Assembly (NCBI GenBank): GCA_016841525.1
Contig: JAENYZ010000001.1
Location: 124,001 to 188,000 of the forward strand
DNA: 64,000 nt
Origin: Anaerolineaceae bacterium
GTDB lineage: Bacteria; Chloroflexota; Anaerolineae; Anaerolineales; Anaerolineaceae
Direction: 5' to 3'
The translations under genes and the position numbers were made by a program. The notes beneath the pieces were generated by a model, which was not told the DNA's origin, made no database searches, and was given only the letters and a program-made list of their open reading frames with translations. Positions 1 through 64,000 of this stretch are shown here, piece after piece (the first letter of the stretch is position 1; every line of letters starts with the position of its first letter).

Positions 1-726
1 CGTCTCAAAGCAATTAGGGGTTTGAGCCAGATGGGTATTGACGCCCTCGTAGTTATTGGTGGGAATGGTTCACAAACCGGATCCTATCTCCTGAGCGAGT
101 TGGGGTTTCCAGTCGTTGGGATCGCCTCAACGATTGATAATGATCTTACTGGCACCGAAATGACCATTGGCGTGGATACTGCTTTGAACATCGCTTTAGA
201 AGCCATTGACAGGCTCAAAGTGACGGCATCCTCACACCAACGCGCCTTCCTGATTGAGGTGATGGGACGAAAGTGCGGGTATATCGCCCTTATGGCTGGC
301 ATAGCTGGCGGCGCAGAATATATCCTTTTGCCTGAAGTCGAAACAGACCCTGAAGAGGTTGCTGAAAGCCTTCGCTTAGCCTACGAACATGGGAAAGCCC
401 ACGCCATCATCGTTGTAGCAGAAGGTGCTAAATATAACGCCGAAGCTCTGACAAATTATTTTGAAAAACACAAAGACAGGCTGGGATTTAAGATCAGGGC
501 AACCATTCTTGGTCATGTTCAGCGCGGTGGTGACCCTGGTGCTTTCGATCGGATTTTAGCAAGCCGATTTGGAAATGGCGCCATTGAAGCAATCGATCGA
601 GGTGAGTTTGGCGTACTGGTTGGATTAAATAAAGGCAAAATTACTACGACACCATTGAAGGACATTGTAGGGGGGACAAAACAAATCAGCCAGGAAATGG
701 TCGAATTAGCACGAAAACTGGATTAA
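1..726 (+). CDS. pfkA: 6-phosphofructokinase, C-terminal part (5' end outside window)
   Basis: Phosphorylates fructose 6-phosphate to fructose 1,6-bisphosphate, the committed step of glycolysis, in the cytosol. The reading frame is open from base 1, so only the last 241 or so residues are seen. Visible motifs are the nucleotide loop GGNGSQTG, the catalytic TIDND, the substrate-binding MGR with SSHQR before it, and GHVQRGG. The Gly after the Asn of GGNG favours ATP over pyrophosphate as donor (G104 rule of the family). The Asp usual in GGDGS is Asn here. The gene converges with prfB; the two stop codons abut and lie in a shared palindrome. It fits with the alpha-glucan import and hydrolysis genes later in the window, which would feed glucose into this step. 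Confidence 0.93.
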   Translation, partial: RLKAIRGLSQMGIDALVVIGGNGSQTGSYLLSELGFPVVGIASTIDNDLTGTEMTIGVDTALNIALEAIDRLKVTASSHQRAFLIEVMGRKCGYIALMAGIAGGAEYILLPEVETDPEEVAESLRLAYEHGKAHAIIVVAEGAKYNAEALTNYFEKHKDRLGFKIRATILGHVQRGGDPGAFDRILASRFGNGAIEAIDRGEFGVLVGLNKGKITTTPLKDIVGGTKQISQEMVELARKLD

Positions 727-739
727 TTAATCCAGTTTT
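714..739. terminator. Palindrome at the convergent pfkA/prfB ends, probable bidirectional terminator
   Basis: A perfect 26-bp inverted repeat with 11-bp arms around a central AATT. It starts AAAACTGG and ends CCAGTTTT, so either transcript gives a hairpin followed by a T-run. It contains the last codons and both stop codons of the two convergent genes, and both proteins end in Arg-Lys-Leu-Asp. Terminator function is inferred from structure. Confidence 0.75.
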
Positions 740-1810
740 CTCAAATATGCCTCAATAAAGGGATCAATTTCACCATCCAGAACTGCCTGGGTATTACCCA
801 TTTCAAAATCCGTGCGATGGTCTTTCACAAGCTGGTATGGATGCAGTACATATGAACGGATCTGTGATCCCCATTCTGCCTTTGTGTATTCACCACGCAA
901 TTCTGAAATTTGTTCATCCTGTTCTTCTTGTTTCATTTCGAGCAAACGCGCTTTGAGTACACGCATTGCATTCTCTTTATTTTGAACCAATGAACGCTCA
1001 TTTTGGCATGTCACAACCATGCCAGTTGGGATGTGGGTCAGCCGAACGGCGGTGGCATTTTTCTGTACATTTTGTCCACCTGCACCAGATGACTTATATA
1101 CATCCATCTTGATGTCATCCGCCGGAACTTTAATTTCGTTAAGGTCACCTAATTCCGGAAGAACTTCAACGAGAGCAAAAGATGTATGCCGACGATGGGC
1201 AGCATCAAAGGGAGATAGCCTGACTAATCGATGCACACCCTTTTCGGGGCGAAGATAACCATAAGCCAAAGGACCGCTGATTCCAATTGTCACACTTTTA
1301 ATGCCGGCTTCTTCACCTGCAGTTCGATCTAAAACATCAGTTTTATAATTATGCGATTCAGCCCATCGAAGGTACAATCGTTCCAGCATTTCTGCCCAAT
1401 CCTGCGAATCCGTTCCACCTGCGCCTGCGTGAATTGCTAAAATTGCATTTCCCCGGTCATACTTCCCTGATAACAGAGTCTTCAACTCAAGCCGATCAAC
1501 TGCGGTTTCAATCTTTTCTATTTCATGGACTAATTCGGCTTCCATGGAGTCATCAGCAATTTGTGTTAATTCACGGGTATCTTCAGTTCGCTTTTTTAAT
1601 GCCTCAAAGGATTCAATCTCATCCCGCAGTGCAGATTGTCTGATCATTATCCCCTGGGCACGCTCCCTGTTGTCCCACAAATCCGGGTTCTGTGCTTCTT
1701 TCTCTATATTTGCCAGTTCATCCTTCTTTTTAGCTAAGTCAAAGATGCTCCTGTAAGTTTAGGATCTTTTCATAGGTCTCATTTAATCGTTCTGTTAAAT
1801 CAATAGCCAT
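727..1810 (-). CDS. prfB: Peptide chain release factor 2, with programmed +1 frameshift
   Basis: Class I release factor that reads UGA and UAA and triggers peptidyl-tRNA hydrolysis on the ribosome. The gene is in two frames. The start ATG is at 1810-1808 after GGAGG. Twenty-three codons lead to CTT-TGA (TGA at 1741-1739), and a +1 shift continues into the long frame ending at 727. The product is about 361 aa, close to E. coli RF2 (365). The main frame shows the SPF codon-recognition motif (RLSPFDAAHRRHTS) and the GGQ catalytic motif (GAGGQN). ATG overlaps the ftsY stop as TAATG, so translation is coupled to ftsY. Expression should be autoregulated: low RF2 slows UGA reading and favours the shift. 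Confidence 0.96.
1738..1752 (-). promoter_or_regulatory. RF2 programmed +1 frameshift site
   Basis: On the minus strand the sequence is AGGAG-CAT-CTT-TGA-C. It has an internal Shine-Dalgarno-like AGGAG (1752-1748), the slippery CTT codon, the in-frame UGA and the C that weakens termination. This is the canonical prfB autoregulatory arrangement. Translation before it gives a normal RF2 N-terminus and after it continues in +1, so it is not a sequencing error. Confidence 0.95.
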
Positions 1811-2733
1811 TAGTCCTCCATCGTACCTTCGAGAATGCCGCGTACAAAAGCAACCCGGTCAAATCGCTGTAAATCCTCAATACCCTCACCCAATCCTGCA
1901 TAAAGTATAGGTAAGTCCAGTTGTTCCTTGATTGCAAATGCCATCCCACCTTTTGCAGAAGAATCCAGTTTCGCCAATATGACTCCGTCAATGTGTATGG
2001 CTTCCTGAAAGGCTTTAGCCTGTTGAAGGGCATTCTGCCCCGTTGTTGCATCCAAAACGAGCCACGAGGCGTGTGGAGCGCCCTGAAGCGCTTTCCCACT
2101 TACCCTGTGGACCTTCTTAATTTCTTCCATCAGGTTGTAACGGTTATGCAAGCGTCCAGCAGTATCGATAATAGCAAGATCCTTGTACCTTGTTACCGCA
2201 GCAGTAATGCCATCATAAGCCGCTGCGCCTGGATCTCCGCCCTCCTGGCCTGCAACCATTGGAATGTTAACCCGATCTGCCCAGATTTTAAGTTGGTCAA
2301 TTGCTGCTGCTCGGTAAGTATCTGCAGCTACTAAAAGGACAGACCTACCATCTTGCTCGTATAAGTGTGCCAATTTTGCAGCAGATGTTGTTTTTCCGGA
2401 TCCATTTACGCCAACCAACATGATCACAATCGGTTTTGTTGAAAAGTCAGGATAAACAGGTTCAGCTAACCGGTTAACCAACTCTTGCTCTAAGGCTTCA
2501 ATAAGTTCAACGGATTGTGTGATCCCTTCCTGGTTAACTTTCTCACGCAGTGATTCAATGACATCCATGGTGGTGGCCATGCCCATATCTGCCTGTATTA
2601 ATAGGGATTCAAGCTCATCCCAGGTTTCTTCATCCAATTCAGAGGTACCAAGAAAATTTGCTATCCTTCCAAAGGTAACTTTTCTTGTCTTTTCTAAACC
2701 TTTACGCCATTTTCCAAAAATATTCTCTGCCAT
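1810..2733 (-). CDS. ftsY: Signal recognition particle receptor FtsY
   Basis: SRP receptor GTPase that docks ribosome-nascent-chain-SRP complexes at the membrane for SecYEG insertion. The 307-aa protein is an NG-domain-only form without the long acidic A domain of E. coli FtsY. It shows the G1 P-loop GVNGSGKTT, the DTYRAAAIDQL insertion-box region, the DTAGR G3 motif and the AKLD G4 motif followed by SSAKGG. The N domain helices occupy roughly residues 1-95. It sits between rlmN and prfB on the minus strand and its stop overlaps the prfB start by one base. Confidence 0.96.
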   Translation of the reverse strand: MAENIFGKWRKGLEKTRKVTFGRIANFLGTSELDEETWDELESLLIQADMGMATTMDVIESLREKVNQEGITQSVELIEALEQELVNRLAEPVYPDFSTKPIVIMLVGVNGSGKTTSAAKLAHLYEQDGRSVLLVAADTYRAAAIDQLKIWADRVNIPMVAGQEGGDPGAAAYDGITAAVTRYKDLAIIDTAGRLHNRYNLMEEIKKVHRVSGKALQGAPHASWLVLDATTGQNALQQAKAFQEAIHIDGVILAKLDSSAKGGMAFAIKEQLDLPILYAGLGEGIEDLQRFDRVAFVRGILEGTMED

Positions 2734-2766
2734 AACCGCTCGACTATTTCATTTCTAAACCAATTA

Positions 2767-3816
2767 TTAATACGATTCACCTTCTGTTGCCAACTGACCA
2801 CAACCCGCTTGAATTTCAATGCCTCGGCGAAGCCTGACCGTACAGGAAATATTATGCGATTCCAATGTATCACAAAATATCTGAGCCTGATCTGCACTGG
2901 TTGCCTGTTCACCAAACTCTTTGGTGGGATTTAATGGGATCAGGTTTACATGGCATATCATACCGCGTATCTTTTTCGCCAGTGCAAGTGCATCTTCCAC
3001 TGAATCATTCACCCCTTGAATCAATGCGTATTCAAAAGTAATGCGCCTGCTCGTCTTAAGAACGTAATATCGACAAGCTGAAATCAATTCATCGACAGGA
3101 TACTTCTTGTTGATCGGTATCAACTTTGATCTTAAGGTATCGTCAACTGTATGCAAACTGATTGCCAGGTTGTACTGGTATCCCTCATCTGCAAATTGAA
3201 TGATCTTTGGAACCAGTCCCACAGTACTGATTGTAAAACGGCGAGCACCCAGGCCAAAAGCCCTGGGGTCGTTCAAGCGGTTTATCGCAGTCATCACATT
3301 ATCATAATTCTGGAAGGGTTCGCCCATCCCCATAACCACTACATTGGTGACATGTTCACCCATCTCATCAAGCAGACGGGCGTAATACAGAACCTGGGCA
3401 ATGATCTCACCAGAACTCAGGTTGCGCTTGAACCCCATTTGTCCTGTTGCACAAAACGAGCATCCAATCCCACAACCAGATTGAGAGGAGATGCACAATG
3501 TGCGACGTTCATCATAGTACATTAAAACCGCTTCAATATAATTGCCATCATAGAGTTTAAACAAGGTTTTTACTGTTCGTCCATCCCTAGACTCGATGGC
3601 TTTCACCGGGTCTAACGCCTGAAATGAATAGGATTGGCTCAATTTTTCCCTGAAATCTTTAGGCAAAGTTGTGATCTCATCCGGAGAAACACGAAATGTT
3701 TGGTAAAGCGCTGTCCAAATTTGTTTCGCTCGAAACCCGGGTTGACCTAATGCTTTTAATTGAGATTCAAGCATTTCAAAATCAAGGTCATAAATAAGCG
3801 TTTGTTTTGTTTCCAT
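2767..3816 (-). CDS. rlmN: Dual-specificity 23S rRNA/tRNA adenine-C2 methyltransferase RlmN
   Basis: Radical SAM enzyme that methylates C2 of A2503 in 23S rRNA and A37 in some tRNAs. The 349-aa length is typical. The [4Fe-4S] cluster motif CGIGCSFC is near residue 115, followed by ATGQMGFKRNL. GMGEPFQNYDNV is the SAM-binding GGE-like motif. The C-terminal AGCGQLA holds the Cys that forms the protein-RNA crosslink, and the FCAT region holds cluster cysteines. It lies directly after the NagD-like gene with no spacing and 33 bp before ftsY, suggesting one transcript. Cfr is a paralogue, but the sequence pattern and chromosomal context favour RlmN. Confidence 0.95.
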   Translation of the reverse strand: METKQTLIYDLDFEMLESQLKALGQPGFRAKQIWTALYQTFRVSPDEITTLPKDFREKLSQSYSFQALDPVKAIESRDGRTVKTLFKLYDGNYIEAVLMYYDERRTLCISSQSGCGIGCSFCATGQMGFKRNLSSGEIIAQVLYYARLLDEMGEHVTNVVVMGMGEPFQNYDNVMTAINRLNDPRAFGLGARRFTISTVGLVPKIIQFADEGYQYNLAISLHTVDDTLRSKLIPINKKYPVDELISACRYYVLKTSRRITFEYALIQGVNDSVEDALALAKKIRGMICHVNLIPLNPTKEFGEQATSADQAQIFCDTLESHNISCTVRLRRGIEIQAGCGQLATEGESY

Positions 3817-4608
3817 CTAAAAAACCAATTCTGATAAATCCTGAGCAATGATCTCAGGCGGCGGGTTATAATTTTTCACTTCTTCCATTTGAGACACACC
3901 GGATAATACCAATGCGCTGTGAATCCCGGCAGCTTGCGCACCAGCAATATCGGTTTCTAATCGATCTCCAATAGCAAGCGTTTCTTCAGGTAAAGTGCCC
4001 AATCTTTTTAATGCCATTTCATAAAGCAAAGGTTCCGGTTTTCCAATGATCTTTGCCTTTTTCCCGGATGCAATCTCCAAGGCTCCAATAAGGGTTCCCG
4101 ACCCGGGAATAAGGCCGTCAGGTGTTGGCAAAGTAGTATCTGAATTGGTTCCAATAAAATCACAACCGGATTGAAGTAATAGTGAAGCGGTTTTAAGCTT
4201 TTCATAAGACAAATGAAAATCAAGCGATACAACCACGACATCAATTTTACCACTTGCCATATCATAGACTTCCATCCCGAAGCCTTCAAGGGTCTTTCTC
4301 AAGCTTGGCTGTCCGATGAGATACAATCCTGTTCCCATTGGGTATTTACTTTGCAAATAGATACCTGTCGCCTGTGCCGAGTTTATCACCTTCTCATCCG
4401 ATAAACGCACCCCGAACTTAGCAAGCTTTTCTACATATTCATCGATGGTTCGTGTGGCGTTATTCGTTGCAAGAATAAACTCTAAACCCAACCCCTTAAT
4501 CCGATCAAAAATTGCTTTAAGATCACCTATGGGGACTGTATCGTGCCATAAGACACCATCCATGTCGATAATCAGACCTTTGATATTCGGGAGTAGATCA
4601 TATAACAT
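3817..4608 (-). CDS. HAD-IIA family phosphatase (NagD/4-nitrophenylphosphatase-like)
   Basis: Predicted cytosolic sugar- or nucleotide-phosphate phosphatase of 263 aa. HAD motif I is DMDGVLW at residues 16-22 (nucleophile Asp and DxD), motif II the NNATRT threonine, motif III GKPEP, and motif IV GDRLETDIAGA. The IIA-type cap lies between motifs II and III. This matches NagD, PGP and AraL proteins. The substrate cannot be read from sequence; in many bacteria these are housekeeping phosphatases for metabolite repair. The stop adjoins the rlmN start, so the two are probably co-transcribed. Confidence 0.85.
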   Translation of the reverse strand: MLYDLLPNIKGLIIDMDGVLWHDTVPIGDLKAIFDRIKGLGLEFILATNNATRTIDEYVEKLAKFGVRLSDEKVINSAQATGIYLQSKYPMGTGLYLIGQPSLRKTLEGFGMEVYDMASGKIDVVVVSLDFHLSYEKLKTASLLLQSGCDFIGTNSDTTLPTPDGLIPGSGTLIGALEIASGKKAKIIGKPEPLLYEMALKRLGTLPEETLAIGDRLETDIAGAQAAGIHSALVLSGVSQMEEVKNYNPPPEIIAQDLSELVF

Positions 4609-4620
4609 AATTTCATCCTG

Positions 4621-4657
4621 TTAAAAAATGCCGGAAAGCATGCTGCAATCCGGCATT
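4621..4657 (-). terminator. Rho-independent terminator after clpP
   Basis: Inverted repeat AATGCCGGA / TCCGGCATT (4627-4635 and 4649-4657) with a 13-nt loop. On the minus strand it is followed by a run of T, just downstream of the clpP stop and before the NagD-like start. Confidence 0.8.
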
Positions 4658-4677
4658 AATTTCTGCTTTAAGTGGGT

Positions 4678-5283
4678 CTATTTCTCTGGAACTTCTAATA
4701 CTTTATCCACAAGGCCGTATTTAACTGCTTCTTCAGCGCTCATGTAGAAGTCTCGTTCTGTGTCTTTGATAATAGTGTCCTCAGTTTGCCCGGTAGCCTC
4801 TGCTAAGATCTGGTTAATGCGTTCCTTCAACCGTAAGATCTCTTTTGCCTGGATTTCAATATCTGATGCCTGTCCCTGTGCACCGCCCAATGGTTGGTGC
4901 ATATGGATCGTTGCGTGCGGTAAGGCATAACGCTGACCTTTGGTACCGGCAGCAAGCAGCACAGTCCCAAAACTGGCTGCGACACCAACAGCAACCGTGC
5001 TGATCTTATTTGGGATCATGCGCATCGTGTCATAAATTGCCATTCCTGAATATACCTGCCCCCCTGGGGAGTTGATATACATTTGAATACCGCTCTCAGG
5101 ATCTTCTCTGCTCAGATAAAGAAGTTGGGCAACGATCAGGTTAGCGACCTGGTCATTTATGCCAGATCCTAAAAATATAATTCGGTTTTTTAGCAGTAGT
5201 GAGTAAATATCGTAGGCTCGTTCACCACGCCCCGAGGTTTCAATAACCATCGGAATAACTGAGGATATTTCTTTATTAAACAT
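4678..5283 (-). CDS. clpP: ATP-dependent Clp protease proteolytic subunit
   Basis: Serine peptidase that assembles into tetradecameric barrels and degrades proteins unfolded by ClpX or ClpC. The catalytic triad is visible in the 201-aa product: Ser in GVAASFG (about 104), His in HMHQPLGG (about 129) and Asp in [12 protein letters not shown] (about 178). ATG 5283 is chosen over an in-frame GTG six bases upstream because AAGG sits 5-6 nt before it. It follows tig by about 30 bp, the standard tig-clpP order, but no clpX follows; a terminator comes next. Confidence 0.96.
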
Positions 5284-5316
5284 TTTCACCTTCTTTTTTC
5301 ATTTATTTATCTATCT

Positions 5317-6882
5317 TTAATTAATTATTTTCTCGTCTTCTTCTGACGATTCTTCTTCTACTTCATTCATCTCTTCACTAAGAGGAGTTTCTTCGGTTAC
5401 TTCCGATTCTTCATCAACAATTGCATCACTCGCTTCGGAAACGGAATCTTCTTGAGCATCTTCAATATCTTCAGAGATTTCAGTTAATTCTTCAACTGTT
5501 TCTGATTCCTGTGTATCCTCCGCATCATCATCGCTTTCCTCAGGAATTGGCTGTCCTGTACCAATCAACTTCAAACGCTCTTGAATTTGAGTATTCATCG
5601 TGCGATTGAAACCTTCCATGCTGATCGCCCGGGAAAATTCTTCCTTACCCATCTGCTTTTGCATATCCTCAAGATTCCCCGAATAGTAGATTTCTGTCAT
5701 GACTTTGTTAATATGGTTATTAAACATTTCCTCATCAAGCTTTAAGCCTTCTGCTTCAATCAACTTATCAACAATCAAGGAGCGCTCTAATCTCTGTTTT
5801 GCAGCGGGTCTGATCTCCTGCTCAATAAATGCATCCTCTTCAATGCTTCGAAGCCGTAGATAGGTTTCATAGTCCATTTTTTGCTCTTCTAACCTGGACT
5901 TGATATCCTCAAGAACATGTTCTTCCTCATGCTCAAGCATTTGTGGAGGATAATTGATGCTTGCATTTTCGGTAATCTCATCAAGAATGGTGTTGACGTA
6001 ATCCTGATTGTAAGATTCTTCATGGTCAGCACGCATACGTTCTTCTACAGACTTGCGAAAATCCTCGGGTGTTTCATATTCACCCAGTGTTTGAACAAAT
6101 TCCTCATCCAACTCCGGCAGTTCTAATTCCTTAACAGATTGAACTTCAACCGTAAAGACTGCTGTTTTCCCCTGGAATTCCTCATCAACGTAATCTTCAG
6201 GATATTGATGCTGTAGTTCTTTTGTTTCCCCTGCTTCAACGCCAATCAATTCTCGCGAAAAACCCGGGTATGGCCATTCATGCTCTGAGGCTTCACCTTC
6301 TTCTGCAATAACAACCTGTTGGGGAGTCTTGTCTGTGATTGTGGTATCTTCGCCTTCTTCAAGATTTAAGAATTCTCCGCTCAAATTGAAATAAACCAGG
6401 TCGCCTTCGCCTGCAGGATGATCTGCAGGGACGATCGTTGCAGCATTGCGTCGCATTTTATCAATGAATGCATCTACCTGTTTCGTGTCAAATTCCTCAA
6501 GTTCAAAATCCTTCCGAATTTCACGGTATTCACCAAGGTCGATCTCTGGTTCAAGAGGGATCATAAAAACCAATTTTGGCGGATCATAAGACTCAATGGT
6601 TTCAAGGTTACCCGATCCAGATGGTTGGATATCTGCTTCATCCAGCATTTTTGCATAATCATCATCCAGCAAAATATCAAGAGCTTCCTGTATGATCGCA
6701 CCTTCACCATAATGATTTAAGATGATATTATAGGGGGCTTTACCGGGGCGAAATCCGGGAATTTTGGAATTCTTTGATATTTTCTTAGCTGCCCGTCGTT
6801 TGTAACCTTCAAATTCTTGTTGGGTGTATTCAACTTCGAGCTTTGCCTGTCGATCCTCTTGGATGGTTTTTTCAATTTTCAA
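5317..6882 (-). CDS. tig: Trigger factor with an unusually long acidic C-terminal tail
   Basis: Ribosome-associated chaperone and peptidyl-prolyl isomerase that binds nascent chains near L23. The product is 521 aa against about 430-450 usually. The N-terminal ribosome-binding domain carries GFRPGKAPYNII (family signature GFRxGKxP). The FKBP-type PPIase domain covers about residues 150-250, and the helical C-terminal arms end near 440. The last 75 or so residues are almost all Glu, Asp, Ser and Thr and look disordered. The start is TTG at 6882 after AAAGGA with 7-nt spacing. It lies between tRNA-Leu and clpP and may share the upstream promoter. Confidence 0.95.
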   Translation of the reverse strand: MKIEKTIQEDRQAKLEVEYTQQEFEGYKRRAAKKISKNSKIPGFRPGKAPYNIILNHYGEGAIIQEALDILLDDDYAKMLDEADIQPSGSGNLETIESYDPPKLVFMIPLEPEIDLGEYREIRKDFELEEFDTKQVDAFIDKMRRNAATIVPADHPAGEGDLVYFNLSGEFLNLEEGEDTTITDKTPQQVVIAEEGEASEHEWPYPGFSRELIGVEAGETKELQHQYPEDYVDEEFQGKTAVFTVEVQSVKELELPELDEEFVQTLGEYETPEDFRKSVEERMRADHEESYNQDYVNTILDEITENASINYPPQMLEHEEEHVLEDIKSRLEEQKMDYETYLRLRSIEEDAFIEQEIRPAAKQRLERSLIVDKLIEAEGLKLDEEMFNNHINKVMTEIYYSGNLEDMQKQMGKEEFSRAISMEGFNRTMNTQIQERLKLIGTGQPIPEESDDDAEDTQESETVEELTEISEDIEDAQEDSVSEASDAIVDEESEVTEETPLSEEMNEVEEESSEEDEKIIN

Positions 6883-6916
6883 TGTTAAGTCCTTTAAAAT
6901 AAAAATTTTTTGTTAT

Positions 6917-6997
6917 GGGGAAGGAGAGGGTCGAACTCTCACGCGTTGCCGCACGTGATCCTAAGTCACGCCTGTCTGCCAATTCCAGCACTTCCCC
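6917..6997 (-). tRNA. tRNA-Leu (anticodon UAG)
   Basis: An 81-nt class II tRNA on the minus strand. Acceptor arms are GGGGAAG and CTTCCCC. The anticodon stem CGTGA/TCACG encloses the loop CTTAGGA with anticodon TAG. The variable arm is TGCG-GCAA-CGCG and the T arm GAGAG-TTCGACC-CTCTC. CCA is not encoded. Confidence 0.96.
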
Positions 6998-7016
6998 TGA
7001 GATAAAATGCACTGAA

Positions 7017-7045
7017 ATTATACGCGAGCGATATTTTATCGTCAA
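7017..7045 (-). promoter_or_regulatory. Sigma70-type promoter for tRNA-Leu (and possibly tig-clpP)
   Basis: On the minus strand TTGACG (7045-7040), a 17-bp spacer and TATAAT (7022-7017), about 20 bp before the tRNA 5' end. Both hexamers are near consensus. No strong separate promoter is seen in the 35 bp between tRNA-Leu and tig. Confidence 0.85.
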
Positions 7046-7132
7046 TAAGATCATCCTATTAAATTGTAAGAATTCCATTAATGACCGAGTATAATAATCA
7101 ACCGTGAACTATTCAAACAACAAGGAGATTTT

Positions 7133-7552
7133 GTGACCCGGATTATTGCGACGTCGACACCAGGAAAAGAAAGAGCTCAGCTCAGCAAAGCAATTATCAT
7201 CACCATTCGCGAATTTATGCAGCAGAAAGAGCCAGATAAAAGCACTCATGACATGATTGCCTTCATTATTCTCGCTTTAGAGGAAATTGCTGAAGGGATC
7301 GACAAGTCTGTTGCTGCCTGGGAAAAACGAGGCTACTGGGTAAAAGCTGATAAATATCGGCTGGAATGGCAGTGGGCTGGAATCTCAGCTAAGAAATTGA
7401 GACTTTCATTTCAGAAAAATAATTGGGGCGAAATAGCAAATATCTTATTAGAAATCATGGGAAAATTTCAGGATATTAAAGTCAGCAGCCGGCACCGTAT
7501 GGGAAAACCCTGGCAAGAAGCACTGAAAATGTATAATAAAACGAATCAATAA
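7133..7552 (+). CDS. Conserved-looking hypothetical protein
   Basis: I do not recognise this 139-aa protein. It has no signal peptide or membrane segment and looks mostly alpha-helical, with the run EEIAEGIDKSVAAWEKRGYW and an aromatic, basic middle part. It starts with GTG at 7133, preceded by AAGGAG with 5-nt spacing, which makes it a credible gene. A TATAAT at 7090-7095 could serve as a -10 element. It stands alone between tRNA-Leu (opposite strand) and the dehydrogenase operon. Nucleic-acid binding is conceivable from the basic C-terminal part but is not supported by a motif. Confidence 0.7.
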   Translation: MTRIIATSTPGKERAQLSKAIIITIREFMQQKEPDKSTHDMIAFIILALEEIAEGIDKSVAAWEKRGYWVKADKYRLEWQWAGISAKKLRLSFQKNNWGEIANILLEIMGKFQDIKVSSRHRMGKPWQEALKMYNKTNQ

Positions 7553-7669
7553 GGTCAAAATTTCCAACCCAAGGATCCCTCAGTTTTTTTGTTTTCTATA
7601 AAATTTAGAATGATGATTGATGGTACTATTGGGGAGGGATGAAAGGCAATGGAAAGACTAAGGAAGCTT

Positions 7670-7693
7670 TAGTATAAATACTATTGATATAAT
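7670..7693 (+). promoter_or_regulatory. -10 element with overlapping inverted repeat before the dehydrogenase operon
   Basis: TATAAT at 7688-7693 lies 47 bp before the ATG. Just upstream is the inverted repeat TAGTAT-AA-ATACTA (7670-7683), placed between the -35 and -10 positions where a repressor or activator would bind. The -35 hexamer is poor, which fits a regulated promoter. The binding protein is unknown. Confidence 0.45.
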
Positions 7694-7740
7694 TTCGGGA
7701 AACCTTACTCACCAAAAAAGCAAAGGAAGCATCCTCACCT

Positions 7741-9858
7741 ATGCCGCAGAATCGAATAAATTCTCATCCGATATTAGAAATTCCAGAATCTATAACAATT
7801 GAATTTTTTTGGCAGGGTAAACCATTTCATGCCAAAGAAGGAGAGACAATTGCTTCAGCCCTGATTGCGAACGGGGTCAATATTTTTGGTCATCATCCAA
7901 AAGATGACGAACCATTGGGCATATTTTGTGCAAATGGTCAATGTTCACAGTGCATGGTATTGGTTGATGGCAAGCCCATCAAATCTTGCATGACAAAAGT
8001 AAAGCCGGGGTTGTCTGTAATGCCGGCGGATGGTTTGCCAGATATCTCGTCCTTACCAATCGAAGAAACGATATCCTCGAATGAACATAAATTAAATGAA
8101 ATCATCAAAATCCCCGTCTTAATTATTGGCGGTGGGCCTGCCGGGCTATCCGCGGCTATTGAATTAGGAAACCTGGGGATAGATGTTTTACTTGTAGATG
8201 ATAAACCGCAATTGGGCGGTAAGCTTGTCCTCCAAACACATCGCTTCTTTGGCTCTACTAAAGCAGTCTATGCCGGAACAAGAGGTGTGGACATTGCCAA
8301 AATTTTAACCGGACAGTTCGAAGCCCTGGACTCTGTAGAAGTTTGGTTAGAAACAACAGCTGTTGCCATCTTTGAAGAAAAGACGGTTGGTTTGTGGCGA
8401 GCAGAACAGGATAAATATGTTCTTGTAAAACCTGAGGTTTTAATGATTGCGACTGGCGCACGTGAGCGAAGTTTGCCCTTTAAAGGCAACACTTTACCGG
8501 GAATATTTGGCGCAGGCGCTTTTCAAACATTGGTCAATCGTGATTTAGTGAAACCTACGGACAACTTATTTATTATTGGCGGCGGTAATGTCGGGTTAAT
8601 TGCTGGTTATCATGCCCTCCAGGCTGGCATTAATGTCGTCGGACTTGTTGAAGCAATGCCCCAATGCGGCGGCTACAAAGTCCATGAAGATAAATTGGCA
8701 CGTTTTGGCGTGCCCATCCTTACTTCTCACACGATATTGGAAGCAAAGGGCAAGGATCATGTAAAAAGTGTTGTTATTGCGGAGATTGATAAGAATTTTC
8801 AACCCATCCAGGGTACAGAAAAAGAAATCCCCTGTGATTGTGTGTTAATTGCGGTTGGTCTCAATCCGGTGGACGAGTTTATTCAGAAAGCAAAAGAAGT
8901 GAAAATGCCTGTTTTTGCTGCAGGTGATGCCGAAGAAATCGCAGAAGCTTCAGCAGCGATGTACGCCGGGAAAATAAAAGGTATAGAAATCGCACAGTAC
9001 CTCGGATACGACACTCAAAAAATCCCGGAACAATGGCGAGAATTTGAAATCATCTTAAAATCACATCCCGGCGAAGTCATTTCGATCGATGAAGATATAC
9101 ATCATGGTGATGTTTTTCCTGTGATGCATTGTCGACAGGAGATTCCCTGTGATCCCTGCGCATCAGTTTGTCCAAACAATCTTATCCATATCAACCCGGA
9201 TGATATTCGGGGAATCCCAGAATTTTGTTTGCTAGACGGGAAAAATTGCATCGCCTGTGAGCGCTGCGTTGCAATTTGCCCAGGTTTAGCGATAACATTG
9301 GTTGATTATCGGAAGGACCCACTGCATCCAATTGTTTCTATCCCACTGGAGTTTCCTCAAGACAAAATAAAAATAGGTGATACCCTTCCGGTCACCGATG
9401 TAGATGGCAATATCCTGGCACATGTTCTCGTGAAGTATATACGCACACTCCGGCAGTTCTCCCACACCTTAATTGTTCGCGTCCAGGCACCAGCTGAAGT
9501 AGCTACCAGGATAGCCGGAATCAGGATTCCCACAGGATGGACCCAAGAAGAAGACAGTCTGGATAAATATCATCAACAAACAGAACAGGAAAACATCGTT
9601 TGTCGCTGTGAACATATTTCCGCTGACACCATAAGAGACCTGGTACAAAGTGGCGTCAGAGATATTAACCAGATTAAAGCTGCAACAAAAGCGACAATGG
9701 GGGCATGTGGTGGAAAAACCTGTTTATCCCTCATCAAAAAAATATTCAGAGAAGAGGGTGTTTCCACTGATGAAATTACAGAGCCAACACAACGGCCTGT
9801 GTTCGTAGAGATTTCTTTGGAAACTCTTGCAAATAATCGCCAGGAAGTGCAGCAATGA
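7741..9858 (+). CDS. Multidomain flavin/iron-sulfur dehydrogenase, alpha subunit (HcnAB / dye-linked proline dehydrogenase-like)
   Basis: A 705-aa soluble oxidoreductase. Residues about 20-100 are a Fer2-type [2Fe-2S] domain with Cys63, 68, 71 and 83. From about 120 comes an FAD/NAD(P) disulfide-reductase-like module with LIIGGGPAGLSAA and FIIGGGNVGLIAG. Around 460-525 are two [4Fe-4S] motifs, including CIACERCVAICPG. The C-terminus is a BFD-like [2Fe-2S] domain with CRCEH and ACGGKTC. This combines HcnA, HcnB and the small electron-transfer subunits of archaeal dye-linked L-proline dehydrogenases. It overlaps the next gene by ATGA, so the two are probably subunits of one amine or amino-acid dehydrogenase passing electrons to a carrier. 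The substrate is unproven; glycine, sarcosine or proline types are possible. Confidence 0.82.
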   Translation: MPQNRINSHPILEIPESITIEFFWQGKPFHAKEGETIASALIANGVNIFGHHPKDDEPLGIFCANGQCSQCMVLVDGKPIKSCMTKVKPGLSVMPADGLPDISSLPIEETISSNEHKLNEIIKIPVLIIGGGPAGLSAAIELGNLGIDVLLVDDKPQLGGKLVLQTHRFFGSTKAVYAGTRGVDIAKILTGQFEALDSVEVWLETTAVAIFEEKTVGLWRAEQDKYVLVKPEVLMIATGARERSLPFKGNTLPGIFGAGAFQTLVNRDLVKPTDNLFIIGGGNVGLIAGYHALQAGINVVGLVEAMPQCGGYKVHEDKLARFGVPILTSHTILEAKGKDHVKSVVIAEIDKNFQPIQGTEKEIPCDCVLIAVGLNPVDEFIQKAKEVKMPVFAAGDAEEIAEASAAMYAGKIKGIEIAQYLGYDTQKIPEQWREFEIILKSHPGEVISIDEDIHHGDVFPVMHCRQEIPCDPCASVCPNNLIHINPDDIRGIPEFCLLDGKNCIACERCVAICPGLAITLVDYRKDPLHPIVSIPLEFPQDKIKIGDTLPVTDVDGNILAHVLVKYIRTLRQFSHTLIVRVQAPAEVATRIAGIRIPTGWTQEEDSLDKYHQQTEQENIVCRCEHISADTIRDLVQSGVRDINQIKAATKATMGACGGKTCLSLIKKIFREEGVSTDEITEPTQRPVFVEISLETLANNRQEVQQ

Positions 9859-11024
9859 TGCCATCAGAAAACCGGAAGGTTTATGACGTCATTATCATTG
9901 GTGCTGGGTCAATCGGCGTTCCGACTGCATATTTCATGGCCAAAGCCGGCTTGAAAGTTCTCGTCATTGAGATGTATCCCAGTGTTGGGCAGGCATCAAA
10001 TAAACATGCCATCGGGGGTATCCGGGCAACGCATTCAGACCCCGCAAAAATTAACCTTGGCAAACGCAGTATTGATGTTTTTTCAAAATGGCAAAACCTT
10101 CATGGTGATGATATTGAATGGCGGCAAGGCGGTTACTCATACGTCGCTTACCAGGAGGAGCATGCCAATCTTCTACAAAACCTGGTCATCTGGCAGCAAG
10201 AACACAACCTCAATATCACCTGGCTCGGGAAACAAGATCTGCTTGAAGTTTTGCCAAACCTCAATCCTGACCAATTGATTGGCGGCACCTTTTCTCCCGG
10301 GGATGGCAGCGCTTCACCCCTAATTTCTGCTTTTGCATTTCATAAACGGGCTGTCGAGGCTGGCGCTGCCTTCCACTTCAATGAGTCAGTTTTGGATTTT
10401 ATTTTCGATGGCAGTCGAGTGTCAGGGATTATCACTGACAAAGAAAAGTACTACAGCAAAGTTGTTATCAATGCCGCTGGCGGATGGGCAAAGCCATTAT
10501 CAGAAAAAATTGGGCTGGAAATCCCCGTTGAACCTGATTCACATGAGGCGGCGATCACAGAGCCAGTTATGCCGCTGTTCGATCCGATGATCGTTGATAT
10601 GCGAGCCTACCCCGGATCGGCGAACTTCTATTTCTATCAACATCCAACTGGTAAAATCATCTTCTGTATGACCCCTGATCCCCCAATTTGGGGAACCCAT
10701 ACGATTGCTTCAAGTGAGTTTTTACCCAGAGCAGCACGACGACTGATTGAACTCATGCCGGTTTTAAAATACATCAGGGTTCGTAGAGTGTGGCGAGGAA
10801 CTTATCCTATGACACCGGATGGGTCTCCAATTATTGGTAATGTTGATGGTTTGGAAGGATACCTATTAGCAGCTGGAATGTGCGGTCAGGGATTTATGTT
10901 CGGGCCAGGTGTAGGGCAGCTTCTAACAAATATGGTGTTTGATAATCTCGTTGAATCTGATCGGGTGATTTTAGACAACCTATCATTCCATCGGAATTTT
11001 GACGTTGTAGAAAGGCTAAAATAA
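9855..11024 (+). CDS. FAD-dependent amino acid oxidase-family subunit (HcnC / SoxB-like beta subunit)
   Basis: A 389-aa DAO-family flavoprotein that would hold the substrate-oxidising site. The N-terminal dinucleotide-binding motif is IIIGAGSIGVPTAYFMAKAG (about residues 11-31), with the FAD-ribose acid ahead at VIEMYP. The GGIRATHSD segment resembles the flavin-contacting loop of sarcosine oxidase beta and proline dehydrogenase beta. The C-terminal RVWRGTYPMTPDGSPIIG and CGQGFMFGPGVGQLL are typical of the family. It overlaps the alpha gene by 4 bp and the HAD gene by one base. Substrate is predicted only at class level: a secondary amine or amino acid. Confidence 0.85.
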   Translation: MMPSENRKVYDVIIIGAGSIGVPTAYFMAKAGLKVLVIEMYPSVGQASNKHAIGGIRATHSDPAKINLGKRSIDVFSKWQNLHGDDIEWRQGGYSYVAYQEEHANLLQNLVIWQQEHNLNITWLGKQDLLEVLPNLNPDQLIGGTFSPGDGSASPLISAFAFHKRAVEAGAAFHFNESVLDFIFDGSRVSGIITDKEKYYSKVVINAAGGWAKPLSEKIGLEIPVEPDSHEAAITEPVMPLFDPMIVDMRAYPGSANFYFYQHPTGKIIFCMTPDPPIWGTHTIASSEFLPRAARRLIELMPVLKYIRVRRVWRGTYPMTPDGSPIIGNVDGLEGYLLAAGMCGQGFMFGPGVGQLLTNMVFDNLVESDRVILDNLSFHRNFDVVERLK

Positions 11025-11629
11025 TGGTAGAGGCAATTGTTCTTGATTTTGGCGGCGTAATAATCCGTACAGAAGACCATACAGGTCGTAGAGAAATAGA
11101 GAAAAAATACGGTCTGCCAGAAGGCAGCATTCACAATCTAGTTTTCGAATCAGTTGTTTCGCAGTCCGCAAGCGTTGGTGAGCTTGATTCCAGTAAAATA
11201 TGGGATTTTATTGCCGGTGAACTGTCGCTTTCTGAAGATGAGCTAAATCAATTTAAAGACAAGTTTTGGGCTGGCGATTATATTGACCATGAATTGATTG
11301 AATTTATGAAGTCATGCAGACCAAGCTATAAAACCGCAATTCTGAGCAACGCATGGAATAACCTGAGAAGCACACTGGCTGAAGCATATAACATAAAAGA
11401 AGGTGAAACAGTAGACCATATCCTGGTATCCGCAGAACTTGGCGTTGTGAAACCAGATCCAAAGATTTATCAAATTTTAGCTGAAACAATCGACTGCGAT
11501 TTTAATGACATTCTCTTTGTTGATGATTTTATTGAAAATATCGAAGGTGCAAATTCATTGGGAATTCAAACAATTCATTATAGACCAGGTTTAGACTTGA
11601 TTAATGAGATAAAATCAAGGTTGGTATAA
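11024..11629 (+). CDS. HAD-IA family hydrolase (YihX-like)
   Basis: A 201-aa haloacid dehalogenase-like protein. Motif I is LDFGGVI, where the usual second Asp is Gly, as in YihX-like and epoxide hydrolase N-terminal members. Motif II is ILSNAW, the lysine motif III is GVVKPDPKIY, and motif IV is FVDDFIENIEGA. The small cap lies between motifs I and II. The start ATG overlaps the stop of the dehydrogenase beta gene, so it belongs to that operon. It may act on a phosphorylated by-product of that pathway, but the substrate is unknown. Confidence 0.82.
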   Translation: MVEAIVLDFGGVIIRTEDHTGRREIEKKYGLPEGSIHNLVFESVVSQSASVGELDSSKIWDFIAGELSLSEDELNQFKDKFWAGDYIDHELIEFMKSCRPSYKTAILSNAWNNLRSTLAEAYNIKEGETVDHILVSAELGVVKPDPKIYQILAETIDCDFNDILFVDDFIENIEGANSLGIQTIHYRPGLDLINEIKSRLV

Positions 11630-11662
11630 CTCAAATTTTTACGCGATGAAAGAAGACACGCG

Positions 11663-13861
11663 ATGCAGCTTGAACAATTTCTGGAAAAATTACCAGAAAA
11701 TTATTCCGTTTTTGACATAGAACAAATAAAAAAGGCCTATCAGATTGCACAGAAAGCGCATGAGGGGCAAACCCTCGCGAGCGGACTGCCTTATATCTCC
11801 CATTGTGTTGCTGTAGCGACAATTCTGGCAGAAATGACGGTGCCTCCTGAGTTGATAATTACAGCCTTATTACATGACGCTGTCGAAGACACAAACATCA
11901 CCCTTGAAGATATTCGAAAAGAATTCAACCAAGAAGTTGCCACGCTTGTTGACGGGGTTACAAAATTAACACACTTACCTAATCTTTTACGTGGGGACCA
12001 ACACAAAGACATCCCTGGAAAAGAAAAAGGGCAAATACCCCATCGAAAAGTACGAGAAGATGAAATTGCAGAAACCTTAAGAAAAACATTTCTTGCAATG
12101 AGCGATGATATTCGGGTGGTTTTGGTTAAACTTGCCGATCGCCTCCATAATATGCGGACGCTCTCTTATCTTGAAGAAGACATTCAAAAACGCATTGCCC
12201 AGGAAACCCTCGATATTTTTGCGCCGTTAGCAAACCGATTAGGCATTTGGCAAATCAAGTGGGAGCTAGAGGATCTTGCCTTCAGATATGTTTCCCCGAA
12301 AGAATACAAAAGTATTGCTGAAAAATTAGCAAATCGCAGAGCTGATCGAGAAAATCAGATCCAGGAAATTATTAACCGGTTGCATAAAGAACTCGGAGCA
12401 GAAGGCATCAAAGCTAAGATTTCTGGAAGACCCAAACACATCTATTCCATTTATCAGAAAATGGTCCAAAAAGAAAAACCATTTGAAATGTTAATGGACT
12501 TAAGGGGCGTTCGATTGATTGTTGAGGATGTGGCAGCTTGTTACAAAGCTTTGGGTGTGGTTCACATGAAATGGCGACCGATCCCAGGCGAATTCGATGA
12601 CTATATTGCAGCAAAAAAAGACAACAATTATCAATCCTTACATACGGCTGTAATCTTTGATGACGGCAAGCCCCTTGAAGTTCAAATTCGAACCCAGGAT
12701 ATGCATGAAAGCGCTGAATATGGTATTGCTGCCCACTGGCGTTACAAAGAAGACCAGAGCAATATTAAAGAATCATACCAACAAAAAATTAGCTGGTTGA
12801 GAAGTCTATTTGCCTGGCAACAAGATGAAGAAAACGCCGATGACCTTGTTGACAGCTGGAAATCTGACGTCTTCAAGGATCGGGTCTACGTTCTCACACC
12901 CCAGGGAGACATCATTGATTTGCCTGCGGGTTCAACACCAATCGATTTTGCTTATCATGTCCATACCGAAATCGGCCATCGGTGTCGCGGTGCAAAAATC
13001 AACGGTAAACTGGTCTCATTGGACTATGTATTACAAACGGGAGATCAGGTTGAAATCCTGACGGCTAAACGCGGCGGTCCATCCCGCGACTGGTTGAACA
13101 CAACCCTGGGATTGGTCCACACAAGTCGCGCACGATCAAAAATAAAACAATGGTTCAAGAAACAAGACCGGGACTTGAATTTGACGCAGGGGAAAGTCAT
13201 CCTTGAGAAAGAATTTAAACGCCTTGGCCTTAAATCAGTAAATCTTGATGAAATCCTGCCAGAACTCAATGTAAAAACGCTCGATGACCTTTACGTTGCG
13301 ATTGGATGCGGTGATATCGGCTCTGGTCGAGTGATAAACAAGCTCGCAGAGATAGAAGAAGAGGACCTTGAACCAGAATTAGAATTTGAGCTGATTGAAG
13401 CACCTTCATCAATTGTTCCATCGGATGCGGTTAAAGTGATGGGACTAAAGGGCATCGCAACCACTATGGCGAAATGCTGCAACCCGATGCCAGGTGATGA
13501 AATTATCGGTTACATCACCCGCGGAAGAGGAGCAACCATCCACCGGGCAGATTGCCCAAATATTTTACGTGTTACCGAAAAAGAACGCCTTGTAGAAGTT
13601 TCTTGGGGACAACCCGGGAAAACCTTCACTGTACCTATTCAAATCAAAGCTTACGATCGCCAGGGTTTAATGGGAGATATCTCCAATGTCATCTCTGACG
13701 AATCAATAAACCTGATTGACATGAGCTTGAAAATGAATCAACATTTAGCTGTGATAAAAATTGTGCTCGGCGTGCAGGGAATTTCTCAACTCAGCAGGGT
13801 TTTAACAAAGCTCGAAAACCTGCCCAATGTATTTGAAGCCAAACGGCAGCGACCCGGCTAA
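11663..13861 (+). CDS. rel: Long RelA/SpoT homologue, (p)ppGpp synthetase/hydrolase
   Basis: A 732-aa stringent-response enzyme. The N-terminal HD hydrolase domain has the metal ligands His in YISHC, H71-D72 with E75-D76 (LLHDAVEDT) and the later Asp in KLADRLHNMRTL, so ppGpp hydrolysis looks intact. The synthetase domain carries RGVRLIV and GEFDDYIAAKKDNNYQSLHT. Its E310-x-D-D is the acidic motif of monofunctional RelA rather than the RxKD usual in bifunctional Rel. Then follow TGS (about 400-465, starting DRVYVLTPQGDI), a zinc-finger region with AKCCNPMPGDEIIG, and a C-terminal ACT domain from about 655. No strong ribosome-binding site is visible. It may be co-transcribed with the HAD gene 33 bp upstream. 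Confidence 0.93.
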   Translation: MQLEQFLEKLPENYSVFDIEQIKKAYQIAQKAHEGQTLASGLPYISHCVAVATILAEMTVPPELIITALLHDAVEDTNITLEDIRKEFNQEVATLVDGVTKLTHLPNLLRGDQHKDIPGKEKGQIPHRKVREDEIAETLRKTFLAMSDDIRVVLVKLADRLHNMRTLSYLEEDIQKRIAQETLDIFAPLANRLGIWQIKWELEDLAFRYVSPKEYKSIAEKLANRRADRENQIQEIINRLHKELGAEGIKAKISGRPKHIYSIYQKMVQKEKPFEMLMDLRGVRLIVEDVAACYKALGVVHMKWRPIPGEFDDYIAAKKDNNYQSLHTAVIFDDGKPLEVQIRTQDMHESAEYGIAAHWRYKEDQSNIKESYQQKISWLRSLFAWQQDEENADDLVDSWKSDVFKDRVYVLTPQGDIIDLPAGSTPIDFAYHVHTEIGHRCRGAKINGKLVSLDYVLQTGDQVEILTAKRGGPSRDWLNTTLGLVHTSRARSKIKQWFKKQDRDLNLTQGKVILEKEFKRLGLKSVNLDEILPELNVKTLDDLYVAIGCGDIGSGRVINKLAEIEEEDLEPELEFELIEAPSSIVPSDAVKVMGLKGIATTMAKCCNPMPGDEIIGYITRGRGATIHRADCPNILRVTEKERLVEVSWGQPGKTFTVPIQIKAYDRQGLMGDISNVISDESINLIDMSLKMNQHLAVIKIVLGVQGISQLSRVLTKLENLPNVFEAKRQRPG

Positions 13862-13882
13862 AACGAGATATGATATTCAGCG

Positions 13883-13922
13883 CAAAAGACTGATTTGCCC
13901 TGACAAAAGACTGATTTGCCCT
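13883..13922 (+). repeat. 19-bp tandem direct repeat, 21-bp period
   Basis: The 19-mer CAAAAGACTGATTTGCCCT occurs at 13883-13901 and exactly again at 13904-13922, separated by GA. It lies between rel and the DUF1540-like gene and its second copy includes the probable -35 element. Two helical turns of spacing would put both copies on the same DNA face. Confidence 0.95.
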
Positions 13923-13943
13923 TTACTATTTAAAATTTATAGT
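13916..13943 (+). promoter_or_regulatory. Probable promoter of the DUF1540-like gene
   Basis: TTGCCC (13916-13921), a 16-bp spacer and TATAGT (13938-13943), 49 bp before the ATG. The -35 hexamer is inside the second copy of the direct repeat. Confidence 0.5.
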
Positions 13944-13992
13944 GTAAAATCTCGACCGAGCAACCACTATGAAATCTTAATCAGGAGGAATT

Positions 13993-14250
13993 ATGCCTCG
14001 AATTCATTGCCATTATCTTGATTGTGTTTTCCTTGATGGAAAATATTGCAGTGCAGCTGCAATTGAATTAGATCCGGATACTGGATGTAAAACCTACCAA
14101 CCCAATGAAGATGTTGAAATTGAGGATTGGGATGAGCCAGAAGACATCGATGAGTGGGATGAAATGGAAGACGATGAAGAAGAAGATCTCTGGTTAGACG
14201 ACGATGATGATTTACTCGATCTCGAATTAGATGACGAGGATGACTTTTAA
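13993..14250 (+). CDS. Small DUF1540-like Cys-motif protein with acidic tail
   Basis: An 85-aa protein of two parts. Residues 1-36 carry regularly spaced Cys and His (CHYLDC, then YCSA, then a TGC followed by TYQ), resembling the DUF1540 metal-binding pattern C-x-x-x-x-C...C-x-A...T-x-C-x-T. Residues 38-85 are nearly all Asp, Glu and Trp/Leu and must be disordered and strongly negative. The start is clear: AGGAGG lies 6 nt before ATG. The protein probably binds zinc through the N-terminal part. Its role is unknown; the acidic tail could mimic nucleic acid or bind a basic partner. Confidence 0.8.
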   Translation: MPRIHCHYLDCVFLDGKYCSAAAIELDPDTGCKTYQPNEDVEIEDWDEPEDIDEWDEMEDDEEEDLWLDDDDDLLDLELDDEDDF

Positions 14251-14325
14251 TCAAAGTCTCCAAGCCAATTCACCTTCATAATTAACGGCACCAGCGCTAT
14301 TGTTGATTATGATTTTCATAAAATA

Positions 14326-14361
14326 AAAACTGAAGGCTTAATTGAGCCTTCTGTTGTTTAA
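14326..14361 (+). terminator. Terminator after the DUF1540-like gene
   Basis: Stem GAAGGCT / AGCCTTC (14332-14338 and 14345-14351) with a 6-nt loop, followed by TGTTGTTT. The stem is short and the T-run broken, so it may be leaky. The rest of 14251-14462 shows no gene. Confidence 0.55.
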
Positions 14362-14462
14362 ATTACCCATAAACCACCATAAGCATCATATTGAGTATAA
14401 TTCTACATATAAAATCAAAACTGCGTTATCCTTAACATTTAATATAGAGAAAGCAGAAAATT

Positions 14463-14984
14463 ATGACTGAAAATGAATATCTTCCTTATAAAGCAATCAA
14501 CGTTTACATCGAGAGCGATTTCTTGCGAAAAACCCTCGAGTTCATTTTGAAGAATATCAATAGCTTACCAAAAGAAGACCAAATATCTTTTGTAAAGTTA
14601 TTCAGAGAATTTGTCAATATACTTGGATTTCGCAATCCAATGCGAGCCCCCCTTACACTCCAGGTAAACGCTTATATTAAAGCCTTTGAAGAAAAAGATG
14701 AGGTCATCCCATTTACACTCTCCACCTGGGCGAAAATCAAATCAGATTTTGCATCTAAAGTGAAATCCTGGCTTGAATCTGAAGGATGGGATCAATTAAG
14801 CACAGAAAAGAATTTTGACGAAAATGAGGGTTTTCTCAACAAATGGCCGGAGGGATTATCATTTGAAAAAATTATCGAAGACTTTAAAAAAGCTCATCCA
14901 AAATTTGATTTTGACGAGGACAACTTAATCCTGATGGTTTTATGGATCTCAGGAAGATTACCCCAGGAAGATTCTGGTTTATAA
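14463..14984 (+). CDS. Hypothetical protein
   Basis: I do not recognise this 173-aa protein. It has no signal peptide or membrane segment, and it looks helical with acidic and aromatic residues. The start follows GAGAAAG at a usable distance. It is followed after 41 bp by the Asp23/Gls24 gene and nusB on the same strand, so the three may share a transcript. No catalytic motif is seen. It may be specific to this lineage. Confidence 0.65.
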   Translation: MTENEYLPYKAINVYIESDFLRKTLEFILKNINSLPKEDQISFVKLFREFVNILGFRNPMRAPLTLQVNAYIKAFEEKDEVIPFTLSTWAKIKSDFASKVKSWLESEGWDQLSTEKNFDENEGFLNKWPEGLSFEKIIEDFKKAHPKFDFDEDNLILMVLWISGRLPQEDSGL

Positions 14985-15025
14985 TTTTAGCTGCACACAC
15001 TTTTAACCGTTTGACGGGAGTTATT

Positions 15026-15376
15026 ATGGATACCTCTGCGACACAAGAAGATGTCGGAAAGACAACGATATCAACTGAAGTACTGCACAAAATTGCCCGC
15101 CTCACCACACTCAGCGTAGATGGTGTTTGTCGTATGGCAAGTTTTAAGGGCAGCTTTGAAAAAATTTTAGGTAAAGAAGAATACGAGGGGGTTAAGGTTC
15201 AGATCAGAGATAATATGGTATTTGCAGAGATATTTGTTGTTCTAATTAGCGGTTTGAATGTTCGTGATATTTCAAGAGAGATACAATCACGGGTTTCAAG
15301 AGCAATATCGGAGATCGTAGGTATGGAAGTCGGCGGTGTCAACATCCATATTATGGATATCGATTTCAGTGCATAA
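15026..15376 (+). CDS. Asp23/Gls24 family protein (DUF322)
   Basis: A 116-aa small cytosolic protein of the Asp23/Gls24 family, whose members are linked to cell-envelope homeostasis and alkaline stress, and often sit next to nusB. It shows the family pattern: an N-terminal ISTEVLHKIARLTTLSVDGV, then a beta-strand part ending VVGV-like in EVGGVNIHIMDIDF. I chose ATG 15026, preceded by GGGAG at 5 nt. The longer frame from 14942 overlaps the previous gene and lacks a signal. It lies 27 bp before nusB, the usual neighbour. Confidence 0.85.
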   Translation: MDTSATQEDVGKTTISTEVLHKIARLTTLSVDGVCRMASFKGSFEKILGKEEYEGVKVQIRDNMVFAEIFVVLISGLNVRDISREIQSRVSRAISEIVGMEVGGVNIHIMDIDFSA

Positions 15377-15403
15377 ATAATAATCAAAAAGAAGACATTT
15401 AAT

Positions 15404-15856
15404 ATGAAATCACGCACTAAAGCCCGAAGTATCGCCTTACAGGTTCTTTACGAAGTGGATATCAGCGGGCACAAACCCGGGAAAGTCCTTGAAGAACATT
15501 TCCTGCGTTTAAAAATGGACAATACTCATAAAAAATTTATCAGTGAGATTGTTTCTGGCGTGACTTCTTATAAAGAAGTTCTTGATGAATTTATTGCTGA
15601 TTTTGCGCCAGAGTGGCCGCTGGACCAGGTCGCATTTATTGATCGCAACCTGTTAAGGATTGCATTATGGGAAATGGGCGTCTACAAGAATACCCCTGTT
15701 AAAGTTGTTATTAATGAAGCTGTGGAGCTGGCTAAATTATATGGTGCTGAGGGATCACCAAGATTTATTAACGGTGTTTTAGGGGGATTTATTGATAACC
15801 TGCAAGAAATCAAATTTAACATGGAGATCATTCAGGACAATGAAGAAGAGCAATAA
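15404..15856 (+). CDS. nusB: Transcription antitermination factor NusB
   Basis: A 150-aa RNA-binding protein that with NusE (S10) binds boxA in rRNA operon leaders and supports antitermination. The N-terminal RTKARSIALQVLYEVDI and the PVKVVINEAVELAKLYG and FINGVLGG segments are hallmark NusB sequences. Length matches the family. It overlaps the start of the following lipoprotein gene by 17 bp, so the two are likely translated from one mRNA. Confidence 0.95.
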   Translation: MKSRTKARSIALQVLYEVDISGHKPGKVLEEHFLRLKMDNTHKKFISEIVSGVTSYKEVLDEFIADFAPEWPLDQVAFIDRNLLRIALWEMGVYKNTPVKVVINEAVELAKLYGAEGSPRFINGVLGGFIDNLQEIKFNMEIIQDNEEEQ

Positions 15857-18290
15857 GGGCTCATTTCACAAAAAACGAAATTTTAATAGAATAATTCTTT
15901 TATTTATTCTGCCTGTTTTGCTTTACTCTTGTAATCTCCCAACATCAGAAAATACACTCATACAGGATCGCTCGCAGAGTTTGCAAGCTTATGCAACCCC
16001 ATTTGTCAAAGTTCAATTCACCGTAAGCTTACCTGCGCCTCTATCGGAGGGAGAAGTTGTTACCATTGTTATCCTCGATGAGGTCACCGGGTTACCTTAC
16101 AACCGCCAGACTTACGAGATGAACGAAGTTAATCCCTTATCTTACACAGCCGCACTTTCCATTCCAATGCAATCGGTTGTCAAGTATCGCTATGAGAAAA
16201 TCGGTACGGAGAACATGCCCGAAATCAGTCCAAACGGAGGGCATATTCGTTATCGTATGTTCTATGTGGAAGGCAATACCGAGCACAACGATGAAATCAT
16301 TTCTTGGGAAAATAATAAGACAGATTTTGAAGTGGGACGCTTTGAAGGTGTCGTTCTCGATCAAAACACAGGTTTGCCCATCCCGGATATTCTAATCAAC
16401 GTTGGCGGTATAACGCGATTTACAGATGCAAATGGTCTTTTTGTTTTTGCCAATTTACCCGCAGGAACGCACAATACTGTCTTCTATGCCATTGATGGGA
16501 AATATAAAGTCCATCAACAAGGGGCTGTAATCGCCATAGACAAAACAACACCCGCAAATATTAAATTGAGCCCAAACACCGCTGTTGAGGTCACATTTCT
16601 TGTATCTCCCCCTGACGATGCAATGGGCGCACCAGTGTATATTGTAGGAAACCTGGCCCAGTTTGGAAACACCTTTACAGATTTAATGGGCTCAATGAGT
16701 ATTGAAACCAGTCGAATGCCTCTGCTGGAACCGCAAGCTGATGGAACATTAAGGAAAACGATAAGTTTATACACGGGCACAGATCTTCGCTTTAAGTTCA
16801 CCCTTGGAGACGGTTATTGGAATACAGAACAAAAAGCTGAAGGCGGAAATATTACCAGGCAGTTGATCGTGCCAAATCAAAATATTACAGTGGATCTGCA
16901 AATTAATTCGTGGCGTTCTACTGTTTTTGAGCCAATCTCATTCAGTACATTTATACATCCAGGCTTTGGTTACCCAGGAGAAAGGTACATCCAATTTAAG
17001 CTCGACGATTGGACCGAACCCCTGCGAATGTGGCCTATTGGAAATGGGAATTATCTTTACATTCTGTATTCACCATTTGAGATGGCTTCACCGATCACCT
17101 ATCGCGTGTGCCTGGATACTGTCTGCAATTCCCCAACAACAAGTTCTCTGGTCAGCCAGGAGGAACAGATTGAACCAAACGACCAACCAATAAGCCGAAC
17201 GATCTCGGTTGACTCGTGGTTAAACGAATTAACCCAGGAACCTTACCCGGAGATTTACCGTATTCCTTTTCCCTACAAATCACAGGATTATAAAACAATT
17301 ATTGAATTGAGTCCGAGCATAAGACCAAGCAAATCAGCCTTAATCTCTATAGGGATAGAAGAAATCAAAGAATTGAATGCCAACACAGTGATTTTCACGC
17401 CTCAATGGTTCCAAAATGGTGCTGAGGACTTATTACACCCTGAAATAGGTAAAACACCTTTTTATTTTGAATTATTCAGCTACATCAATTCCACCAAAGA
17501 AAATGGTTTTTCTGTTGGACTTTATCCGCAGATGAAATTATTGGCTGCCGGTGATGCGGACAATTTTTCAAATCGAAATAAATCCTGGCAGCAATCCTGG
17601 TTTGATTCTTACCGACAATTTACTCTTAGCTATGCGAAGTTAGCCGAAATTACAAACACAGAATACCTTCTCATTGGGGGGAAGAATCTTCTCACAAGCT
17701 TGCCCGACCAAAATTCTTATAACGCTGACCAGGTCGAGGATCAATGGCTGAGTTTAATTACTGATATTCGAAGTGAATTTGGGGGCAAGCTTATATGGGC
17801 AGCGAATGCAGGGACCGAAATGGATCCATTGCCAGAATTTATTGACTCTTTTGATGAGATTTACGTCAGCATGGACAGCCCTCTTTCAGATGGAACGAGT
17901 GCCTCATTTGACCAAATTGCGTATGGTTTTACAAGAAATTTGGACAATTTTCTTTACGAAGTTTATAGAAGCACATTAAAACCTGTCACCCTGGCTTTTG
18001 CTTACCCATCTGTAGATGGGGCCGCTCAAGGCTGCCAGCTTCTCAATAATAATTGTAATAATGATGGTCTATTTATTGAAGAAGAAGTCTCAGATCAAAC
18101 CCTCGATCTTTTTGAGCAAGCAGAAATTTACAATGCGATTCTCCCTACTGCCGCAAGCCGAGAATGGATTACAGGCATTTCCATACGCGGTTACATCCCC
18201 GGCAGCACATCCGATGACCTGACTTCATCAATTGCTGGAAAACCCTCAAAAGATGTTATTCAACACTGGTATTCAGGACTGGACCAATAA
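15840..18290 (+). CDS. Large lipoprotein with carbohydrate-binding-like domains and a degenerate GH113-like barrel
   Basis: A predicted surface lipoprotein of about 816 aa. The signal peptide ends in the lipobox LLYSC (Cys31). Residues about 150-230 resemble a carboxypeptidase regulatory-like beta-sandwich (GVVLDQNTGLPIPDILINVGG). About 235-370 resemble a CBM20/48-type fold. The C-terminal half from about 460 resembles the GH113 TIM barrel (NANTVIFTPQWFQNG, GLYPQMKLLA, a Trp-rich helix, KLIWAANAG). At the site where GH113 enzymes have Gly-x-Glu, this protein has LIGGKNLL, so the acid/base Glu appears missing. It probably binds polysaccharide rather than cleaving it. ATG 15840 is chosen because it begins a normal signal peptide; it overlaps nusB. 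Confidence 0.65.
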   Translation: MKKSNKGSFHKKRNFNRIILLFILPVLLYSCNLPTSENTLIQDRSQSLQAYATPFVKVQFTVSLPAPLSEGEVVTIVILDEVTGLPYNRQTYEMNEVNPLSYTAALSIPMQSVVKYRYEKIGTENMPEISPNGGHIRYRMFYVEGNTEHNDEIISWENNKTDFEVGRFEGVVLDQNTGLPIPDILINVGGITRFTDANGLFVFANLPAGTHNTVFYAIDGKYKVHQQGAVIAIDKTTPANIKLSPNTAVEVTFLVSPPDDAMGAPVYIVGNLAQFGNTFTDLMGSMSIETSRMPLLEPQADGTLRKTISLYTGTDLRFKFTLGDGYWNTEQKAEGGNITRQLIVPNQNITVDLQINSWRSTVFEPISFSTFIHPGFGYPGERYIQFKLDDWTEPLRMWPIGNGNYLYILYSPFEMASPITYRVCLDTVCNSPTTSSLVSQEEQIEPNDQPISRTISVDSWLNELTQEPYPEIYRIPFPYKSQDYKTIIELSPSIRPSKSALISIGIEEIKELNANTVIFTPQWFQNGAEDLLHPEIGKTPFYFELFSYINSTKENGFSVGLYPQMKLLAAGDADNFSNRNKSWQQSWFDSYRQFTLSYAKLAEITNTEYLLIGGKNLLTSLPDQNSYNADQVEDQWLSLITDIRSEFGGKLIWAANAGTEMDPLPEFIDSFDEIYVSMDSPLSDGTSASFDQIAYGFTRNLDNFLYEVYRSTLKPVTLAFAYPSVDGAAQGCQLLNNNCNNDGLFIEEEVSDQTLDLFEQAEIYNAILPTAASREWITGISIRGYIPGSTSDDLTSSIAGKPSKDVIQHWYSGLDQ

Positions 18291-18349
18291 TAATAGAATC
18301 TAATCTATACGAAATCTAATAATATTTTAGGAGGAAACAGGAATTACTC

Positions 18350-19912
18350 ATGTCTCACCAACTAAACAATTGGCTTACAGAAATCGGCATCACCCATCAA
18401 TCGAAGATTAATCACAATCCCTCACGCTCAGAGCTTGTCACCCAGGCGCTGCTCAACAACGAGGGTATTCTCTCCAATGATGGTGCATTAAGAGTTCTCA
18501 CCGGGGCATACACGGGTCGCTCACCAAACGATAAGTACATTGTAAACCATCAAAACCGATCCGATCTCTGGTGGGGAGACGTGAACCAGCAGATTACACC
18601 CAACCTATTCAATCAACTCCAAAACCGCATGACAGCCTACCTTAACAATCGGACACTATATGTCGTCGATTGTTTCATTGGCGCTGACCCCGATTATCGC
18701 CTTTCAGTCAGAGTCGTTTCTGAACTTGCCTGGCTTGCACTTGCTTCACAAAATATGTTTATTTACGATGGGCAATGTCATACCAACGAACCAGACATGA
18801 CGATTATCGCTGCACCCGATTTTCACACCCAGCCTGAGATTGACCAGGTTCGCTCTAAAGCCGCAATTTGCATTGACATCAGTCAGAAGCTTGTTCTCAT
18901 TGCAGGCTCAAAATACGCTGGCGAAGTAAAAAAGTCCGCCTTCACAGTAATGAACGCCATTTTGCCTGATTCAGGCGTTCTTCCAATGCATTGCTCTGCC
19001 AACGTCGGTGAAAAAGGGGATGTTGCACTTTATTTCGGTCTTTCTGGAACCGGTAAAACGACCCTGTCATCCACCCCAGACCGCAAACTGGTTGGTGATG
19101 ATGAACACGGATGGGGAAATAATGGTGTCTTCAACTTTGAGGGAGGATGTTACGCAAAAACAATACGTCTCAAACCCGATTTAGAGCCTGTTATCTGGAA
19201 GGCCGCCAATCAATATGGAAGTATCCTGGAAAACGTGGTGCTTTCTGAAGAAAACCAAATTCCGGACTTTGATGATGCCGCTTATACGGAAAACACCCGC
19301 GCGTCCTATTCTATTGAAAAGGTTGACAACATCATGCCGGACGGCATGGCAGGTCACCCATCAAATGTCTTTTTCCTTACAGCAGATGCCTTTGGCGTTA
19401 TGCCCCCGATTGCAAGGCTGACCCAGGATCAAGCGGTTTTTTATTTCCTTTCTGGCTATACCTCCAAAGTAGCAGGAACAGAACGCGGCCTGGGACAAAT
19501 GCCTTCCGCAACCTTCTCTACAGGGTTTGCCGAACCCTTCCTGCCTCTGACCCCCGATGTTTATGCTGACCTGCTCAAAAAGAAAATCAAATTGCACAAC
19601 ACAAATATTTGGCTGATAAACACTGGTTGGACAGGCGGTGATTATAACAGCGGTTACAGAATGCCGCTGCCCCATACACGGCGGATGATCAACTGGATAC
19701 TGAACAATGAGCACATCAACGCTGCCTTCCATATGGATCCAGTCTTCAATATTTCAGTTCCTGATCAAATCGAAGGGGTTCCGGAAGATATTCTTTATCC
19801 TGAACGGACCTGGGAAGATAAAAACGCTTTCCGGGAAATTGCCAACAAGTTGCTAGCTGATTTTGTTGAAAATGCAAAGAAATTTGAGTCATATCTGAGT
19901 AAAGAAGGGTGA
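18350..19912 (+). CDS. pckA: Phosphoenolpyruvate carboxykinase (ATP)
   Basis: Interconverts oxaloacetate and phosphoenolpyruvate with ATP/ADP, for gluconeogenesis or, in fermenters, CO2 fixation toward C4 acids. The 520-aa length is normal. Visible motifs: GAYTGRSPNDKYIV near the N-terminus, the P-loop GLSGTGKTTLS, the metal-binding VGDDEHGW, and FSGYTSKVAGTERG-like FLSGYTSKVAGTERG. All key residues are present. An AGGAGG lies about 16 nt before ATG. It stands between the lipoprotein and murA with 59 and 239 bp of flanking sequence, and is probably transcribed alone. Confidence 0.96.
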   Translation: MSHQLNNWLTEIGITHQSKINHNPSRSELVTQALLNNEGILSNDGALRVLTGAYTGRSPNDKYIVNHQNRSDLWWGDVNQQITPNLFNQLQNRMTAYLNNRTLYVVDCFIGADPDYRLSVRVVSELAWLALASQNMFIYDGQCHTNEPDMTIIAAPDFHTQPEIDQVRSKAAICIDISQKLVLIAGSKYAGEVKKSAFTVMNAILPDSGVLPMHCSANVGEKGDVALYFGLSGTGKTTLSSTPDRKLVGDDEHGWGNNGVFNFEGGCYAKTIRLKPDLEPVIWKAANQYGSILENVVLSEENQIPDFDDAAYTENTRASYSIEKVDNIMPDGMAGHPSNVFFLTADAFGVMPPIARLTQDQAVFYFLSGYTSKVAGTERGLGQMPSATFSTGFAEPFLPLTPDVYADLLKKKIKLHNTNIWLINTGWTGGDYNSGYRMPLPHTRRMINWILNNEHINAAFHMDPVFNISVPDQIEGVPEDILYPERTWEDKNAFREIANKLLADFVENAKKFESYLSKEG

Positions 19913-20151
19913 AGTAGTAAAAATCCAATCGGTCATGCGATTTTAAAATAAGGACTTAATTAAGGGCATGATAATAGGATTTCTCTGCTTGCCATGCTTT
20001 TGAAATTGCTCATACAGTGCTTAAAGAGTGAAGTTCTTATGATAAACTTGGTTAAATGACATAAATACTTGCAAACGCATCAGCAAATAACGAAATCTTA
20101 CAGCAAATACATTGTTAGAAATTACAATCCAGAAATAATTGAGGAGTTCAA

Positions 20152-21435
20152 ATGGAAGAATTCATCATTCAAGGCGGAATCCCTTTACACGGGGAACTTA
20201 TTCCCTCCGGAAATAAAAATGCAGTTCTACCACTTCTCGCATCATCATTATTAACCGCTGAGCCGGTTATTTTTCACAACGTCCCAAATATTTTGGACGT
20301 TCAAACGATGATCAGGCTTCTGAAAAGCCTGAATGTTGATATTACCGAAATTGGTGAGAATTCAATCCGCATCGATGCCAGTGATATTCGCCCTGCGGAT
20401 CTTAATCCAGACCTTTGCAGAAAGATCAGGGCATCTATTCTTTTAGCCGGCCCCTTGATTAGCCGTGTTGGTGAAATTTATTTACCGCCACCTGGCGGCG
20501 ATGTGATCGGCAGGCGTCGTGTGGACACCCATATTTTAGCTTTTTCAAACCTTGGTGTTGAAACAACCTATGCCGACAATCAATTCCACATAAAAACTAA
20601 AGGTTTAGCTGGCGCAGAGATCCTGATGGACGAGGCTTCCGTGACTGCCACGGAAAATGCAATTATGGCTTCAGTTTTAGCCAAAGGTCACAGCATAATA
20701 AAAAATGCCGCAAGTGAACCGCATATCCAGCAGTTATGCCACTTCTTAAACAGCCTAGGTGCAAAAATTGAAAACATTGGTTCCAATACATTGCATATTC
20801 AGGGGGTGGACCATCTCACTGGTGGTGAATGTACAATTGGCCCGGATTATCTTGAAGTTGTGAGTTACATCGGGGCGGCTGTTGTTACCAAAGGTTCAAT
20901 CAGGATCAAAAATGCAGGTATTAAACATTTAGATATGATCCGCCTTGTAATGAAAAGATTGGGTGTTAGATGGGAAGTCGAGGGAAACGATATCATCGTT
21001 CCAGAAAACCAGGTACTTGAAATTGAACCGGATTTAGGGAATGCTATTCCAGAAATTTCAGTGATGCCGTGGCCTGCATTCCCAACGGACTTAATGAGTA
21101 TTGCCATCGTTGTAGCAACACAATCAAAGGGAAGCATCCTCTTCCATGATTGGATGTACCCTTCTCGAATGTATTTTACGGATAAACTGGTTGGCATGGG
21201 CGCTCAAATTGTCCTCTGCGATCCCCATCGCTGTATTGTCCAGGGTCCTACCCGCCTTAATGGAGAGCATCTTGAAAGCCCGGACATTCGAGCCGGTATG
21301 GCTTTGTTAATCGCTGCCTTATCAGCAAAGGGGGAAAGTGTAATTCGAAATGTTAGCCAGATTGACCGCGGCTACCAGGAAGTTGATAAAAAATTAAAAG
21401 CCCTTGGGGCTAAAATAAAACGAAGAACAGTCTGA
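20152..21435 (+). CDS. murA: UDP-N-acetylglucosamine 1-carboxyvinyltransferase, Asp-type active site
   Basis: Transfers enolpyruvate from PEP to UDP-GlcNAc, the first committed step of peptidoglycan synthesis. The 427-aa EPSP-synthase-type fold shows GNKNAVLPLLASSLL with the catalytic Lys, RKIRASILLAGPL, and the active-site loop PPPGGDVIGRRRVDTH. At the position of Cys115 in E. coli this protein has Asp117. Cys-to-Asp is known in Mycobacterium, Chlamydia and Borrelia MurA and prevents fosfomycin alkylation. The start has GAGGAG 6 nt before ATG. A strong terminator follows. MurZ-like paralogues elsewhere cannot be excluded. Confidence 0.94.
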   Translation: MEEFIIQGGIPLHGELIPSGNKNAVLPLLASSLLTAEPVIFHNVPNILDVQTMIRLLKSLNVDITEIGENSIRIDASDIRPADLNPDLCRKIRASILLAGPLISRVGEIYLPPPGGDVIGRRRVDTHILAFSNLGVETTYADNQFHIKTKGLAGAEILMDEASVTATENAIMASVLAKGHSIIKNAASEPHIQQLCHFLNSLGAKIENIGSNTLHIQGVDHLTGGECTIGPDYLEVVSYIGAAVVTKGSIRIKNAGIKHLDMIRLVMKRLGVRWEVEGNDIIVPENQVLEIEPDLGNAIPEISVMPWPAFPTDLMSIAIVVATQSKGSILFHDWMYPSRMYFTDKLVGMGAQIVLCDPHRCIVQGPTRLNGEHLESPDIRAGMALLIAALSAKGESVIRNVSQIDRGYQEVDKKLKALGAKIKRRTV

Positions 21436-21440
21436 ATCAT

Positions 21441-21479
21441 AAAAGAGACTGTCTAAGAAAGGCAGTCTCTTTTGTTTTT
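21441..21479. terminator. Terminator between murA and trxA
   Basis: Eleven-bp perfect stem AAAAGAGACTG / CAGTCTCTTTT (21441-21451 and 21463-21473) with T-rich sequence after it on the plus strand and A-rich before it. It can end murA and, on the other strand, trxA. Confidence 0.88.
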
Positions 21480-21495
21480 AAATCTACAGGTAAAT

Positions 21496-21846
21496 TTAAT
21501 TATTATGGTCGTTTACAGCTTCAATAAATTCGTCAACAATATCTCGAAGCATCGGCTCGGGTAATGCACCAACCTGACGATTCACGATCTTGCCATCATA
21601 AACCAACAACATTGTGGGGATACCCTGAACGCCGTATTTCATTGCCCATTGAGGATTTTCATCCGTGTTGACCTTGGCAACCAGCAGCTTTCCAGCGTAT
21701 TCCTTAGCAAGTTTCTCCAAAGTAGGTGCAACCATTTTGCAAGGTCCACACCATGGTGCCCAAAAATCGACTATGACAGGTAATGATGATGCCAATACTG
21801 TTTTCTCAAATGCTGCATCCGTAACCTTAACAGGTTCATTGATCAT
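21496..21846 (-). CDS. trxA: Thioredoxin
   Basis: Cytosolic disulfide reductase of 116 aa with the redox motif WCGPCK (in DFWAPWCGPCKMVAP) and the cis-Pro loop GIPTML. The start ATG has TGAGGAG at good spacing. Located last in a minus-strand run degV-dgkA-trxA and ended by a terminator. The partner thioredoxin reductase is not in the window. Confidence 0.96.
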   Translation of the reverse strand: MINEPVKVTDAAFEKTVLASSLPVIVDFWAPWCGPCKMVAPTLEKLAKEYAGKLLVAKVNTDENPQWAMKYGVQGIPTMLLVYDGKIVNRQVGALPEPMLRDIVDEFIEAVNDHNN

Positions 21847-21947
21847 ATCTAACTCCTCATAAATATTTGTTATCTTACTATTCTAACCAATATTATTAAC
21901 TTAACATATACAATTCGAAATATCTAACAATTTTCATATAATTCCTA

Positions 21948-22349
21948 CTAAAAAACGCCTATGGTTACCCCAAGAGCATGAAGTTTGTCAATTAAAGGTG
22001 GACCTAAAATAATAATGCCAATGATCACAGCAGAACTCGCAGCAATCAACACTGCAGCAGCACCAACGTCCTTCCCTGCTCTTGCAAGTGGATGCAAATC
22101 AGGGCTGGCTAAATCAACCACAATTTCAAGGGCTGTATTCAAGAATTCAGCGGTCCAAACCATGGCAATTGTCGTGGATAATACTGCCCAATCACGCAAG
22201 GGTAATCCCAACCACAAACCAAGAATAATAACTGTAATTGTTGCTACAGCATGAATCCAGGCGTTCTGTTGAGATCTTATGACATGCCATAACCCAATAA
22301 ACGCATTTTGGAAACTCTTTAATCTTGACTGTATGAATTTCAGGATAAT
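21948..22349 (-). CDS. dgkA: Diacylglycerol/undecaprenol kinase, DgkA family, with abnormal start
   Basis: Small integral-membrane lipid kinase that recycles diacylglycerol or undecaprenol. Family motifs: F-x-x-A-x-x-G in the N-terminal helix (FQNAFIGLWHV), the conserved segment before TM1 (RSQQNAWIHAVAT), the catalytic E-x-x-N-T-A-x-E (AEFLNTALEIVVDL) and HPLARAGKDVGAAAVL. Three membrane helices are visible. The conserved N-terminus needs reading upstream of the TTG at 22217, but the only codons between it and an in-frame TAG (22352-22350) are ATT 22349, ATC and CTG. AAAGGAAG sits just before ATT. An in-frame ATG lies six codons before the TAG. So either a rare ATT/CTG start is used or the gene has a nonsense change. 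Confidence 0.8.
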   Translation of the reverse strand: MILKFIQSRLKSFQNAFIGLWHVIRSQQNAWIHAVATITVIILGLWLGLPLRDWAVLSTTIAMVWTAEFLNTALEIVVDLASPDLHPLARAGKDVGAAAVLIAASSAVIIGIIILGPPLIDKLHALGVTIGVF

Positions 22350-22420
22350 CTACTTCCTTTCAATGAACATTTCTTGAAGTCTGATTTTGTTCTGATGTTG
22401 ATTAAGGCAAATTAATTTTA

Positions 22421-23284
22421 TTATAATCTTCCTTTTTCGTCTAAAGAAAAAGCAATACCCAGCGGATACGGACCTGAGTGAGATGCCAACACACATCCGA
22501 TTTTCGTAATCAGGATTTCCTTTTGATAGCCAAGCGCTTTAATCTTATCCTTCAATTGCTTTGCTTCTTCAATACAATCATGATGACCGATGCTGATATG
22601 GTCAATTTCATGACGCAAATATTGGTCCTTAAAATAATTAAATAATTCTTTGACTGCTTTATTTCTTGATCCGCGCACCTTTTTCAAAACGCCCAAAGTG
22701 CCATCGGGTTTAATATTCAGAAAGGGGCGAATTTTCAATAAGCTTGAAGCAAAGTGGTCAATAGCTGAGCATCGACCGCCATGATAAAGATATTCCAAAG
22801 AGTTTAAAATAAAGACACCTCGTGATACGGTGACAAGCTCCCTTATCTTTTGAACCAGTTCGTCATAACCAAAGCCCTCGTCGCGCCATTTTGATGCTTG
22901 CAATACAATCTGTCCGTACCCAATCGAGATACTCCGTGAATCGATTACTTCAACGTCTTTCTTGCCCAATTCCTGTTTTCCTACCAGAGCATTTTTAATA
23001 GTTGCGGAAAGCTGTCCAGAAACCCCGATGAATATTGATTGCTCGTTTCGTTCAAAAAATTCAATGAAATCGGATGGCGGCGGCGCAGATGTGGTGGGAT
23101 ACTTTCCCGTCTTTTCAACGTTTTTAAAAATTTCATCCGGGGTTATGGTCTCACCATCTGAATAAACACTGCCATTCAATTGCACATACATTGGGATGGT
23201 CTTGATACAATATTTCGCAAGGAGATCTTTGGGAATATCAGCAATGGAGTCGGTCAGGATATTTATCATTAATGCTTCATCCAT
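22421..23284 (-). CDS. DegV family fatty acid-binding protein
   Basis: Cytosolic protein of 287 aa (or 282 from the second ATG at 23269) that binds a fatty acid and, with FakA-type kinases, presents it for phosphorylation. The N-terminal ILTDSIADIP is the DegV signature, with YPTTSAPPP, IDSRSISIGYGQI, YLYHGGRCS and the C-terminal GCVLASHSGPYPLGIAF also typical. It is the first gene of degV-dgkA-trxA, a group with a lipid-metabolism flavour. Neither possible start has a strong ribosome-binding site. No fakA is seen nearby. Confidence 0.9.
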   Translation of the reverse strand: MDEALMINILTDSIADIPKDLLAKYCIKTIPMYVQLNGSVYSDGETITPDEIFKNVEKTGKYPTTSAPPPSDFIEFFERNEQSIFIGVSGQLSATIKNALVGKQELGKKDVEVIDSRSISIGYGQIVLQASKWRDEGFGYDELVQKIRELVTVSRGVFILNSLEYLYHGGRCSAIDHFASSLLKIRPFLNIKPDGTLGVLKKVRGSRNKAVKELFNYFKDQYLRHEIDHISIGHHDCIEEAKQLKDKIKALGYQKEILITKIGCVLASHSGPYPLGIAFSLDEKGRL

Positions 23285-23432
23285 GTTTCATTGTTAGCTT
23301 GGAAAAACCTTCATTGATTATACCAACGATTATCATATAAATATTACACATGTTTTTTTACATTTTGCCAATTAAGGTATAATCTTTATTCGCTAATAAA
23401 TTATTTTTAATCAAACCGGTTGAGGCAAGTAA

Positions 23433-25016
23433 ATGGTATTTGTTGAAATAGAATTAAGTGAATCGTATTGGAAATCGCTGGAAATCACCCAGAAGGATAT
23501 TGAATATATTTATTCTTATCTACTGGAAAAAGAAACACCCCTTCCATCAGACAGTTTAGCTGAAGCGCTTATCAACCAAAGAATTCGGTCGGAGAAAGAG
23601 AGGCTTCAGGAAAAACAACGGCAAAATGGTGAAATCTATTTACCAAAGTCGAGTTTTGAGGTTGGTGATAAAGTTCAATTTCCTGCTGTAAATTGGATCA
23701 GCGGGATCGTTAAGCAGGTTCGTGAAGGTCACAATCCAGAACTCCCTGAGTTCAATGTCATCACAGTAGATTTAGAAAACGGCCGTCAGCGTCAATTTGC
23801 AGCGAATCTTGAGGATCATCAGCTTAATCAGGTGACAACAACAATAGATAGCAGCGAAAAACAAGATGCGAAAGCAATAATTGAGGAATTCGGTCCTGAA
23901 ATCACTGAGAAATTGCTTGAGAAGCTTGATGAAAACAAAGATCTTGTCCGCATTGGGCCAAACTGGTTTCCAAAATCACTCTTAATTGAATTCAATGTAG
24001 GTCATTTGAACCTTGCTGAAGCTGTTTTGGATATGCACCAAGGTGGGCCTTTAGGTGTTGACGCACTCCTCAAGGAAATTGATGTTGACACAGACGATCC
24101 ACAAGACCTCGTCCGCTTCTCATTAAATTACGCACTTAATGAAGATCCACGTTTTGATGAAGTGGGACCAAGCGGTCATGTACAGTGGTTTTTGAATAGG
24201 CTCGAACCAGAATATGTAAGAGAAAAACCCATCCAGCTTATGCCCATTTCTTCCGACTACGATCCATCTTCCATAACTGAAGAAATGAGAAACGCTGTAC
24301 AACGCCTAGATGATGAGCTGGTTGAGCCATTTGAAGAATATAAGACCAAATCACCGCCTAAAGAAGTTGCAATTGCCTTAAATTACCCACATTGGCGAGT
24401 TGGCAGCATCCCAATAACATCCTTAACTCGTCCATTTTTCCCTACTGCGCTCGAATCCCCACGGGTGAAATTTAAAGTTATTGCCCCTGATGGTCAGGAA
24501 ATATCCGCATGGGTTGTCCGCCCTTTCAACTATATTTACGGGCTTAAAGATTACTACGAGGAATTTGAATTGATGCCTGGCAGCATTATCACCATCAAAC
24601 CTGGTAAAGAACCCGGGGAAGTTCTCATCCAGCCAAAAAAGAAGCGGTCGAATCGTGAATGGATTCGCACTTTATTAATCGGCGCTGATGGCGGCGTTGT
24701 TTTTGCAATGCTTAAACAAACAATAACAGCTGATTACAACGAACGCATGGCGATTGCCGTACCATCAACAGATGCCTTGGATGAATTGTGGGAAAAACGA
24801 TCTAAGAACCCCCACCCACTCAAAAAAGTTATGGTTACAACCATGCGAGAATTAGCGAAATTGAATCCACAAGGGCATGTTCACAGTGTTGAATTATATT
24901 CAGCAGTGAATTGTATTCAACGTTTTGCACCTGGAGCAATTTTCAGTACCCTTGCCACAGATCCAGATTTCACTTCTGTTGGAGACCTTTACTATCGCCT
25001 AAGTGAGAATTCCTAA
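23433..25016 (+). CDS. Unknown protein with winged-helix-like segments (first gene of a two-gene unit)
   Basis: I do not recognise this 527-aa protein. Residues 15-55 (IEYIYSYLLEKETPLPSDSLA...) look like a winged helix. Residues 70-130 look like an SH3/Tudor-like barrel (FEVGDKVQFPAVNWISGIV). Residues 175-260 and the C-terminal 70 residues each end with patterns such as DPRFDEVGPSGHVQWFL and DPDFTSVGDLYYRL, reminiscent of HARE-HTH winged helices. No catalytic motif or membrane segment is visible. TATAAT at 23378-23383 and GAGG before ATG support expression. The next gene follows after 14 bp. Nucleic-acid binding is my inference. Confidence 0.72.
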   Translation: MVFVEIELSESYWKSLEITQKDIEYIYSYLLEKETPLPSDSLAEALINQRIRSEKERLQEKQRQNGEIYLPKSSFEVGDKVQFPAVNWISGIVKQVREGHNPELPEFNVITVDLENGRQRQFAANLEDHQLNQVTTTIDSSEKQDAKAIIEEFGPEITEKLLEKLDENKDLVRIGPNWFPKSLLIEFNVGHLNLAEAVLDMHQGGPLGVDALLKEIDVDTDDPQDLVRFSLNYALNEDPRFDEVGPSGHVQWFLNRLEPEYVREKPIQLMPISSDYDPSSITEEMRNAVQRLDDELVEPFEEYKTKSPPKEVAIALNYPHWRVGSIPITSLTRPFFPTALESPRVKFKVIAPDGQEISAWVVRPFNYIYGLKDYYEEFELMPGSIITIKPGKEPGEVLIQPKKKRSNREWIRTLLIGADGGVVFAMLKQTITADYNERMAIAVPSTDALDELWEKRSKNPHPLKKVMVTTMRELAKLNPQGHVHSVELYSAVNCIQRFAPGAIFSTLATDPDFTSVGDLYYRLSENS

Positions 25017-25030
25017 GGGAGATTGTTTAA

Positions 25031-25465
25031 ATGAATTTGAAGCGCAGCAGTCTGATCAAACCAAAAAGCACAACGCCGTTCAAAATTGATTTTGATTGGT
25101 GGAAGAAACATGACCGGGACTGGCGTGTTTATTTAAGAAGTTTTTTGTGTGAAGAACACCAATCAATGTTCGAAACGATGGACAATGATGAGATAATTGA
25201 TTGGGTCGATCCAGAAACCGGTGAAGTTACCCAGGTAGATGGGCTGTTTCACATTTTGATGACCCACTGCGCAAAACAAGAAGATTTTCTAAACAACCGG
25301 ATGGCACTTGTCGATTCTGTATTTAGAATTTTACTTGCGAATGGCAACCGACCGACAACGCCGGAAGAATTGGGGGAACGCCTAAATCGCCCAGCATCCA
25401 CTATCCTCAGAACATTATCGGGAATTCGAGTTTACAAGGGAATTCGACCTATTTCAGAAGAATAA
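25031..25465 (+). CDS. Unknown small protein with C-terminal HTH (second gene of a two-gene unit)
   Basis: I do not recognise this 144-aa protein. The N-terminal 85 residues contain DFDWWKKHDRDWRVYLRS and the acidic EIIDWVDPETGEVTQVDG. The C-terminal part (RPTTPEELGERLNRPASTILRTLSG...YKGIRP) has the rhythm of a winged helix-turn-helix. GGGAG precedes ATG. It follows the 527-aa gene closely and so probably works with it. Ahead of the tRNA-Arg gene. Confidence 0.7.
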   Translation: MNLKRSSLIKPKSTTPFKIDFDWWKKHDRDWRVYLRSFLCEEHQSMFETMDNDEIIDWVDPETGEVTQVDGLFHILMTHCAKQEDFLNNRMALVDSVFRILLANGNRPTTPEELGERLNRPASTILRTLSGIRVYKGIRPISEE

Positions 25466-25493
25466 AAGTGGTAAAATAAGTGCGTTAAAATTT

Positions 25494-25567
25494 GCCCCTG
25501 TAGCTCAAATGGACAGAGCACTGGACTTCTAATCCAATGGTTGCAGGTTCGAGTCCTGTCAGGGGCG
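25494..25567 (+). tRNA. tRNA-Arg (anticodon UCU)
   Basis: Acceptor GCCCCTG / CAGGGGC with discriminator G. Anticodon stem TGGA/TCCA with loop CTTCTAA gives anticodon TCT. T arm GCAGG-TTCGAGT-CCTGT. CCA is not encoded. Confidence 0.96.
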
Positions 25568-25669
25568 CTAATTTATCCCCTCAAATACATTTCAAGATAA
25601 ATTTTATTAATGACCATGCTTTTGGTACAATACTAATAGTTATTACTACTTCAAGAGAAAGGCAATCTG

Positions 25670-26041
25670 ATGAAATTCATACTTCGCTGGCTCATTATCG
25701 CCATTTCCCTTTACGTTGCAGTCTTGGTTGTACCCGGCATTCGGGTTGAAGGAGATGCATGGGTTGTATTTTCAGTGATGGCAATCATTCTTGCGCTTGT
25801 TAATGCTACCATTCGCCCCTTCTTAAAATTCTTGTCATGCGGCTTGATCATCCTCACCCTGGGTCTTTTTGCACTGGTAATAAACGCAGGGACATTCTTG
25901 CTCGCATCAAACATCGCCCAAAACTGGTTCAATGTTGGTTTTTATGTCGACGGTTTTGTTCCAGCCCTCCTGGGTTCGATCATTGTAAGCATTGTTTCTG
26001 TCGTTTTATCCAAAATTTTAATTGAAGAAGAAAAAAAGTAA
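25670..26041 (+). CDS. Small membrane protein of the mycobacterial-phage-holin IV / PF04020 superfamily
   Basis: A 123-aa integral membrane protein with four predicted helices: ILRWLIIAISLYVAVLVV, WVVFSVMAIILALVN, GLIILTLGLFALVINAGTFLLA and FVPALLGSIIVSIVSVVLS. The arrangement and the NATIRPFLKFLSCGLIILTLG motif match a widespread bacterial family named after a phage holin but not itself phage-linked. There are no phage genes near it. A TACAAT at 25626-25631 may be its -10. Function in bacteria is unknown. Confidence 0.8.
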   Translation: MKFILRWLIIAISLYVAVLVVPGIRVEGDAWVVFSVMAIILALVNATIRPFLKFLSCGLIILTLGLFALVINAGTFLLASNIAQNWFNVGFYVDGFVPALLGSIIVSIVSVVLSKILIEEEKK

Positions 26042-26125
26042 ATTTTGTTTGGAAAGCAACAAAAGATGTGAAATCAGCCTTCTCATCTCAAAGTCACCAA
26101 CAAAGACAATTTTTTTTATTTAATC

Positions 26126-26154
26126 TTGCACATTGTTACAAAGTCGAGTATACT
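26126..26154 (+). promoter_or_regulatory. Sigma70-type promoter of the rpsF-ssb-rpsR operon
   Basis: TTGCAC (26126-26131), 17-bp spacer, TATACT (26149-26154). Transcription from about 26161 gives a 120-nt leader that starts with the hairpin GTTGATG-AGGAAA-CATCAAC (26165-26184). Confidence 0.85.
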
Positions 26155-26217
26155 TGCACGCTGTGTTGATGAGGAAACATCAACATAAAAAGAAGCCAAA
26201 TACAAATAATCCGGTTT

Positions 26218-26273
26218 CTTTCCGCTGCCCAGCTATCAAAGATGGTCAAGAGCAGCTATCCCGAGGAAAGGAG
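26218..26273 (+). ncRNA. S6:S18 ribosomal protein leader (autoregulatory mRNA structure)
   Basis: Lower stem CTTTCC (26218-26223) with GGAAAG (26265-26270). Upper stem GCTGC (26224-26228) with GCAGC (26252-26256). The 3' side has an internal loop TATCCCGA containing the CCG trinucleotide that the S6:S18 complex recognises in 16S rRNA and in its own mRNA. The lower stem overlaps the Shine-Dalgarno AAAGGAG, so binding should block rpsF translation. Confidence 0.75.
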
Positions 26274-26280
26274 AATCCAA

Positions 26281-26568
26281 ATGCGACAGTATGAATTAAT
26301 ACTCATTGTCCAACCCGATCTGGACGAAGAGGCCACAAATGCAGTCGTTGATCGCGTCAAAGACATGATCACTGCAAACGATGGCCAAATCTTAAAAACA
26401 GATGTCTGGGGTTCCAAGCGTCTTGCTTACGAAATCCAGGACTTCAGGGAAGGCTTTTATGTATACATGGATGTTGAGTTCGCGCCTGAGTTTGGGACTG
26501 AATTAACACAAAACCTGCGCTACATCGAACCCATCATTCGCTACATGCTTACAAAAAAAGAAGCATAA
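26281..26568 (+). CDS. rpsF: 30S ribosomal protein S6
   Basis: A 95-aa ribosomal protein of the central platform, partner of S18. MRQYELILIVQPDLDEE at the start and WGSKRLAYEIQDFREGFYV are typical, as is LRYIEPIIRYMLTKKE at the end. ATG 26281 is chosen over the in-frame ATG at 26242: it begins the conserved S6 sequence and has AAAGGAG 7 nt upstream, and the earlier one lies inside the leader structure. First gene of rpsF-ssb-rpsR. Confidence 0.96.
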   Translation: MRQYELILIVQPDLDEEATNAVVDRVKDMITANDGQILKTDVWGSKRLAYEIQDFREGFYVYMDVEFAPEFGTELTQNLRYIEPIIRYMLTKKEA

Positions 26569-26598
26569 ATTTCTTAATCACTGAAAGAGATAATTTCA

Positions 26599-26991
26599 AT
26601 GGCTCGTGGATTAAATAAAGTCATGGTAATTGGAAAACTTCCCAGGGATCCTGAAATGCGATTCACGCCAAGTGGCAAATCCGTTTCAAGTTTCTGTATA
26701 GGATGTGATCGATCATGGCGTGACTCAGAAAACCGGGCACACTCAGAGACAGATTGGTTTAACGTGGTTGCCTGGGGTAACCTTGCAGAGTTTTCAAAAC
26801 AAACTTTGCACAAAGGCGACCTTGTTTATGTTGAGGGTAGATTAAAGACACGAACCTGGCAAGATAGTGAAGGTAAACTGCAAAAATCCATCGAAATCAT
26901 TGCCCGGGAAATTCTATTGCTCAGTGATAAAAACAGTCAAAATAACGAAGAGGATTTTGATTTTGATAATGAAGGACATGATCATTACTGA
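26599..26991 (+). CDS. ssb: Single-stranded DNA-binding protein
   Basis: A 130-aa OB-fold protein that coats ssDNA during replication and repair. LNKVMVIGKLPRDPEMRFTPSGKSV and TDWFNVVAWGNLAEF...LHKGDLVYVEGRLKTRTW are standard. The tail is short and acidic but ends EGHDHY rather than the D-D-x-P-F tip that recruits repair partners. It lies between the S6 and S18 genes, the usual bacterial order. Confidence 0.95.
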   Translation: MARGLNKVMVIGKLPRDPEMRFTPSGKSVSSFCIGCDRSWRDSENRAHSETDWFNVVAWGNLAEFSKQTLHKGDLVYVEGRLKTRTWQDSEGKLQKSIEIIAREILLLSDKNSQNNEEDFDFDNEGHDHY

Positions 26992-27019
26992 TCAATATAC
27001 CTAAAAAATAGGAGAAATA

Positions 27020-27256
27020 ATGGCAAATTACAGATCAAATCATTATTACACACGTTCAAAAGTCTGCCAATTTTGTACGGATAAAAGCATTGAAATTGAT
27101 TATAAAAACACTGAACTTCTTCAACGCTACATTGATGATACAGGCAAAATCCGTCCACGACGTCAGACTGGGACATGTGCAAAGCATCAGCGTGCAGTGG
27201 CAAAAGCAATCAAGAATGCCAGGCATATTGCCTTGTTGCCCTTCGTTGGCAACTAA
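27020..27256 (+). CDS. rpsR: 30S ribosomal protein S18
   Basis: A 78-aa ribosomal protein that pairs with S6. It contains CQFC and a later TGTCAKHQ, giving a four-ligand zinc-type (C+) form. The core [30 protein letters not shown] is highly conserved. AGGAG lies 8 nt before ATG. Last ribosomal gene of the operon; the ppiC-like gene follows after 35 bp. Confidence 0.96.
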
Positions 27257-27291
27257 TAGTTCATTGTAATCAAGAAAAAGCCGGAATATAT

Positions 27292-28698
27292 ATGCCAAAC
27301 ACAAATAGAAAAATTAAAACAAAAAAACACCTGGCAAGAGAACAAAGAGAAGCAAAACAAACAAGACTTATTATTATTGGAACAATTGCAATAGGTGTGG
27401 CTATTTTAGGGCTTGTGATCTACGGAGCAATTTCTCAATTTATCATTCGACCTAACGTGAAAATAGCGCAAGTTGGTGATACTGATATTAAAGTCAGAGA
27501 ATTTGAAAAACGAGTCGAATACAGTCGTGTTCAAATGCTTAATCAGGCATACCAGTATTACACTTATTATCAACAGTTTGGACAAATGGGGCAAAGCTTT
27601 TTAGAAACATCCCAACAGATCGTTTCTGAACTCATGAGTCCAACAACGCTGGGCAGTGATGTATTGGATGGGATGATTGATGATATTATAATCCGAGATG
27701 AAGCAAGTGCTCGGGGTATTACTGTAAGTGAACAAGAAATTGATGAAGGCGTTCAAATGGCATTTGGCTTTTACCCGAATGGCACACCAACCCCAACGGT
27801 AACTGCCACAATTCAATCAACACCTACGCTTTCTGAGACACAACTTTCACTGGTTACATCGACAAGCACCCCAACAGAGACCAGTGTCCCGACAGAAACA
27901 CCGGAGATATCACCGACGCCATCAGAAGAAACACAAACCGAAGACAGTGAACAACAAAACCCTGACGAAACAGAAGTCGAAGAACCATCGGAAAGCGAAA
28001 CCGAGGATCAAAACGCGACCCCTGAACCTGAGCTTTCACCAACGATCACGCTGACCCCCACCATAACCTCAACACCTACGCCATATACTACAGAGGTGTT
28101 TGCAGAAAACATCGATGACTTCCAGGATGTTTACAAAGAATACAACTTCAATTTACAGGATTTACGTGAATTAATTGAGGTTCAATTATTACGCGAAAAA
28201 TTGCTATCGGAAGTGACTGCAGACCTTCAACCTGTCAAAGACGAAGTTTGGGCACGACACATCTTAGTTGAGACAGAAGAAGAAGCACTTCAAATCCTCA
28301 CTGAACTCGAAGAAGGCGGTGATTTTGCGCTGCTGGCTGCCAAACATTCAACCGATGAATCTAATAAAGATTCTGGTGGTGATTTAGGATGGTTTGACCG
28401 CGAAAGAATGGTAGAGGAATTTTCTGAAGCCGCATTCAACCTCGAAATCGGCGAAATTAGTGATCCAATAGAAACTTCCTTTGGCTATCACATTATCCAG
28501 GTCCTGGGAAAACGGGAAAGCCAGATTCTTCCAAACGAATTCGAAGCTGATAAGCAAGAAGCATTCAACGTCTGGCTGTCTGAAATTCGCAGCGAACGAG
28601 ACGACATTGAAATCTATGACATTTGGGAAGAGTACGTGTCCACAAATCCTGAGGTACCGCAAGAATTGTTGTTTGCACTATATCAGCAATTTGAGTAG
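27292..28698 (+). CDS. Membrane-anchored parvulin-type peptidyl-prolyl isomerase with Thr/Pro-rich insertion
   Basis: A 468-aa extracytoplasmic foldase. The N-terminus is basic, followed by one membrane helix ([20 protein letters not shown], about 28-47). A SurA/PrsA-like chaperone segment follows (KVRDE and [18 protein letters not shown]). About residues 162-265 are an insertion rich in Thr, Pro, Ser and Glu with repeated TPT motifs. The C-terminal PpiC domain has [32 protein letters not shown] and [14 protein letters not shown] 27292 is chosen; the longer frame overlaps rpsR. It ends at a strong terminator and is convergent with smc. Confidence 0.9.
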
Positions 28699-28723
28699 TC
28701 CCGATAGGATGAAGAGAAATAGT

Positions 28724-28750
28724 AAAGGCGCCGAAATGGCGCCTTTTTTT
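28724..28750 (+). terminator. Rho-independent terminator after the parvulin gene
   Basis: Stem AAGGCGCC-GAAAT-GGCGCCTT (28725-28745) followed by T5. It lies between convergent ppiC-like and smc genes. Confidence 0.93.
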
Positions 28751-28804
28751 CATTTCCATTCAATTTGATTATTCAATACCCGATTGAATTCATGGAGTAT
28801 CTAA

Positions 28805-31800
28805 TTATTCAAGATAAGTTTCATCAACATCTTCAAGCTTCAGGCTTATCATTTGGCTCGCTGAATCTCGTCCCATCGTCACACCATAAATGACATCCGC
28901 TGCTTGAACAGTGTTACGGTTGTGAGTGATTATAACAAATTGTGTTTTCTTTGAAAGCTCCCGCAAAAGGTCGATAAAACGCCCAACATTGGACTCATCC
29001 AACATCGCATCAACCTCGTCAAGAATACAGAAGGGAGTCGGTGAAACTTTCAGCAAGGCAAAAATCAGGGCGACAGCTGTAAGGCTCCGTTCACCACCTG
29101 ATAACAAGGCTAAGCCCTGCTGCCGGCGTCCAGGCAGCCTTGCAATGATATCTACACCGCCTTCAACCGGGTTTTCTTCATCGATAAAGACCAGTTTTGC
29201 TTCTCCCCCATTGAATAATGCTGAAAAATATTCTGAAAACTCATGATCAACAGCCTTAAAGGTTTTAATGAAATCCTGTTCCATCAAATGGTCTAAAGTT
29301 CGAATAACTTCCCTCAAATTTGCGCTGGCTTTTTCAAGGTCATCGATTTGTTGTGTTAGGAATTCATGACGCTCTTTGACTTCCAGATATTCTCGTTGTG
29401 CCTCTGGATTGATTGCACCAATTCTGCGAATCTGGCTTTTTAGCCGTTTAATATTTTCTTCGCAATCTTTTGACAGGGTTTGCTGCCGAGGTAAATTCTC
29501 TACAAAATCACCATCAAAAGGCAGGGGTTTTGGTCCATCAACATTTTCTTCATATTCAAAAGAGACCAATCCAAAATCATCCTCAATTCTTTCTCGCAAG
29601 TTATTTAATTGGTCTTTTCTGCGGCTCAATTCAAGCTCTAATTGTGCAAAATGTCGCTCAGCAATCACCACTTGTTTATGAGAATGATCTTGCATTTTTT
29701 CTAAGGCAGATAATTCTTTCTCGTTTTGTGTCGTGCTCTCACTTAAAGGTTTGATCTTGTCTGAATCAACCTGTTCAATTCTTGTTTCGATTTGGGATAC
29801 CTGGTTTTTCAGAACTTCTGTTTGTTCTCTTGTTTCAAACAAGCCCTCTTCAATCCCTTGAAAACGCGCTTGGTAGGTTTCAAATCGCTGAAGTGCTTCC
29901 TGAAGGCGAGATTTATGTTCATCGTAACGCTGCTGGGCTGACGCTAGGGCATTTTTAGTGACAATTCGATGTGTCTGCCAGTGGTTTAAGGATTGCTGTG
30001 TCTCAAAAAGAGGAATGGATTTGACACTTTCACGGATGCTTCTTTCTTCCTTAAAATAGTTTTCAATACGGCCATCAAATTCTGCCAGCTTAGCATCGGC
30101 AGAAGAAATCTCTGAATTCGTATTGTCGATATTTTCTTCAATATCTTTAAGTCTCTGATAATGCCAGGATAACTGCTCACTGATCCTAGTCAAGCCATCT
30201 TTCAAACCCTGGAGCTGCTGCTTAGCCTGGTCTCCCTCTTCCTCAGCATGCGCCAATTTTTCTTGAAGTCCTTGGTAATCGACCTGTTCTGACGACAGTG
30301 TCCCCGATAAATTACCCTTTTTTGTTTTCAGGGAATTAATTTTCTGGTCAAGCTGGCTTAATTCTTGCGTCATTTCATTTTTTTGACGTGTTCTGCCAAT
30401 CCGTTTGCCAGATGTATGATTGCCAGAAATCATGACGCCATTCGCATGAAAAACCATGCCTTTTAATGTGACGGCTTTCATTGTACCAACCAGTGAAGAT
30501 TGAATAGATTGAGCGCTCTTTCGGTCTCTTACAATCAGAATGTCAGAAAAAAGCTCGTCAACCAAACGACGGTATTTGTTGTCCACCTGGATCAGCTCAT
30601 TTGCAAATCCAAAGATACCATCCTTCATGGAAATTTGGTTCTTATTTTGTGTCCTGATACGATCCAGTGCAACAAGTGCAACGCGATCCCGATCTTTTGA
30701 TTCAAGATATTCGATGACGAGTTCACTATCACCAGCGGGGACCACCAGTAGATCTGCCAGTTCCCCTAATGCTGCACTGATCGCAATCTCATACTTTTCA
30801 TCCACAACAATGTGTTTTGACAGTGGTTCAATGCCGCCTGGCAGCCGCCCTTTTCTCGAATCTTCAACAACGGACTTTGAACCTTCTGAATATCCCGCCA
30901 GCGCAGCTTCAGCCTGCTTGAGCACATCTAATTGTGCGGCAAGCTTGGATTCCTTTGTTTCCTCTTCTGAGATCTTAATCTCAAGATTCCGCAAGTCCAT
31001 CCGAAGCTGATCGATTTCTTTTTGTTTACTTATTACAATTTCTTTGATTTGATCTTTTTTATCAATTAATTTGGTAAGCGATTCACCAATAACTTCAACC
31101 TGATTTTTAATTGGATTTTCTTCATCCTGTAATTTTCTGATAGCAGATTGAACTTTATTCTTTTCTTCGTTTAACGAGCCCAAACGTGAGCGCCATTCTT
31201 CCAAATGCGCTAAAATCTGGACCTTATCTGTCTCAACAGCGACGCGTGCCTGACGCAATTGGGTCAGTTTCGAATCCTGTGTTTCTTTTTGGGCTGATAT
31301 CGTATCAAATTCTTCCTGCGCATCCGTAAAAGCTTTTTCAGCAGCTTCGAATTCTGAAGCGTGACGTTCAATTTCCGCTTTATAGGCCGTTTCTTGCGAT
31401 TTTAATTGGGAGATTTCTTCCTGAAGATGAGCAATGTCAATTTCGAGATTGCTTTTTTGCTGATTATGAGACCGTTGTCGCTCCTCAATGATTGCCAGCT
31501 GACGGGTTGCCTTTTCCAGTTGGTGATGATATTCAGCCGATTCTCGATGTGCTTCTTCCAATGACTTACGATTCAGTTGAAGAGTCTTTCGAGCTTCCTC
31601 AACACTATGTTCAGATTCTGAATGTTTTTGTCTTAAGGCATTTAGTCGCTTTTCCTGGTCATGGTAATCAATGCTTACAATCCTGATATCTTGCTGCCGT
31701 TGGTACCAATGATAGCCATACCACTCCAGGAGAAGTGCTTCTAAATCTGTGCGCAAACCTTGAAATTCCTCAAACCTTTTTGATTGTCGCTCAAGGCTGC

Positions 31801-32413
31801 GTAAGCGAGGACGAATTTCTGTCATAATGTCCAGAATACGATCCAGGTTTTTCCGGGTGCTTTCTAAACGGCGAAGCGCATCTTCCTTTCGTGACCTGTA
31901 AAGGCCGATTCCTGCAGCTTCTTCAAACAATTGCCGCCGCTCATCAGGCTTAAGCGCCAGGGCAACATCCACAAGGCCTTGCCCAATAATTGTATAGTTC
32001 CTTTCAGATAAACCTGTCTGAGAAAGCAGTTCCGAAATATCCTTCAAGCGAACTTTTTGTCCGTTCAAAAGATATTCATTTTGGCCGTCTCTATAAGCAC
32101 GACGAGAGATTGCGACTTCTGAATAATCTATCGGCAGCCATCCATCCTCATTGTTAAAAGTTATCGTCGATGAAGCCATCCCTGAACGTGATCGCTGTTG
32201 TGAACCTGAGAAGATCATATCCTCAGTCCTTTTTGCTCTCAACAAGGAAAATGATTGTTCTCCAAGGACCCAGCGTACACTGTCCGCAATGTTGGATTTT
32301 CCCGATCCATTCGGTCCAACGATTGCTGTAACCTGACCAGGGAATTCCAAACGTGTATGTATAGCAAAGGTTTTGTACCCCTGCATTTCCAGTGATTTAA
32401 GGCGTCGTATCAT
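28805..32413 (-). CDS. smc: Chromosome segregation protein SMC
   Basis: A 1202-aa condensin ATPase that organises and segregates the chromosome with ScpA and ScpB. The N-terminal Walker A is GPNGSGKSN, followed by SDSVRWVLGEQS-type sequence. Two long coiled-coil arms flank a hinge around residues 500-660 (GGIEPLSKHIVVDEKYEIAISAALGE). The C-terminal ABC signature is LLSGGERSLTAVAL and Walker B FCILDEVDAML. It starts three bp after the rnc stop, the classical rnc-smc pair. The scpA gene is close by but divergent. Confidence 0.97.
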   Translation of the reverse strand: MIRRLKSLEMQGYKTFAIHTRLEFPGQVTAIVGPNGSGKSNIADSVRWVLGEQSFSLLRAKRTEDMIFSGSQQRSRSGMASSTITFNNEDGWLPIDYSEVAISRRAYRDGQNEYLLNGQKVRLKDISELLSQTGLSERNYTIIGQGLVDVALALKPDERRQLFEEAAGIGLYRSRKEDALRRLESTRKNLDRILDIMTEIRPRLRSLERQSKRFEEFQGLRTDLEALLLEWYGYHWYQRQQDIRIVSIDYHDQEKRLNALRQKHSESEHSVEEARKTLQLNRKSLEEAHRESAEYHHQLEKATRQLAIIEERQRSHNQQKSNLEIDIAHLQEEISQLKSQETAYKAEIERHASEFEAAEKAFTDAQEEFDTISAQKETQDSKLTQLRQARVAVETDKVQILAHLEEWRSRLGSLNEEKNKVQSAIRKLQDEENPIKNQVEVIGESLTKLIDKKDQIKEIVISKQKEIDQLRMDLRNLEIKISEEETKESKLAAQLDVLKQAEAALAGYSEGSKSVVEDSRKGRLPGGIEPLSKHIVVDEKYEIAISAALGELADLLVVPAGDSELVIEYLESKDRDRVALVALDRIRTQNKNQISMKDGIFGFANELIQVDNKYRRLVDELFSDILIVRDRKSAQSIQSSLVGTMKAVTLKGMVFHANGVMISGNHTSGKRIGRTRQKNEMTQELSQLDQKINSLKTKKGNLSGTLSSEQVDYQGLQEKLAHAEEEGDQAKQQLQGLKDGLTRISEQLSWHYQRLKDIEENIDNTNSEISSADAKLAEFDGRIENYFKEERSIRESVKSIPLFETQQSLNHWQTHRIVTKNALASAQQRYDEHKSRLQEALQRFETYQARFQGIEEGLFETREQTEVLKNQVSQIETRIEQVDSDKIKPLSESTTQNEKELSALEKMQDHSHKQVVIAERHFAQLELELSRRKDQLNNLRERIEDDFGLVSFEYEENVDGPKPLPFDGDFVENLPRQQTLSKDCEENIKRLKSQIRRIGAINPEAQREYLEVKERHEFLTQQIDDLEKASANLREVIRTLDHLMEQDFIKTFKAVDHEFSEYFSALFNGGEAKLVFIDEENPVEGGVDIIARLPGRRQQGLALLSGGERSLTAVALIFALLKVSPTPFCILDEVDAMLDESNVGRFIDLLRELSKKTQFVIITHNRNTVQAADVIYGVTMGRDSASQMISLKLEDVDETYLE

Positions 32414-32416
32414 AGA

Positions 32417-33130
32417 TCAGTTAAGCTCCAATACCCCAAGATTTTGCAATGCTTCCTTTGCTGCTGCCTTTTCTGCCAATTGTTTACTTAAACCCGATCC
32501 GCTGCCATATGATTTTTGCCCAATTCTGACCTCCATTTCAAAAATTTTATTATGGTCAGGTCCTTTTTCAGAGATCAAAACATATTTAGGCGAGCTAAAG
32601 CCGTGCCCCTGTGCCCATTCTTGAAGACGGCTCTTGGTGTCTTCATCAAGGTGGTTCATAAAAATAAAATCAACCACTTCTTTAAGCAATGGGAAGAGAA
32701 AATCATTGACAGCTGGAATGCCGCCATCCAGATACAGGGCACCAATCAAAGCTTCAAAAGCGTCACAGAGCAATGTTGAACGTTCTCTTCCTCCCGCCTG
32801 AACCTCTCCCCTTCCCAATCGCAATGCCTGGCCAAGGTCAATTTCCTTCGCAAAATTTGCCAACTGGTCAGTGTGCACCAGTGCGGCACGCAAGCGTGTT
32901 AGATCACCTTCTGGCTTTTCCGGATAATGGTTATATAACCAATCCGCAACAACAAAATCAAGAACAGCATCACCTAAAAATTCCAGGCGTTCATTATCTT
33001 CTATGGCGTCCTTATATTCATTCAAATAGGAACGATGTGTAAGCGCCCTCGACAGCAAGAAATAATTCGTGAAGGGCAGTCCTAATCGATTAGAAAAATG
33101 TTCGGGGGATTCCGTCGTAAAAACATCCAT
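32417..33130 (-). CDS. rnc: Ribonuclease III
   Basis: Double-strand-specific endoribonuclease that matures rRNA and many mRNAs. About 237 aa from ATG 33130. The RNase III signature NERLEFLGDAVLD is present with the later catalytic DAFEALIGALYLD, then a C-terminal dsRNA-binding domain (SRLQEWAQGHGFSSPKYVL...GSGLSKQLAEKAAAKEAL). The open frame extends to an ATG at 33175. I favour 33130 because conserved homology begins near it and AAAGGAT precedes it; the longer start lies inside a long hairpin. Co-transcribed with smc. Confidence 0.94.
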   Translation of the reverse strand: MDVFTTESPEHFSNRLGLPFTNYFLLSRALTHRSYLNEYKDAIEDNERLEFLGDAVLDFVVADWLYNHYPEKPEGDLTRLRAALVHTDQLANFAKEIDLGQALRLGRGEVQAGGRERSTLLCDAFEALIGALYLDGGIPAVNDFLFPLLKEVVDFIFMNHLDEDTKSRLQEWAQGHGFSSPKYVLISEKGPDHNKIFEMEVRIGQKSYGSGSGLSKQLAEKAAAKEALQNLGVLELN

Positions 33131-33161
33131 TATTGTTCTGGATCCTTTCTCCAGAACTATC

Positions 33162-33198
33162 GATGCGCGAGCCATTCTCGAGAAATGGCTTGCGCATC
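33162..33198 (-). promoter_or_regulatory. Long hairpin at the start of rnc, candidate RNase III autoregulatory site
   Basis: A 37-bp near-perfect inverted repeat centred on TTCTCGAGAA. Outer arms GATGCGC/GCGCATC and inner arms AGCCA/TGGCT are separated by one mismatch, and one bulged base lies near the centre. In the minus-strand RNA it forms a stem of about 15 bp ending 32 nt before the favoured rnc ATG. It lies in the 5' leader, or contains the upstream ATG if that is used. E. coli RNase III cleaves a comparable hairpin in its own leader. Confidence 0.6.
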
Positions 33199-33377
33199 AA
33201 CAGTTCAACTAACTTCATTAACCTGTTGATAAATCGAACATGATTGTAACTGATTTCATTAAAAATGACAAAACATTGCTTCTTGTTCTCTGATGTGAAA
33301 ACCGGTATATGCAACTGCTTAATATTTTCATTTTTCATTTTGGTAAACCAACTTCTCATGAATCAAAATCGCAAGGG

Positions 33378-33383
33378 TATAAT
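33378..33383 (+). promoter_or_regulatory. -10 element of scpA
   Basis: TATAAT 18 bp before the scpA ATG, giving a leader of about 12 nt. No good -35 hexamer is present. Confidence 0.45.
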
Positions 33384-33401
33384 AAATGTCAGGAAAAAAT
33401 T

Positions 33402-34175
33402 ATGGAATATGTCAATACACCTGGTGCCAGTTATACAATTCATACGGATGTCTATGAGGGGCCTCTCGATCTGCTTCTGGATTTGATAACAAAAGCAGAA
33501 CTTGAGATAACTCACCTTGCCCTGGCAAAAGTGACAGACCAATACCTCTTGCATCTTGAGAGAATGCCGGAAAAATCTGCCGTTGAGGTTTCGGGGTTTT
33601 TAATTGTCGCTGCAAAGCTGATCCAAATCAAGTCAGAAGCACTCTTACCCAGGCCGCCCGTCAGGGAAGAGGGCGAGGAAGATCCGGCTGAAAGCCTGGC
33701 AAGACAACTCAGGATCTATCGAGAGATAAAAAACGCTGCCAGTTGGCTCCAAAATATGGAAGAAAAAGGACAGCATACTTACATTCGCTTAGCGCCCCCA
33801 CCCGTCATCGATGAACAGCTTGATCTAAGGGGGATCTCGATTGATGATCTTGTAGAAATGCTTAAAACCTTGTATCGCTACGAAGAGGAGGCTGCACCCT
33901 TAACCTCCGTTGTGACAATTCCACGAAGAACGATCAAAGATAAAATACGCGAGCTTATCAATCATCTTAGAAAGACGGATAGACTGTCTTATCGTAATCT
34001 TCTGAACAAGGATGCAGACAGAATTGATGCCATTGTTCTTTTCCTGGCAATCCTTGAAATGATAAAACAGAATTACGCCTTTGCTGAGCAGGAGAGTCTT
34101 TTCTCAGACATCAACATAAAAGCTACGGAGAATACTTTTCGTGAAGATGAGTTGCAATTGGCACTCGATGATTAA
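33402..34175 (+). CDS. scpA: Segregation and condensation protein A
   Basis: A 257-aa kleisin that bridges SMC heads. TDVYEGPLDLLLDLITKAELEITHLALAKVTDQYL is the canonical N-terminal SMC-neck binding segment. FLIVAAKLIQIKSEALLP is also conserved, and the C-terminal winged helix ends LFLAILEMIKQNYAFAEQESLFSDI. ATG 33402 is chosen: AGGAAA lies upstream and the family sequence begins soon after. No scpB follows; the next genes are membrane proteins. Confidence 0.95.
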   Translation: MEYVNTPGASYTIHTDVYEGPLDLLLDLITKAELEITHLALAKVTDQYLLHLERMPEKSAVEVSGFLIVAAKLIQIKSEALLPRPPVREEGEEDPAESLARQLRIYREIKNAASWLQNMEEKGQHTYIRLAPPPVIDEQLDLRGISIDDLVEMLKTLYRYEEEAAPLTSVVTIPRRTIKDKIRELINHLRKTDRLSYRNLLNKDADRIDAIVLFLAILEMIKQNYAFAEQESLFSDINIKATENTFREDELQLALDD

Positions 34176-34247
34176 ATCCGTTATAATTAACTTCAAATGG
34201 TATCCCTAAATAATTGAATATTATTAGAATTTGATCAGGTAATATCT

Positions 34248-34685
34248 ATGACAGATGAAATAAAAGTTAAACAACTGCAAGAAGAAATCAGCATTGAACA
34301 AAAAGCTGAGAATAAAAATAATAAGTACCTGATTATTGGCATTATTGCAGGCGTACTGATCATTGCAGCAGTCGTTGTTGCGACTATTTTTTTGGTCAGA
34401 GCTGACAACGATGTGACAGCACAAATCAGGGACATCTTCATAATTTTTATGGCATTAGCATCCCTGGTCCTTGGGATCGCTTTAGTTGTTTTGATTGCAC
34501 AACTTGCCATCCTGATCAACCTCCTTCAGAACGAAATCCGTCCTATCCTGGATTCGACGACTGAAACCGTCAACACCCTCAAAGGGACAACACAATTTCT
34601 CAGCAACAATCTGACGGAACCAGTGATCAAACTCAATGAATACTTAGCAATGTTCAAAAAGATCATCAAACCATCAAAGAAATAG
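34248..34685 (+). CDS. YtxG/DUF948-like membrane protein
   Basis: A 145-aa protein with two membrane helices: LIIGIIAGVLIIAAVVVATIFLV (about 27-49) and IIFMALASLVLGIALVVLIAQLAILINLL (about 64-92). The amphipathic C-terminal helix (LNEYLAMFKKIIKPSKK) follows a segment with TTETVNTLKGTTQFLSNNLTEPV. That segment resembles DUF948/YtxG stress proteins, which often precede YtxH. It is followed after 52 bp by the YtxH-like gene, which supports the call. The molecular function is unknown. Confidence 0.7.
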   Translation: MTDEIKVKQLQEEISIEQKAENKNNKYLIIGIIAGVLIIAAVVVATIFLVRADNDVTAQIRDIFIIFMALASLVLGIALVVLIAQLAILINLLQNEIRPILDSTTETVNTLKGTTQFLSNNLTEPVIKLNEYLAMFKKIIKPSKK

Positions 34686-34737
34686 TGCAATAATTAGTTA
34701 TAATAAATAAAATTAATTAGTTAAAAAGGAGAAAGAC

Positions 34738-35094
34738 ATGTCAGAAAATAATGATTTTGGTGCATTCTTAATAGGTTTCCTTGTTGGAGGTCTTACTGGC
34801 GCTGCGGTGTCACTGCTGTTTGCCCCCCAGGCTGGTGAAGAGACCCGCACTTTAATTCACGATAAAGCAATTGAACTTCGCGATCGTGCTTCTGAATCTG
34901 TTGAAGAAGCAAGGTTGAAGGCAGAAGAAGCCCTCAAAGAAGCAAAAGTAAAAACAGATGAATGGACAAGGCTTGCTAAACAACAAGCCGAGGAACTGAA
35001 GGTTAAGGGCGAAAAAACATTAGAAGAAAGTCGTGAAAAAATCGCCGGGGCAGTCAAACCCAAAGAACAAGAAGTCAGCGAATCAGAAATCTAA
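34738..35094 (+). CDS. YtxH-like general stress protein
   Basis: A 118-aa protein with an N-terminal glycine-rich membrane helix, FGAFLIGFLVGGLTGAAVSLLFAPQAGEETR, the hallmark of the YtxH family (PF12732). A long charged helix of Ala, Glu and Lys follows, like LEA or apolipoprotein repeats. Such proteins are linked to stress in Bacillus. AAGGAG precedes ATG. A strong terminator follows. Confidence 0.88.
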   Translation: MSENNDFGAFLIGFLVGGLTGAAVSLLFAPQAGEETRTLIHDKAIELRDRASESVEEARLKAEEALKEAKVKTDEWTRLAKQQAEELKVKGEKTLEESREKIAGAVKPKEQEVSESEI

Positions 35095-35098
35095 ACGC

Positions 35099-35132
35099 AA
35101 AAGAGGCCGGCAAACACCGGCCTCTTTTTTTT
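35099..35132 (+). terminator. Rho-independent terminator after the YtxH-like gene
   Basis: Stem AAAGAGGCCGG-CAAACA-CCGGCCTCTTT (35100-35127) followed by a T-run. Its A-rich 5' side also lets it act on the opposite strand, after nnr. Confidence 0.93.
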
Positions 35133-35171
35133 GCTTATTTCCTATTATCAGAGCATATTTATCATACTTTT

Positions 35172-36713
35172 TCAAATTAAACCAAAAGCTTTGGGAATTG
35201 CATCCAAAATATCCACCGCGGTAACACATCTATCCGAACCAAGTTCTGCTTTTGCTAAAATTCCAGCCTGACCGTGCAGCCAAACGCTTGCAACTGCTGC
35301 TTTATTTTGTAATGGTCCTTGAGCTAACAAGCCGCCAATTAACCCGGAAAGAACGTCGCCGCTGCCGGCAGTGGCTAAAGCCGGTTCACTGACTGGGTTA
35401 ACCCAGATACTGCCTTCATGATCAGCCACAACAGTTTCAGCACCTTTTAACACCAGGCACACACGCCACTTTTCTGCATACTCCCTTGCAATTTCCCAAC
35501 GATTGGATTGAATTTCATTGATTTCCAAATCGGTGAGAATGGACATTTCCCCAGGATGCGGCGTTAGTACCGATCGTTCAGGTAACATTTGCCACCATTC
35601 GGGAATTCGCCGCAATAACTTCAAACCATCTGCATCGAAAACCGTGGGAAGATCGCTGGGGATGCTTTCTAACAAAGCTGTGAGAAAAGGTATGTTACTA
35701 TCCTCCAGACCCCATCCTGGGCCGATGACCATAGAATCAGCCTTTGAAATCATCTTCAAAAGGTTCTCAATACCTTTTACCCCATAACCACCGTCAATGT
35801 CTGGCAGGAAAGTCCACACGGCTTCTGGCAGATGTCCAGCAATGCTTTGATGTACAACAGCTGGTGTTGCAATGTGAACCAGGCCACAGCCTGCACGATA
35901 AGCCGCCTTTCCTGTTAAATAGGCTGCACCTGTGTAAGATTGTGTACCTGCAATCACAAAGCACGTGCCAAAGGTTCCCTTGTGAGATTTGTAAGGTCTT
36001 TCAGGAAGATATTTCTCAACAATCTCACGGGTGATCATTTCCGGTAATCGTTGAGAAATATAATTTGAAATTTCACCAATGCCAATGTCTATTGAATGCA
36101 ATTCGCCGGCTTTTTCCCTTGCAGGATGTTTCAATAGACCTTGCTTCATCGCTGCCATACACAGCGTATCATCGGCAGTTAATGTGACATCCGATACCTC
36201 CCCTGTATCGCAGTCGACCCCTGAAGGGCAGTCTAGAGCTACCAGGCGCACCCCAGAACGATTTTCAAGCACAGCATACACCCTACCCATAACAGCCTGT
36301 AAAGCGCCCCTGAGAGGCAGTTTTAGCCCCGTTCCCAAAATACCATCCAATTCAATCGTTCCAGGCTCAATTGCAGCTTCCAAATAATCAATGTTTTCTC
36401 CCCTTGAAATGTTAACGATGCTGCCGCCTGTATGTAGATAGGACTCTACCAGCCCATCGCTTTGCCTTTCTTTTGCCAGGAAGACAATCGTTCTTAAACC
36501 CCAACTCGACAACCACGTCATGGCAATCAGCGTGTCGCCCCCGTTATTCCCGGATCCCACCAAACCCACAACATTCACTGCTTCCGGAAAAGTTTCATGG
36601 ATCCATGTTGCGACCCCTAGGCCGGCTGTTTGCATCATTTTCTGGGAAGATATGCCAGATTCATCAGCGTCTTTTTCAATTGATTGCATTTGTTGGACAG
36701 AAACGATTTTCAT
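35172..36713 (-). CDS. nnr: Bifunctional NAD(P)HX epimerase / ADP-dependent NAD(P)HX dehydratase
   Basis: Repairs hydrated NAD(P)H. The N-terminal epimerase domain (about 1-215) shows VGSGNNGGDTLIA and LDCPSGVDCDTGEV. The C-terminal ribokinase-like dehydratase (about 230-510) shows YKSHKGTFGTCFVIAGTQSYTGAAYLTGKAA, GPGWG, TPHPGEM and ATAGSGDVLSGLIGGLLAQG. Length 513 aa from ATG 36713, selected because AAAGGGAA lies 6 nt upstream; two earlier in-frame ATGs lack a signal. A TATAAT at 36749-36744 would be its -10. It faces tRNA-Asp and the two promoters are divergent. Confidence 0.93.
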   Translation of the reverse strand: MKIVSVQQMQSIEKDADESGISSQKMMQTAGLGVATWIHETFPEAVNVVGLVGSGNNGGDTLIAMTWLSSWGLRTIVFLAKERQSDGLVESYLHTGGSIVNISRGENIDYLEAAIEPGTIELDGILGTGLKLPLRGALQAVMGRVYAVLENRSGVRLVALDCPSGVDCDTGEVSDVTLTADDTLCMAAMKQGLLKHPAREKAGELHSIDIGIGEISNYISQRLPEMITREIVEKYLPERPYKSHKGTFGTCFVIAGTQSYTGAAYLTGKAAYRAGCGLVHIATPAVVHQSIAGHLPEAVWTFLPDIDGGYGVKGIENLLKMISKADSMVIGPGWGLEDSNIPFLTALLESIPSDLPTVFDADGLKLLRRIPEWWQMLPERSVLTPHPGEMSILTDLEINEIQSNRWEIAREYAEKWRVCLVLKGAETVVADHEGSIWVNPVSEPALATAGSGDVLSGLIGGLLAQGPLQNKAAVASVWLHGQAGILAKAELGSDRCVTAVDILDAIPKAFGLI

Positions 36714-36768
36714 GGCTTCCCTTTCATTGCTATTCATAAATCTATTATAAGAGATTCTCAAATTTCTC

Positions 36769-36797
36769 TTGACTTTTAATATCCCATGTGATAAGAT
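36769..36797 (+). promoter_or_regulatory. Promoter of tRNA-Asp
   Basis: TTGACT (36769-36774), 17-bp spacer, TAAGAT (36792-36797). Transcription would start about 5 nt before the tRNA. Confidence 0.85.
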
Positions 36798-36808
36798 ATC
36801 TTTCGCTT

Positions 36809-36882
36809 GGGGGCGTGGTGTAGTGGTTCAACATGCGGCCCTGTCAAGGCCGAGACCGCGGGTTCGAATCCCGTCGCTCCCG
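36809..36882 (+). tRNA. tRNA-Asp (anticodon GUC)
   Basis: Acceptor GGGGGCG / CGCTCCC (one G-T pair) with discriminator G. Anticodon stem GGCC/GGCC with loop CTGTCAA. T arm GCGGG-TTCGAAT-CCCGT. CCA is not encoded. Followed at once by a terminator. Confidence 0.96.
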
Positions 36883-36884
36883 CT

Positions 36885-36912
36885 AAAAGTGCAAGGTTAT
36901 CCTTGCACTTTT
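36885..36912 (+). terminator. Terminator of tRNA-Asp
   Basis: Stem AAAAGTGCAAGG-TTAT-CCTTGCACTTTT, 12 bp, directly after the tRNA. Confidence 0.92.
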
Positions 36913-36940
36913 GCATTTAAATCATCAGATATCTTAGCAT

Positions 36941-36971
36941 AAAAAAAGAGGCGAAGTTCTAATCGCCTCTG
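36941..36971 (-). terminator. Terminator of the first MFS gene
   Basis: Inverted repeat GAGGCGA / TCGCCTC (36948-36954, 36963-36969), with seven A on the plus strand before it, so T7 after it on the minus strand, downstream of the MFS stop. Confidence 0.88.
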
Positions 36972-36994
36972 TGATTTTCTCCGTTTTCTCCGAT

Positions 36995-38356
36995 TTAATC
37001 ATGCATCCCGTTGATGATTTTCGCCCTTTCTGCCATCATGTTTCTTAATTTTTCTGAGTCTTTAGGGTAGGTAATATAAAACAAACTGAACAAAGCAGCG
37101 CAAATGATCCAGGGAAAGGGCACTGTCCACAGTAATGCCTGGGTTAAACCCATCCGGTCTGCCAGTGACCCTGCAATTACACCCGCAATTGCTGCAAAAC
37201 CACTCTCAATGAAAGTTGTCATCGAAAAAGCCGTGCCGCGCAATTCTGGGGGAACAACACCCTGCATCATCGGTTCTTTGGCACCCTTTCCTGGCCAACT
37301 GATCATCAAAGCTGTAAAAAAGCTCAGGGCAATAATTCCCCAAAGAGACCAATTCTCTGTTCGTGTGAAAAGAATAAAAGTCAGGGGGATGCCGCTGACA
37401 ATCGAGATTTGGCCTATGATGGTTCTGCCGTATTTTGGATTGACCTGTTCAGCCCAATCGCCTAAGTACCCACCAATAATATTTGAGATGACCGTCCCTA
37501 CCACAATCCCAGCAAAAACCATGGTCGCATTTTCTGCTGGAATATTCCGACCGTTTACAAGCCAGGTGATCAAGAAAGATCCCATCACAACCCAGGGCAT
37601 TGATCCCGCCAAACCCTGCCCAATAGCCACCCAAATCGTTGGGATCTTTAAAACCTTCGGGAGATCAGAAAGCTGCAAGCCAAATTTTTTGGCGTCTTCT
37701 CGGGTGATCTTTCCTGCCAGCTCGGGTTCTGCTTCACCACGCACAGGCTCTTCCACCAAAAACCAGACCATCAACCCGCTCAAAACGCTGAACGCACCTA
37801 ACAGAAAGAATCCCCATCGCCACAAATCCGGTGTTGCTAAAAAGCCTAAACCAAGCGTGGCGATGATTATTCCAAATACGCCTGTCGCCTCCATTAAACC
37901 CAGGGCTTTTCCCCGGTCTTTAGGTGGAAATGTATCCGACATAATCGAAAAGGTCGCTGGCATCAGGCAACCCAATCCAATACCTGAAATTGCCCGAATG
38001 ACCAATAATTGACCAAAGTTTTGAGTAAAACCAACCGCAACAGTCCATAACCCCCATATCCCGGTCCCGAAAAGAATGACGGTTTTTCGTGAGACCTTAT
38101 CAGAAATATATCCCCAAAACGGTGAAGAGATTGATTGAAGTAAATTCCGAATGGTGCTGATAACCCCTAAATTGCTGTAAGATAAACCCCAGATTGCCTG
38201 CAAAGTAGGGAATAAAACCGATAATGCCTGCCCTTCTCCCTGGTCAATAAAATAACCAAAGGAAAGTGCAAATAGAGTCCGGCCTTTTTGGTTCTTCTTC
38301 TGAACTGAAATTTTTTCCTTTTCAATTTTTCTTTCCATTTCGACGATTTGTTCCAT
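36995..38356 (-). CDS. Major facilitator superfamily transporter (spinster-like)
   Basis: A 453-aa inner-membrane transporter with 12 predicted helices. The MFS A-motif between TM2 and TM3 is GYISDKVSRKTV, and a second copy (GGYLGDWAEQV) lies between TM8 and TM9. The loop between TM6 and TM7 is long and charged. The N-terminal 25 residues are basic and polar. AAGGAG precedes ATG. The sequence resembles spinster or sugar-phosphate MFS members but the substrate cannot be read. It is the second of two neighbouring minus-strand MFS genes but they are separated by 160 bp. Confidence 0.82.
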   Translation of the reverse strand: MEQIVEMERKIEKEKISVQKKNQKGRTLFALSFGYFIDQGEGQALSVLFPTLQAIWGLSYSNLGVISTIRNLLQSISSPFWGYISDKVSRKTVILFGTGIWGLWTVAVGFTQNFGQLLVIRAISGIGLGCLMPATFSIMSDTFPPKDRGKALGLMEATGVFGIIIATLGLGFLATPDLWRWGFFLLGAFSVLSGLMVWFLVEEPVRGEAEPELAGKITREDAKKFGLQLSDLPKVLKIPTIWVAIGQGLAGSMPWVVMGSFLITWLVNGRNIPAENATMVFAGIVVGTVISNIIGGYLGDWAEQVNPKYGRTIIGQISIVSGIPLTFILFTRTENWSLWGIIALSFFTALMISWPGKGAKEPMMQGVVPPELRGTAFSMTTFIESGFAAIAGVIAGSLADRMGLTQALLWTVPFPWIICAALFSLFYITYPKDSEKLRNMMAERAKIINGMHD

Positions 38357-38520
38357 CTTCTCTCCTTTTTATAGACCAATTTAAAAATCGGCTCATGATA
38401 ATCGTTGTTTTATGAATTATTTTTATTCAAAATTTCTGCAGTTCCTTCACCTTCTCCTGTCTATTTCAATATGTATATACGAAATTTTAATTATTGTTGA
38501 TAAAAACTCAAATTTAGCAT

Positions 38521-39795
38521 TTATTCGTTTGACTCCCCACTTTCAAATCTGTTCTGATTCCACCGAGGTTCTAAAACCCATCGATTCATCATCACCAATC
38601 CAACCATGGTGATAATCGCACAAATCCCAAATAAGACGCCATAATCAGCTCTCGACGCAATCAGGGACGCCAGAAGAGGTGCCACAAGTCCGGTGATGCC
38701 CTTTGCGGTATTTGACAGTCCTGAATATGTCGGTACACGAGAGATTGCACAAAACTCCCAAACCATCAGCATGCCTGAAATAATACCAGAGCTAATGTAA
38801 ATGCCATAAAGAAAAAACACAATTAAATAAAATTCTGGTGAAGGCATCACTACGGCGATTATAAAAGCCAGTAAATTTGCGAGAACTCCAATTTCCATGG
38901 ACTGTTTGTGCCCATGTTTATCAGCTAGTTTGCCTAAAATCAAATTACCAATCGATTGACCAAATAATAAGGCAAAAGTGTATAAACCAACTGTTGCGTC
39001 TGAGACAGTAAATCGCCTGATCGCACTGATCGTAAAAAATCCAGCCCCCATTGCACCTAAAGTAATGATCACATTGGATAGGACATATCTTCGAAAATTT
39101 TGATCAGAATTAAAGATTTGCCACAAATCCTTTCGGTAGCTTTGCCAATCCTGCTCAACAATATCAGCTTCAGAAGTCGGTTCGCGAGTTAAACCCAAAA
39201 ATATCCAGCTCAAAAAGAAAAATGCTGCCGCAATAACAAAGTGAATAATAAATGAATTGGGAAATGCAAAAGTTCTCAAGAACCATGCGCTCAAAAGTGA
39301 ACCGAAAATGCCCATACCGTTCCCGATAAACATTGTCAAACCCATAAAAGATCCGCGTTTTTCTGCTGAGAAAATTTTTGCTACCAATGCCATCCATGCA
39401 GGCGCTACAACCCCAGCACCCAAGGCATTCCACAACACACATAAAAAGAACAATGCTAATGCCCATGAAGGATGGGATCTAGCCAAAACGCCGCTGAATA
39501 TCATTAAAATTATTGGCAATCTTTCAAGGAAAAACCCCCAACCAACAGCTATTTTCTTTACGCGCAATTGTGCTTCTGTAATCCTTGCAGATAACAACTG
39601 GGGTAAAAACCAGCCTGCAGAAATAACAACACTAACAAGGGCGATAGGGATCAACGAGGATGTTAATTTACTGATGAAGAGAGGGTAAATTGTCGCGGCA
39701 GAAATAAAACTGCTGCCAAACCAGTAGGAAGCGCCATCCAATAAATTTACTGTAAAATTCCAGCGATAATTTTTACTTTGGGATCGATGTGGCAT
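38521..39795 (-). CDS. Major facilitator superfamily transporter
   Basis: A 424-aa membrane protein with 11-12 predicted helices. Typical features are GNLILGKLADKHGHKQS (MFS A-like motif at the start of the second half) and VAPAWMALVAKIFSAEKRGSFMG in the first half. It is not closely similar to the neighbouring MFS protein. Start ATG 39795 has no evident Shine-Dalgarno. Substrate unknown. Located just downstream of the sugar importer terminator on the same strand; a link to sugar metabolism is only positional. Confidence 0.78.
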   Translation of the reverse strand: MPHRSQSKNYRWNFTVNLLDGASYWFGSSFISAATIYPLFISKLTSSLIPIALVSVVISAGWFLPQLLSARITEAQLRVKKIAVGWGFFLERLPIILMIFSGVLARSHPSWALALFFLCVLWNALGAGVVAPAWMALVAKIFSAEKRGSFMGLTMFIGNGMGIFGSLLSAWFLRTFAFPNSFIIHFVIAAAFFFLSWIFLGLTREPTSEADIVEQDWQSYRKDLWQIFNSDQNFRRYVLSNVIITLGAMGAGFFTISAIRRFTVSDATVGLYTFALLFGQSIGNLILGKLADKHGHKQSMEIGVLANLLAFIIAVVMPSPEFYLIVFFLYGIYISSGIISGMLMVWEFCAISRVPTYSGLSNTAKGITGLVAPLLASLIASRADYGVLFGICAIITMVGLVMMNRWVLEPRWNQNRFESGESNE

Positions 39796-39944
39796 TTATG
39801 TTAACCCATTTACCTTTTTTGTTTTGAAAATATTAAGAATCTACTAAACCACGAATTATTGAGGTAATGCTAAGAATTATAGTAGAAGTTAATAAATGGT
39901 GGCAGGTTAAATTTTTATCGTGCTTAGCAGAAACTCTATAATAC

Positions 39945-39981
39945 ACAAAAAGAACCATTTACAAAATCTGTAAATGGTTCT
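39945..39981 (-). terminator. Terminator of the aglEFG-like operon
   Basis: Stem of 13 bp, AGAACCATTTACA / TGTAAATGGTTCT (39951-39963, 39969-39981). On the minus strand a run of T follows at 39950-39947. It lies 33 bp after the aglG-like stop. Confidence 0.92.
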
Positions 39982-40013
39982 CTAAATATTGAATTATTAC
40001 AAAAAGTAAATGC

Positions 40014-41114
40014 TCATCCCTTTACAGAGCCAGCCATCAAACCACGGACAAAGTACCTTTGTAAACTTAAAAAGACAACCAGTGGGAGAATCATACTAAC
40101 AAAAGCTGCAGATGTCATCAGTTGCCAGTCCTGACCTTTTTCACCAACGAGTTCCGCAACTGCAATTGTGACAGTCTTATTCTTTTCTCCCAGGAAAACT
40201 AGGGCAACAAGATAGTCGTTCCACAACCAGAGGAATTGAAAAATCGCAAAGGACGCTAGAGCAGGTACAGATAGTGGGAGAATCAACCTTGTGAAAATCG
40301 TAAAGTTTGACGCACCATCAATATAGGCTGATTCCAGTATCTCTCTGGGTATTGTACTGATGTAGTTGAATAAAAGATATGTAGCCAGTGGCAAGCCAAA
40401 TCCAGCATGAGCTAGCCAAATACCCAGAAAAGTACCATTCAGACCCATACGCACATAGTCCTGCAATATTGGTACTAAGGCAATTTGCAACGGAACAACA
40501 AGTAAGGCAACAATGATAGTAAAAAGGATATTCCGTCCAGGAAAATTTAACCACGCAAATCCGAAGGCTGCAAAGGCAGCAATGAGAATTGGGATGATTG
40601 TGCCAGGAATAGAAACTGCTAAGGAATTCAAAAACGCGCCGCCAAGGTTATTTCCATACCTGGTTATTGTATTTCCCTGACCATCTTTATAGGTTATAGT
40701 CTTCCCACCAATAACATCCGAATAGTTCTTCAAGGTCAGGTCGGTATTAAATCCAACCCATTGTTCATCATAAACGACCAGTTCACGATTGCGTTTGTTG
40801 CCATACCATTGAATAAAACGCCCATCATCCAATTCGATACCAGTACGCCACTCATCAAAGGTCGCTGTTATACCTTCAATTGTAATAGGGCCATCCACAT
40901 CAACCGAATCAGCTATGGATATCCGATCAACCTCAATATTCTCTTTATGTGGCAGTATCGTCCACCAACCCGATGTAAAAACTTCTTGACTTGGTCGGAA
41001 AGAAGTAATCAAAATACCTAAAATCGGCACCAACCAGATGATGGAAATAATGATTAATATGAAGTTCGTCCAAAATTGTTGAGATCTCTTTTGAGATTTT
41101 GCGCTCGTAGCCAT
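40014..41114 (-). CDS. Sugar ABC transporter permease, AglG/MalG-like
   Basis: A 366-aa inner-membrane permease. The first helix is followed by an unusual external segment of about 110 residues (about 50-160), as in AglG-type alpha-glucoside permeases. The remaining five helices hold the EAA loop in ESAYIDGASNFTIFTRLILPL, which contacts the ATPase. The ATG shares one base with the aglF-like stop (TGATG), and AAGGGG precedes it. Likely partner of the AglF-like permease for alpha-glucosides. No ATPase is encoded here. Confidence 0.88.
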   Translation of the reverse strand: MATSAKSQKRSQQFWTNFILIIISIIWLVPILGILITSFRPSQEVFTSGWWTILPHKENIEVDRISIADSVDVDGPITIEGITATFDEWRTGIELDDGRFIQWYGNKRNRELVVYDEQWVGFNTDLTLKNYSDVIGGKTITYKDGQGNTITRYGNNLGGAFLNSLAVSIPGTIIPILIAAFAAFGFAWLNFPGRNILFTIIVALLVVPLQIALVPILQDYVRMGLNGTFLGIWLAHAGFGLPLATYLLFNYISTIPREILESAYIDGASNFTIFTRLILPLSVPALASFAIFQFLWLWNDYLVALVFLGEKNKTVTIAVAELVGEKGQDWQLMTSAAFVSMILPLVVFLSLQRYFVRGLMAGSVKG

Positions 41115-42238
41115 CAGAACCCCTTTCTTTCCTTATTGAATTGACGCAAGTTGTAAATGATAACCGGGGTAACCGCAATCAGGAGAACAATGGCAATTGC
41201 AGAAGCGCGACCCTTATGTGTATAAGTAAAACTTTGTAAGTAAAATTCATTCGCAATTACATTCGTGCCATTATTTCCCCCTGTCATCACTCGTACAATA
41301 TCAAAGGTTTTCAAGCTAAAAATGACAATAGTTGTGACAACTGTAATTATCGTCCCTTTAATATACGGAATCGTTATGTTGAAAAAGGCACGTACTTCTG
41401 AAGCACCGTCAATTCTTGCTGCTTCCAGTAATTCTGCAGGAACACCCTTTATTGCAGAGGAAAGGATCACCATAGCGTAACCCGTCTGCAACCAAACCAT
41501 AATAATAATTAGGAAGAAGTTATTCCATGGAGGAATATTTAACCAGGGTTGAGGGTTTCCTCCTAATGCTGTCACGATTGCGTTGAGTAAACCAATCTCC
41601 TGAATATTTAGACCAACACCTTTGTAAGTGTAAATAAATTTCCAAATAACACCCGCACCAACGAATGAAATTGCCATTGGTGTGAATATAATCGACTTGT
41701 AAATCACTTCACCATGAGTTCGGTCTGCCAACACAGCAATCAGTAAACCCACAGCAACACTGAAAAATGTACCAAAAACCAACCAAAGGAGATTATTGCG
41801 GAAGGTCTCAAGCATTCGAGGGTTAGTGAAAGCAAAGACAAAATTATCAAAACCTACAAACTCCTGACCTAATCGATCTTGAAAACTTGCAACAAATGAA
41901 CGAACAACTGGAACTGCCAGGAACCAGCCCATAATTGCAATTGCTGGTCCTACAAAAACAAAGGGCTGTAATCGCGAGGACCAGGGTTTCGGCAATTTCA
42001 AGACCAACCAGTTGGCAACCACGTACAATAAAGCAACGCCGCCCACTCCCCAGACAATGGCAACAAGCACCTGAATGATTTGTGGAGCTTGAGCTCTTTG
42101 TAAAAAGAGATAGCCCTGCCAAAGAACCAAAAATGTCACAATGGGAACGAAGAGAGAAATCAGTATTTGGCCAAGGGTTGAACTGAACCAGCTTAAAATT
42201 CCCCCTTGTTCAGTATCGGTGTTTTGTGTATTAGCCAT
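41114..42238 (-). CDS. Sugar ABC transporter permease, AglF/MalF-like
   Basis: A 374-aa inner-membrane permease with eight or so predicted helices, two or three of them N-terminal to the conserved core. The EAA loop is EAARIDGASEVRAFFNITIPYI. ATG 42238 is chosen over GTG at 42244 because GGAGG lies 7 nt upstream. Overlaps aglG-like by one base. It follows the binding-protein gene after an intercistronic hairpin, which would allow the binding protein to be made in excess. Confidence 0.88.
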   Translation of the reverse strand: MANTQNTDTEQGGILSWFSSTLGQILISLFVPIVTFLVLWQGYLFLQRAQAPQIIQVLVAIVWGVGGVALLYVVANWLVLKLPKPWSSRLQPFVFVGPAIAIMGWFLAVPVVRSFVASFQDRLGQEFVGFDNFVFAFTNPRMLETFRNNLLWLVFGTFFSVAVGLLIAVLADRTHGEVIYKSIIFTPMAISFVGAGVIWKFIYTYKGVGLNIQEIGLLNAIVTALGGNPQPWLNIPPWNNFFLIIIMVWLQTGYAMVILSSAIKGVPAELLEAARIDGASEVRAFFNITIPYIKGTIITVVTTIVIFSLKTFDIVRVMTGGNNGTNVIANEFYLQSFTYTHKGRASAIAIVLLIAVTPVIIYNLRQFNKERKGF

Positions 42239-42266
42239 GCACACACCTCCAAAAATAATTATTTGA

Positions 42267-42297
42267 GAGACGGGCAGGAAAAATTCCTGCTCGTCTC
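42267..42297 (-). promoter_or_regulatory. Intercistronic hairpin between binding-protein and permease genes
   Basis: Arms GAGACGGGCAGGAA and TTCCTGCTCGTCTC, 14 bp with one wobble, AAA loop. It lies in the minus-strand transcript about 30 nt before the aglF-like start and 100 nt after the aglE-like stop. It lacks an immediate T-run, so a role in protecting the upstream mRNA or attenuating downstream expression is more likely than full termination. Confidence 0.7.
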
Positions 42298-42400
42298 CAG
42301 TTGTATTTTTACAACACCCTTATTACTTAATCGCTGATTACATCAATTTGAGTTAAGTAATGCAATAGAAAACCTTTGCATAGGCGTTGAAAGCTAAGCG

Positions 42401-43768
42401 CTAGTTCTCAGGCCAGGAAGCATCAATTTGCTGTAGTGCTTCTTCGCGTGTGATCGTGCCGCTCACGTAATCGGTCATGTACTTCCAGAATGTGCCAGCA
42501 CCAACTTCGCCTGGCATCAGGTCAGACGCATCAAAACGGAAAGTGGTTGCATTGCGAAGGGTTTCAGCGACACCACGGGTGACGGGATCCTGATACCAAT
42601 CAAGATCCGCGTCGTTGTGGGTCAGGATAGCGCCGCCTTGTTCAACCCACACTCGGAGTGATTCACCTGTTGAGAAGTACTGGATTACAGCACGCACTTC
42701 AGGTCGATCATTGAAGACACCGTAAATGTCTCCAGCACCAAGTACAGGCTTTCCGTATTCTTCCTTAATGGGTGGGAAATAGAAGAAGTCATAATCTACA
42801 CCTGAAACAGCTTCTTCAGGGAAGAAAGTCGTTACAAAGTTGCCCTGTCGGTTGAACCAGCATTGTGGCGGATCTTCGAACATCGGTTTGGGGGCATCAC
42901 CAAAGTTGATAGTCGGGATAGCTGCACGGCCACCATAAACATAATCATCATTGAACCAGATGGATTCAATATAATCCAAAGCTTCATTTATCTGAGGTGA
43001 ATCGAATTTCAAATCGCCAGCAATCCAGGCATCATAATCTTCTGGTGGTGCAACACGCAATAGTGTATCTTCTATCCAGTCAGTCATCGTCCAGCCAGTG
43101 GCTGCGCCAGATTCAATGCCGATGCACCAGGGGGTGTCACCATCAGATGCGATTTGCTCTGTCAGTGTCATCATTTCATCCCAGGTGGTCGGTACTGTAT
43201 AACCAGCTTCATCAAATTTTGCTTTGGGATAAAAGACAAAGGATTTTCCATTGGCACGCGCCCAAATACCAGCAACAATTGGACCATCAGGACCATCCAT
43301 GGTTGCAAGATTCTGCAATCCCTCGCTGTAGTTTTGTTTAATCCAGTCCGGGTTGATGAGTGTTTCCATGTCGATCGCATAACCTTTTTCGACTGCATAT
43401 TGGAGTAAGCCAGGCTGCGGATAGTCCACAATATCGGGTCGATCGCCGCCGTCCAAACGGATGTTGATGTTGGCTTCAAATTCTTTGGAGCCCTCATATT
43501 GAATATCAATCCCGGTGGCCTCTTCAAAACCGGCGATTGAATCATTGAAGACCACCTCATCCTGATCGGTGAATGGACCCGCCATAGTTACAACAGTTCC
43601 GTCATACATGCCGTCATAGGCATTAGCCAGTTCTTGTCCCTGGGGTAAAGCTTCAACAGCAGGTTCTTCTTCCATAGGGGGTTCAGTAGGTTCAGCTTCT
43701 TGTGTACATGCGCCTAAAATCAGCGAAAATACAACCAAAACTGCAACTAATAGAAATTTCTTTTTCAT
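42401..43768 (-). CDS. Sugar ABC transporter substrate-binding lipoprotein, AglE-like
   Basis: A 455-aa extracytoplasmic binding protein anchored by a lipid: signal MKKKFLLVAVLVVFSLILGAC ends in a lipobox, Cys21. A Glu/Pro-rich linker of about 25 residues follows. The body matches family 1 extracellular solute-binding proteins of the AglE type (NINIRLDGGDRPDIVDYPQPGLL, WPEN end). It would present alpha-glucosides to AglF/AglG. First gene of the operon; AAGGAG lies 11 nt before ATG. The open frame just upstream overlaps its start by ATGA. Confidence 0.88.
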   Translation of the reverse strand: MKKKFLLVAVLVVFSLILGACTQEAEPTEPPMEEEPAVEALPQGQELANAYDGMYDGTVVTMAGPFTDQDEVVFNDSIAGFEEATGIDIQYEGSKEFEANINIRLDGGDRPDIVDYPQPGLLQYAVEKGYAIDMETLINPDWIKQNYSEGLQNLATMDGPDGPIVAGIWARANGKSFVFYPKAKFDEAGYTVPTTWDEMMTLTEQIASDGDTPWCIGIESGAATGWTMTDWIEDTLLRVAPPEDYDAWIAGDLKFDSPQINEALDYIESIWFNDDYVYGGRAAIPTINFGDAPKPMFEDPPQCWFNRQGNFVTTFFPEEAVSGVDYDFFYFPPIKEEYGKPVLGAGDIYGVFNDRPEVRAVIQYFSTGESLRVWVEQGGAILTHNDADLDWYQDPVTRGVAETLRNATTFRFDASDLMPGEVGAGTFWKYMTDYVSGTITREEALQQIDASWPEN

Positions 43769-43842
43769 CTTAGATCAATCTCCTTCTTATATCTTTGTAT
43801 AGGGTAAACAATTGTTTTCTTTGATACTAACCTTTTCTTGAT
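43765..43842 (-). other. Candidate leader ORF or relic with strong ribosome-binding site but no canonical start
   Basis: On the minus strand AAAGGAGG (43857-43850) is followed after 7 nt by ATC AAG AAA AGG, then an open frame of 25 codons that ends in TGA overlapping the aglE-like ATG. The codons after ATC match those at the malE start (ATG AAG AAA AGG). It may be a translated leader with an ATC start, or a decayed start of a former binding-protein gene. TATAAT at 43866-43861 lies just upstream. Confidence 0.4.
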
Positions 43843-44437
43843 AGAAACACCTCCTTTAGAATTATAAAACCCGAATAATTTCAATTGATAGTGTTATAAA
43901 AAACAAAACCCACAATAATTTCCAGTTCAATAAACCTCAATCACTGTATAAGTAATCGTTCTTAAATCTTGAAATACCTAAGTACGCTTTAATTCAGAGT
44001 AACGTAATAATATTTTAATTAAAATCCATTTTAATATCACTACATTTTCCCTGTCAAGTGTTAATCAATTACTAATGATTTCATAATAAAACTGCTTCTA
44101 TGGAAGCACTTTCATACTATAGTCAAACCTAATCACCTCTCAAATAGATAAATTTATTATAATTTCGCTTTTATTTTATGTCAAATGAATTTTTTAGAGA
44201 ATTATTGGTAATAAATGTTTTACAACTCAATTGCCCCAAATCAACGGCAGAAAATATTCAAATAAGTCAGTTTGTGGTATTGGCATTGGGGTCGCTGTCG
44301 GGTAAATGCCGCTTTCGTAGATAGCTTGTTAAGATTGATTTACATCCGCCCCGGATGTCTGATCTGATAATCCAAGTTAGCTATTCCCCATTATACTTAG
44401 AGGCATCATTCATCAATATTTCTTGACACGAGGGCTT
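43843..44437. other. Divergent regulatory region between the aglE-like and GH31 genes
   Basis: No gene is supported in these 595 bp. Contents: a minus-strand TATAAT (43866-43861), an inverted repeat TGCTTC-TATG-GAAGCA (44093-44108), a plus-strand TATAGT (44118-44123), a possible stem GGCATT/AATGCC (44282-44310), and a hairpin ACATCCG-CCC-CGGATGT (44342-44358). The TGCTTC repeat is the best operator candidate. No regulator gene adjoins. Confidence 0.5.
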
Positions 44438-46906
44438 ATGCTTGATTTCCTAAAAACTAAGTTTAAATCAAAAGCAAATATGGATTCAATTGTTCAAAAA
44501 GGACCGATTAGGATTACAATCCTGACATCACAACTGATTCGTTTGGAATACGATCCATCCTGTATTTTCGAAGATCGCCCAACCCAGGTTGTTTGGCATC
44601 GACAATTCCCGATGCCGAAATTCAAAAAATCAGTCGATGAAAGTACGATTCTCATCGAAACCAGCGATCTGGTTTTACGATACGAAATCAATGAATTTGG
44701 ATTTCACGAGGATTTCCTCCAAATCACGATAAAAGAAAATCAACAAACCTGGTTTTATGGGCAAGAAAACAACACCAATTTAAAAGGCACGGTTCGAACT
44801 TTGGATCGGGTTAATGGCGCTATCCCCTTGAACCCCGGATTAATCTCAAGGTCAGGGTGGGCGCTTGTAGATGACAGCAATTCCCTAATCATCAATCGTG
44901 AAGGATGGATCGAGTATCGTTCATCACCCTCAGGAACAAAAGATTTATATTTTCTGGGATATGGCAGCAATTTCACACAATGTATTATCGATTTTCAAAA
45001 ACTTTCCGGTCGTATACCCATCCTTCCCCGCTTTGCCCTCGGAAACTGGTGGAGTAGATACTGGGCTTATCACCAGGATGAACTGCTTGAGCTGATGAAC
45101 GACTTTAAAGAACGAGATATTCCCCTGTCTGTATGCATTGTTGATATGGATTGGCATATCGTCGACACTGGAAACGAAAGCTCAGGTTGGACTGGTTACT
45201 CCTGGAATCCAGAGCTCTTCCCAGACCCCGAAAGCTTCATCAAAGAAATTCATCAAATGGGCTTAAAAACTGCCCTCAACCTTCATCCTGCTTTAGGTGT
45301 CTACCCCCATGAATCAGGGTATGAGGAAATGGCAATCAGGCTGGGTATTGATCCCGAATCACAAGAACCAATACCATTCGATATTGCAGACCAGGAGTTC
45401 ACAAAAGCCTACTTCGGGGTTCTCCATTATCCCCTTGAAGATATGGGGGTCGATTTTTGGTGGTTGGATTGGCAGCAAGGAACCCAAACTGCTATTCAAG
45501 GGTTGGATCCCCTATTCTGGTTAAACCACCTCCACTTCTTTAATCGTGCAAGAGATGGGAAAACAAGACCCTTCATCTTTTCACGCTGGGGCGGCCTGGG
45601 AAGCCAGAGGTACCCGATTGGTTTCTCAGGAGATACCTATGTCACGTGGGATACAATCCAATTTCAACCCTATTTCACAGCGACCGCTGCAAACGTTGGT
45701 TACGGTTGGTGGAGTCATGATATCGGTGGGCATATGGGCGGCGTTGAAGAGCCGGAACTTTTCACACGTTGGGTTCAATATGGGGTTTTCAGCCCAATAT
45801 TCAGAATGCACTGCACCAACAACCCCTACCACGAACGTCGTCCGTGGGGATATGATGCCGAAACAGAACGCATCACAAAACAAGCCATGCAATTAAGACA
45901 CGCCTTCATCCCTTATCTCTATACTGCGGCGTGGAAAAATTACAAAGAAGGCATTTTACCCATTCGCCCAATGTACCATCTGTATCCTCACGACGAGAGC
46001 GCTTATCAATGCCCAAATCAATACACTTTTGGGAGCGAACTAATTGCAGCACCTTTCACCACACCGCGTGATGATGATACGCGCCTCAGCCGCAACATTG
46101 TCTGGCTCCCTGAAGGAGATTGGTTTGACTTTTTCACCGATGAATACTACTCAGGCGGCGGTTGGTATGCAGTTTATGGTGATTTACATCGCATCCCCGT
46201 TTTTGCAAAAGCAGGTGCCATTATCCCTTTATGCCCAAGCCTTGGGAGGGCGAGCATCGAACTGCCTGACACCCTGACGATCAACATTTTCCCGGGCGCA
46301 GGTAATAAATTCACACTTTATGAAGACGATGGCGAAACACTGGCATATCAGGATGGCAAATATGCGTTAACCAACTTCTTTCTGAATTGGCATCAAAGTG
46401 AATGCGAATTTACCATTGATCCTGTCGTTGGCGAAAAAGACCTCCTTTCCCCCAAAAGGATCTTCAAACTAATTTTTCATGCGATCAAAGCGCCTGATAA
46501 TATTCAAATAGAGGTCAACAACAAGGCAATCGAGACCTCAATCCATTACAACGACGATACAGAACAATTAATTCTCACAGACATCGTTTTATCTGTTAAT
46601 GACCAGTTAAATGTCAGAATTATCGGATCTAATGGATTGTTCTCAAAAGGGGATCGCAAAAAAGAAACCATGTTAAACATGCTGAAGACATTCAAGATGA
46701 ATTCATATATCAAACAAGCATTGGACTGGCGAATTGATCAATTATTGATCAATCCTGTGATCCTTCTTGAATTTGCAGACCGTATGGCAGACAGTCACAT
46801 CCTCGCCCTTGTTGAAACATGGTTGGGCAGGCAGGATGAAAAAATCATTTCTAATCCTGAAGAAGCCTTTCAAAAAATCATAAACACCCTTTACCATTCT
46901 AAATAA
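44438..46906 (+). CDS. GH31 family alpha-glucosidase
   Basis: Exo-acting alpha-glycosidase of 822 aa without a signal peptide, so cytosolic. Residues 1-200 form the N-terminal beta-sandwich. The barrel holds the nucleophile D344 in DFWWLDWQQG and the acid/base D399 in SGDTYVTW, after HFFNRARDGKTRPFIFSRWGG. C-terminal beta domains follow, plus a helical tail of about 100 residues (from FKMNSYIKQALDW) not usual in the family. ATG 44438 is chosen since AGGG precedes it. Divergent from the sugar importer; probably releases glucose from imported alpha-glucosides. Substrate (maltose, isomaltose) is not proven. Confidence 0.9.
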   Translation: MLDFLKTKFKSKANMDSIVQKGPIRITILTSQLIRLEYDPSCIFEDRPTQVVWHRQFPMPKFKKSVDESTILIETSDLVLRYEINEFGFHEDFLQITIKENQQTWFYGQENNTNLKGTVRTLDRVNGAIPLNPGLISRSGWALVDDSNSLIINREGWIEYRSSPSGTKDLYFLGYGSNFTQCIIDFQKLSGRIPILPRFALGNWWSRYWAYHQDELLELMNDFKERDIPLSVCIVDMDWHIVDTGNESSGWTGYSWNPELFPDPESFIKEIHQMGLKTALNLHPALGVYPHESGYEEMAIRLGIDPESQEPIPFDIADQEFTKAYFGVLHYPLEDMGVDFWWLDWQQGTQTAIQGLDPLFWLNHLHFFNRARDGKTRPFIFSRWGGLGSQRYPIGFSGDTYVTWDTIQFQPYFTATAANVGYGWWSHDIGGHMGGVEEPELFTRWVQYGVFSPIFRMHCTNNPYHERRPWGYDAETERITKQAMQLRHAFIPYLYTAAWKNYKEGILPIRPMYHLYPHDESAYQCPNQYTFGSELIAAPFTTPRDDDTRLSRNIVWLPEGDWFDFFTDEYYSGGGWYAVYGDLHRIPVFAKAGAIIPLCPSLGRASIELPDTLTINIFPGAGNKFTLYEDDGETLAYQDGKYALTNFFLNWHQSECEFTIDPVVGEKDLLSPKRIFKLIFHAIKAPDNIQIEVNNKAIETSIHYNDDTEQLILTDIVLSVNDQLNVRIIGSNGLFSKGDRKKETMLNMLKTFKMNSYIKQALDWRIDQLLINPVILLEFADRMADSHILALVETWLGRQDEKIISNPEEAFQKIINTLYHSK

Positions 46907-46918
46907 AGGCAATCACAA

Positions 46919-46959
46919 AAAGCGCATTGGGTTCAAGCCCCAATGCGCTTGGCTTTTTT
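46919..46959 (+). terminator. Terminator of the GH31 gene
   Basis: Stem AAGCGCATTGGG / CCCAATGCGCTT (46920-46931, 46939-46950), 12 bp, then GGCTTTTTT. Confidence 0.9.
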
Positions 46960-47227
46960 AATCTTATCTATTTTTCATTTATTAATTTAAAGGGATCCTT
47001 GGAGTAAGGGGCTCAAGTCCTGAGCCCGTAGGGCGTGAGGATTAGCCCAATAGATTTCGATTAATTGATTATTCATTTTAAGACTGGAAGATTTTCGAAA
47101 GGATGACCTTTCCTAATAATTATCCTTTTAACACAATGTAATCGGCCTAAAGGCCTCACTCCAATTCACATTAAGAATTCAACGCACTTTGAATTTGTGA
47201 ATATCACGCTGGCGACTTAAAAATTTC
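46960..47227. other. Intergenic region between convergent GH31 and GH13 genes
   Basis: No gene is supported. It includes the hairpin GGGCTCA-AGTCC-TGAGCCC (47009-47027), and nearby GC-rich words that contrast with the AT-rich surroundings. It could be a dispersed intergenic repeat. No clear terminator for the GH13 gene is seen. Confidence 0.5.
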
Positions 47228-48865
47228 TCATGAATCCCAGGGTTTCGTTTCCATTCGCTTTCTGATCAAGTTTTGATAAAACTCAAACAGGTCTTTATCC
47301 TGCGCCTGTCCCCAAACCATAGCACTCCTGCTGGCTTCAAGTCCGACAGCGGAAGTCTTGCTCATTTTTTGACGTAACCCAACCTCGGTCCCATAATAAA
47401 TTATTGGCGGACCTGGCATTTGGAACTGTATTTCAGCAGCCTTTTTAAGTTTTTCAACCTCATCCCCTGCAATATACAGAAAACGATCCATATCATGATT
47501 GTCCAAAAAACTCATCATTAGAAAATCATCCGGGAAATATGTCTTATGATTCGATAAGAAATTTTCAAACTGTGCCTCTGTCCAATATCCTGTGCCGACA
47601 CCCTTACGCACAGCTTCACAAAGGTGGAAATCCAGAAGGCCATCCATTCGCCCTGAGTATTGAAGCTGTACATCTGGGGGTTCAACAATCTCCCCAAAAC
47701 ATATGCTTTCCGGCCTCGCTTTTTTACATGTCTGCCAGAACTCACCCCAAAAACCTGGCCCCGGACCGTTGGCATGATCAAGCCTGTATCCGTCAACATC
47801 AAATTCCTCGAGCCAGTAGCGCGCAATATCAAGCATCCAGTTGCGTGCCGCTGGATGGTTCAAATTAACTTGCGGCATGGAGCGAACACCAAAAAAGGTG
47901 CGGTAACCAATTTCATCCTCTGGATCAAAGAAGAACCAGTCGCGATAGGTACTTTTCGTATTGCTTAAGGCATCCAGGAAGTAAGGGTGTTTGCATGAAA
48001 TATGATTGCATACCAGGTCAAGAATGACCTTTATTCCCCGCTGATGCGCCTCGTCAACAAGTTCTGCAAGCGCAACATTACCGCCCAATTCATCTGCAAC
48101 ATGATAGTAATCCGTGGCATCGTAACGGTGAATACTCGGGCTTTCAAAGATTGGGCTCAGCCAAATTGCCGTTGCACCTAACGAATGGAGATAATCCAGC
48201 TTATCTTTGACACCATGCAAGGTGCCGCCAAATGTTTTCTTCAGATTTTTTATTTGAATCCAATCCTGACCATTGCCAGGGAAGAAGCGATCCACAAATA
48301 TATGGTAAATGACGGCTTCTTTTGCCCATTTTGGGGGCTTTAGTTCATCGACATAAATAGAAAATACTTTACCTGCAGAAGGGTCACCCAGAAATTTAAC
48401 CGGGGGCAGTTTTTTTGTGTCAAAATAAACCTTGGCAGCATTTTCAATGGTTAATTTGACATCCGGCCAATCAGCATATATTTCATCCCCGTTTTCATTC
48501 CAACCGCTGATCATGTACCGCAATTCCGTTCCGTCTGGATGTGGAGGTAGGCCTGCTTCCCACCTTTGTAGGTAACCCCAATTGAGCGTGTCCCAAACCA
48601 TGCTCACTTTATGAAAATTTACGACATACCCCTTTTCTGCTTTACCTCGAGAACCAAGCGGGTTCTGCCCATCCAACGTGTAATAGCAGGCGATTTGATC
48701 GATCGCCACATCCGGCCCAGACTGGACAATGAGTATAATAGGTTCAATCGGTTCAGGGTCTTGTGGAATCGCAGCATAAGCATGCTGAATGCCTCTTTGG
48801 GTCGTTCGTTGATAGAGCAGCTTCAACGGATCCGTTGATAAAGTACCAAAGATAAAGTCTTCCAT
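47228..48865 (-). CDS. GH13 alpha-amylase family enzyme (neopullulanase/cyclomaltodextrinase-like)
   Basis: Alpha-glucan hydrolase of 545 aa without a signal peptide, so cytosolic. Residues 1-145 form an N-terminal beta domain. The barrel starts at WAKEAVIYHIFVDRFF. Conserved regions: DLVCNH (283-288), nucleophile D363 in DGYRLDHANG, acid/base E392 in FGEIVEPP and D458 in FLDNHDMDR. The protein ends about 85 residues later at KPWDS and appears to lack the usual C-terminal beta domain. It is the last gene of the marR-malEFG unit and would cut imported maltodextrins before GH31. Confidence 0.9.
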   Translation of the reverse strand: MEDFIFGTLSTDPLKLLYQRTTQRGIQHAYAAIPQDPEPIEPIILIVQSGPDVAIDQIACYYTLDGQNPLGSRGKAEKGYVVNFHKVSMVWDTLNWGYLQRWEAGLPPHPDGTELRYMISGWNENGDEIYADWPDVKLTIENAAKVYFDTKKLPPVKFLGDPSAGKVFSIYVDELKPPKWAKEAVIYHIFVDRFFPGNGQDWIQIKNLKKTFGGTLHGVKDKLDYLHSLGATAIWLSPIFESPSIHRYDATDYYHVADELGGNVALAELVDEAHQRGIKVILDLVCNHISCKHPYFLDALSNTKSTYRDWFFFDPEDEIGYRTFFGVRSMPQVNLNHPAARNWMLDIARYWLEEFDVDGYRLDHANGPGPGFWGEFWQTCKKARPESICFGEIVEPPDVQLQYSGRMDGLLDFHLCEAVRKGVGTGYWTEAQFENFLSNHKTYFPDDFLMMSFLDNHDMDRFLYIAGDEVEKLKKAAEIQFQMPGPPIIYYGTEVGLRQKMSKTSAVGLEASRSAMVWGQAQDKDLFEFYQNLIRKRMETKPWDS

Positions 48866-48909
48866 AATTAAAAAATCTATCCTTATTATGTGTGCTGAAT
48901 TAAATAAAA

Positions 48910-48957
48910 TACCTCTACTGACTCTCCTGCAAAAGAATTTGAAAGTCAGTAGAGGTA
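48910..48957 (-). promoter_or_regulatory. Hairpin between malG-like and GH13 genes
   Basis: Fourteen-bp perfect arms TACCTCTACTGACT / AGTCAGTAGAGGTA with a 20-nt loop, followed on the minus strand by TTTTATTT. It lies 13 nt after the malG-like stop. A partial terminator reducing GH13 expression is likely. Confidence 0.75.
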
Positions 48958-48970
48958 ATTGCTTACAAAA

Positions 48971-49861
48971 CTAACCTTTCACAGCACCAGCTGTTAAACC
49001 GCCTACAATCTGGTCCTGTAAAACAAGGTAAATGATCATGATTGGGAGTGCGGCAATCAAAGCACCCGCCGAAAATACACCCCAGTTTTGGGTATATTGA
49101 CCTGAGGTATAAATCTGCAATCCAACCATTACAGTCTGAAGTTCACGCTTGGTTAACAATGTTCGTGCAATGATGAATTCGCCGTAGGTGCCAATGAAGC
49201 TCAAAATCCCAATCACAACCAAAATGGGCCGTAATAATGGGAGGATTAGCTTGGAAAACACCTGCCAATCATTTGCACCATCGACATGGGCAGATTCATC
49301 GATATCTCGGGGAATCGTATCCATATACCCTTTCATCAACCAGATGTTCATACCCATTGCGCCGCCCAAATAGACGAGGATTAATCCGGCATGTGTGTTG
49401 AGACCAAGCGCTGCAAACACATCACCAATTTGCTTACTGATTGAGAATAAAGCGACAATCGCTAATAAATTGGGGAAGCTTTGAACAAGCAAAATCGTCT
49501 TTAGCAGCTCCTGGCGGCCTTTAAAACGGAAGCGGGAAAACGCAAAGGCTGCCATCGTTGTCAATGATAAGGTTAACACAGTCGTGATTGTAGAGATTTT
49601 AATTGAATTCCACAACCAGGTAAAAAATGGGAAAATGGGGTTATTGATAAGCTCTCGAAAATTCTCAAATCCAGCATTATCAGGGATCAATTTTTGCGTC
49701 GCCAGGTTATTGACTGGGTCAATAGAAGCAGAAACAATCCAAATTACAGGGAATATGCTAAATATGACTAGAACCGCTGCCAATATCAACCGTAGGATCA
49801 ATCCAAGACGGCGCTGTTGGGTAATTGTCTTTGTTTTCTTGGCTTTAGTTTGATCAGACAT
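48971..49861 (-). CDS. malG: Maltose/maltodextrin ABC transporter permease MalG
   Basis: A 296-aa permease with six predicted helices. The EAA loop is ESAHVDGANDWQVFSKLILPLL, and it ends GLTAGAVKG, as in MalG. ATG 49861 is chosen over TTG 49870: it starts inside the malF-like 3' end (ATGTCTGA overlap, 8 bp) after GGAG. With MalF it forms the membrane channel of the maltodextrin importer. ATPase (MalK/MsmX-type) not encoded here. Confidence 0.92.
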   Translation of the reverse strand: MSDQTKAKKTKTITQQRRLGLILRLILAAVLVIFSIFPVIWIVSASIDPVNNLATQKLIPDNAGFENFRELINNPIFPFFTWLWNSIKISTITTVLTLSLTTMAAFAFSRFRFKGRQELLKTILLVQSFPNLLAIVALFSISKQIGDVFAALGLNTHAGLILVYLGGAMGMNIWLMKGYMDTIPRDIDESAHVDGANDWQVFSKLILPLLRPILVVIGILSFIGTYGEFIIARTLLTKRELQTVMVGLQIYTSGQYTQNWGVFSAGALIAALPIMIIYLVLQDQIVGGLTAGAVKG

Positions 49862-51458
49862 TTTCTCCAACCTCCTCCCACATATTGGTGAACCTGAATT
49901 GAATCAATGACATGACGGCGATCAGCATAAACAACACAACAGATATCGCTGACGCATAACCATATTGAACACCGCGACCACTGGCAAAGGCTAAATTGTA
50001 GACATAACTGATGATAATGTCCGTATAGCCTGCAGTAGTTGTTGCAGTTGGTATTGGCGGTCCACCATTGATGAAGATGTATATAAGGTTAAAGTTATTA
50101 AAGTTGAAGATAAAAGAAGCAATCATCAACGGGCCAACTGAAACCAATAGTAATGGCAGTGTAATCCGCCAGAAACGTTGAAAACCTGTCGCACCGTCCA
50201 CCTCTGCTGCTTCATAGATGTCACTTGGGATCGATTGCAAAGCGCCGCTTGTCACCAACATCCAATATGGATATCCCAACCAGGTGTTCACCGTCAAAAT
50301 AGCAATTCTTGCTAAAGTGGGCACATTAAACCAATCTGGTGATATGCCGAGAACGCTTTCCAACAAACGATTGACGATCCCCAAATCCGGGTTTAACATA
50401 CCTCGCCAAATCAAAATTGTGATCAAGCTTGGGATGGTGTAAGGAATGATCAAAAACGACCGTAATAGTTTCTTTCCCTTAAAGTGAGGATCGCCATAAA
50501 TCACGGAAATTAATAGGCCCAAGGAAAAAGTTAGCAGCAGGCTCATTGCCGCAAATATGAAGTTCCATGTGACAATGGTCACCAGGGGTCCTCGCAAACC
50601 AGGACTGGTTGCAAATTCCACGAAATTATCAAAGCCAATCACGGCATTGTAACCAGGAATGAGCTGCGTTCCATCCCTTGCAGTCCATGTACCTTCCTGG
50701 TTGTAGTAAATTTTTCCGGTTTGTTGGTTTGTAAAGGTATTGTCGTCCGGGTTATATTCATAGAGCGGGAGTAGTTCAGCCGCCTCAGAAGGTGATCTGA
50801 CCTGAATTGTTTTTTCCGGATCACCAAATTTAATGTTTGTGAGGTTTTGATCCGTGGCAGCAAGAATCCTGTTCAAACGAGTGTAACCTTCAATTGTTAC
50901 TGGCGCGCCTTCATCATCAATCTCACCAATACCATTTTCACCCGGCACAACATCAAAAATGCGGGTCTCGCCTTCAGATTCAACCGGTCTCGCAATAAAA
51001 GTGTTTCCTTCATTATCCTTCACCCACAAAAGGTAATCATTATCATCTGACCGGTAGGCAACCCATTCGTAGGCTTTGCCTGTTTCAGGCAAATAAGTCT
51101 GGTTGGTTATCTGTTCAATCGCCTGGGTTTGCGATATTAAGTGCCCATCGCCATAATTCGTGAAGGCGTTATAAATTGTGAACAGAATTGGAAAAATTGA
51201 AAAAAGCAACCAGGCAGACAGGCCAACAACTATCCATCGTAAGTGACTTAACTTTGGAATTAAGAACGCTGCTGAAATTAGTAGAATAATAATGATAAAA
51301 ACAACGGTGAGAGGAATGTAGCCCATACTGGCTAACTGGTACGTGATGTATCCAAGCAAAACATCCACTGCTATAATAATGAATGTGGTTATGAAGGAAG
51401 AAAGGCTTGAAATTGACTTCTTTGCCACAGTTCCTATGGAACCATTCTTATTTTCCAT
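49854..51458 (-). CDS. malF: Maltose/maltodextrin ABC transporter permease MalF with large P2 loop
   Basis: A 534-aa permease. The first three helices (about 20-105) are followed by an extracytoplasmic domain of about 170 residues (about 115-285), like the P2 loop of E. coli MalF that contacts MalE. The remaining five helices hold the EAA loop EAAEVDGATGFQRFWRITLPLL. AAAGGAG lies 9 nt before ATG. Its length and the P2 loop make MalF the best name. It is downstream of malE across a strong hairpin. Confidence 0.92.
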   Translation of the reverse strand: MENKNGSIGTVAKKSISSLSSFITTFIIIAVDVLLGYITYQLASMGYIPLTVVFIIIILLISAAFLIPKLSHLRWIVVGLSAWLLFSIFPILFTIYNAFTNYGDGHLISQTQAIEQITNQTYLPETGKAYEWVAYRSDDNDYLLWVKDNEGNTFIARPVESEGETRIFDVVPGENGIGEIDDEGAPVTIEGYTRLNRILAATDQNLTNIKFGDPEKTIQVRSPSEAAELLPLYEYNPDDNTFTNQQTGKIYYNQEGTWTARDGTQLIPGYNAVIGFDNFVEFATSPGLRGPLVTIVTWNFIFAAMSLLLTFSLGLLISVIYGDPHFKGKKLLRSFLIIPYTIPSLITILIWRGMLNPDLGIVNRLLESVLGISPDWFNVPTLARIAILTVNTWLGYPYWMLVTSGALQSIPSDIYEAAEVDGATGFQRFWRITLPLLLVSVGPLMIASFIFNFNNFNLIYIFINGGPPIPTATTTAGYTDIIISYVYNLAFASGRGVQYGYASAISVVLFMLIAVMSLIQFRFTNMWEEVGENV

Positions 51459-51485
51459 ACCCTGCTTCTCCTTTCAATGATTACA

Positions 51486-51515
51486 AAAGGAGACCAGGCA
51501 AACCTGGTCTCCTTT
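51486..51515 (-). terminator. Intercistronic hairpin between malE-like and malF-like genes
   Basis: Perfect 13-bp stem AAAGGAGACCAGG / CCTGGTCTCCTTT with a CAAA loop, 18 bp after the malE-like stop. On the minus strand TTTTG follows, so it is a partial terminator or a stabiliser of the upstream mRNA, giving more binding protein than permease. Confidence 0.8.
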
Positions 51516-51532
51516 GATTTTAGTTTTTCAAA

Positions 51533-53119
51533 CTAATCCTGGACAATCTCAAGTAAGTGAGTTTCCGGATCGTAGATGAATTGAACTTCACCCTCTTCCT
51601 CAACGGTAAAGGTAATGTTGTCGCCGCCAGCAACGCCGTCAACACCATAGTTGGTGTCCCAACCGCCGTCGTGGGCAACTTTGATTTCGTAATCGCCTGC
51701 AGGAATGGTAAAGGTTGCATAGTACAAACCATCATCACCCAATTCCATTGCTGTATCGGCACACGCAGGATCCCATTCACAGTCAGAAACTGTCGACTGC
51801 CACGAGCCTGGCAGGTTAATCATGCCTGTCGTATCGGAGGAAATCGCTGCAACAATTGCTTCTTGTGCAAATGTGTAAGCTTCTTCAGGGGTCTTCTCGC
51901 CATTCAAAATAAAGGTGAGTGCATTACCCCAGTCACCCCAGACTTTGCCCATTTCAGGAATAGCGGGCATTGGCTGGGCATTGGCACCAGCTTCAGCAAT
52001 TGCCTGTAAATCAGGATCATCCATGGCTTCCAGTGCAGGAACATAGGCTGGTACGCGGGGATCAACTTCGTAGAATTTCAGCATTGTTTCCTGTGTAGCA
52101 ACATATTCGGTTAAGAATGCTTGCGCAAGGAGGATATTATCACTGAAAGCGTTGATCATGAAGCCCTGAACCCCCATGAAGGGTTGGCCGCCATCGGGGA
52201 ATGCAGCAACAGCATAGGGTGTGCCGGCTTCGCGCAGGTTGTTAAGCTCCCACGGACCGTTCATGAAGAAGGCGACATCGCCATTCAGGAACATGGACTT
52301 GGCTGTCGTGTTATCGGTATTGTCAGAAAGAATGCCGTCCTCTACCCACTGGAGTGCCATCTCACCAAACTGGATCATACCTTCGCTGCCAACACCAACA
52401 TCGGTCGGATCGTAGTCACCGTTCTCATCTGTGCCGAAGATGTAACCGCCCTGAGAGGTCATCCAGGGATAGGCATCATAGGAGGTGCCGGCTAAAACGA
52501 TACCATATTGAATGGTGCCTGCATCGATCAGCTCCTGGCTGATTTCCTTAACACCTTCCCAGGTTGTTGGTACTTCTTCAACATAGTCTGTGTTGTAGAA
52601 AAAGCCCAGGTTTTCTGTCGCATAGGGCATACCGTAAAGTTCACCCCCATAAGTAAAAGCATTCAGAGCTTCTTCAACAAACTCGTCAGCCTTTGGTCCC
52701 AGGTCAATCGGGGCAACCAGACCGCTGGCAACCAGCGCTGCTGCTTGGTCATGGGCCAGGATGATGATGTCAGGACCTTCACCCGCGGGTGCAGCCACAG
52801 AGAATTGATCGCGAATACCTGAAATGTTTTCAACAACAAGCTCCACGCCGTATTCTGCCAGGAAATCAGGTGCAAGTTCACTTAAAACTGGTGCACGCTG
52901 CTCATCTGCCCAAATGCGGATGGATGCTGAAGGCTCAACAACTTCTTCTGTTGGTTCAACAACTTCTTCAGTCTCTTCGGTTTCTTCCACAACCGGTTCT
53001 TCGGTTTCTTCCACAACCGGTTCTTCGGTTTCTGGCTCGGGGGTTGCTTCAGGTGCGCATGCCCCGAGAACAAAACTGGCGATTAGTATCACCGCTAATA
53101 AAATAAACCTTTTCTTCAT
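51533..53119 (-). CDS. malE: Maltodextrin-binding lipoprotein fused to an X25-like starch-binding domain
   Basis: A 528-aa surface lipoprotein. The signal ends in LGAC with lipidated Cys21. Residues 22-65 form a Glu/Pro/Val-repeat linker encoded by a 24-bp tandem repeat. Residues about 66-425 are a MalE-type solute-binding fold (ADEQRAPVLSELAPDF, FFMNGPWELNNLREAG). Residues about 430-528 are an extra beta domain (LPGSWQSTVSDCEWDPACADTAM..., AGDYEIKVAHDGGWDTNYGVDG) that matches the X25 module of Bacillus pullulanases. The module would add glucan binding at the cell surface. AAAGGAG precedes ATG. First transport gene after marR. Confidence 0.88.
   Translation of the reverse strand: MKKRFILLAVILIASFVLGACAPEATPEPETEEPVVEETEEPVVEETEETEEVVEPTEEVVEPSASIRIWADEQRAPVLSELAPDFLAEYGVELVVENISGIRDQFSVAAPAGEGPDIIILAHDQAAALVASGLVAPIDLGPKADEFVEEALNAFTYGGELYGMPYATENLGFFYNTDYVEEVPTTWEGVKEISQELIDAGTIQYGIVLAGTSYDAYPWMTSQGGYIFGTDENGDYDPTDVGVGSEGMIQFGEMALQWVEDGILSDNTDNTTAKSMFLNGDVAFFMNGPWELNNLREAGTPYAVAAFPDGGQPFMGVQGFMINAFSDNILLAQAFLTEYVATQETMLKFYEVDPRVPAYVPALEAMDDPDLQAIAEAGANAQPMPAIPEMGKVWGDWGNALTFILNGEKTPEEAYTFAQEAIVAAISSDTTGMINLPGSWQSTVSDCEWDPACADTAMELGDDGLYYATFTIPAGDYEIKVAHDGGWDTNYGVDGVAGGDNITFTVEEEGEVQFIYDPETHLLEIVQD
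52974..53033. repeat. 24-bp tandem repeat encoding the MalE linker
   Basis: Unit at 52974-52997 repeated exactly at 52998-53021 with a 12-bp partial copy to 53033. It codes for the EEPVVEET repeats of the linker. Length variation by slippage is possible. Confidence 0.9.
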
Positions 53120-53182
53120 TTTTTACTCCTTTGAATTGTAATTAAGATATTTTCCTGCGTGATGTTGAATCTCAGCTGATGT

Positions 53183-53626
53183 TCAGCTATAGACTGCGCT
53201 CGACAGTTCTTTTTCGATGCTGCTGCTAATTTTCGTGAATACTTCCAGCTGATCTTCGTTCAGTTTTGATAACATTTCTTTAACGTATTCCTTGTATTCT
53301 AAACTCACCTCCTTATATATTTGTTCACCTTGTTTTGAAAGATAGAGCTGGAAACTCCTGCGATCTTCTGGATTTTCCAGTCGGTAAATCAAGTCATCAT
53401 TTAACATCCCCTGGATAATTCTGGATGTATTTCCCTTTGTGCACAATAATTTTTCACTCAGGTCCATGTAATTTATTCCCGGATGATCATTCAAATGTTT
53501 TAACACAAAAAATCGGGATGTCGTCAAACCAAATTTTGAAAATAGCGATTTTTCTCCATTATCGAGATGCAGCCCGATGGATTTCATTGACTGATATACT
53601 ATTTGATAATTGTCCGATGACGACAT
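53183..53626 (-). CDS. MarR family transcriptional regulator
   Basis: A 147-aa winged-helix DNA-binding protein. The DNA-binding part runs LTTSRFFVLKHLNDHPGINYMDLSEKLLCTKGNTSRIIQGMLNDDLIYRLENPEDRRSFQLYLSKQG, with the wing motif EDRRSFQ typical of MarR. Flanking helices form the dimer. ATG 53626 is chosen: GGGAA lies 6-7 nt before it, and the longer frame would start in the promoter. It directly precedes malE on the same strand, so it is the likely regulator of the maltodextrin operon and of itself. LacI or MalT regulators are the more usual partners of such operons. Confidence 0.88.
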   Translation of the reverse strand: MSSSDNYQIVYQSMKSIGLHLDNGEKSLFSKFGLTTSRFFVLKHLNDHPGINYMDLSEKLLCTKGNTSRIIQGMLNDDLIYRLENPEDRRSFQLYLSKQGEQIYKEVSLEYKEYVKEMLSKLNEDQLEVFTKISSSIEKELSSAVYS

Positions 53627-53661
53627 TACCATTTCCCAGATATAGTTGATGTGTAAACCCA

Positions 53662-53688
53662 ATTATAATACTTTTTTTGATTTGTCAA
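53662..53688 (-). promoter_or_regulatory. Promoter of marR-malEFG
   Basis: TTGACA (53688-53683) and TATAAT (53667-53662) on the minus strand, both perfect hexamers, but with only 15 bp between them. Short spacing fits a promoter that needs DNA distortion or regulator help. The leader to ATG is about 30 nt. Confidence 0.65.
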
Positions 53689-53910
53689 TATGAACTTTAA
53701 ACAATTTTAATTAATAATCAGTTTATCATCAATTAAATGCTGTTAGAAACCTTATACAAAGGAAATAATTTTTTCAAAAAGCAATAAAAATAAGTCGAAC
53801 TGAACGAAAATCATCAATAAAATGCATCGTTATAAAATTGGTAATAATGACAAAAAAACAAGAACACAGTATGATTAAATCATGATTTTATTGTGGAAAT
53901 CAAAATTTTT

Positions 53911-54825
53911 ATGACGACTTATAAAAATGCCCAACTGTTCTATAATTCGGATTCCGGCCAAAGCAAAAAAGGCCGACAATTAGAACCTATCAGGGAATAT
54001 TTTGAGCAGCACGGCATCCCACTAAAGATAACAAAGTTTCCTGCTAAGGGCGAAGACATAAAAACGGCTGTCGATCAAATTTCCGTGGAAGATGTAGATT
54101 TGTTTGTTGCAGCGGGTGGAGATGGCACAATTTCATTGATAAGCAACAAATTGATCGGCACAGAAATCCCCCTGGCAATCCTTCCCCTTGGGACGGGAAA
54201 CCTCCTGGCACAGGAATTACAAATCCCTCTAAATCTTGAAAAAGCACTTTCCTTGCTAACGAACGATCAATCAAAAACAATCTTGATGGATACAATGAAA
54301 TTGGAGGATCGTTCTTGTCTTCTTAATGTCAGTGTAGGTGTAACGTCAAAGGTAATGAAAAATACGCTGGCAGTAGAAAAACAAAGGTATGGCATTTTTG
54401 CCTATATTGTGCACTTTATTCAACAATTTTTAGGCCTCAAACTTAATCGTTACTTTGTGGAATATGACGACAAAAATATCACTTTTCGTGCATCAGAGGT
54501 GCTTATTACAAATGGACAATCCACAGGTGTCGAAAATCTTAAATGGTCAAATAAAATCGCGATTAATGACGGGAGATTGGACCTGTTCATCATTCGTGCG
54601 ACCAATTTCATGGATGTCATTAGACTCGTTTTCTCAATTTTTCAAAAGAAGAGTGAACAAAACAATGTGATGAAATACCTTCAATTTTCTGACTACTGTC
54701 GCATTGAAACACAAACACCAACACCAACGCAAGCTGATGGAGACACCATTGGAGAAACACCCATCGAAATCCATATCAAACCAAAATCATTAAAAGTAAT
54801 TGTTGGAGAAAACTATAATAATTAG
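53911..54825 (+). CDS. Diacylglycerol kinase catalytic domain lipid kinase (YegS/DagK-like)
   Basis: Cytosolic ATP-dependent lipid kinase of about 304 aa. The nucleotide loop GGDGTISLI and the LPLGTGNLLAQEL motif are hallmarks of DAGK_cat enzymes; the C-terminal beta domain ends with QADGDTIGETPIEIHI. It may phosphorylate diacylglycerol or a related lipid. I start at ATG 53911; an in-frame GTG at 53893 is also possible. Neither has a good ribosome-binding site. The AIF-like gene follows after 21 bp, so the two are probably co-transcribed. Confidence 0.88.
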   Translation: MTTYKNAQLFYNSDSGQSKKGRQLEPIREYFEQHGIPLKITKFPAKGEDIKTAVDQISVEDVDLFVAAGGDGTISLISNKLIGTEIPLAILPLGTGNLLAQELQIPLNLEKALSLLTNDQSKTILMDTMKLEDRSCLLNVSVGVTSKVMKNTLAVEKQRYGIFAYIVHFIQQFLGLKLNRYFVEYDDKNITFRASEVLITNGQSTGVENLKWSNKIAINDGRLDLFIIRATNFMDVIRLVFSIFQKKSEQNNVMKYLQFSDYCRIETQTPTPTQADGDTIGETPIEIHIKPKSLKVIVGENYNN

Positions 54826-54846
54826 AATAAATGTAAGGAGGAAATT

Positions 54847-56040
54847 ATGAAAGAATACAAATATATTATCGTTGGTGGTGGCATGACAGGGTCATCAGCC
54901 GTAATGGGGATTCGGAAAAATGATCCTGATGGAACAATTGCCGTTATCTCAAAAGAACCCTACAAGCCATACAATCGCCCACCTCTCTCTAAAGGGCTCT
55001 GGGACGGCAAGGATATTGAGGGCATCATGCGCCCTATCGAAAAATATGATGTTGATCTCTTCCTTGAAACCCGGGTTGAAAAAATCGAACCTGATGAAAA
55101 GTGGATTCTAACAGATAAAGATGAAACCTTTAAATACGGAAAAATATTAATTGCAACCGGAGGGGAGCCCATCCAGTTGCCCGGTGCACCTGAAGGTGTA
55201 ATTTCCTATCGAACCCGTGCTGATTACGAAGAGCTCAATGAACTCGCGAAAACAAAACAAACCTTTTGCGTCATAGGCGGCGGTTTCATTGGGTCCGAGA
55301 TTGCTGCAGCGCTCACAAAGAATGATAAAGATGTGACAATGATCTTTCCAGAAATAGGTATTTCTGGCCTGCTTTTCCCAGATGATCTCTCAAAATTCCT
55401 AGATAATTATTATCGCGAGCAAGGTGTAAACATTCTAAATGGATGCCTTGTCGATTCAATATCAAAATCGGGAGACGAATACAAGGTTGAATTCCACAAT
55501 ATCGACACTGCGGAAGTCAGCAAAAGCGAATTTGATGTCATTGTTGTTGGTATTGGTTTAAAACCTAATCTTGATTTAGCAAAGGACGCTGGCCTGGAAG
55601 TTGATGACGGAATCCTTGTCAACGAGTTCCTTCAGACAAGCAAGCCTGACATCTACGCTGCCGGAGATGTCGCCAATTTTATGAATTATGGCCTGAAAAA
55701 ACGGATGCGCGTGGAACATGAGGATAATGCAAACACTATGGGTTTGATTGTGGGCAAGAATATGGCAGGAGATAAAATAAAATACGACCACATGCCATTC
55801 TTCTATTCCGATCTTTTTGATCTCGGCTATGAAGCCGTTGGTGAAATGAACAAGGATTTCACAATCGTCTCAGATTGGATTGAACCCTACAAAAAAGGAA
55901 CAATTTATTACCTGGATGACAACAAGATTGTAGGTTTAATTTTCTGGAATCTCTGGGGCAAAGTTGACCAGGGACGAGAAATTATTCAAGAAGGTAAAGA
56001 ATACAAGGACAAAGATTTAAAGGGGTTGTTTACAGAGTAA
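54847..56040 (+). CDS. AIF-like FAD/NAD(P)H oxidoreductase
   Basis: A 397-aa flavoprotein. The FAD motif is IIVGGGMTGSSAVMGI (about 7-22), followed by YNRPPLSKGLW. The NAD(P)H motif is VIGGGFIGSEIAAAL (about 141-155). The second FAD motif is DIYAAGDVANF. The C-terminal domain (HMPFFYSDLFDLGYEAVGEM) resembles apoptosis-inducing factor-like ferredoxin reductases. It probably passes electrons from NAD(P)H to a small carrier. AGGAGG lies 6 nt before ATG. A terminator follows. Confidence 0.9.
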   Translation: MKEYKYIIVGGGMTGSSAVMGIRKNDPDGTIAVISKEPYKPYNRPPLSKGLWDGKDIEGIMRPIEKYDVDLFLETRVEKIEPDEKWILTDKDETFKYGKILIATGGEPIQLPGAPEGVISYRTRADYEELNELAKTKQTFCVIGGGFIGSEIAAALTKNDKDVTMIFPEIGISGLLFPDDLSKFLDNYYREQGVNILNGCLVDSISKSGDEYKVEFHNIDTAEVSKSEFDVIVVGIGLKPNLDLAKDAGLEVDDGILVNEFLQTSKPDIYAAGDVANFMNYGLKKRMRVEHEDNANTMGLIVGKNMAGDKIKYDHMPFFYSDLFDLGYEAVGEMNKDFTIVSDWIEPYKKGTIYYLDDNKIVGLIFWNLWGKVDQGREIIQEGKEYKDKDLKGLFTE

Positions 56041-56054
56041 ATCCGATAATTCAA

Positions 56055-56097
56055 TTAAAACGGTCTGGAGATATCCAGGCCGTTTTGTCATTTTTTT
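56055..56097 (+). terminator. Terminator of the AIF-like gene
   Basis: Stem starting AAAACGG and ending CCGTTTT (56057-56086) with inner CTGGA/TCCAG arms, followed by T7 at 56091-56097. Confidence 0.88.
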
Positions 56098-56148
56098 ATT
56101 AACCTGTTAAAAAACACTGCCCTGAAAACTTATAAATTTAAACCTTCT

Positions 56149-56511
56149 TCATACTCCGTCAACATTTTCAACATCACTTTTTGTGATATCCAATTTTTCA
56201 TCTTGCTCTGGGTTCAATTCTTGTTCTATATCCATGCTGGATTCCCGAAATGTGTTCCTGATCTCCCCCGTGGATCTGTCTAAATCTGCAATCGTCTTCT
56301 GTATCTCCGCGTCTTCCATCAATTTCTTGGGGATATCCTGAATCTCTCTTGATGTAGAAACAAGATCTTTCCAGAATTGTGAGCTGGTCAGCCCCTTGAT
56401 CCAGCGCGCCACATCACCCGCTGCCTTAATCGCCTTTTCGGGACCCAGCACAATAAAAGCAAGAAGCAGAATAAAAACGAATTCAAGCGAGCCAACATTA
56501 AAGAGCTTCAT
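56149..56511 (-). CDS. tatB: Sec-independent translocase protein TatB-like
   Basis: A 120-aa TatA/B family protein. The N-terminal helix FNVGSLEFVFILLLAFIVLGPEKAIKAAGDVARWI shows the L-G-P-x-K hinge of the TatB type (TatA has F-G in this spot), followed by an amphipathic helix. The C-terminal half is charged and disordered. It is the last gene of tatC-tatA-tatB and lies 16 bp after tatA. TatA versus TatB assignment is by length and hinge residues. Confidence 0.85.
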   Translation of the reverse strand: MKLFNVGSLEFVFILLLAFIVLGPEKAIKAAGDVARWIKGLTSSQFWKDLVSTSREIQDIPKKLMEDAEIQKTIADLDRSTGEIRNTFRESSMDIEQELNPEQDEKLDITKSDVENVDGV

Positions 56512-56527
56512 CTAATAACAATAAACT

Positions 56528-56725
56528 TTACTGATCATCGTTTTCTGATAAGTCTTGTTCCTCAGAATTTTTTTCGTTCTTCTTATCACCGGTCAAACCA
56601 TCTTTGAAAGCACGGATGCCCTCACCCATTTCTCCAGCAATTTTGCTAATTCTTCCGACTCCAAAAACAAGCAAAACAATCACTAAAACGATAATTAACT
56701 CAGGCCAACCAACCCATTTTGGCAT
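56528..56725 (-). CDS. tatA: Sec-independent translocase protein TatA
   Basis: A 65-aa pore-forming subunit of the twin-arginine translocase. The helix WPELIIVLVIVLLVFGVGRISKIAGEMGEGIRAFKDGL carries the FG hinge and the F-K-x-G motif. The C-terminus is acidic. It sits between tatC (1-bp gap) and tatB. Confidence 0.93.
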   Translation of the reverse strand: MPKWVGWPELIIVLVIVLLVFGVGRISKIAGEMGEGIRAFKDGLTGDKKNEKNSEEQDLSENDDQ

Positions 56726-56726
56726 T

Positions 56727-57452
56727 TTATTCTCCTTTTTTTTCTTTCTTTGCTAATGCTGCTAAAAGTATACCTAACAAATATAATCCAAACAACGGCG
56801 CCATCAATATCGCCATATTGATCGGGTCTGGGGTCGGTGTTGCAACTGCAGCGATCACCGCGATGATGATGATCGCAATGCGCCATTGCTTCGCCAGCCC
56901 CTTTGCGTCAATAATTCCCAGTTTCGCTAGAAGATACATCACCAACGGTGTCTCGAAACTCAAACCTATCCAAAAAATCAGGTTCGTCACAAAATTGACA
57001 TAATCTTTCCACTTTGGCAGCACATCTGGTCCCGGAAATTCAACCAAAAATGGAAGGGCTGTCGGCAGCATGACAAAGTAAGCAAAGACTGCACCGCCAA
57101 GAAATAACAATGTCGCAATTGGGATTGCCCATAGTACCCATTTTCTTTCTTTTGTGGTCAATCCTGGTGAAATAAACAACATAATTTGGATTAAGATAAA
57201 GGGCAAAGCGATAATAAATCCAGCTAACATTGTCACCCGGAAATAAACGCTGATATTTTCGGTAACCTGGATGGACAAAAGGTTTTCCAGTCCTCCGATT
57301 GGACGCGCTACCCATTCAAGTAATTGATCCCCAAAGATAAACCCAACGACAACACCCACAATCAATGCCGCGACTGAATAGAACAAGCGCTTACGTAACT
57401 CGTTGAGGTGCCCCCAAATAGTCATTTCCCGGCTTTGTTCACTCATATCCAT
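56727..57452 (-). CDS. tatC: Sec-independent translocase protein TatC
   Basis: Receptor for twin-arginine signal peptides, 241 aa, six predicted membrane helices. HLNELRKRLFYSVAALI near the N-terminus is the twin-arginine-binding motif. Also conserved are FIISPGL-like LFISPGLTTKERK, and the F-E-x-P motif in GLSFETPLVMYLL. An in-frame ATG six bases downstream is an equally possible start. First gene of the tat operon. Tat substrates are expected to be folded cofactor-containing exported proteins; none is certain in this window. Confidence 0.95.
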   Translation of the reverse strand: MDMSEQSREMTIWGHLNELRKRLFYSVAALIVGVVVGFIFGDQLLEWVARPIGGLENLLSIQVTENISVYFRVTMLAGFIIALPFILIQIMLFISPGLTTKERKWVLWAIPIATLLFLGGAVFAYFVMLPTALPFLVEFPGPDVLPKWKDYVNFVTNLIFWIGLSFETPLVMYLLAKLGIIDAKGLAKQWRIAIIIIAVIAAVATPTPDPINMAILMAPLFGLYLLGILLAALAKKEKKGE

Positions 57453-57684
57453 TTCTCAGTATCAATAGACGATGTTTCGTAAGTAATTTTATCACTTGCC
57501 ATGAAGGATACCAAATCACACTTTAAATTACGAAAAAGCAATCCGAGAAGGATCAAATATCAAAGATTTAGAGTTATTTTGCTAATTACTTTGCCTACAT
57601 CTTCTCAATAATTCATCATATGTAAACGACTACACGAAACGGATTTAAATGCCTTCTTCTCCATCCTCGCAAAAAAATCGAATA

Positions 57685-57714
57685 TTGATGCGTAATTTGG
57701 ATATGTGTGATAAT
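57685..57714 (+). promoter_or_regulatory. Extended -10 promoter close to the M15-like gene start
   Basis: TTGATG (57685-57690), 18-bp spacer, and GATAAT (57709-57714) preceded by TGT. Only 9 nt separate the -10 from the ATG, so the mRNA would have a leader of 2-3 nt at most. Confidence 0.55.
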
Positions 57715-57723
57715 TAAGCGCAA

Positions 57724-58518
57724 ATGGACAAATATGTGAAGATTTCAAGAAAATTCATTGCCCCTTTCATTTTGGCACTCTTCCTTCTTTCTGCTTGCAC
57801 CGCTGGGACGAAGGAAGAGTATTTGGTTATTGACTATCCCACCCTGGAAAAAACAACTGCCTCTACAATATCCTCAGGTACTGAGGTGTGGACCAACACC
57901 CCCACAAAAACGCCACAGGAATTCTTTGCCACATCCACAGCATTGCCCCACATAGGCTTAGCATGCAAAAAACCATCTGAGGACTATTCCCGTATAGATA
58001 TCAATGGGTATCAACTTAACCAACGAACATTCGAGATGCTTCAATTAGCACAAACACTTTATGATGGAATCATTGATATCACCGGTGACGCGATCACACA
58101 GGGTTCTTACACATCAGCAGTTGAAGCAAGTTTTGGGACACATGCGGGCGGCGGGGTTGTCGACCTATCAGTGATGGCACCAGGCACATATACTATTCTC
58201 TATGAGGATATCGATCCCCTTATTAAAGCGCTTCGCTCAGCCGGTTTCGCTGCCTGGTACCGGGATCTGGATGAGCTTTACGATGGCTCCCCTTCCCACA
58301 TCCATGCCGTGGCAATAGGCGATCGAGAGCTTTCCACAGCCGCCAGGGAGCAGCTTGCCGGGCAATTCGGCTATTTTTGGGGCTACAACGGGCTGCCCAC
58401 TACAGACAAGAAACCTATTCGGGATCCTCATGGTGGTCCTGTCCTTTGTGATTGGATGATCGAAAAGGGATATCCCAACAAAACTGCCACCCCACCACCT
58501 GGTGAAACGGCCCCATGA
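57724..58518 (+). CDS. Lipoprotein with peptidase M15-like domain
   Basis: A 264-aa surface lipoprotein. The signal ends in the lipobox LLSAC (Cys25). A Thr/Ser-rich linker follows (about 30-75). The body contains GTHAGGGVVDL, where His140 and Asp147 match the first zinc ligands of M15 peptidases (H-x6-D), and SPSHIHAVA (His192 and His194) near the site of the later ligands. It probably binds zinc and may cleave peptidoglycan cross-links or peptides; the general-base Glu was not identified. Located between the tat operon (divergent) and tRNA-fMet. Expression may use a leaderless mRNA. Confidence 0.65.
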   Translation: MDKYVKISRKFIAPFILALFLLSACTAGTKEEYLVIDYPTLEKTTASTISSGTEVWTNTPTKTPQEFFATSTALPHIGLACKKPSEDYSRIDINGYQLNQRTFEMLQLAQTLYDGIIDITGDAITQGSYTSAVEASFGTHAGGGVVDLSVMAPGTYTILYEDIDPLIKALRSAGFAAWYRDLDELYDGSPSHIHAVAIGDRELSTAAREQLAGQFGYFWGYNGLPTTDKKPIRDPHGGPVLCDWMIEKGYPNKTATPPPGETAP

Positions 58519-58570
58519 GTATAAAGTTTCCCTGTTAATAGAGTTTTATAAGTTTCTTATATTTGTTTCC

Positions 58571-58599
58571 TTGACAAAGTCAGGTAAATAAAATAAAAT
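58571..58599 (+). promoter_or_regulatory. Promoter of the initiator tRNA
   Basis: TTGACA (58571-58576), 17-bp spacer, TAAAAT (58594-58599). Transcription would start a few nt before the tRNA. Confidence 0.88.
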
Positions 58600-58610
58600 G
58601 CTTATCCTGA

Positions 58611-58674
<64 letters not shown>

Positions 58675-58682
<8 letters not shown>

Positions 58683-58774
58683 CTAAACCAAAACGCCAGA
58701 ATCTAAATCTGGCGTTTTTTTGTTTCGAACGCTTCGCTGTCCCTGCTGGAGGCTACGCACACCCCCGCTACTAA
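58675..58774 (+). repeat. Duplicated tRNA-fMet 3' end
   Basis: The 12-mer CCCCGCTACTAA, which ends the tRNA and its flank (58675-58686), occurs again at 58763-58774. No integrase or foreign gene lies between. It may be a trace of a past integration or of a lost tRNA copy, or chance. Confidence 0.4.
58690..58725 (+). terminator. Terminator of the initiator tRNA
   Basis: Stem AAAACGCCAGA-ATCTAAA-TCTGGCGTTTT (58690-58718), 11 bp, followed by T-rich sequence. Confidence 0.92.
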
Positions 58775-58820
58775 CTTAAAGGTCGCTCAAACGAATGGCC
58801 CTTTTTGGTACAAATCCACC

Positions 58821-59741
58821 CTACAAATCAATAGAAAATCTCTGGAAAAATTCCCACAACAATCGCGTGGCATCGATCTCCTGGCTGGTCTTTCCGGTAA
58901 TTCTTTCTGGCAAAGGCGAGCCACCCGGCCAGGTATGTCCACCATCTTCGATGCTGAAGAAGAGGACGTCGGCATTATCTCTGCAGCCTGAGTAATAAAT
59001 TCCACGAACATTGGCTGTTTTCAACACTGTTCGTGGGATTAAATCACACGCATTTTTCTGTGCATAAGAATGAACGAATTCCGGGATATTTGGGAATGGC
59101 AACTCAAACCGTTCTGAAGGACCACCGTCATATGGCACAATCTGGTCGGCTTTGCCATGAAAAAAGATGGCTGGTACAGAACGTTGTGGACTGCAGTCGC
59201 CAAAATCAAAAAGGTATGCCCCTGCAACACCGCCAACAGCGGTTATGCGATCAGATAGTTCACAGGCAAGCAGCAAGGACATACCCCCGCCGTTAGAAAG
59301 ACCATTGGCATACACGTGAGAAGAATCGATGTTGTATTCATCAGACAGTTTGTCGATGAGGTCGGAAATGAAAGCGACCTCTTTCTCAGGTCCTCCAGGG
59401 TTCTCAGGATCCTCTGATACTCGCCATCGCAGAGGGAAACCCATGCCTGAAGGGTAAACCACAATAAATCCTTTATCATCTGCCAGTTCGTTCCACTGGC
59501 TTACACGCATCTGGTTTGCCGGCCATTGTGCAAAGCCGTGAATGTTGATCACCAGTGGCGTGGCTTCAGATGGATCGTAACTTTCAGGAACATACAGCAG
59601 ATATCTTCTTGTTTCGCCGCCAGAGATGATCTTTCCATTGGTTCTATTTATAGCAAACCAAAGGATAATGCCAATTACAAATAGAAGTGATAAAACAACC
59701 AGGAAATAAGAAAGGACTCTAAACATTTTTTTCGCAAACAT
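58821..59741 (-). CDS. Polyhydroxybutyrate depolymerase / feruloyl esterase-like alpha/beta hydrolase (LpqC-type)
   Basis: A 306-aa predicted exported or membrane-anchored esterase. One N-terminal helix (VLSYFLVVLSLLFVIGIILWFAI) serves as signal anchor. The alpha/beta-hydrolase core has NIHGFAQ (oxyanion), the nucleophile in NGLSNGGGMS (G-x-S-x-G), an Asp in HGKADQIVPYDGG and His in EDGGHTWPGG. Such enzymes cleave esters in polymers or phenolic esters of plant polysaccharides. ATG 59741 is chosen; the longer frame adds residues ahead of the anchor helix and crosses the likely promoter. Confidence 0.82.
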   Translation of the reverse strand: MFAKKMFRVLSYFLVVLSLLFVIGIILWFAINRTNGKIISGGETRRYLLYVPESYDPSEATPLVINIHGFAQWPANQMRVSQWNELADDKGFIVVYPSGMGFPLRWRVSEDPENPGGPEKEVAFISDLIDKLSDEYNIDSSHVYANGLSNGGGMSLLLACELSDRITAVGGVAGAYLFDFGDCSPQRSVPAIFFHGKADQIVPYDGGPSERFELPFPNIPEFVHSYAQKNACDLIPRTVLKTANVRGIYYSGCRDNADVLFFSIEDGGHTWPGGSPLPERITGKTSQEIDATRLLWEFFQRFSIDL

Positions 59742-59747
59742 TACCAA

Positions 59748-59753
59748 ATTATA
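59748..59753 (-). promoter_or_regulatory. -10 element adjoining the esterase ATG
   Basis: TATAAT on the minus strand with only 6 nt (TTGGTA) before the ATG at 59741. Transcription would start at or next to the start codon, giving a leaderless mRNA. No Shine-Dalgarno is present. Confidence 0.5.
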
Positions 59754-59874
59754 GTGTGATTTTCGTTCTAGGTGTGGGGCTCTGTCCTTACCCTCCGCTA
59801 TAGATAAAAAAAAACAAAGCAAATTGTGTCTATTGAATTTACGATCGACTTAATGAATAACTAACGCGATCGCC

Positions 59875-59903
59875 TTGACGTTCATTATTAATAAGGTTAC
59901 GAT
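59875..59903 (+). promoter_or_regulatory. Promoter of the ABC permease gene
   Basis: TTGACG (59875-59880), 17-bp spacer, TACGAT (59898-59903). The leader to ATG 60062 is about 150 nt and shows no other clear signal. Confidence 0.65.
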
Positions 59904-60061
59904 ATTCTTCTGTTTGATGCCTCTGGACATCAAAAATTATTATTGTGACGATCCTCGTTGATGGATTACAAGAAAAAACAGATAACTAAAGAAATACAAA
60001 AGAATAGAATGGTTCCTCCTGCACATCAAAGAAATCAAAGTTGTCAACGTCAGGCTAAAGA

Positions 60062-63000
60062 ATGATATTTCGAAATAGTATAAAAAGCATTTTCCGTTCA
60101 AAAGGAAAAACAGCCTTATTTACGCTGGTCATATTCTCTCTTACACTTGCGCTCACATTAGCAGGCAGTGTTTGGGCATCCGTAACTCAATTCCTGGACG
60201 ATTGCGATGATTATTACACAACTGTCGCCTTAGTTGAATTTATGGGCACAAAATATCCGGATGATGATATCTATGATCCAGCCATGGTTGATGGCCTTAA
60301 ATCATTTGACATTTCATCGATCAAAAACAATGACGCAGTCTTATCCTGGGAAACGCCTTCACGCACCTTCGGATATGTCAAAGAATTTTGGCGTACGGAT
60401 AATTTCATGCCAGATAAAATGCTATCTGTACTCGTTATCGGCAACGTTTCATTCAATGAGGAACATCAATTATTCAGTGCTACGGTCTATAAAACCCTTT
60501 ATTCTTCAAAAATCAAGGAAAACAAATATATCCATATGGATGCAGATTTCGGTCCTTTTGAGCAGGGGCATTACTACCTCATATTTGGAGAAGTCTACCA
60601 CGGATACTCACCCATCCTTCATTTGCGCCCTGCCGCTTTCGAGAATGCCATCGCAGAAGCAGATGGCGCTGAAATACCCGATAAGATAGATATCACTTCT
60701 GATACACCTGATAACAAATTTTATAATATCCCTGAAGATTCGATACTCATTCAAATTGCAGATACACTTTCTGTGACAAACAACAGCGTCCTTGTTGAGA
60801 GTACTGACAACCTAATGGCACTGCTTCCTTTCCACCAGGAAGAACTTTACTTTGTCGAAGGCCGCCCGTTTTCAGAAGAAGAGTACACCCTTGGCAGTCA
60901 TGTTGCAGTCATTTCTGAACTGATGGCAGCCCGTCTGGGTATACACATCGGTGATACCATCACCCTTTCTTTAGCTATCTCAGATCGTCCTGGATTCTAT
61001 AACACTTATTGGGCTGGAGACGGTTTCACAGTCGAGGAAACTTTTACCGTTGTGGGCATTACAAATACGCTTATGGATAAAAGCTGGTATGTGTACATAC
61101 CAAGAGCCGCAAACATTCCAGCTTCCCGGTATCCAATTGGTTATACTGCAGGGCAAGCAGTATTATCTAACGATGAAGCTGTAAAATTTTGGGCACAAAT
61201 GGCACCGCAAATTCCCGGTCGGTTTCAGCTAAAAATTTACGACCAGGGATATTCTTCTGTCACCATCCCCTATCAAACCATTTTAAGCACTGCAATAATC
61301 GTGACAGCCATCTGTTCACTTCTGGAATTATCAGTCATCCTCCTTTTTGGATTCATCTTTGTCTTTCGTCAGCGTGATGCTAGTGAAACAATGCTGATGA
61401 TCGGTGCTGGAAAAACCCGGGTCGTAGTATATTTCTTGATCAGCGCTGGCTTGATCGCTCTTATTGCCTCAATTGCTGGAGCAACAGCGGGTTATTGGCT
61501 GCACGATAATATCCTGACAATGGTCGCCAGAACTGCTGAGAATTCTACCCTGATTGACAACCGTTACAGCAATGGGAACCTGACAATATCCAGGACGCTG
61601 GCATTCGCGCCACAATTGGAAATGGGTTTCTTTTTCACACTTGGAGCAATAATTTTTCTGCTTATCATTATTACATGTTTGGTCTTTACCCTCTTTACCT
61701 TCACAAAACGAAAAATCACGAAACGCAAGCAGCCAAAGGTCAAGAAGAAAGTAAGCACATCCAAACTCCCGGGTGGTTTAATGAAGTACACCACCCTATC
61801 CGTCATTCGAGGTGGTGCAAAAAGTTTAATTGTGCCGCTACTGGCTGCTACCGTGGTTCTTTTCTTTGGACACCTCTCCAGAACCGCTCAGCAATACAAA
61901 ATCCAGCTTGAAGATGTTTATGACAATACACAAATCCATGGGTATTACACAGACATTAACGGAAAACAAGTCGGGAATCTCGTTGTAAATGCCTACGATG
62001 TAGCTACTTTATATTACACAGGTGAATTAAACGATCTGGATGTTTCAAGGGGAACCCCTTATTACTTCACAGGTATTACTGAATTTGCAGATGGAACAAA
62101 ACAAAATATTTCTCCAATATATGTGCCGTCAAATGGATACCAACTTGAGTCTTTGATTGCAAAAATCCAACGCGGGCCTGACCTGACCGCTGCAAACGAC
62201 ATCAATTCCTCACCCGAATTCTATTATTCGGATGATATTTCAATTTCCTTTCTCAAAGGATATGATCAAACAGTCCTGTCTGTACCCGAAAACGATGCAA
62301 ATGTATTTAGCTGCATCATTCCCACGGATCTGATGGAAGAACATCAAATATCTCTTGGTGATATTATCCGCCTGTCGCTTGAGCACATGATAAGAAACCC
62401 AATCGATAATGAGAAAATATTCGCTTATTATGACCTGCGGGTCGTCGGCAGCTATGAGAAACAGGGTACCGAAAATACAATTTATGCACCGCTTTCTCTC
62501 TTCTTCAATACAGGTTTGATCTGGGGTGAAGGACAACCAGCTGTTGATGGTAAAAGCAATGTGATCAATAAACCTGATTTCTTGTCCGCCAAACAGAAAG
62601 ATAGTCTTTTATCAAACGTTTTTCACAGTGCTAACTTTCAGCTCAAAGATTCACACAATTTGATCAAATTTAAAGATTTCCTCACAGAGTACGGCTATTC
62701 ACAGGTACGTGAGGCTGGAAAAGTTCGCGAATTTATAATCCTGAGAGATGCTTCCTTCAACAATGCAGTCGCAAGTATCAAACAACAAAACCACTACATC
62801 AACATCCTTTATCCATTTCTTTATGCCCTGGTTGGTATCATTTCGGTCACCATGGCATATCTGCTTATTACCAGCCGCAAATTTGAGTTCGCCACAATGC
62901 GTGGGTTAGGCGTACCGCGTACACGAACCTTTTTCAGTTTTTTTTCAGAGCAATTTTTCCTTTGCCTGGCAGGAACATTCGTTGGTGCAACCATTTGGCA

Positions 63001-63139
63001 CCTTTTCTGGGGTGTTCCAAGCCTTGCTCACCTTGTACTTTCGATTGGGTTCCTGATATGTTACTTTGTTGGTTCAGCAATCTCAATCGTGATCATGAAT
63101 CACGCCGACGTATTAAAGATCCTGTTAGATAGGGAATAA
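60062..63139 (+). CDS. MacB/FtsX-type ABC transporter permease
   Basis: A 1025-aa membrane protein with two FtsX-type units. The first membrane helix (about 17-40) precedes a large extracytoplasmic domain to about 410. Three helices follow (about 415-545), then a linker rich in Lys. A second helix near 600 precedes a second external domain to about 900, and the last three helices end at 1020. This is the mechanotransmission architecture of MacB, LolCE and BceB relatives. No strong ribosome-binding site is seen. The ATPase gene follows after 9 bp. Substrate is unknown: lipid, peptide or lipoprotein export are the family options. Confidence 0.85.
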   Translation: MIFRNSIKSIFRSKGKTALFTLVIFSLTLALTLAGSVWASVTQFLDDCDDYYTTVALVEFMGTKYPDDDIYDPAMVDGLKSFDISSIKNNDAVLSWETPSRTFGYVKEFWRTDNFMPDKMLSVLVIGNVSFNEEHQLFSATVYKTLYSSKIKENKYIHMDADFGPFEQGHYYLIFGEVYHGYSPILHLRPAAFENAIAEADGAEIPDKIDITSDTPDNKFYNIPEDSILIQIADTLSVTNNSVLVESTDNLMALLPFHQEELYFVEGRPFSEEEYTLGSHVAVISELMAARLGIHIGDTITLSLAISDRPGFYNTYWAGDGFTVEETFTVVGITNTLMDKSWYVYIPRAANIPASRYPIGYTAGQAVLSNDEAVKFWAQMAPQIPGRFQLKIYDQGYSSVTIPYQTILSTAIIVTAICSLLELSVILLFGFIFVFRQRDASETMLMIGAGKTRVVVYFLISAGLIALIASIAGATAGYWLHDNILTMVARTAENSTLIDNRYSNGNLTISRTLAFAPQLEMGFFFTLGAIIFLLIIITCLVFTLFTFTKRKITKRKQPKVKKKVSTSKLPGGLMKYTTLSVIRGGAKSLIVPLLAATVVLFFGHLSRTAQQYKIQLEDVYDNTQIHGYYTDINGKQVGNLVVNAYDVATLYYTGELNDLDVSRGTPYYFTGITEFADGTKQNISPIYVPSNGYQLESLIAKIQRGPDLTAANDINSSPEFYYSDDISISFLKGYDQTVLSVPENDANVFSCIIPTDLMEEHQISLGDIIRLSLEHMIRNPIDNEKIFAYYDLRVVGSYEKQGTENTIYAPLSLFFNTGLIWGEGQPAVDGKSNVINKPDFLSAKQKDSLLSNVFHSANFQLKDSHNLIKFKDFLTEYGYSQVREAGKVREFIILRDASFNNAVASIKQQNHYINILYPFLYALVGIISVTMAYLLITSRKFEFATMRGLGVPRTRTFFSFFSEQFFLCLAGTFVGATIWHLFWGVPSLAHLVLSIGFLICYFVGSAISIVIMNHADVLKILLDRE

Positions 63140-63148
63140 GGAGTTTCA

Positions 63149-63826
63149 TTGAATATATTAGAACTAAATGACGTCTCTTATACGTATGACAGCAAAGATC
63201 AACCAATCGAAGCAGTTAAACATGTCGATTGTTCCTTTAAGCAAGGGAAAGTTTACGCAATTGTTGGAAAATCTGGAAGTGGTAAAAGTACATTATTGTC
63301 TTTACTGGCAGGGCTTGATCTACCTACATCAGGGCAAATCCTTTTCGAAGGAAGGCCAACCTCAACGATGGACTTGGCAAAATACCGTCGAGAATGTGCG
63401 CCAATGATTTATCAGAGTTTCAGGCTGCTGCCTTTATTAACAGTATCAGAAAACATCACATTTCCAATGGAACTCCGTAAATTTAGGGGCAAAAAAGCGC
63501 GTAATCGAGCTCGAAAACTTGTGGAACGAGTCGCGCTCCCCGAGTCTGTATTGGATCGTTTTCCCAATATGCTTTCAGGGGGTGAACAGCAGCGAGTCGG
63601 CATTGCCCGTGCATTATCTATGGATTCAAAACTGCTTCTTGCGGACGAACCAACAGGAAACCTCGACGAAGAAAACAGTCACAACATTATCGACATACTG
63701 GTCAGTCTTTCACATGATGACGGGTACTGCATTGTCGTTGCGACACACGACTTGAGTATTTTGCCAAAGATGGATGTTATATATCATATGAATAGCGGTG
63801 TCCTTAAGCTGGAAAATTCCTGGTAA
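63149..63826 (+). CDS. ABC transporter ATP-binding protein (MacB/LolD-like)
   Basis: A 225-aa nucleotide-binding subunit. Walker A is GKSGSGKST, the Q-loop IYQSFRLLPLLTVSEN, the signature LSGGEQQRVGIARAL, Walker B LLLADEPTGNLD and the His switch VVATHDLSI. All are intact. It starts with TTG at 63149, preceded by AAGGAG at 5 nt. Together with the upstream permease it forms a complete transporter of the MacB/LolD class. Confidence 0.93.
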   Translation: MNILELNDVSYTYDSKDQPIEAVKHVDCSFKQGKVYAIVGKSGSGKSTLLSLLAGLDLPTSGQILFEGRPTSTMDLAKYRRECAPMIYQSFRLLPLLTVSENITFPMELRKFRGKKARNRARKLVERVALPESVLDRFPNMLSGGEQQRVGIARALSMDSKLLLADEPTGNLDEENSHNIIDILVSLSHDDGYCIVVATHDLSILPKMDVIYHMNSGVLKLENSW

Positions 63827-63850
63827 TAAACCTAACCAATTTTTGAGCAT

Positions 63851-64000
63851 TTATAAGAGTTTCTTTGCGCCTGAATATATTTCCTCAATCCTGATAACAG
63901 CTGCTACATGCCCTGGACGATGAGGTGGATTCCATCTTTTCATGTCATTAAATATCTCTCCTTCAGTGTGGTATTCAATTTCTCCCTTGATCTGGTAAGA
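63851..64000 (-). CDS. Pyridoxamine 5'-phosphate oxidase-like flavin-binding protein, C-terminal fragment
   Basis: The final 49 codons of a gene whose start lies beyond base 64000. The reading frame on the minus strand is open from the edge and ends in TAA at 63853-63851. The residues SYQIKGEIEYHTEGEIFNDM, then GHVAAVIRIEEIYS, fit the end of the split-barrel FMN-binding PNPOx-like family. The conserved FMN-binding part is not in view, so the assignment is tentative. It converges with the ABC ATPase gene. Confidence 0.6.
   Translation of the reverse strand, partial: SYQIKGEIEYHTEGEIFNDMKRWNPPHRPGHVAAVIRIEEIYSGAKKLL

Follow-up and report, generated by a model that had tools for sequence, protein, structure and literature searches.

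SusE and SusF of Bacteroides thetaiotaomicron are surface lipoproteins that serve a starch importer and are separate proteins of the diderm SusCD system; they possess starch-binding, X25-like domains and lack a solute-binding protein (SBP) domain. SusE and SusF have been termed X25 proteins, the SusF modules are quoted at Kd ~300 uM, and the Ruminococcus bromii proteins Sca5 and Sas20 bind starch with pairs of X25 modules (PMC9112005, in excerpt). In the Sca5 structure 7RPY, maltotriose is held by W509, N564, W661 and N684, and the Sas20 counterpart of W661, W481, is essential for binding of both maltotriose and maltoheptaose, whereas the isolated Sca5 lobes X25-2a and X25-2b bound neither sugar (PMC9112005, in excerpt). 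The pullulanase of Bacillus acidopullulyticus (BaPul) has its X25 module between the X45 modules of a debranching enzyme, and its deletion had little effect on pullulanase activity or saccharification, according to the accessible part of PMC4712565. Carbohydrate-binding modules (CBMs) on hydrolases and a separate maltodextrin transporter are described in the accessible part of PMC4765114. On the transport side, the MalE receptors of Thermotoga maritima (2GHA, 2FNC; chains of 381-382 aa) end where the SBP domain ends.

We analyzed a 64,000-nucleotide stretch of an Anaerolineaceae genome (hereafter the window), in which these two kinds of protein are joined in a single frame. The original prediction had placed an X25-type module fused to a MalE-type lipoprotein at positions 51533-51830, and this interval indeed corresponds to residues 431-528 plus the stop codon of a malE-like gene on the minus strand (51533-53119, 528 aa). 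The reading frame is unbroken and encodes, in order, a signal peptide, an acidic tether, a MalE-type SBP domain and a C-terminal X25 module. The fusion is real: a Brevefilum sp. contig (JARGGB010000072.1, locus L032) carries the same full-length protein with 97% identity, and it is therefore not an assembly artefact of the window genome, which is itself Brevefilum-like. The parts of the protein are as follows.

53057..53119, minus strand: lipoprotein signal peptide, residues 1-21, with the lipobox LGAC ending at Cys21 (by eye from the translation)
52925..53056, minus strand: acidic tether rich in Glu, Pro, Thr and Val, residues 22-65, ~44 aa (translation)
51839..52924, minus strand: MalE-type solute-binding domain, residues 66-427 (SBP_bac_8; T. 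maritima MalE 2GHA)
51818..51838, minus strand: short linker, residues 428-434 (linker lengths across 37 single-X25 MalEs)
51536..51817, minus strand: X25 module, residues 435-528 (PF22058, fold, residue conservation)
51773-51775, 51659-51661 and 51617-51619, minus strand: putative glucan-site residues W449, W487 and N501

The SBP domain, which the window protein has in common with the T. maritima and E. coli MalE proteins, matches 2GHA over residues 66-427 (E 3.3e-80) and SBP_bac_8 over residues 82-358 (E 3.3e-42). The protein scores 215.4 bits against the NCBIfam MalE model, under the cut-off of 291, and is therefore termed MalE-type here and not filed as an equivalog of the E. coli protein. 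We compared ten positions that we take to be ligand residues of E. coli MBP; in the 2GHA-search alignment, five of them (D65, E111, Y155, W230 and W340) are retained as D124, E169, Y214, W290 and W394, and the other five (D14, K15, W62, R66 and E153) are not kept. The lipobox, read by eye as VLGAC at residues 17-21, includes two residues, A20 and C21, that are invariant across the window protein and 10 aligned relatives. Together with the adjoining MalF- and MalG-type permeases, the SBP match and the lipobox bear out the original assignment to the MalE-type lipoproteins.

The C-terminal module is an X25 module by sequence and by predicted fold. The Pfam family PF22058 (X25_BaPul_like) matches residues 435-521 with E 5.1e-24 and 84.6 bits, about three times the cut-off of 27, and the last 105 residues searched alone give E 2.7e-25; PF18033 (SpuA_C) does not match the window protein. 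In a phmmer search of the PDB with the tail, 2WAN (the BaPul X25 module) was found with E 7.3e-7 and 7RPY (Sca5 X25-2) with E 8.8e-4. Streptavidin entries, which the profile search listed from E 0.006 upward, were dismissed as chance matches. For the isolated module (residues 424-528, aligned with 10 relatives), AlphaFold2 gave a model of mean pLDDT 81 that superimposes by VIA-align on 2WAN residues 163-258 with Z 12.7 (92 residues, 30% identity), on 7RPY residues 492-591 with Z 10.8 and on the N/F domain of Amy703 with Z 10.3. The resemblance to SusF (Z 7.9), SusE (Z 7.2) and AMPK glycogen-binding domains (~5) is weaker, and VIA-align scores below 8 taken alone are little proof. Foldseek with the same model ranked 2WAN and 7RPY at the top as the sole two matches under E 0.001; 2WAN is the best match by both sequence and fold. 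Thus, the predicted fold is not an unrelated one but that of X25, in line with the original prediction, although the latter's description of X25 as otherwise known from pullulanases was too narrow in view of Sca5, Sas20 and SusE/SusF (PMC9112005, in excerpt). The full-length AlphaFold2 model (11 rows) is poor, with a mean pLDDT of 62, and no domain geometry is claimed from it.

The gene stands in the order malE-malF-malG, as in the T. maritima and E. coli MalE systems used for comparison, and is surrounded by genes of alpha-glucan metabolism and a candidate regulator.

53183..53662, minus strand: regulator of the MarR family, the neighbour of malE on its upstream side (PF01047 at E 3.9e-12, over the cut-off)
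51486..51515, minus strand: malE-malF stem-loop of 13 bp with a T run at its end, terminator-like (RNA folding)
49854..51458, minus strand: malF-like permease (NCBIfam MalF 397.7 bits, cut-off 392; TM_PBP2_N)
48971..49870, minus strand: malG-like permease (NCBIfam MalG 249.4 bits, under the cut-off of 261)
47228..48865, minus strand: GH13 hydrolase with no evident signal peptide (PF00128 E 1.5e-63)
44423..46906, plus strand: alpha-glucosidase-like GH31 glycosidase, convergent with the mal operon (PF01055 E 4e-65)

The GH13 hydrolase, whose best NCBIfam model is cyclomaltodextrinase at 221 bits, far under the cut-off of 540, is probably cytoplasmic. A malF match lies next to malE in all 53 loci examined (37 fused and 16 without X25), and a MarR homologue is located just upstream of malE in nine of the ten loci L032-L041, with none seen in L034. 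The stem-loop between malE and malF has a folding energy of -23.2 kcal/mol (z -3.14), a value reached by 2 of 200 shuffled sequences, and occurs at the same place in nine relatives aligned with the window. Among these 10 sequences both-side changes are observed at 6 of the 13 pairs, and at least four T follow the stem-loop in seven rows, the exceptions being L034, L039 and L040. This element may allow malE to be produced in excess of malF and malG. A search of window positions 44000-58000 against Rfam gave no match above gathering scores.

The window genome (3.2 Mb, 9 contigs, 97.3% complete) possesses no other X25 match at E <= 0.001. It contains 11 GH13 matches, one of them weak, in 10 frames including that of the window. 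Two further GH13 proteins look exported, namely a 1711-aa protein that combines GH13 with CBM20 and begins with a signal-like sequence, and a GH13 protein that resembles a lipoprotein, so the genome encodes enzymes that could release maltodextrins outside the cell. The 1711-aa protein (locus L103, 5924-11059, minus strand) also has a Big_5 domain, a weak fn3 match and, close to its N terminus, a pair of stretches that look alike by eye and have no Pfam name. In two other genomes, a second, distant SBP gene is located directly upstream of the MalE-X25 gene (L055, 3400-4536; L056, 1-1140).

By scanning 396 Anaerolineae genomes, we found X25 in 114 of them and a MalE-like match (E <= 1e-30) in 110. 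A full-length search, in which a fusion was counted when the query end reached at least residue 512, identified matches running from the SBP domain into X25 in at least 34 genomes from 10 family codes; three candidates per genome were scored, which makes this number a lower bound, and in two of the 34 genomes (G097 and G019) the match starts inside the SBP domain. Thus, the fusion recurs within the class. The loci examined, which are not a random sample, contain 37 distinct frames with an SBP domain and one X25, four with two X25 (L064, L083, L084 and L086; Pfam also finds both modules in L064, L083 and L086) and 20 SBP frames without X25 among 61, as well as 28 non-SBP frames that carry two, three or four X25. 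The non-SBP proteins (loci L002-L029) have X25 modules of two sequence types, termed odd and even, which usually alternate.

In a phylogenetic tree of 60 SBP domains from this non-random set (36 with one X25, four with two and 20 with none), the presence of X25 requires at least five changes, three of which are forced by well supported branches. One member of an X25 clade, L070, lacks X25 and has a short acidic tail instead, with malE and malF kept. The X25 tree, built on too few columns to fix its branches firmly, groups most of the single MalE modules and places both modules of L083 and L084 elsewhere, hinting at a separate gain of X25 in these two loci. In a genome that shares the genus code of the window (G253, locus L053), the MalE-X25 protein is only 54% identical and clusters with sequences from other families; the receptor at this locus may have been replaced or transferred. 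Among 301 Chloroflexota genomes (Anaerolineae included), X25 was detected in 42, of which 30 are outside Anaerolineae, and strong X25 matches in full MalE-size frames (529, 530, 546 and 587 aa) are restricted to Anaerolineae. Frames outside this class include one of 300 aa that matches X25 at E 2.5e-23 and one of 564 aa whose match is weak (E 5e-4). Beyond Chloroflexota the search covered plasmids: in PLSDB, 402 of 72,556 plasmid records match the window protein used as query (P0001) and four match X25; the four X25 places comprise one pulA and frames of 872-960 aa, and no SBP domain was found within the 6-10 kb around any of them (L106-L109). A Mesobacillus foraminis plasmid SBP record aligns over residues 3-457 with 26% identity and is absent from the X25 matches listed.

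The putative glucan site of the window module was compared with that of Sca5, for which a hand-counted offset of 477 in 7RPY puts the published W509, W555 and N564 on the right letters. In the phmmer alignment, W449 corresponds to Sca5 W509 and N501 to Sca5 N564. W487 falls on Sca5 W661 solely in weak second-lobe alignments (scores -0.3 and 3.0). W661 is paired with W555 in the accessible part of PMC9112005, yet W555 falls on or beside Y491, and not on W487, in the first-lobe alignments. Therefore, the correspondence between the Sca5 maltotriose site and the window X25 is likely, not certain. All three letters, W449, W487 and N501, are conserved in 36 of the 37 single MalE X25 modules and in all eight paired ones (44 of 45). 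In the X25 modules of non-MalE proteins the full three-letter set is missing in 6 of 40 odd and 8 of 36 even modules, with both Trp lost in four of each kind. In four f7 loci (L022, L024, L026 and L028) it is an even module that lacks the site letters.

Taken as a whole, we consider it fairly probable that the window protein serves as receptor for a MalEFG-type maltodextrin importer and has, fused in frame at its C terminus, a putatively starch-binding X25 module, the most likely role of which would be to add a weak alpha-glucan grip to maltodextrin uptake at the cell surface. 'Ca. Brevefilum fermentans' CAMBI-1 is reported as monoderm (PMC5481317, in excerpt), and in such a cell the lipid-anchored receptor would stand outside on its acidic tether, so that X25, located at the opposite end of the chain from the anchor, could make weak contacts with alpha-glucan chains. 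Acting together, many receptors would keep starch or long dextrins close to the cell surface, within reach of secreted GH13 enzymes that would cut them, and the SBP domain would take the released maltodextrins for import by MalFG. The original prediction had the receptor hold the cell to starch and pass oligosaccharides on; the latter is a putative step, and the former may be too strong, because the isolated Sca5 X25 lobes did not bind and BaPul can dispense with its X25 (PMC4712565, in excerpt); weak capture relying on many copies is the safer reading. A grip like that of the SusF modules (~300 uM) might suffice if each cell displays many receptors. Also counting against the main reading are the NCBIfam MalE and MalG scores under their cut-offs, the five E. 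coli MBP ligand residues that are not kept, the 20 of 61 SBP frames (a non-random set) that lack X25 and the possibility that the Trp and Asn of the module are conserved for folding. The tether between the anchor and the SBP domain is 16-99 residues long in the 26 of 37 single-X25 rows with a recognised lipobox; none was recognised in the other 11.

Sca5 and Sas20, which use X25 to bind alpha-glucan at the cell surface, differ from the window protein in that a single site is built there from a pair of X25 lobes within a scaffoldin or dockerin protein, whereas a single X25 is attached here to an importer receptor. In another reading, which we regard as unlikely, X25 sits rigidly beside the SBP cleft and both clamp one long maltodextrin, the SBP domain replacing the second lobe of the Sca5 clamshell. 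The linker between SBP and X25 is shorter than usual CBM linkers and nearly constant in length: seven residues in 29 of the 37 single-X25 MalEs, five in two and nine in six, while its letters vary. Such a length suggests a set geometry of the two domains, although it is in part inherited from a common ancestor and varies with the point at which the profile stops; in the two-X25 MalEs the gap is 9, 18, 18 and 20 residues. The need of Sca5 for two lobes (PMC9112005, in excerpt) and the single X25 in 37 of 41 fused frames, against none of the 28 non-SBP X25 frames, agree with a composite site as well. However, these 28 frames are mostly the best-scoring X25 matches of one class, some long frames elsewhere in the phylum show one X25, as does BaPul, and the full-length model is poor. 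If true, the arrangement would grip the polymer or a long dextrin and feed its end into the importer, uniting capture and import in one polypeptide, as a design kept in many Anaerolineae with a near-constant linker length.

The second lobe could instead come from another molecule, with the X25 modules of two receptors, or of a receptor and a secreted X25 enzyme, closing on one glucan chain. The two-lobe binding of Sca5 and Sas20 (PMC9112005, in excerpt) and the four MalE frames with two X25 in one chain fit such pairing, which we nevertheless hold to be very improbable; an X25 enzyme as partner would not apply everywhere, because 9 of the 34 fusion genomes, that of the window among them, show one X25 match only. 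We also find it improbable that X25 is a structural or protein-docking appendage that does not bind glucan. The silent isolated lobes of Sca5 (PMC9112005, in excerpt), the BaPul enzyme that works without X25 (PMC4712565, in excerpt) and the absence of X25 from L070 are in line with this reading, and the conserved Trp and Asn of the MalE modules may be kept for folding; against it stands the retention of the site letters in 44 of 45 MalE modules, compared with their losses in the modules of other proteins.

Both halves of the window protein are known, with published accounts of the X25 family and of paired X25 modules that bind starch; the new element is the fusion of an X25 module to the receptor of an importer. 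In a search of the open-access literature, with few subscription journals and no preprints, we found no description of an SBP-X25 or SBP-CBM fusion among the entries listed, in agreement with the earlier statement that no characterized example was known, although the architecture may stand in the lists of Pfam or InterPro. The fusion allows a direct test of binding by a lone X25 in the protein to which it naturally belongs. Polymer-binding modules normally belong to secreted enzymes or to surface proteins of their own, SusE/F and the R. bromii scaffoldins being examples. With a module of this kind joined recurrently, and within an operon, to the receptor of an ABC importer, monoderm fermenters in anaerobic digesters would have a surface glucan binder and an import receptor in one protein.
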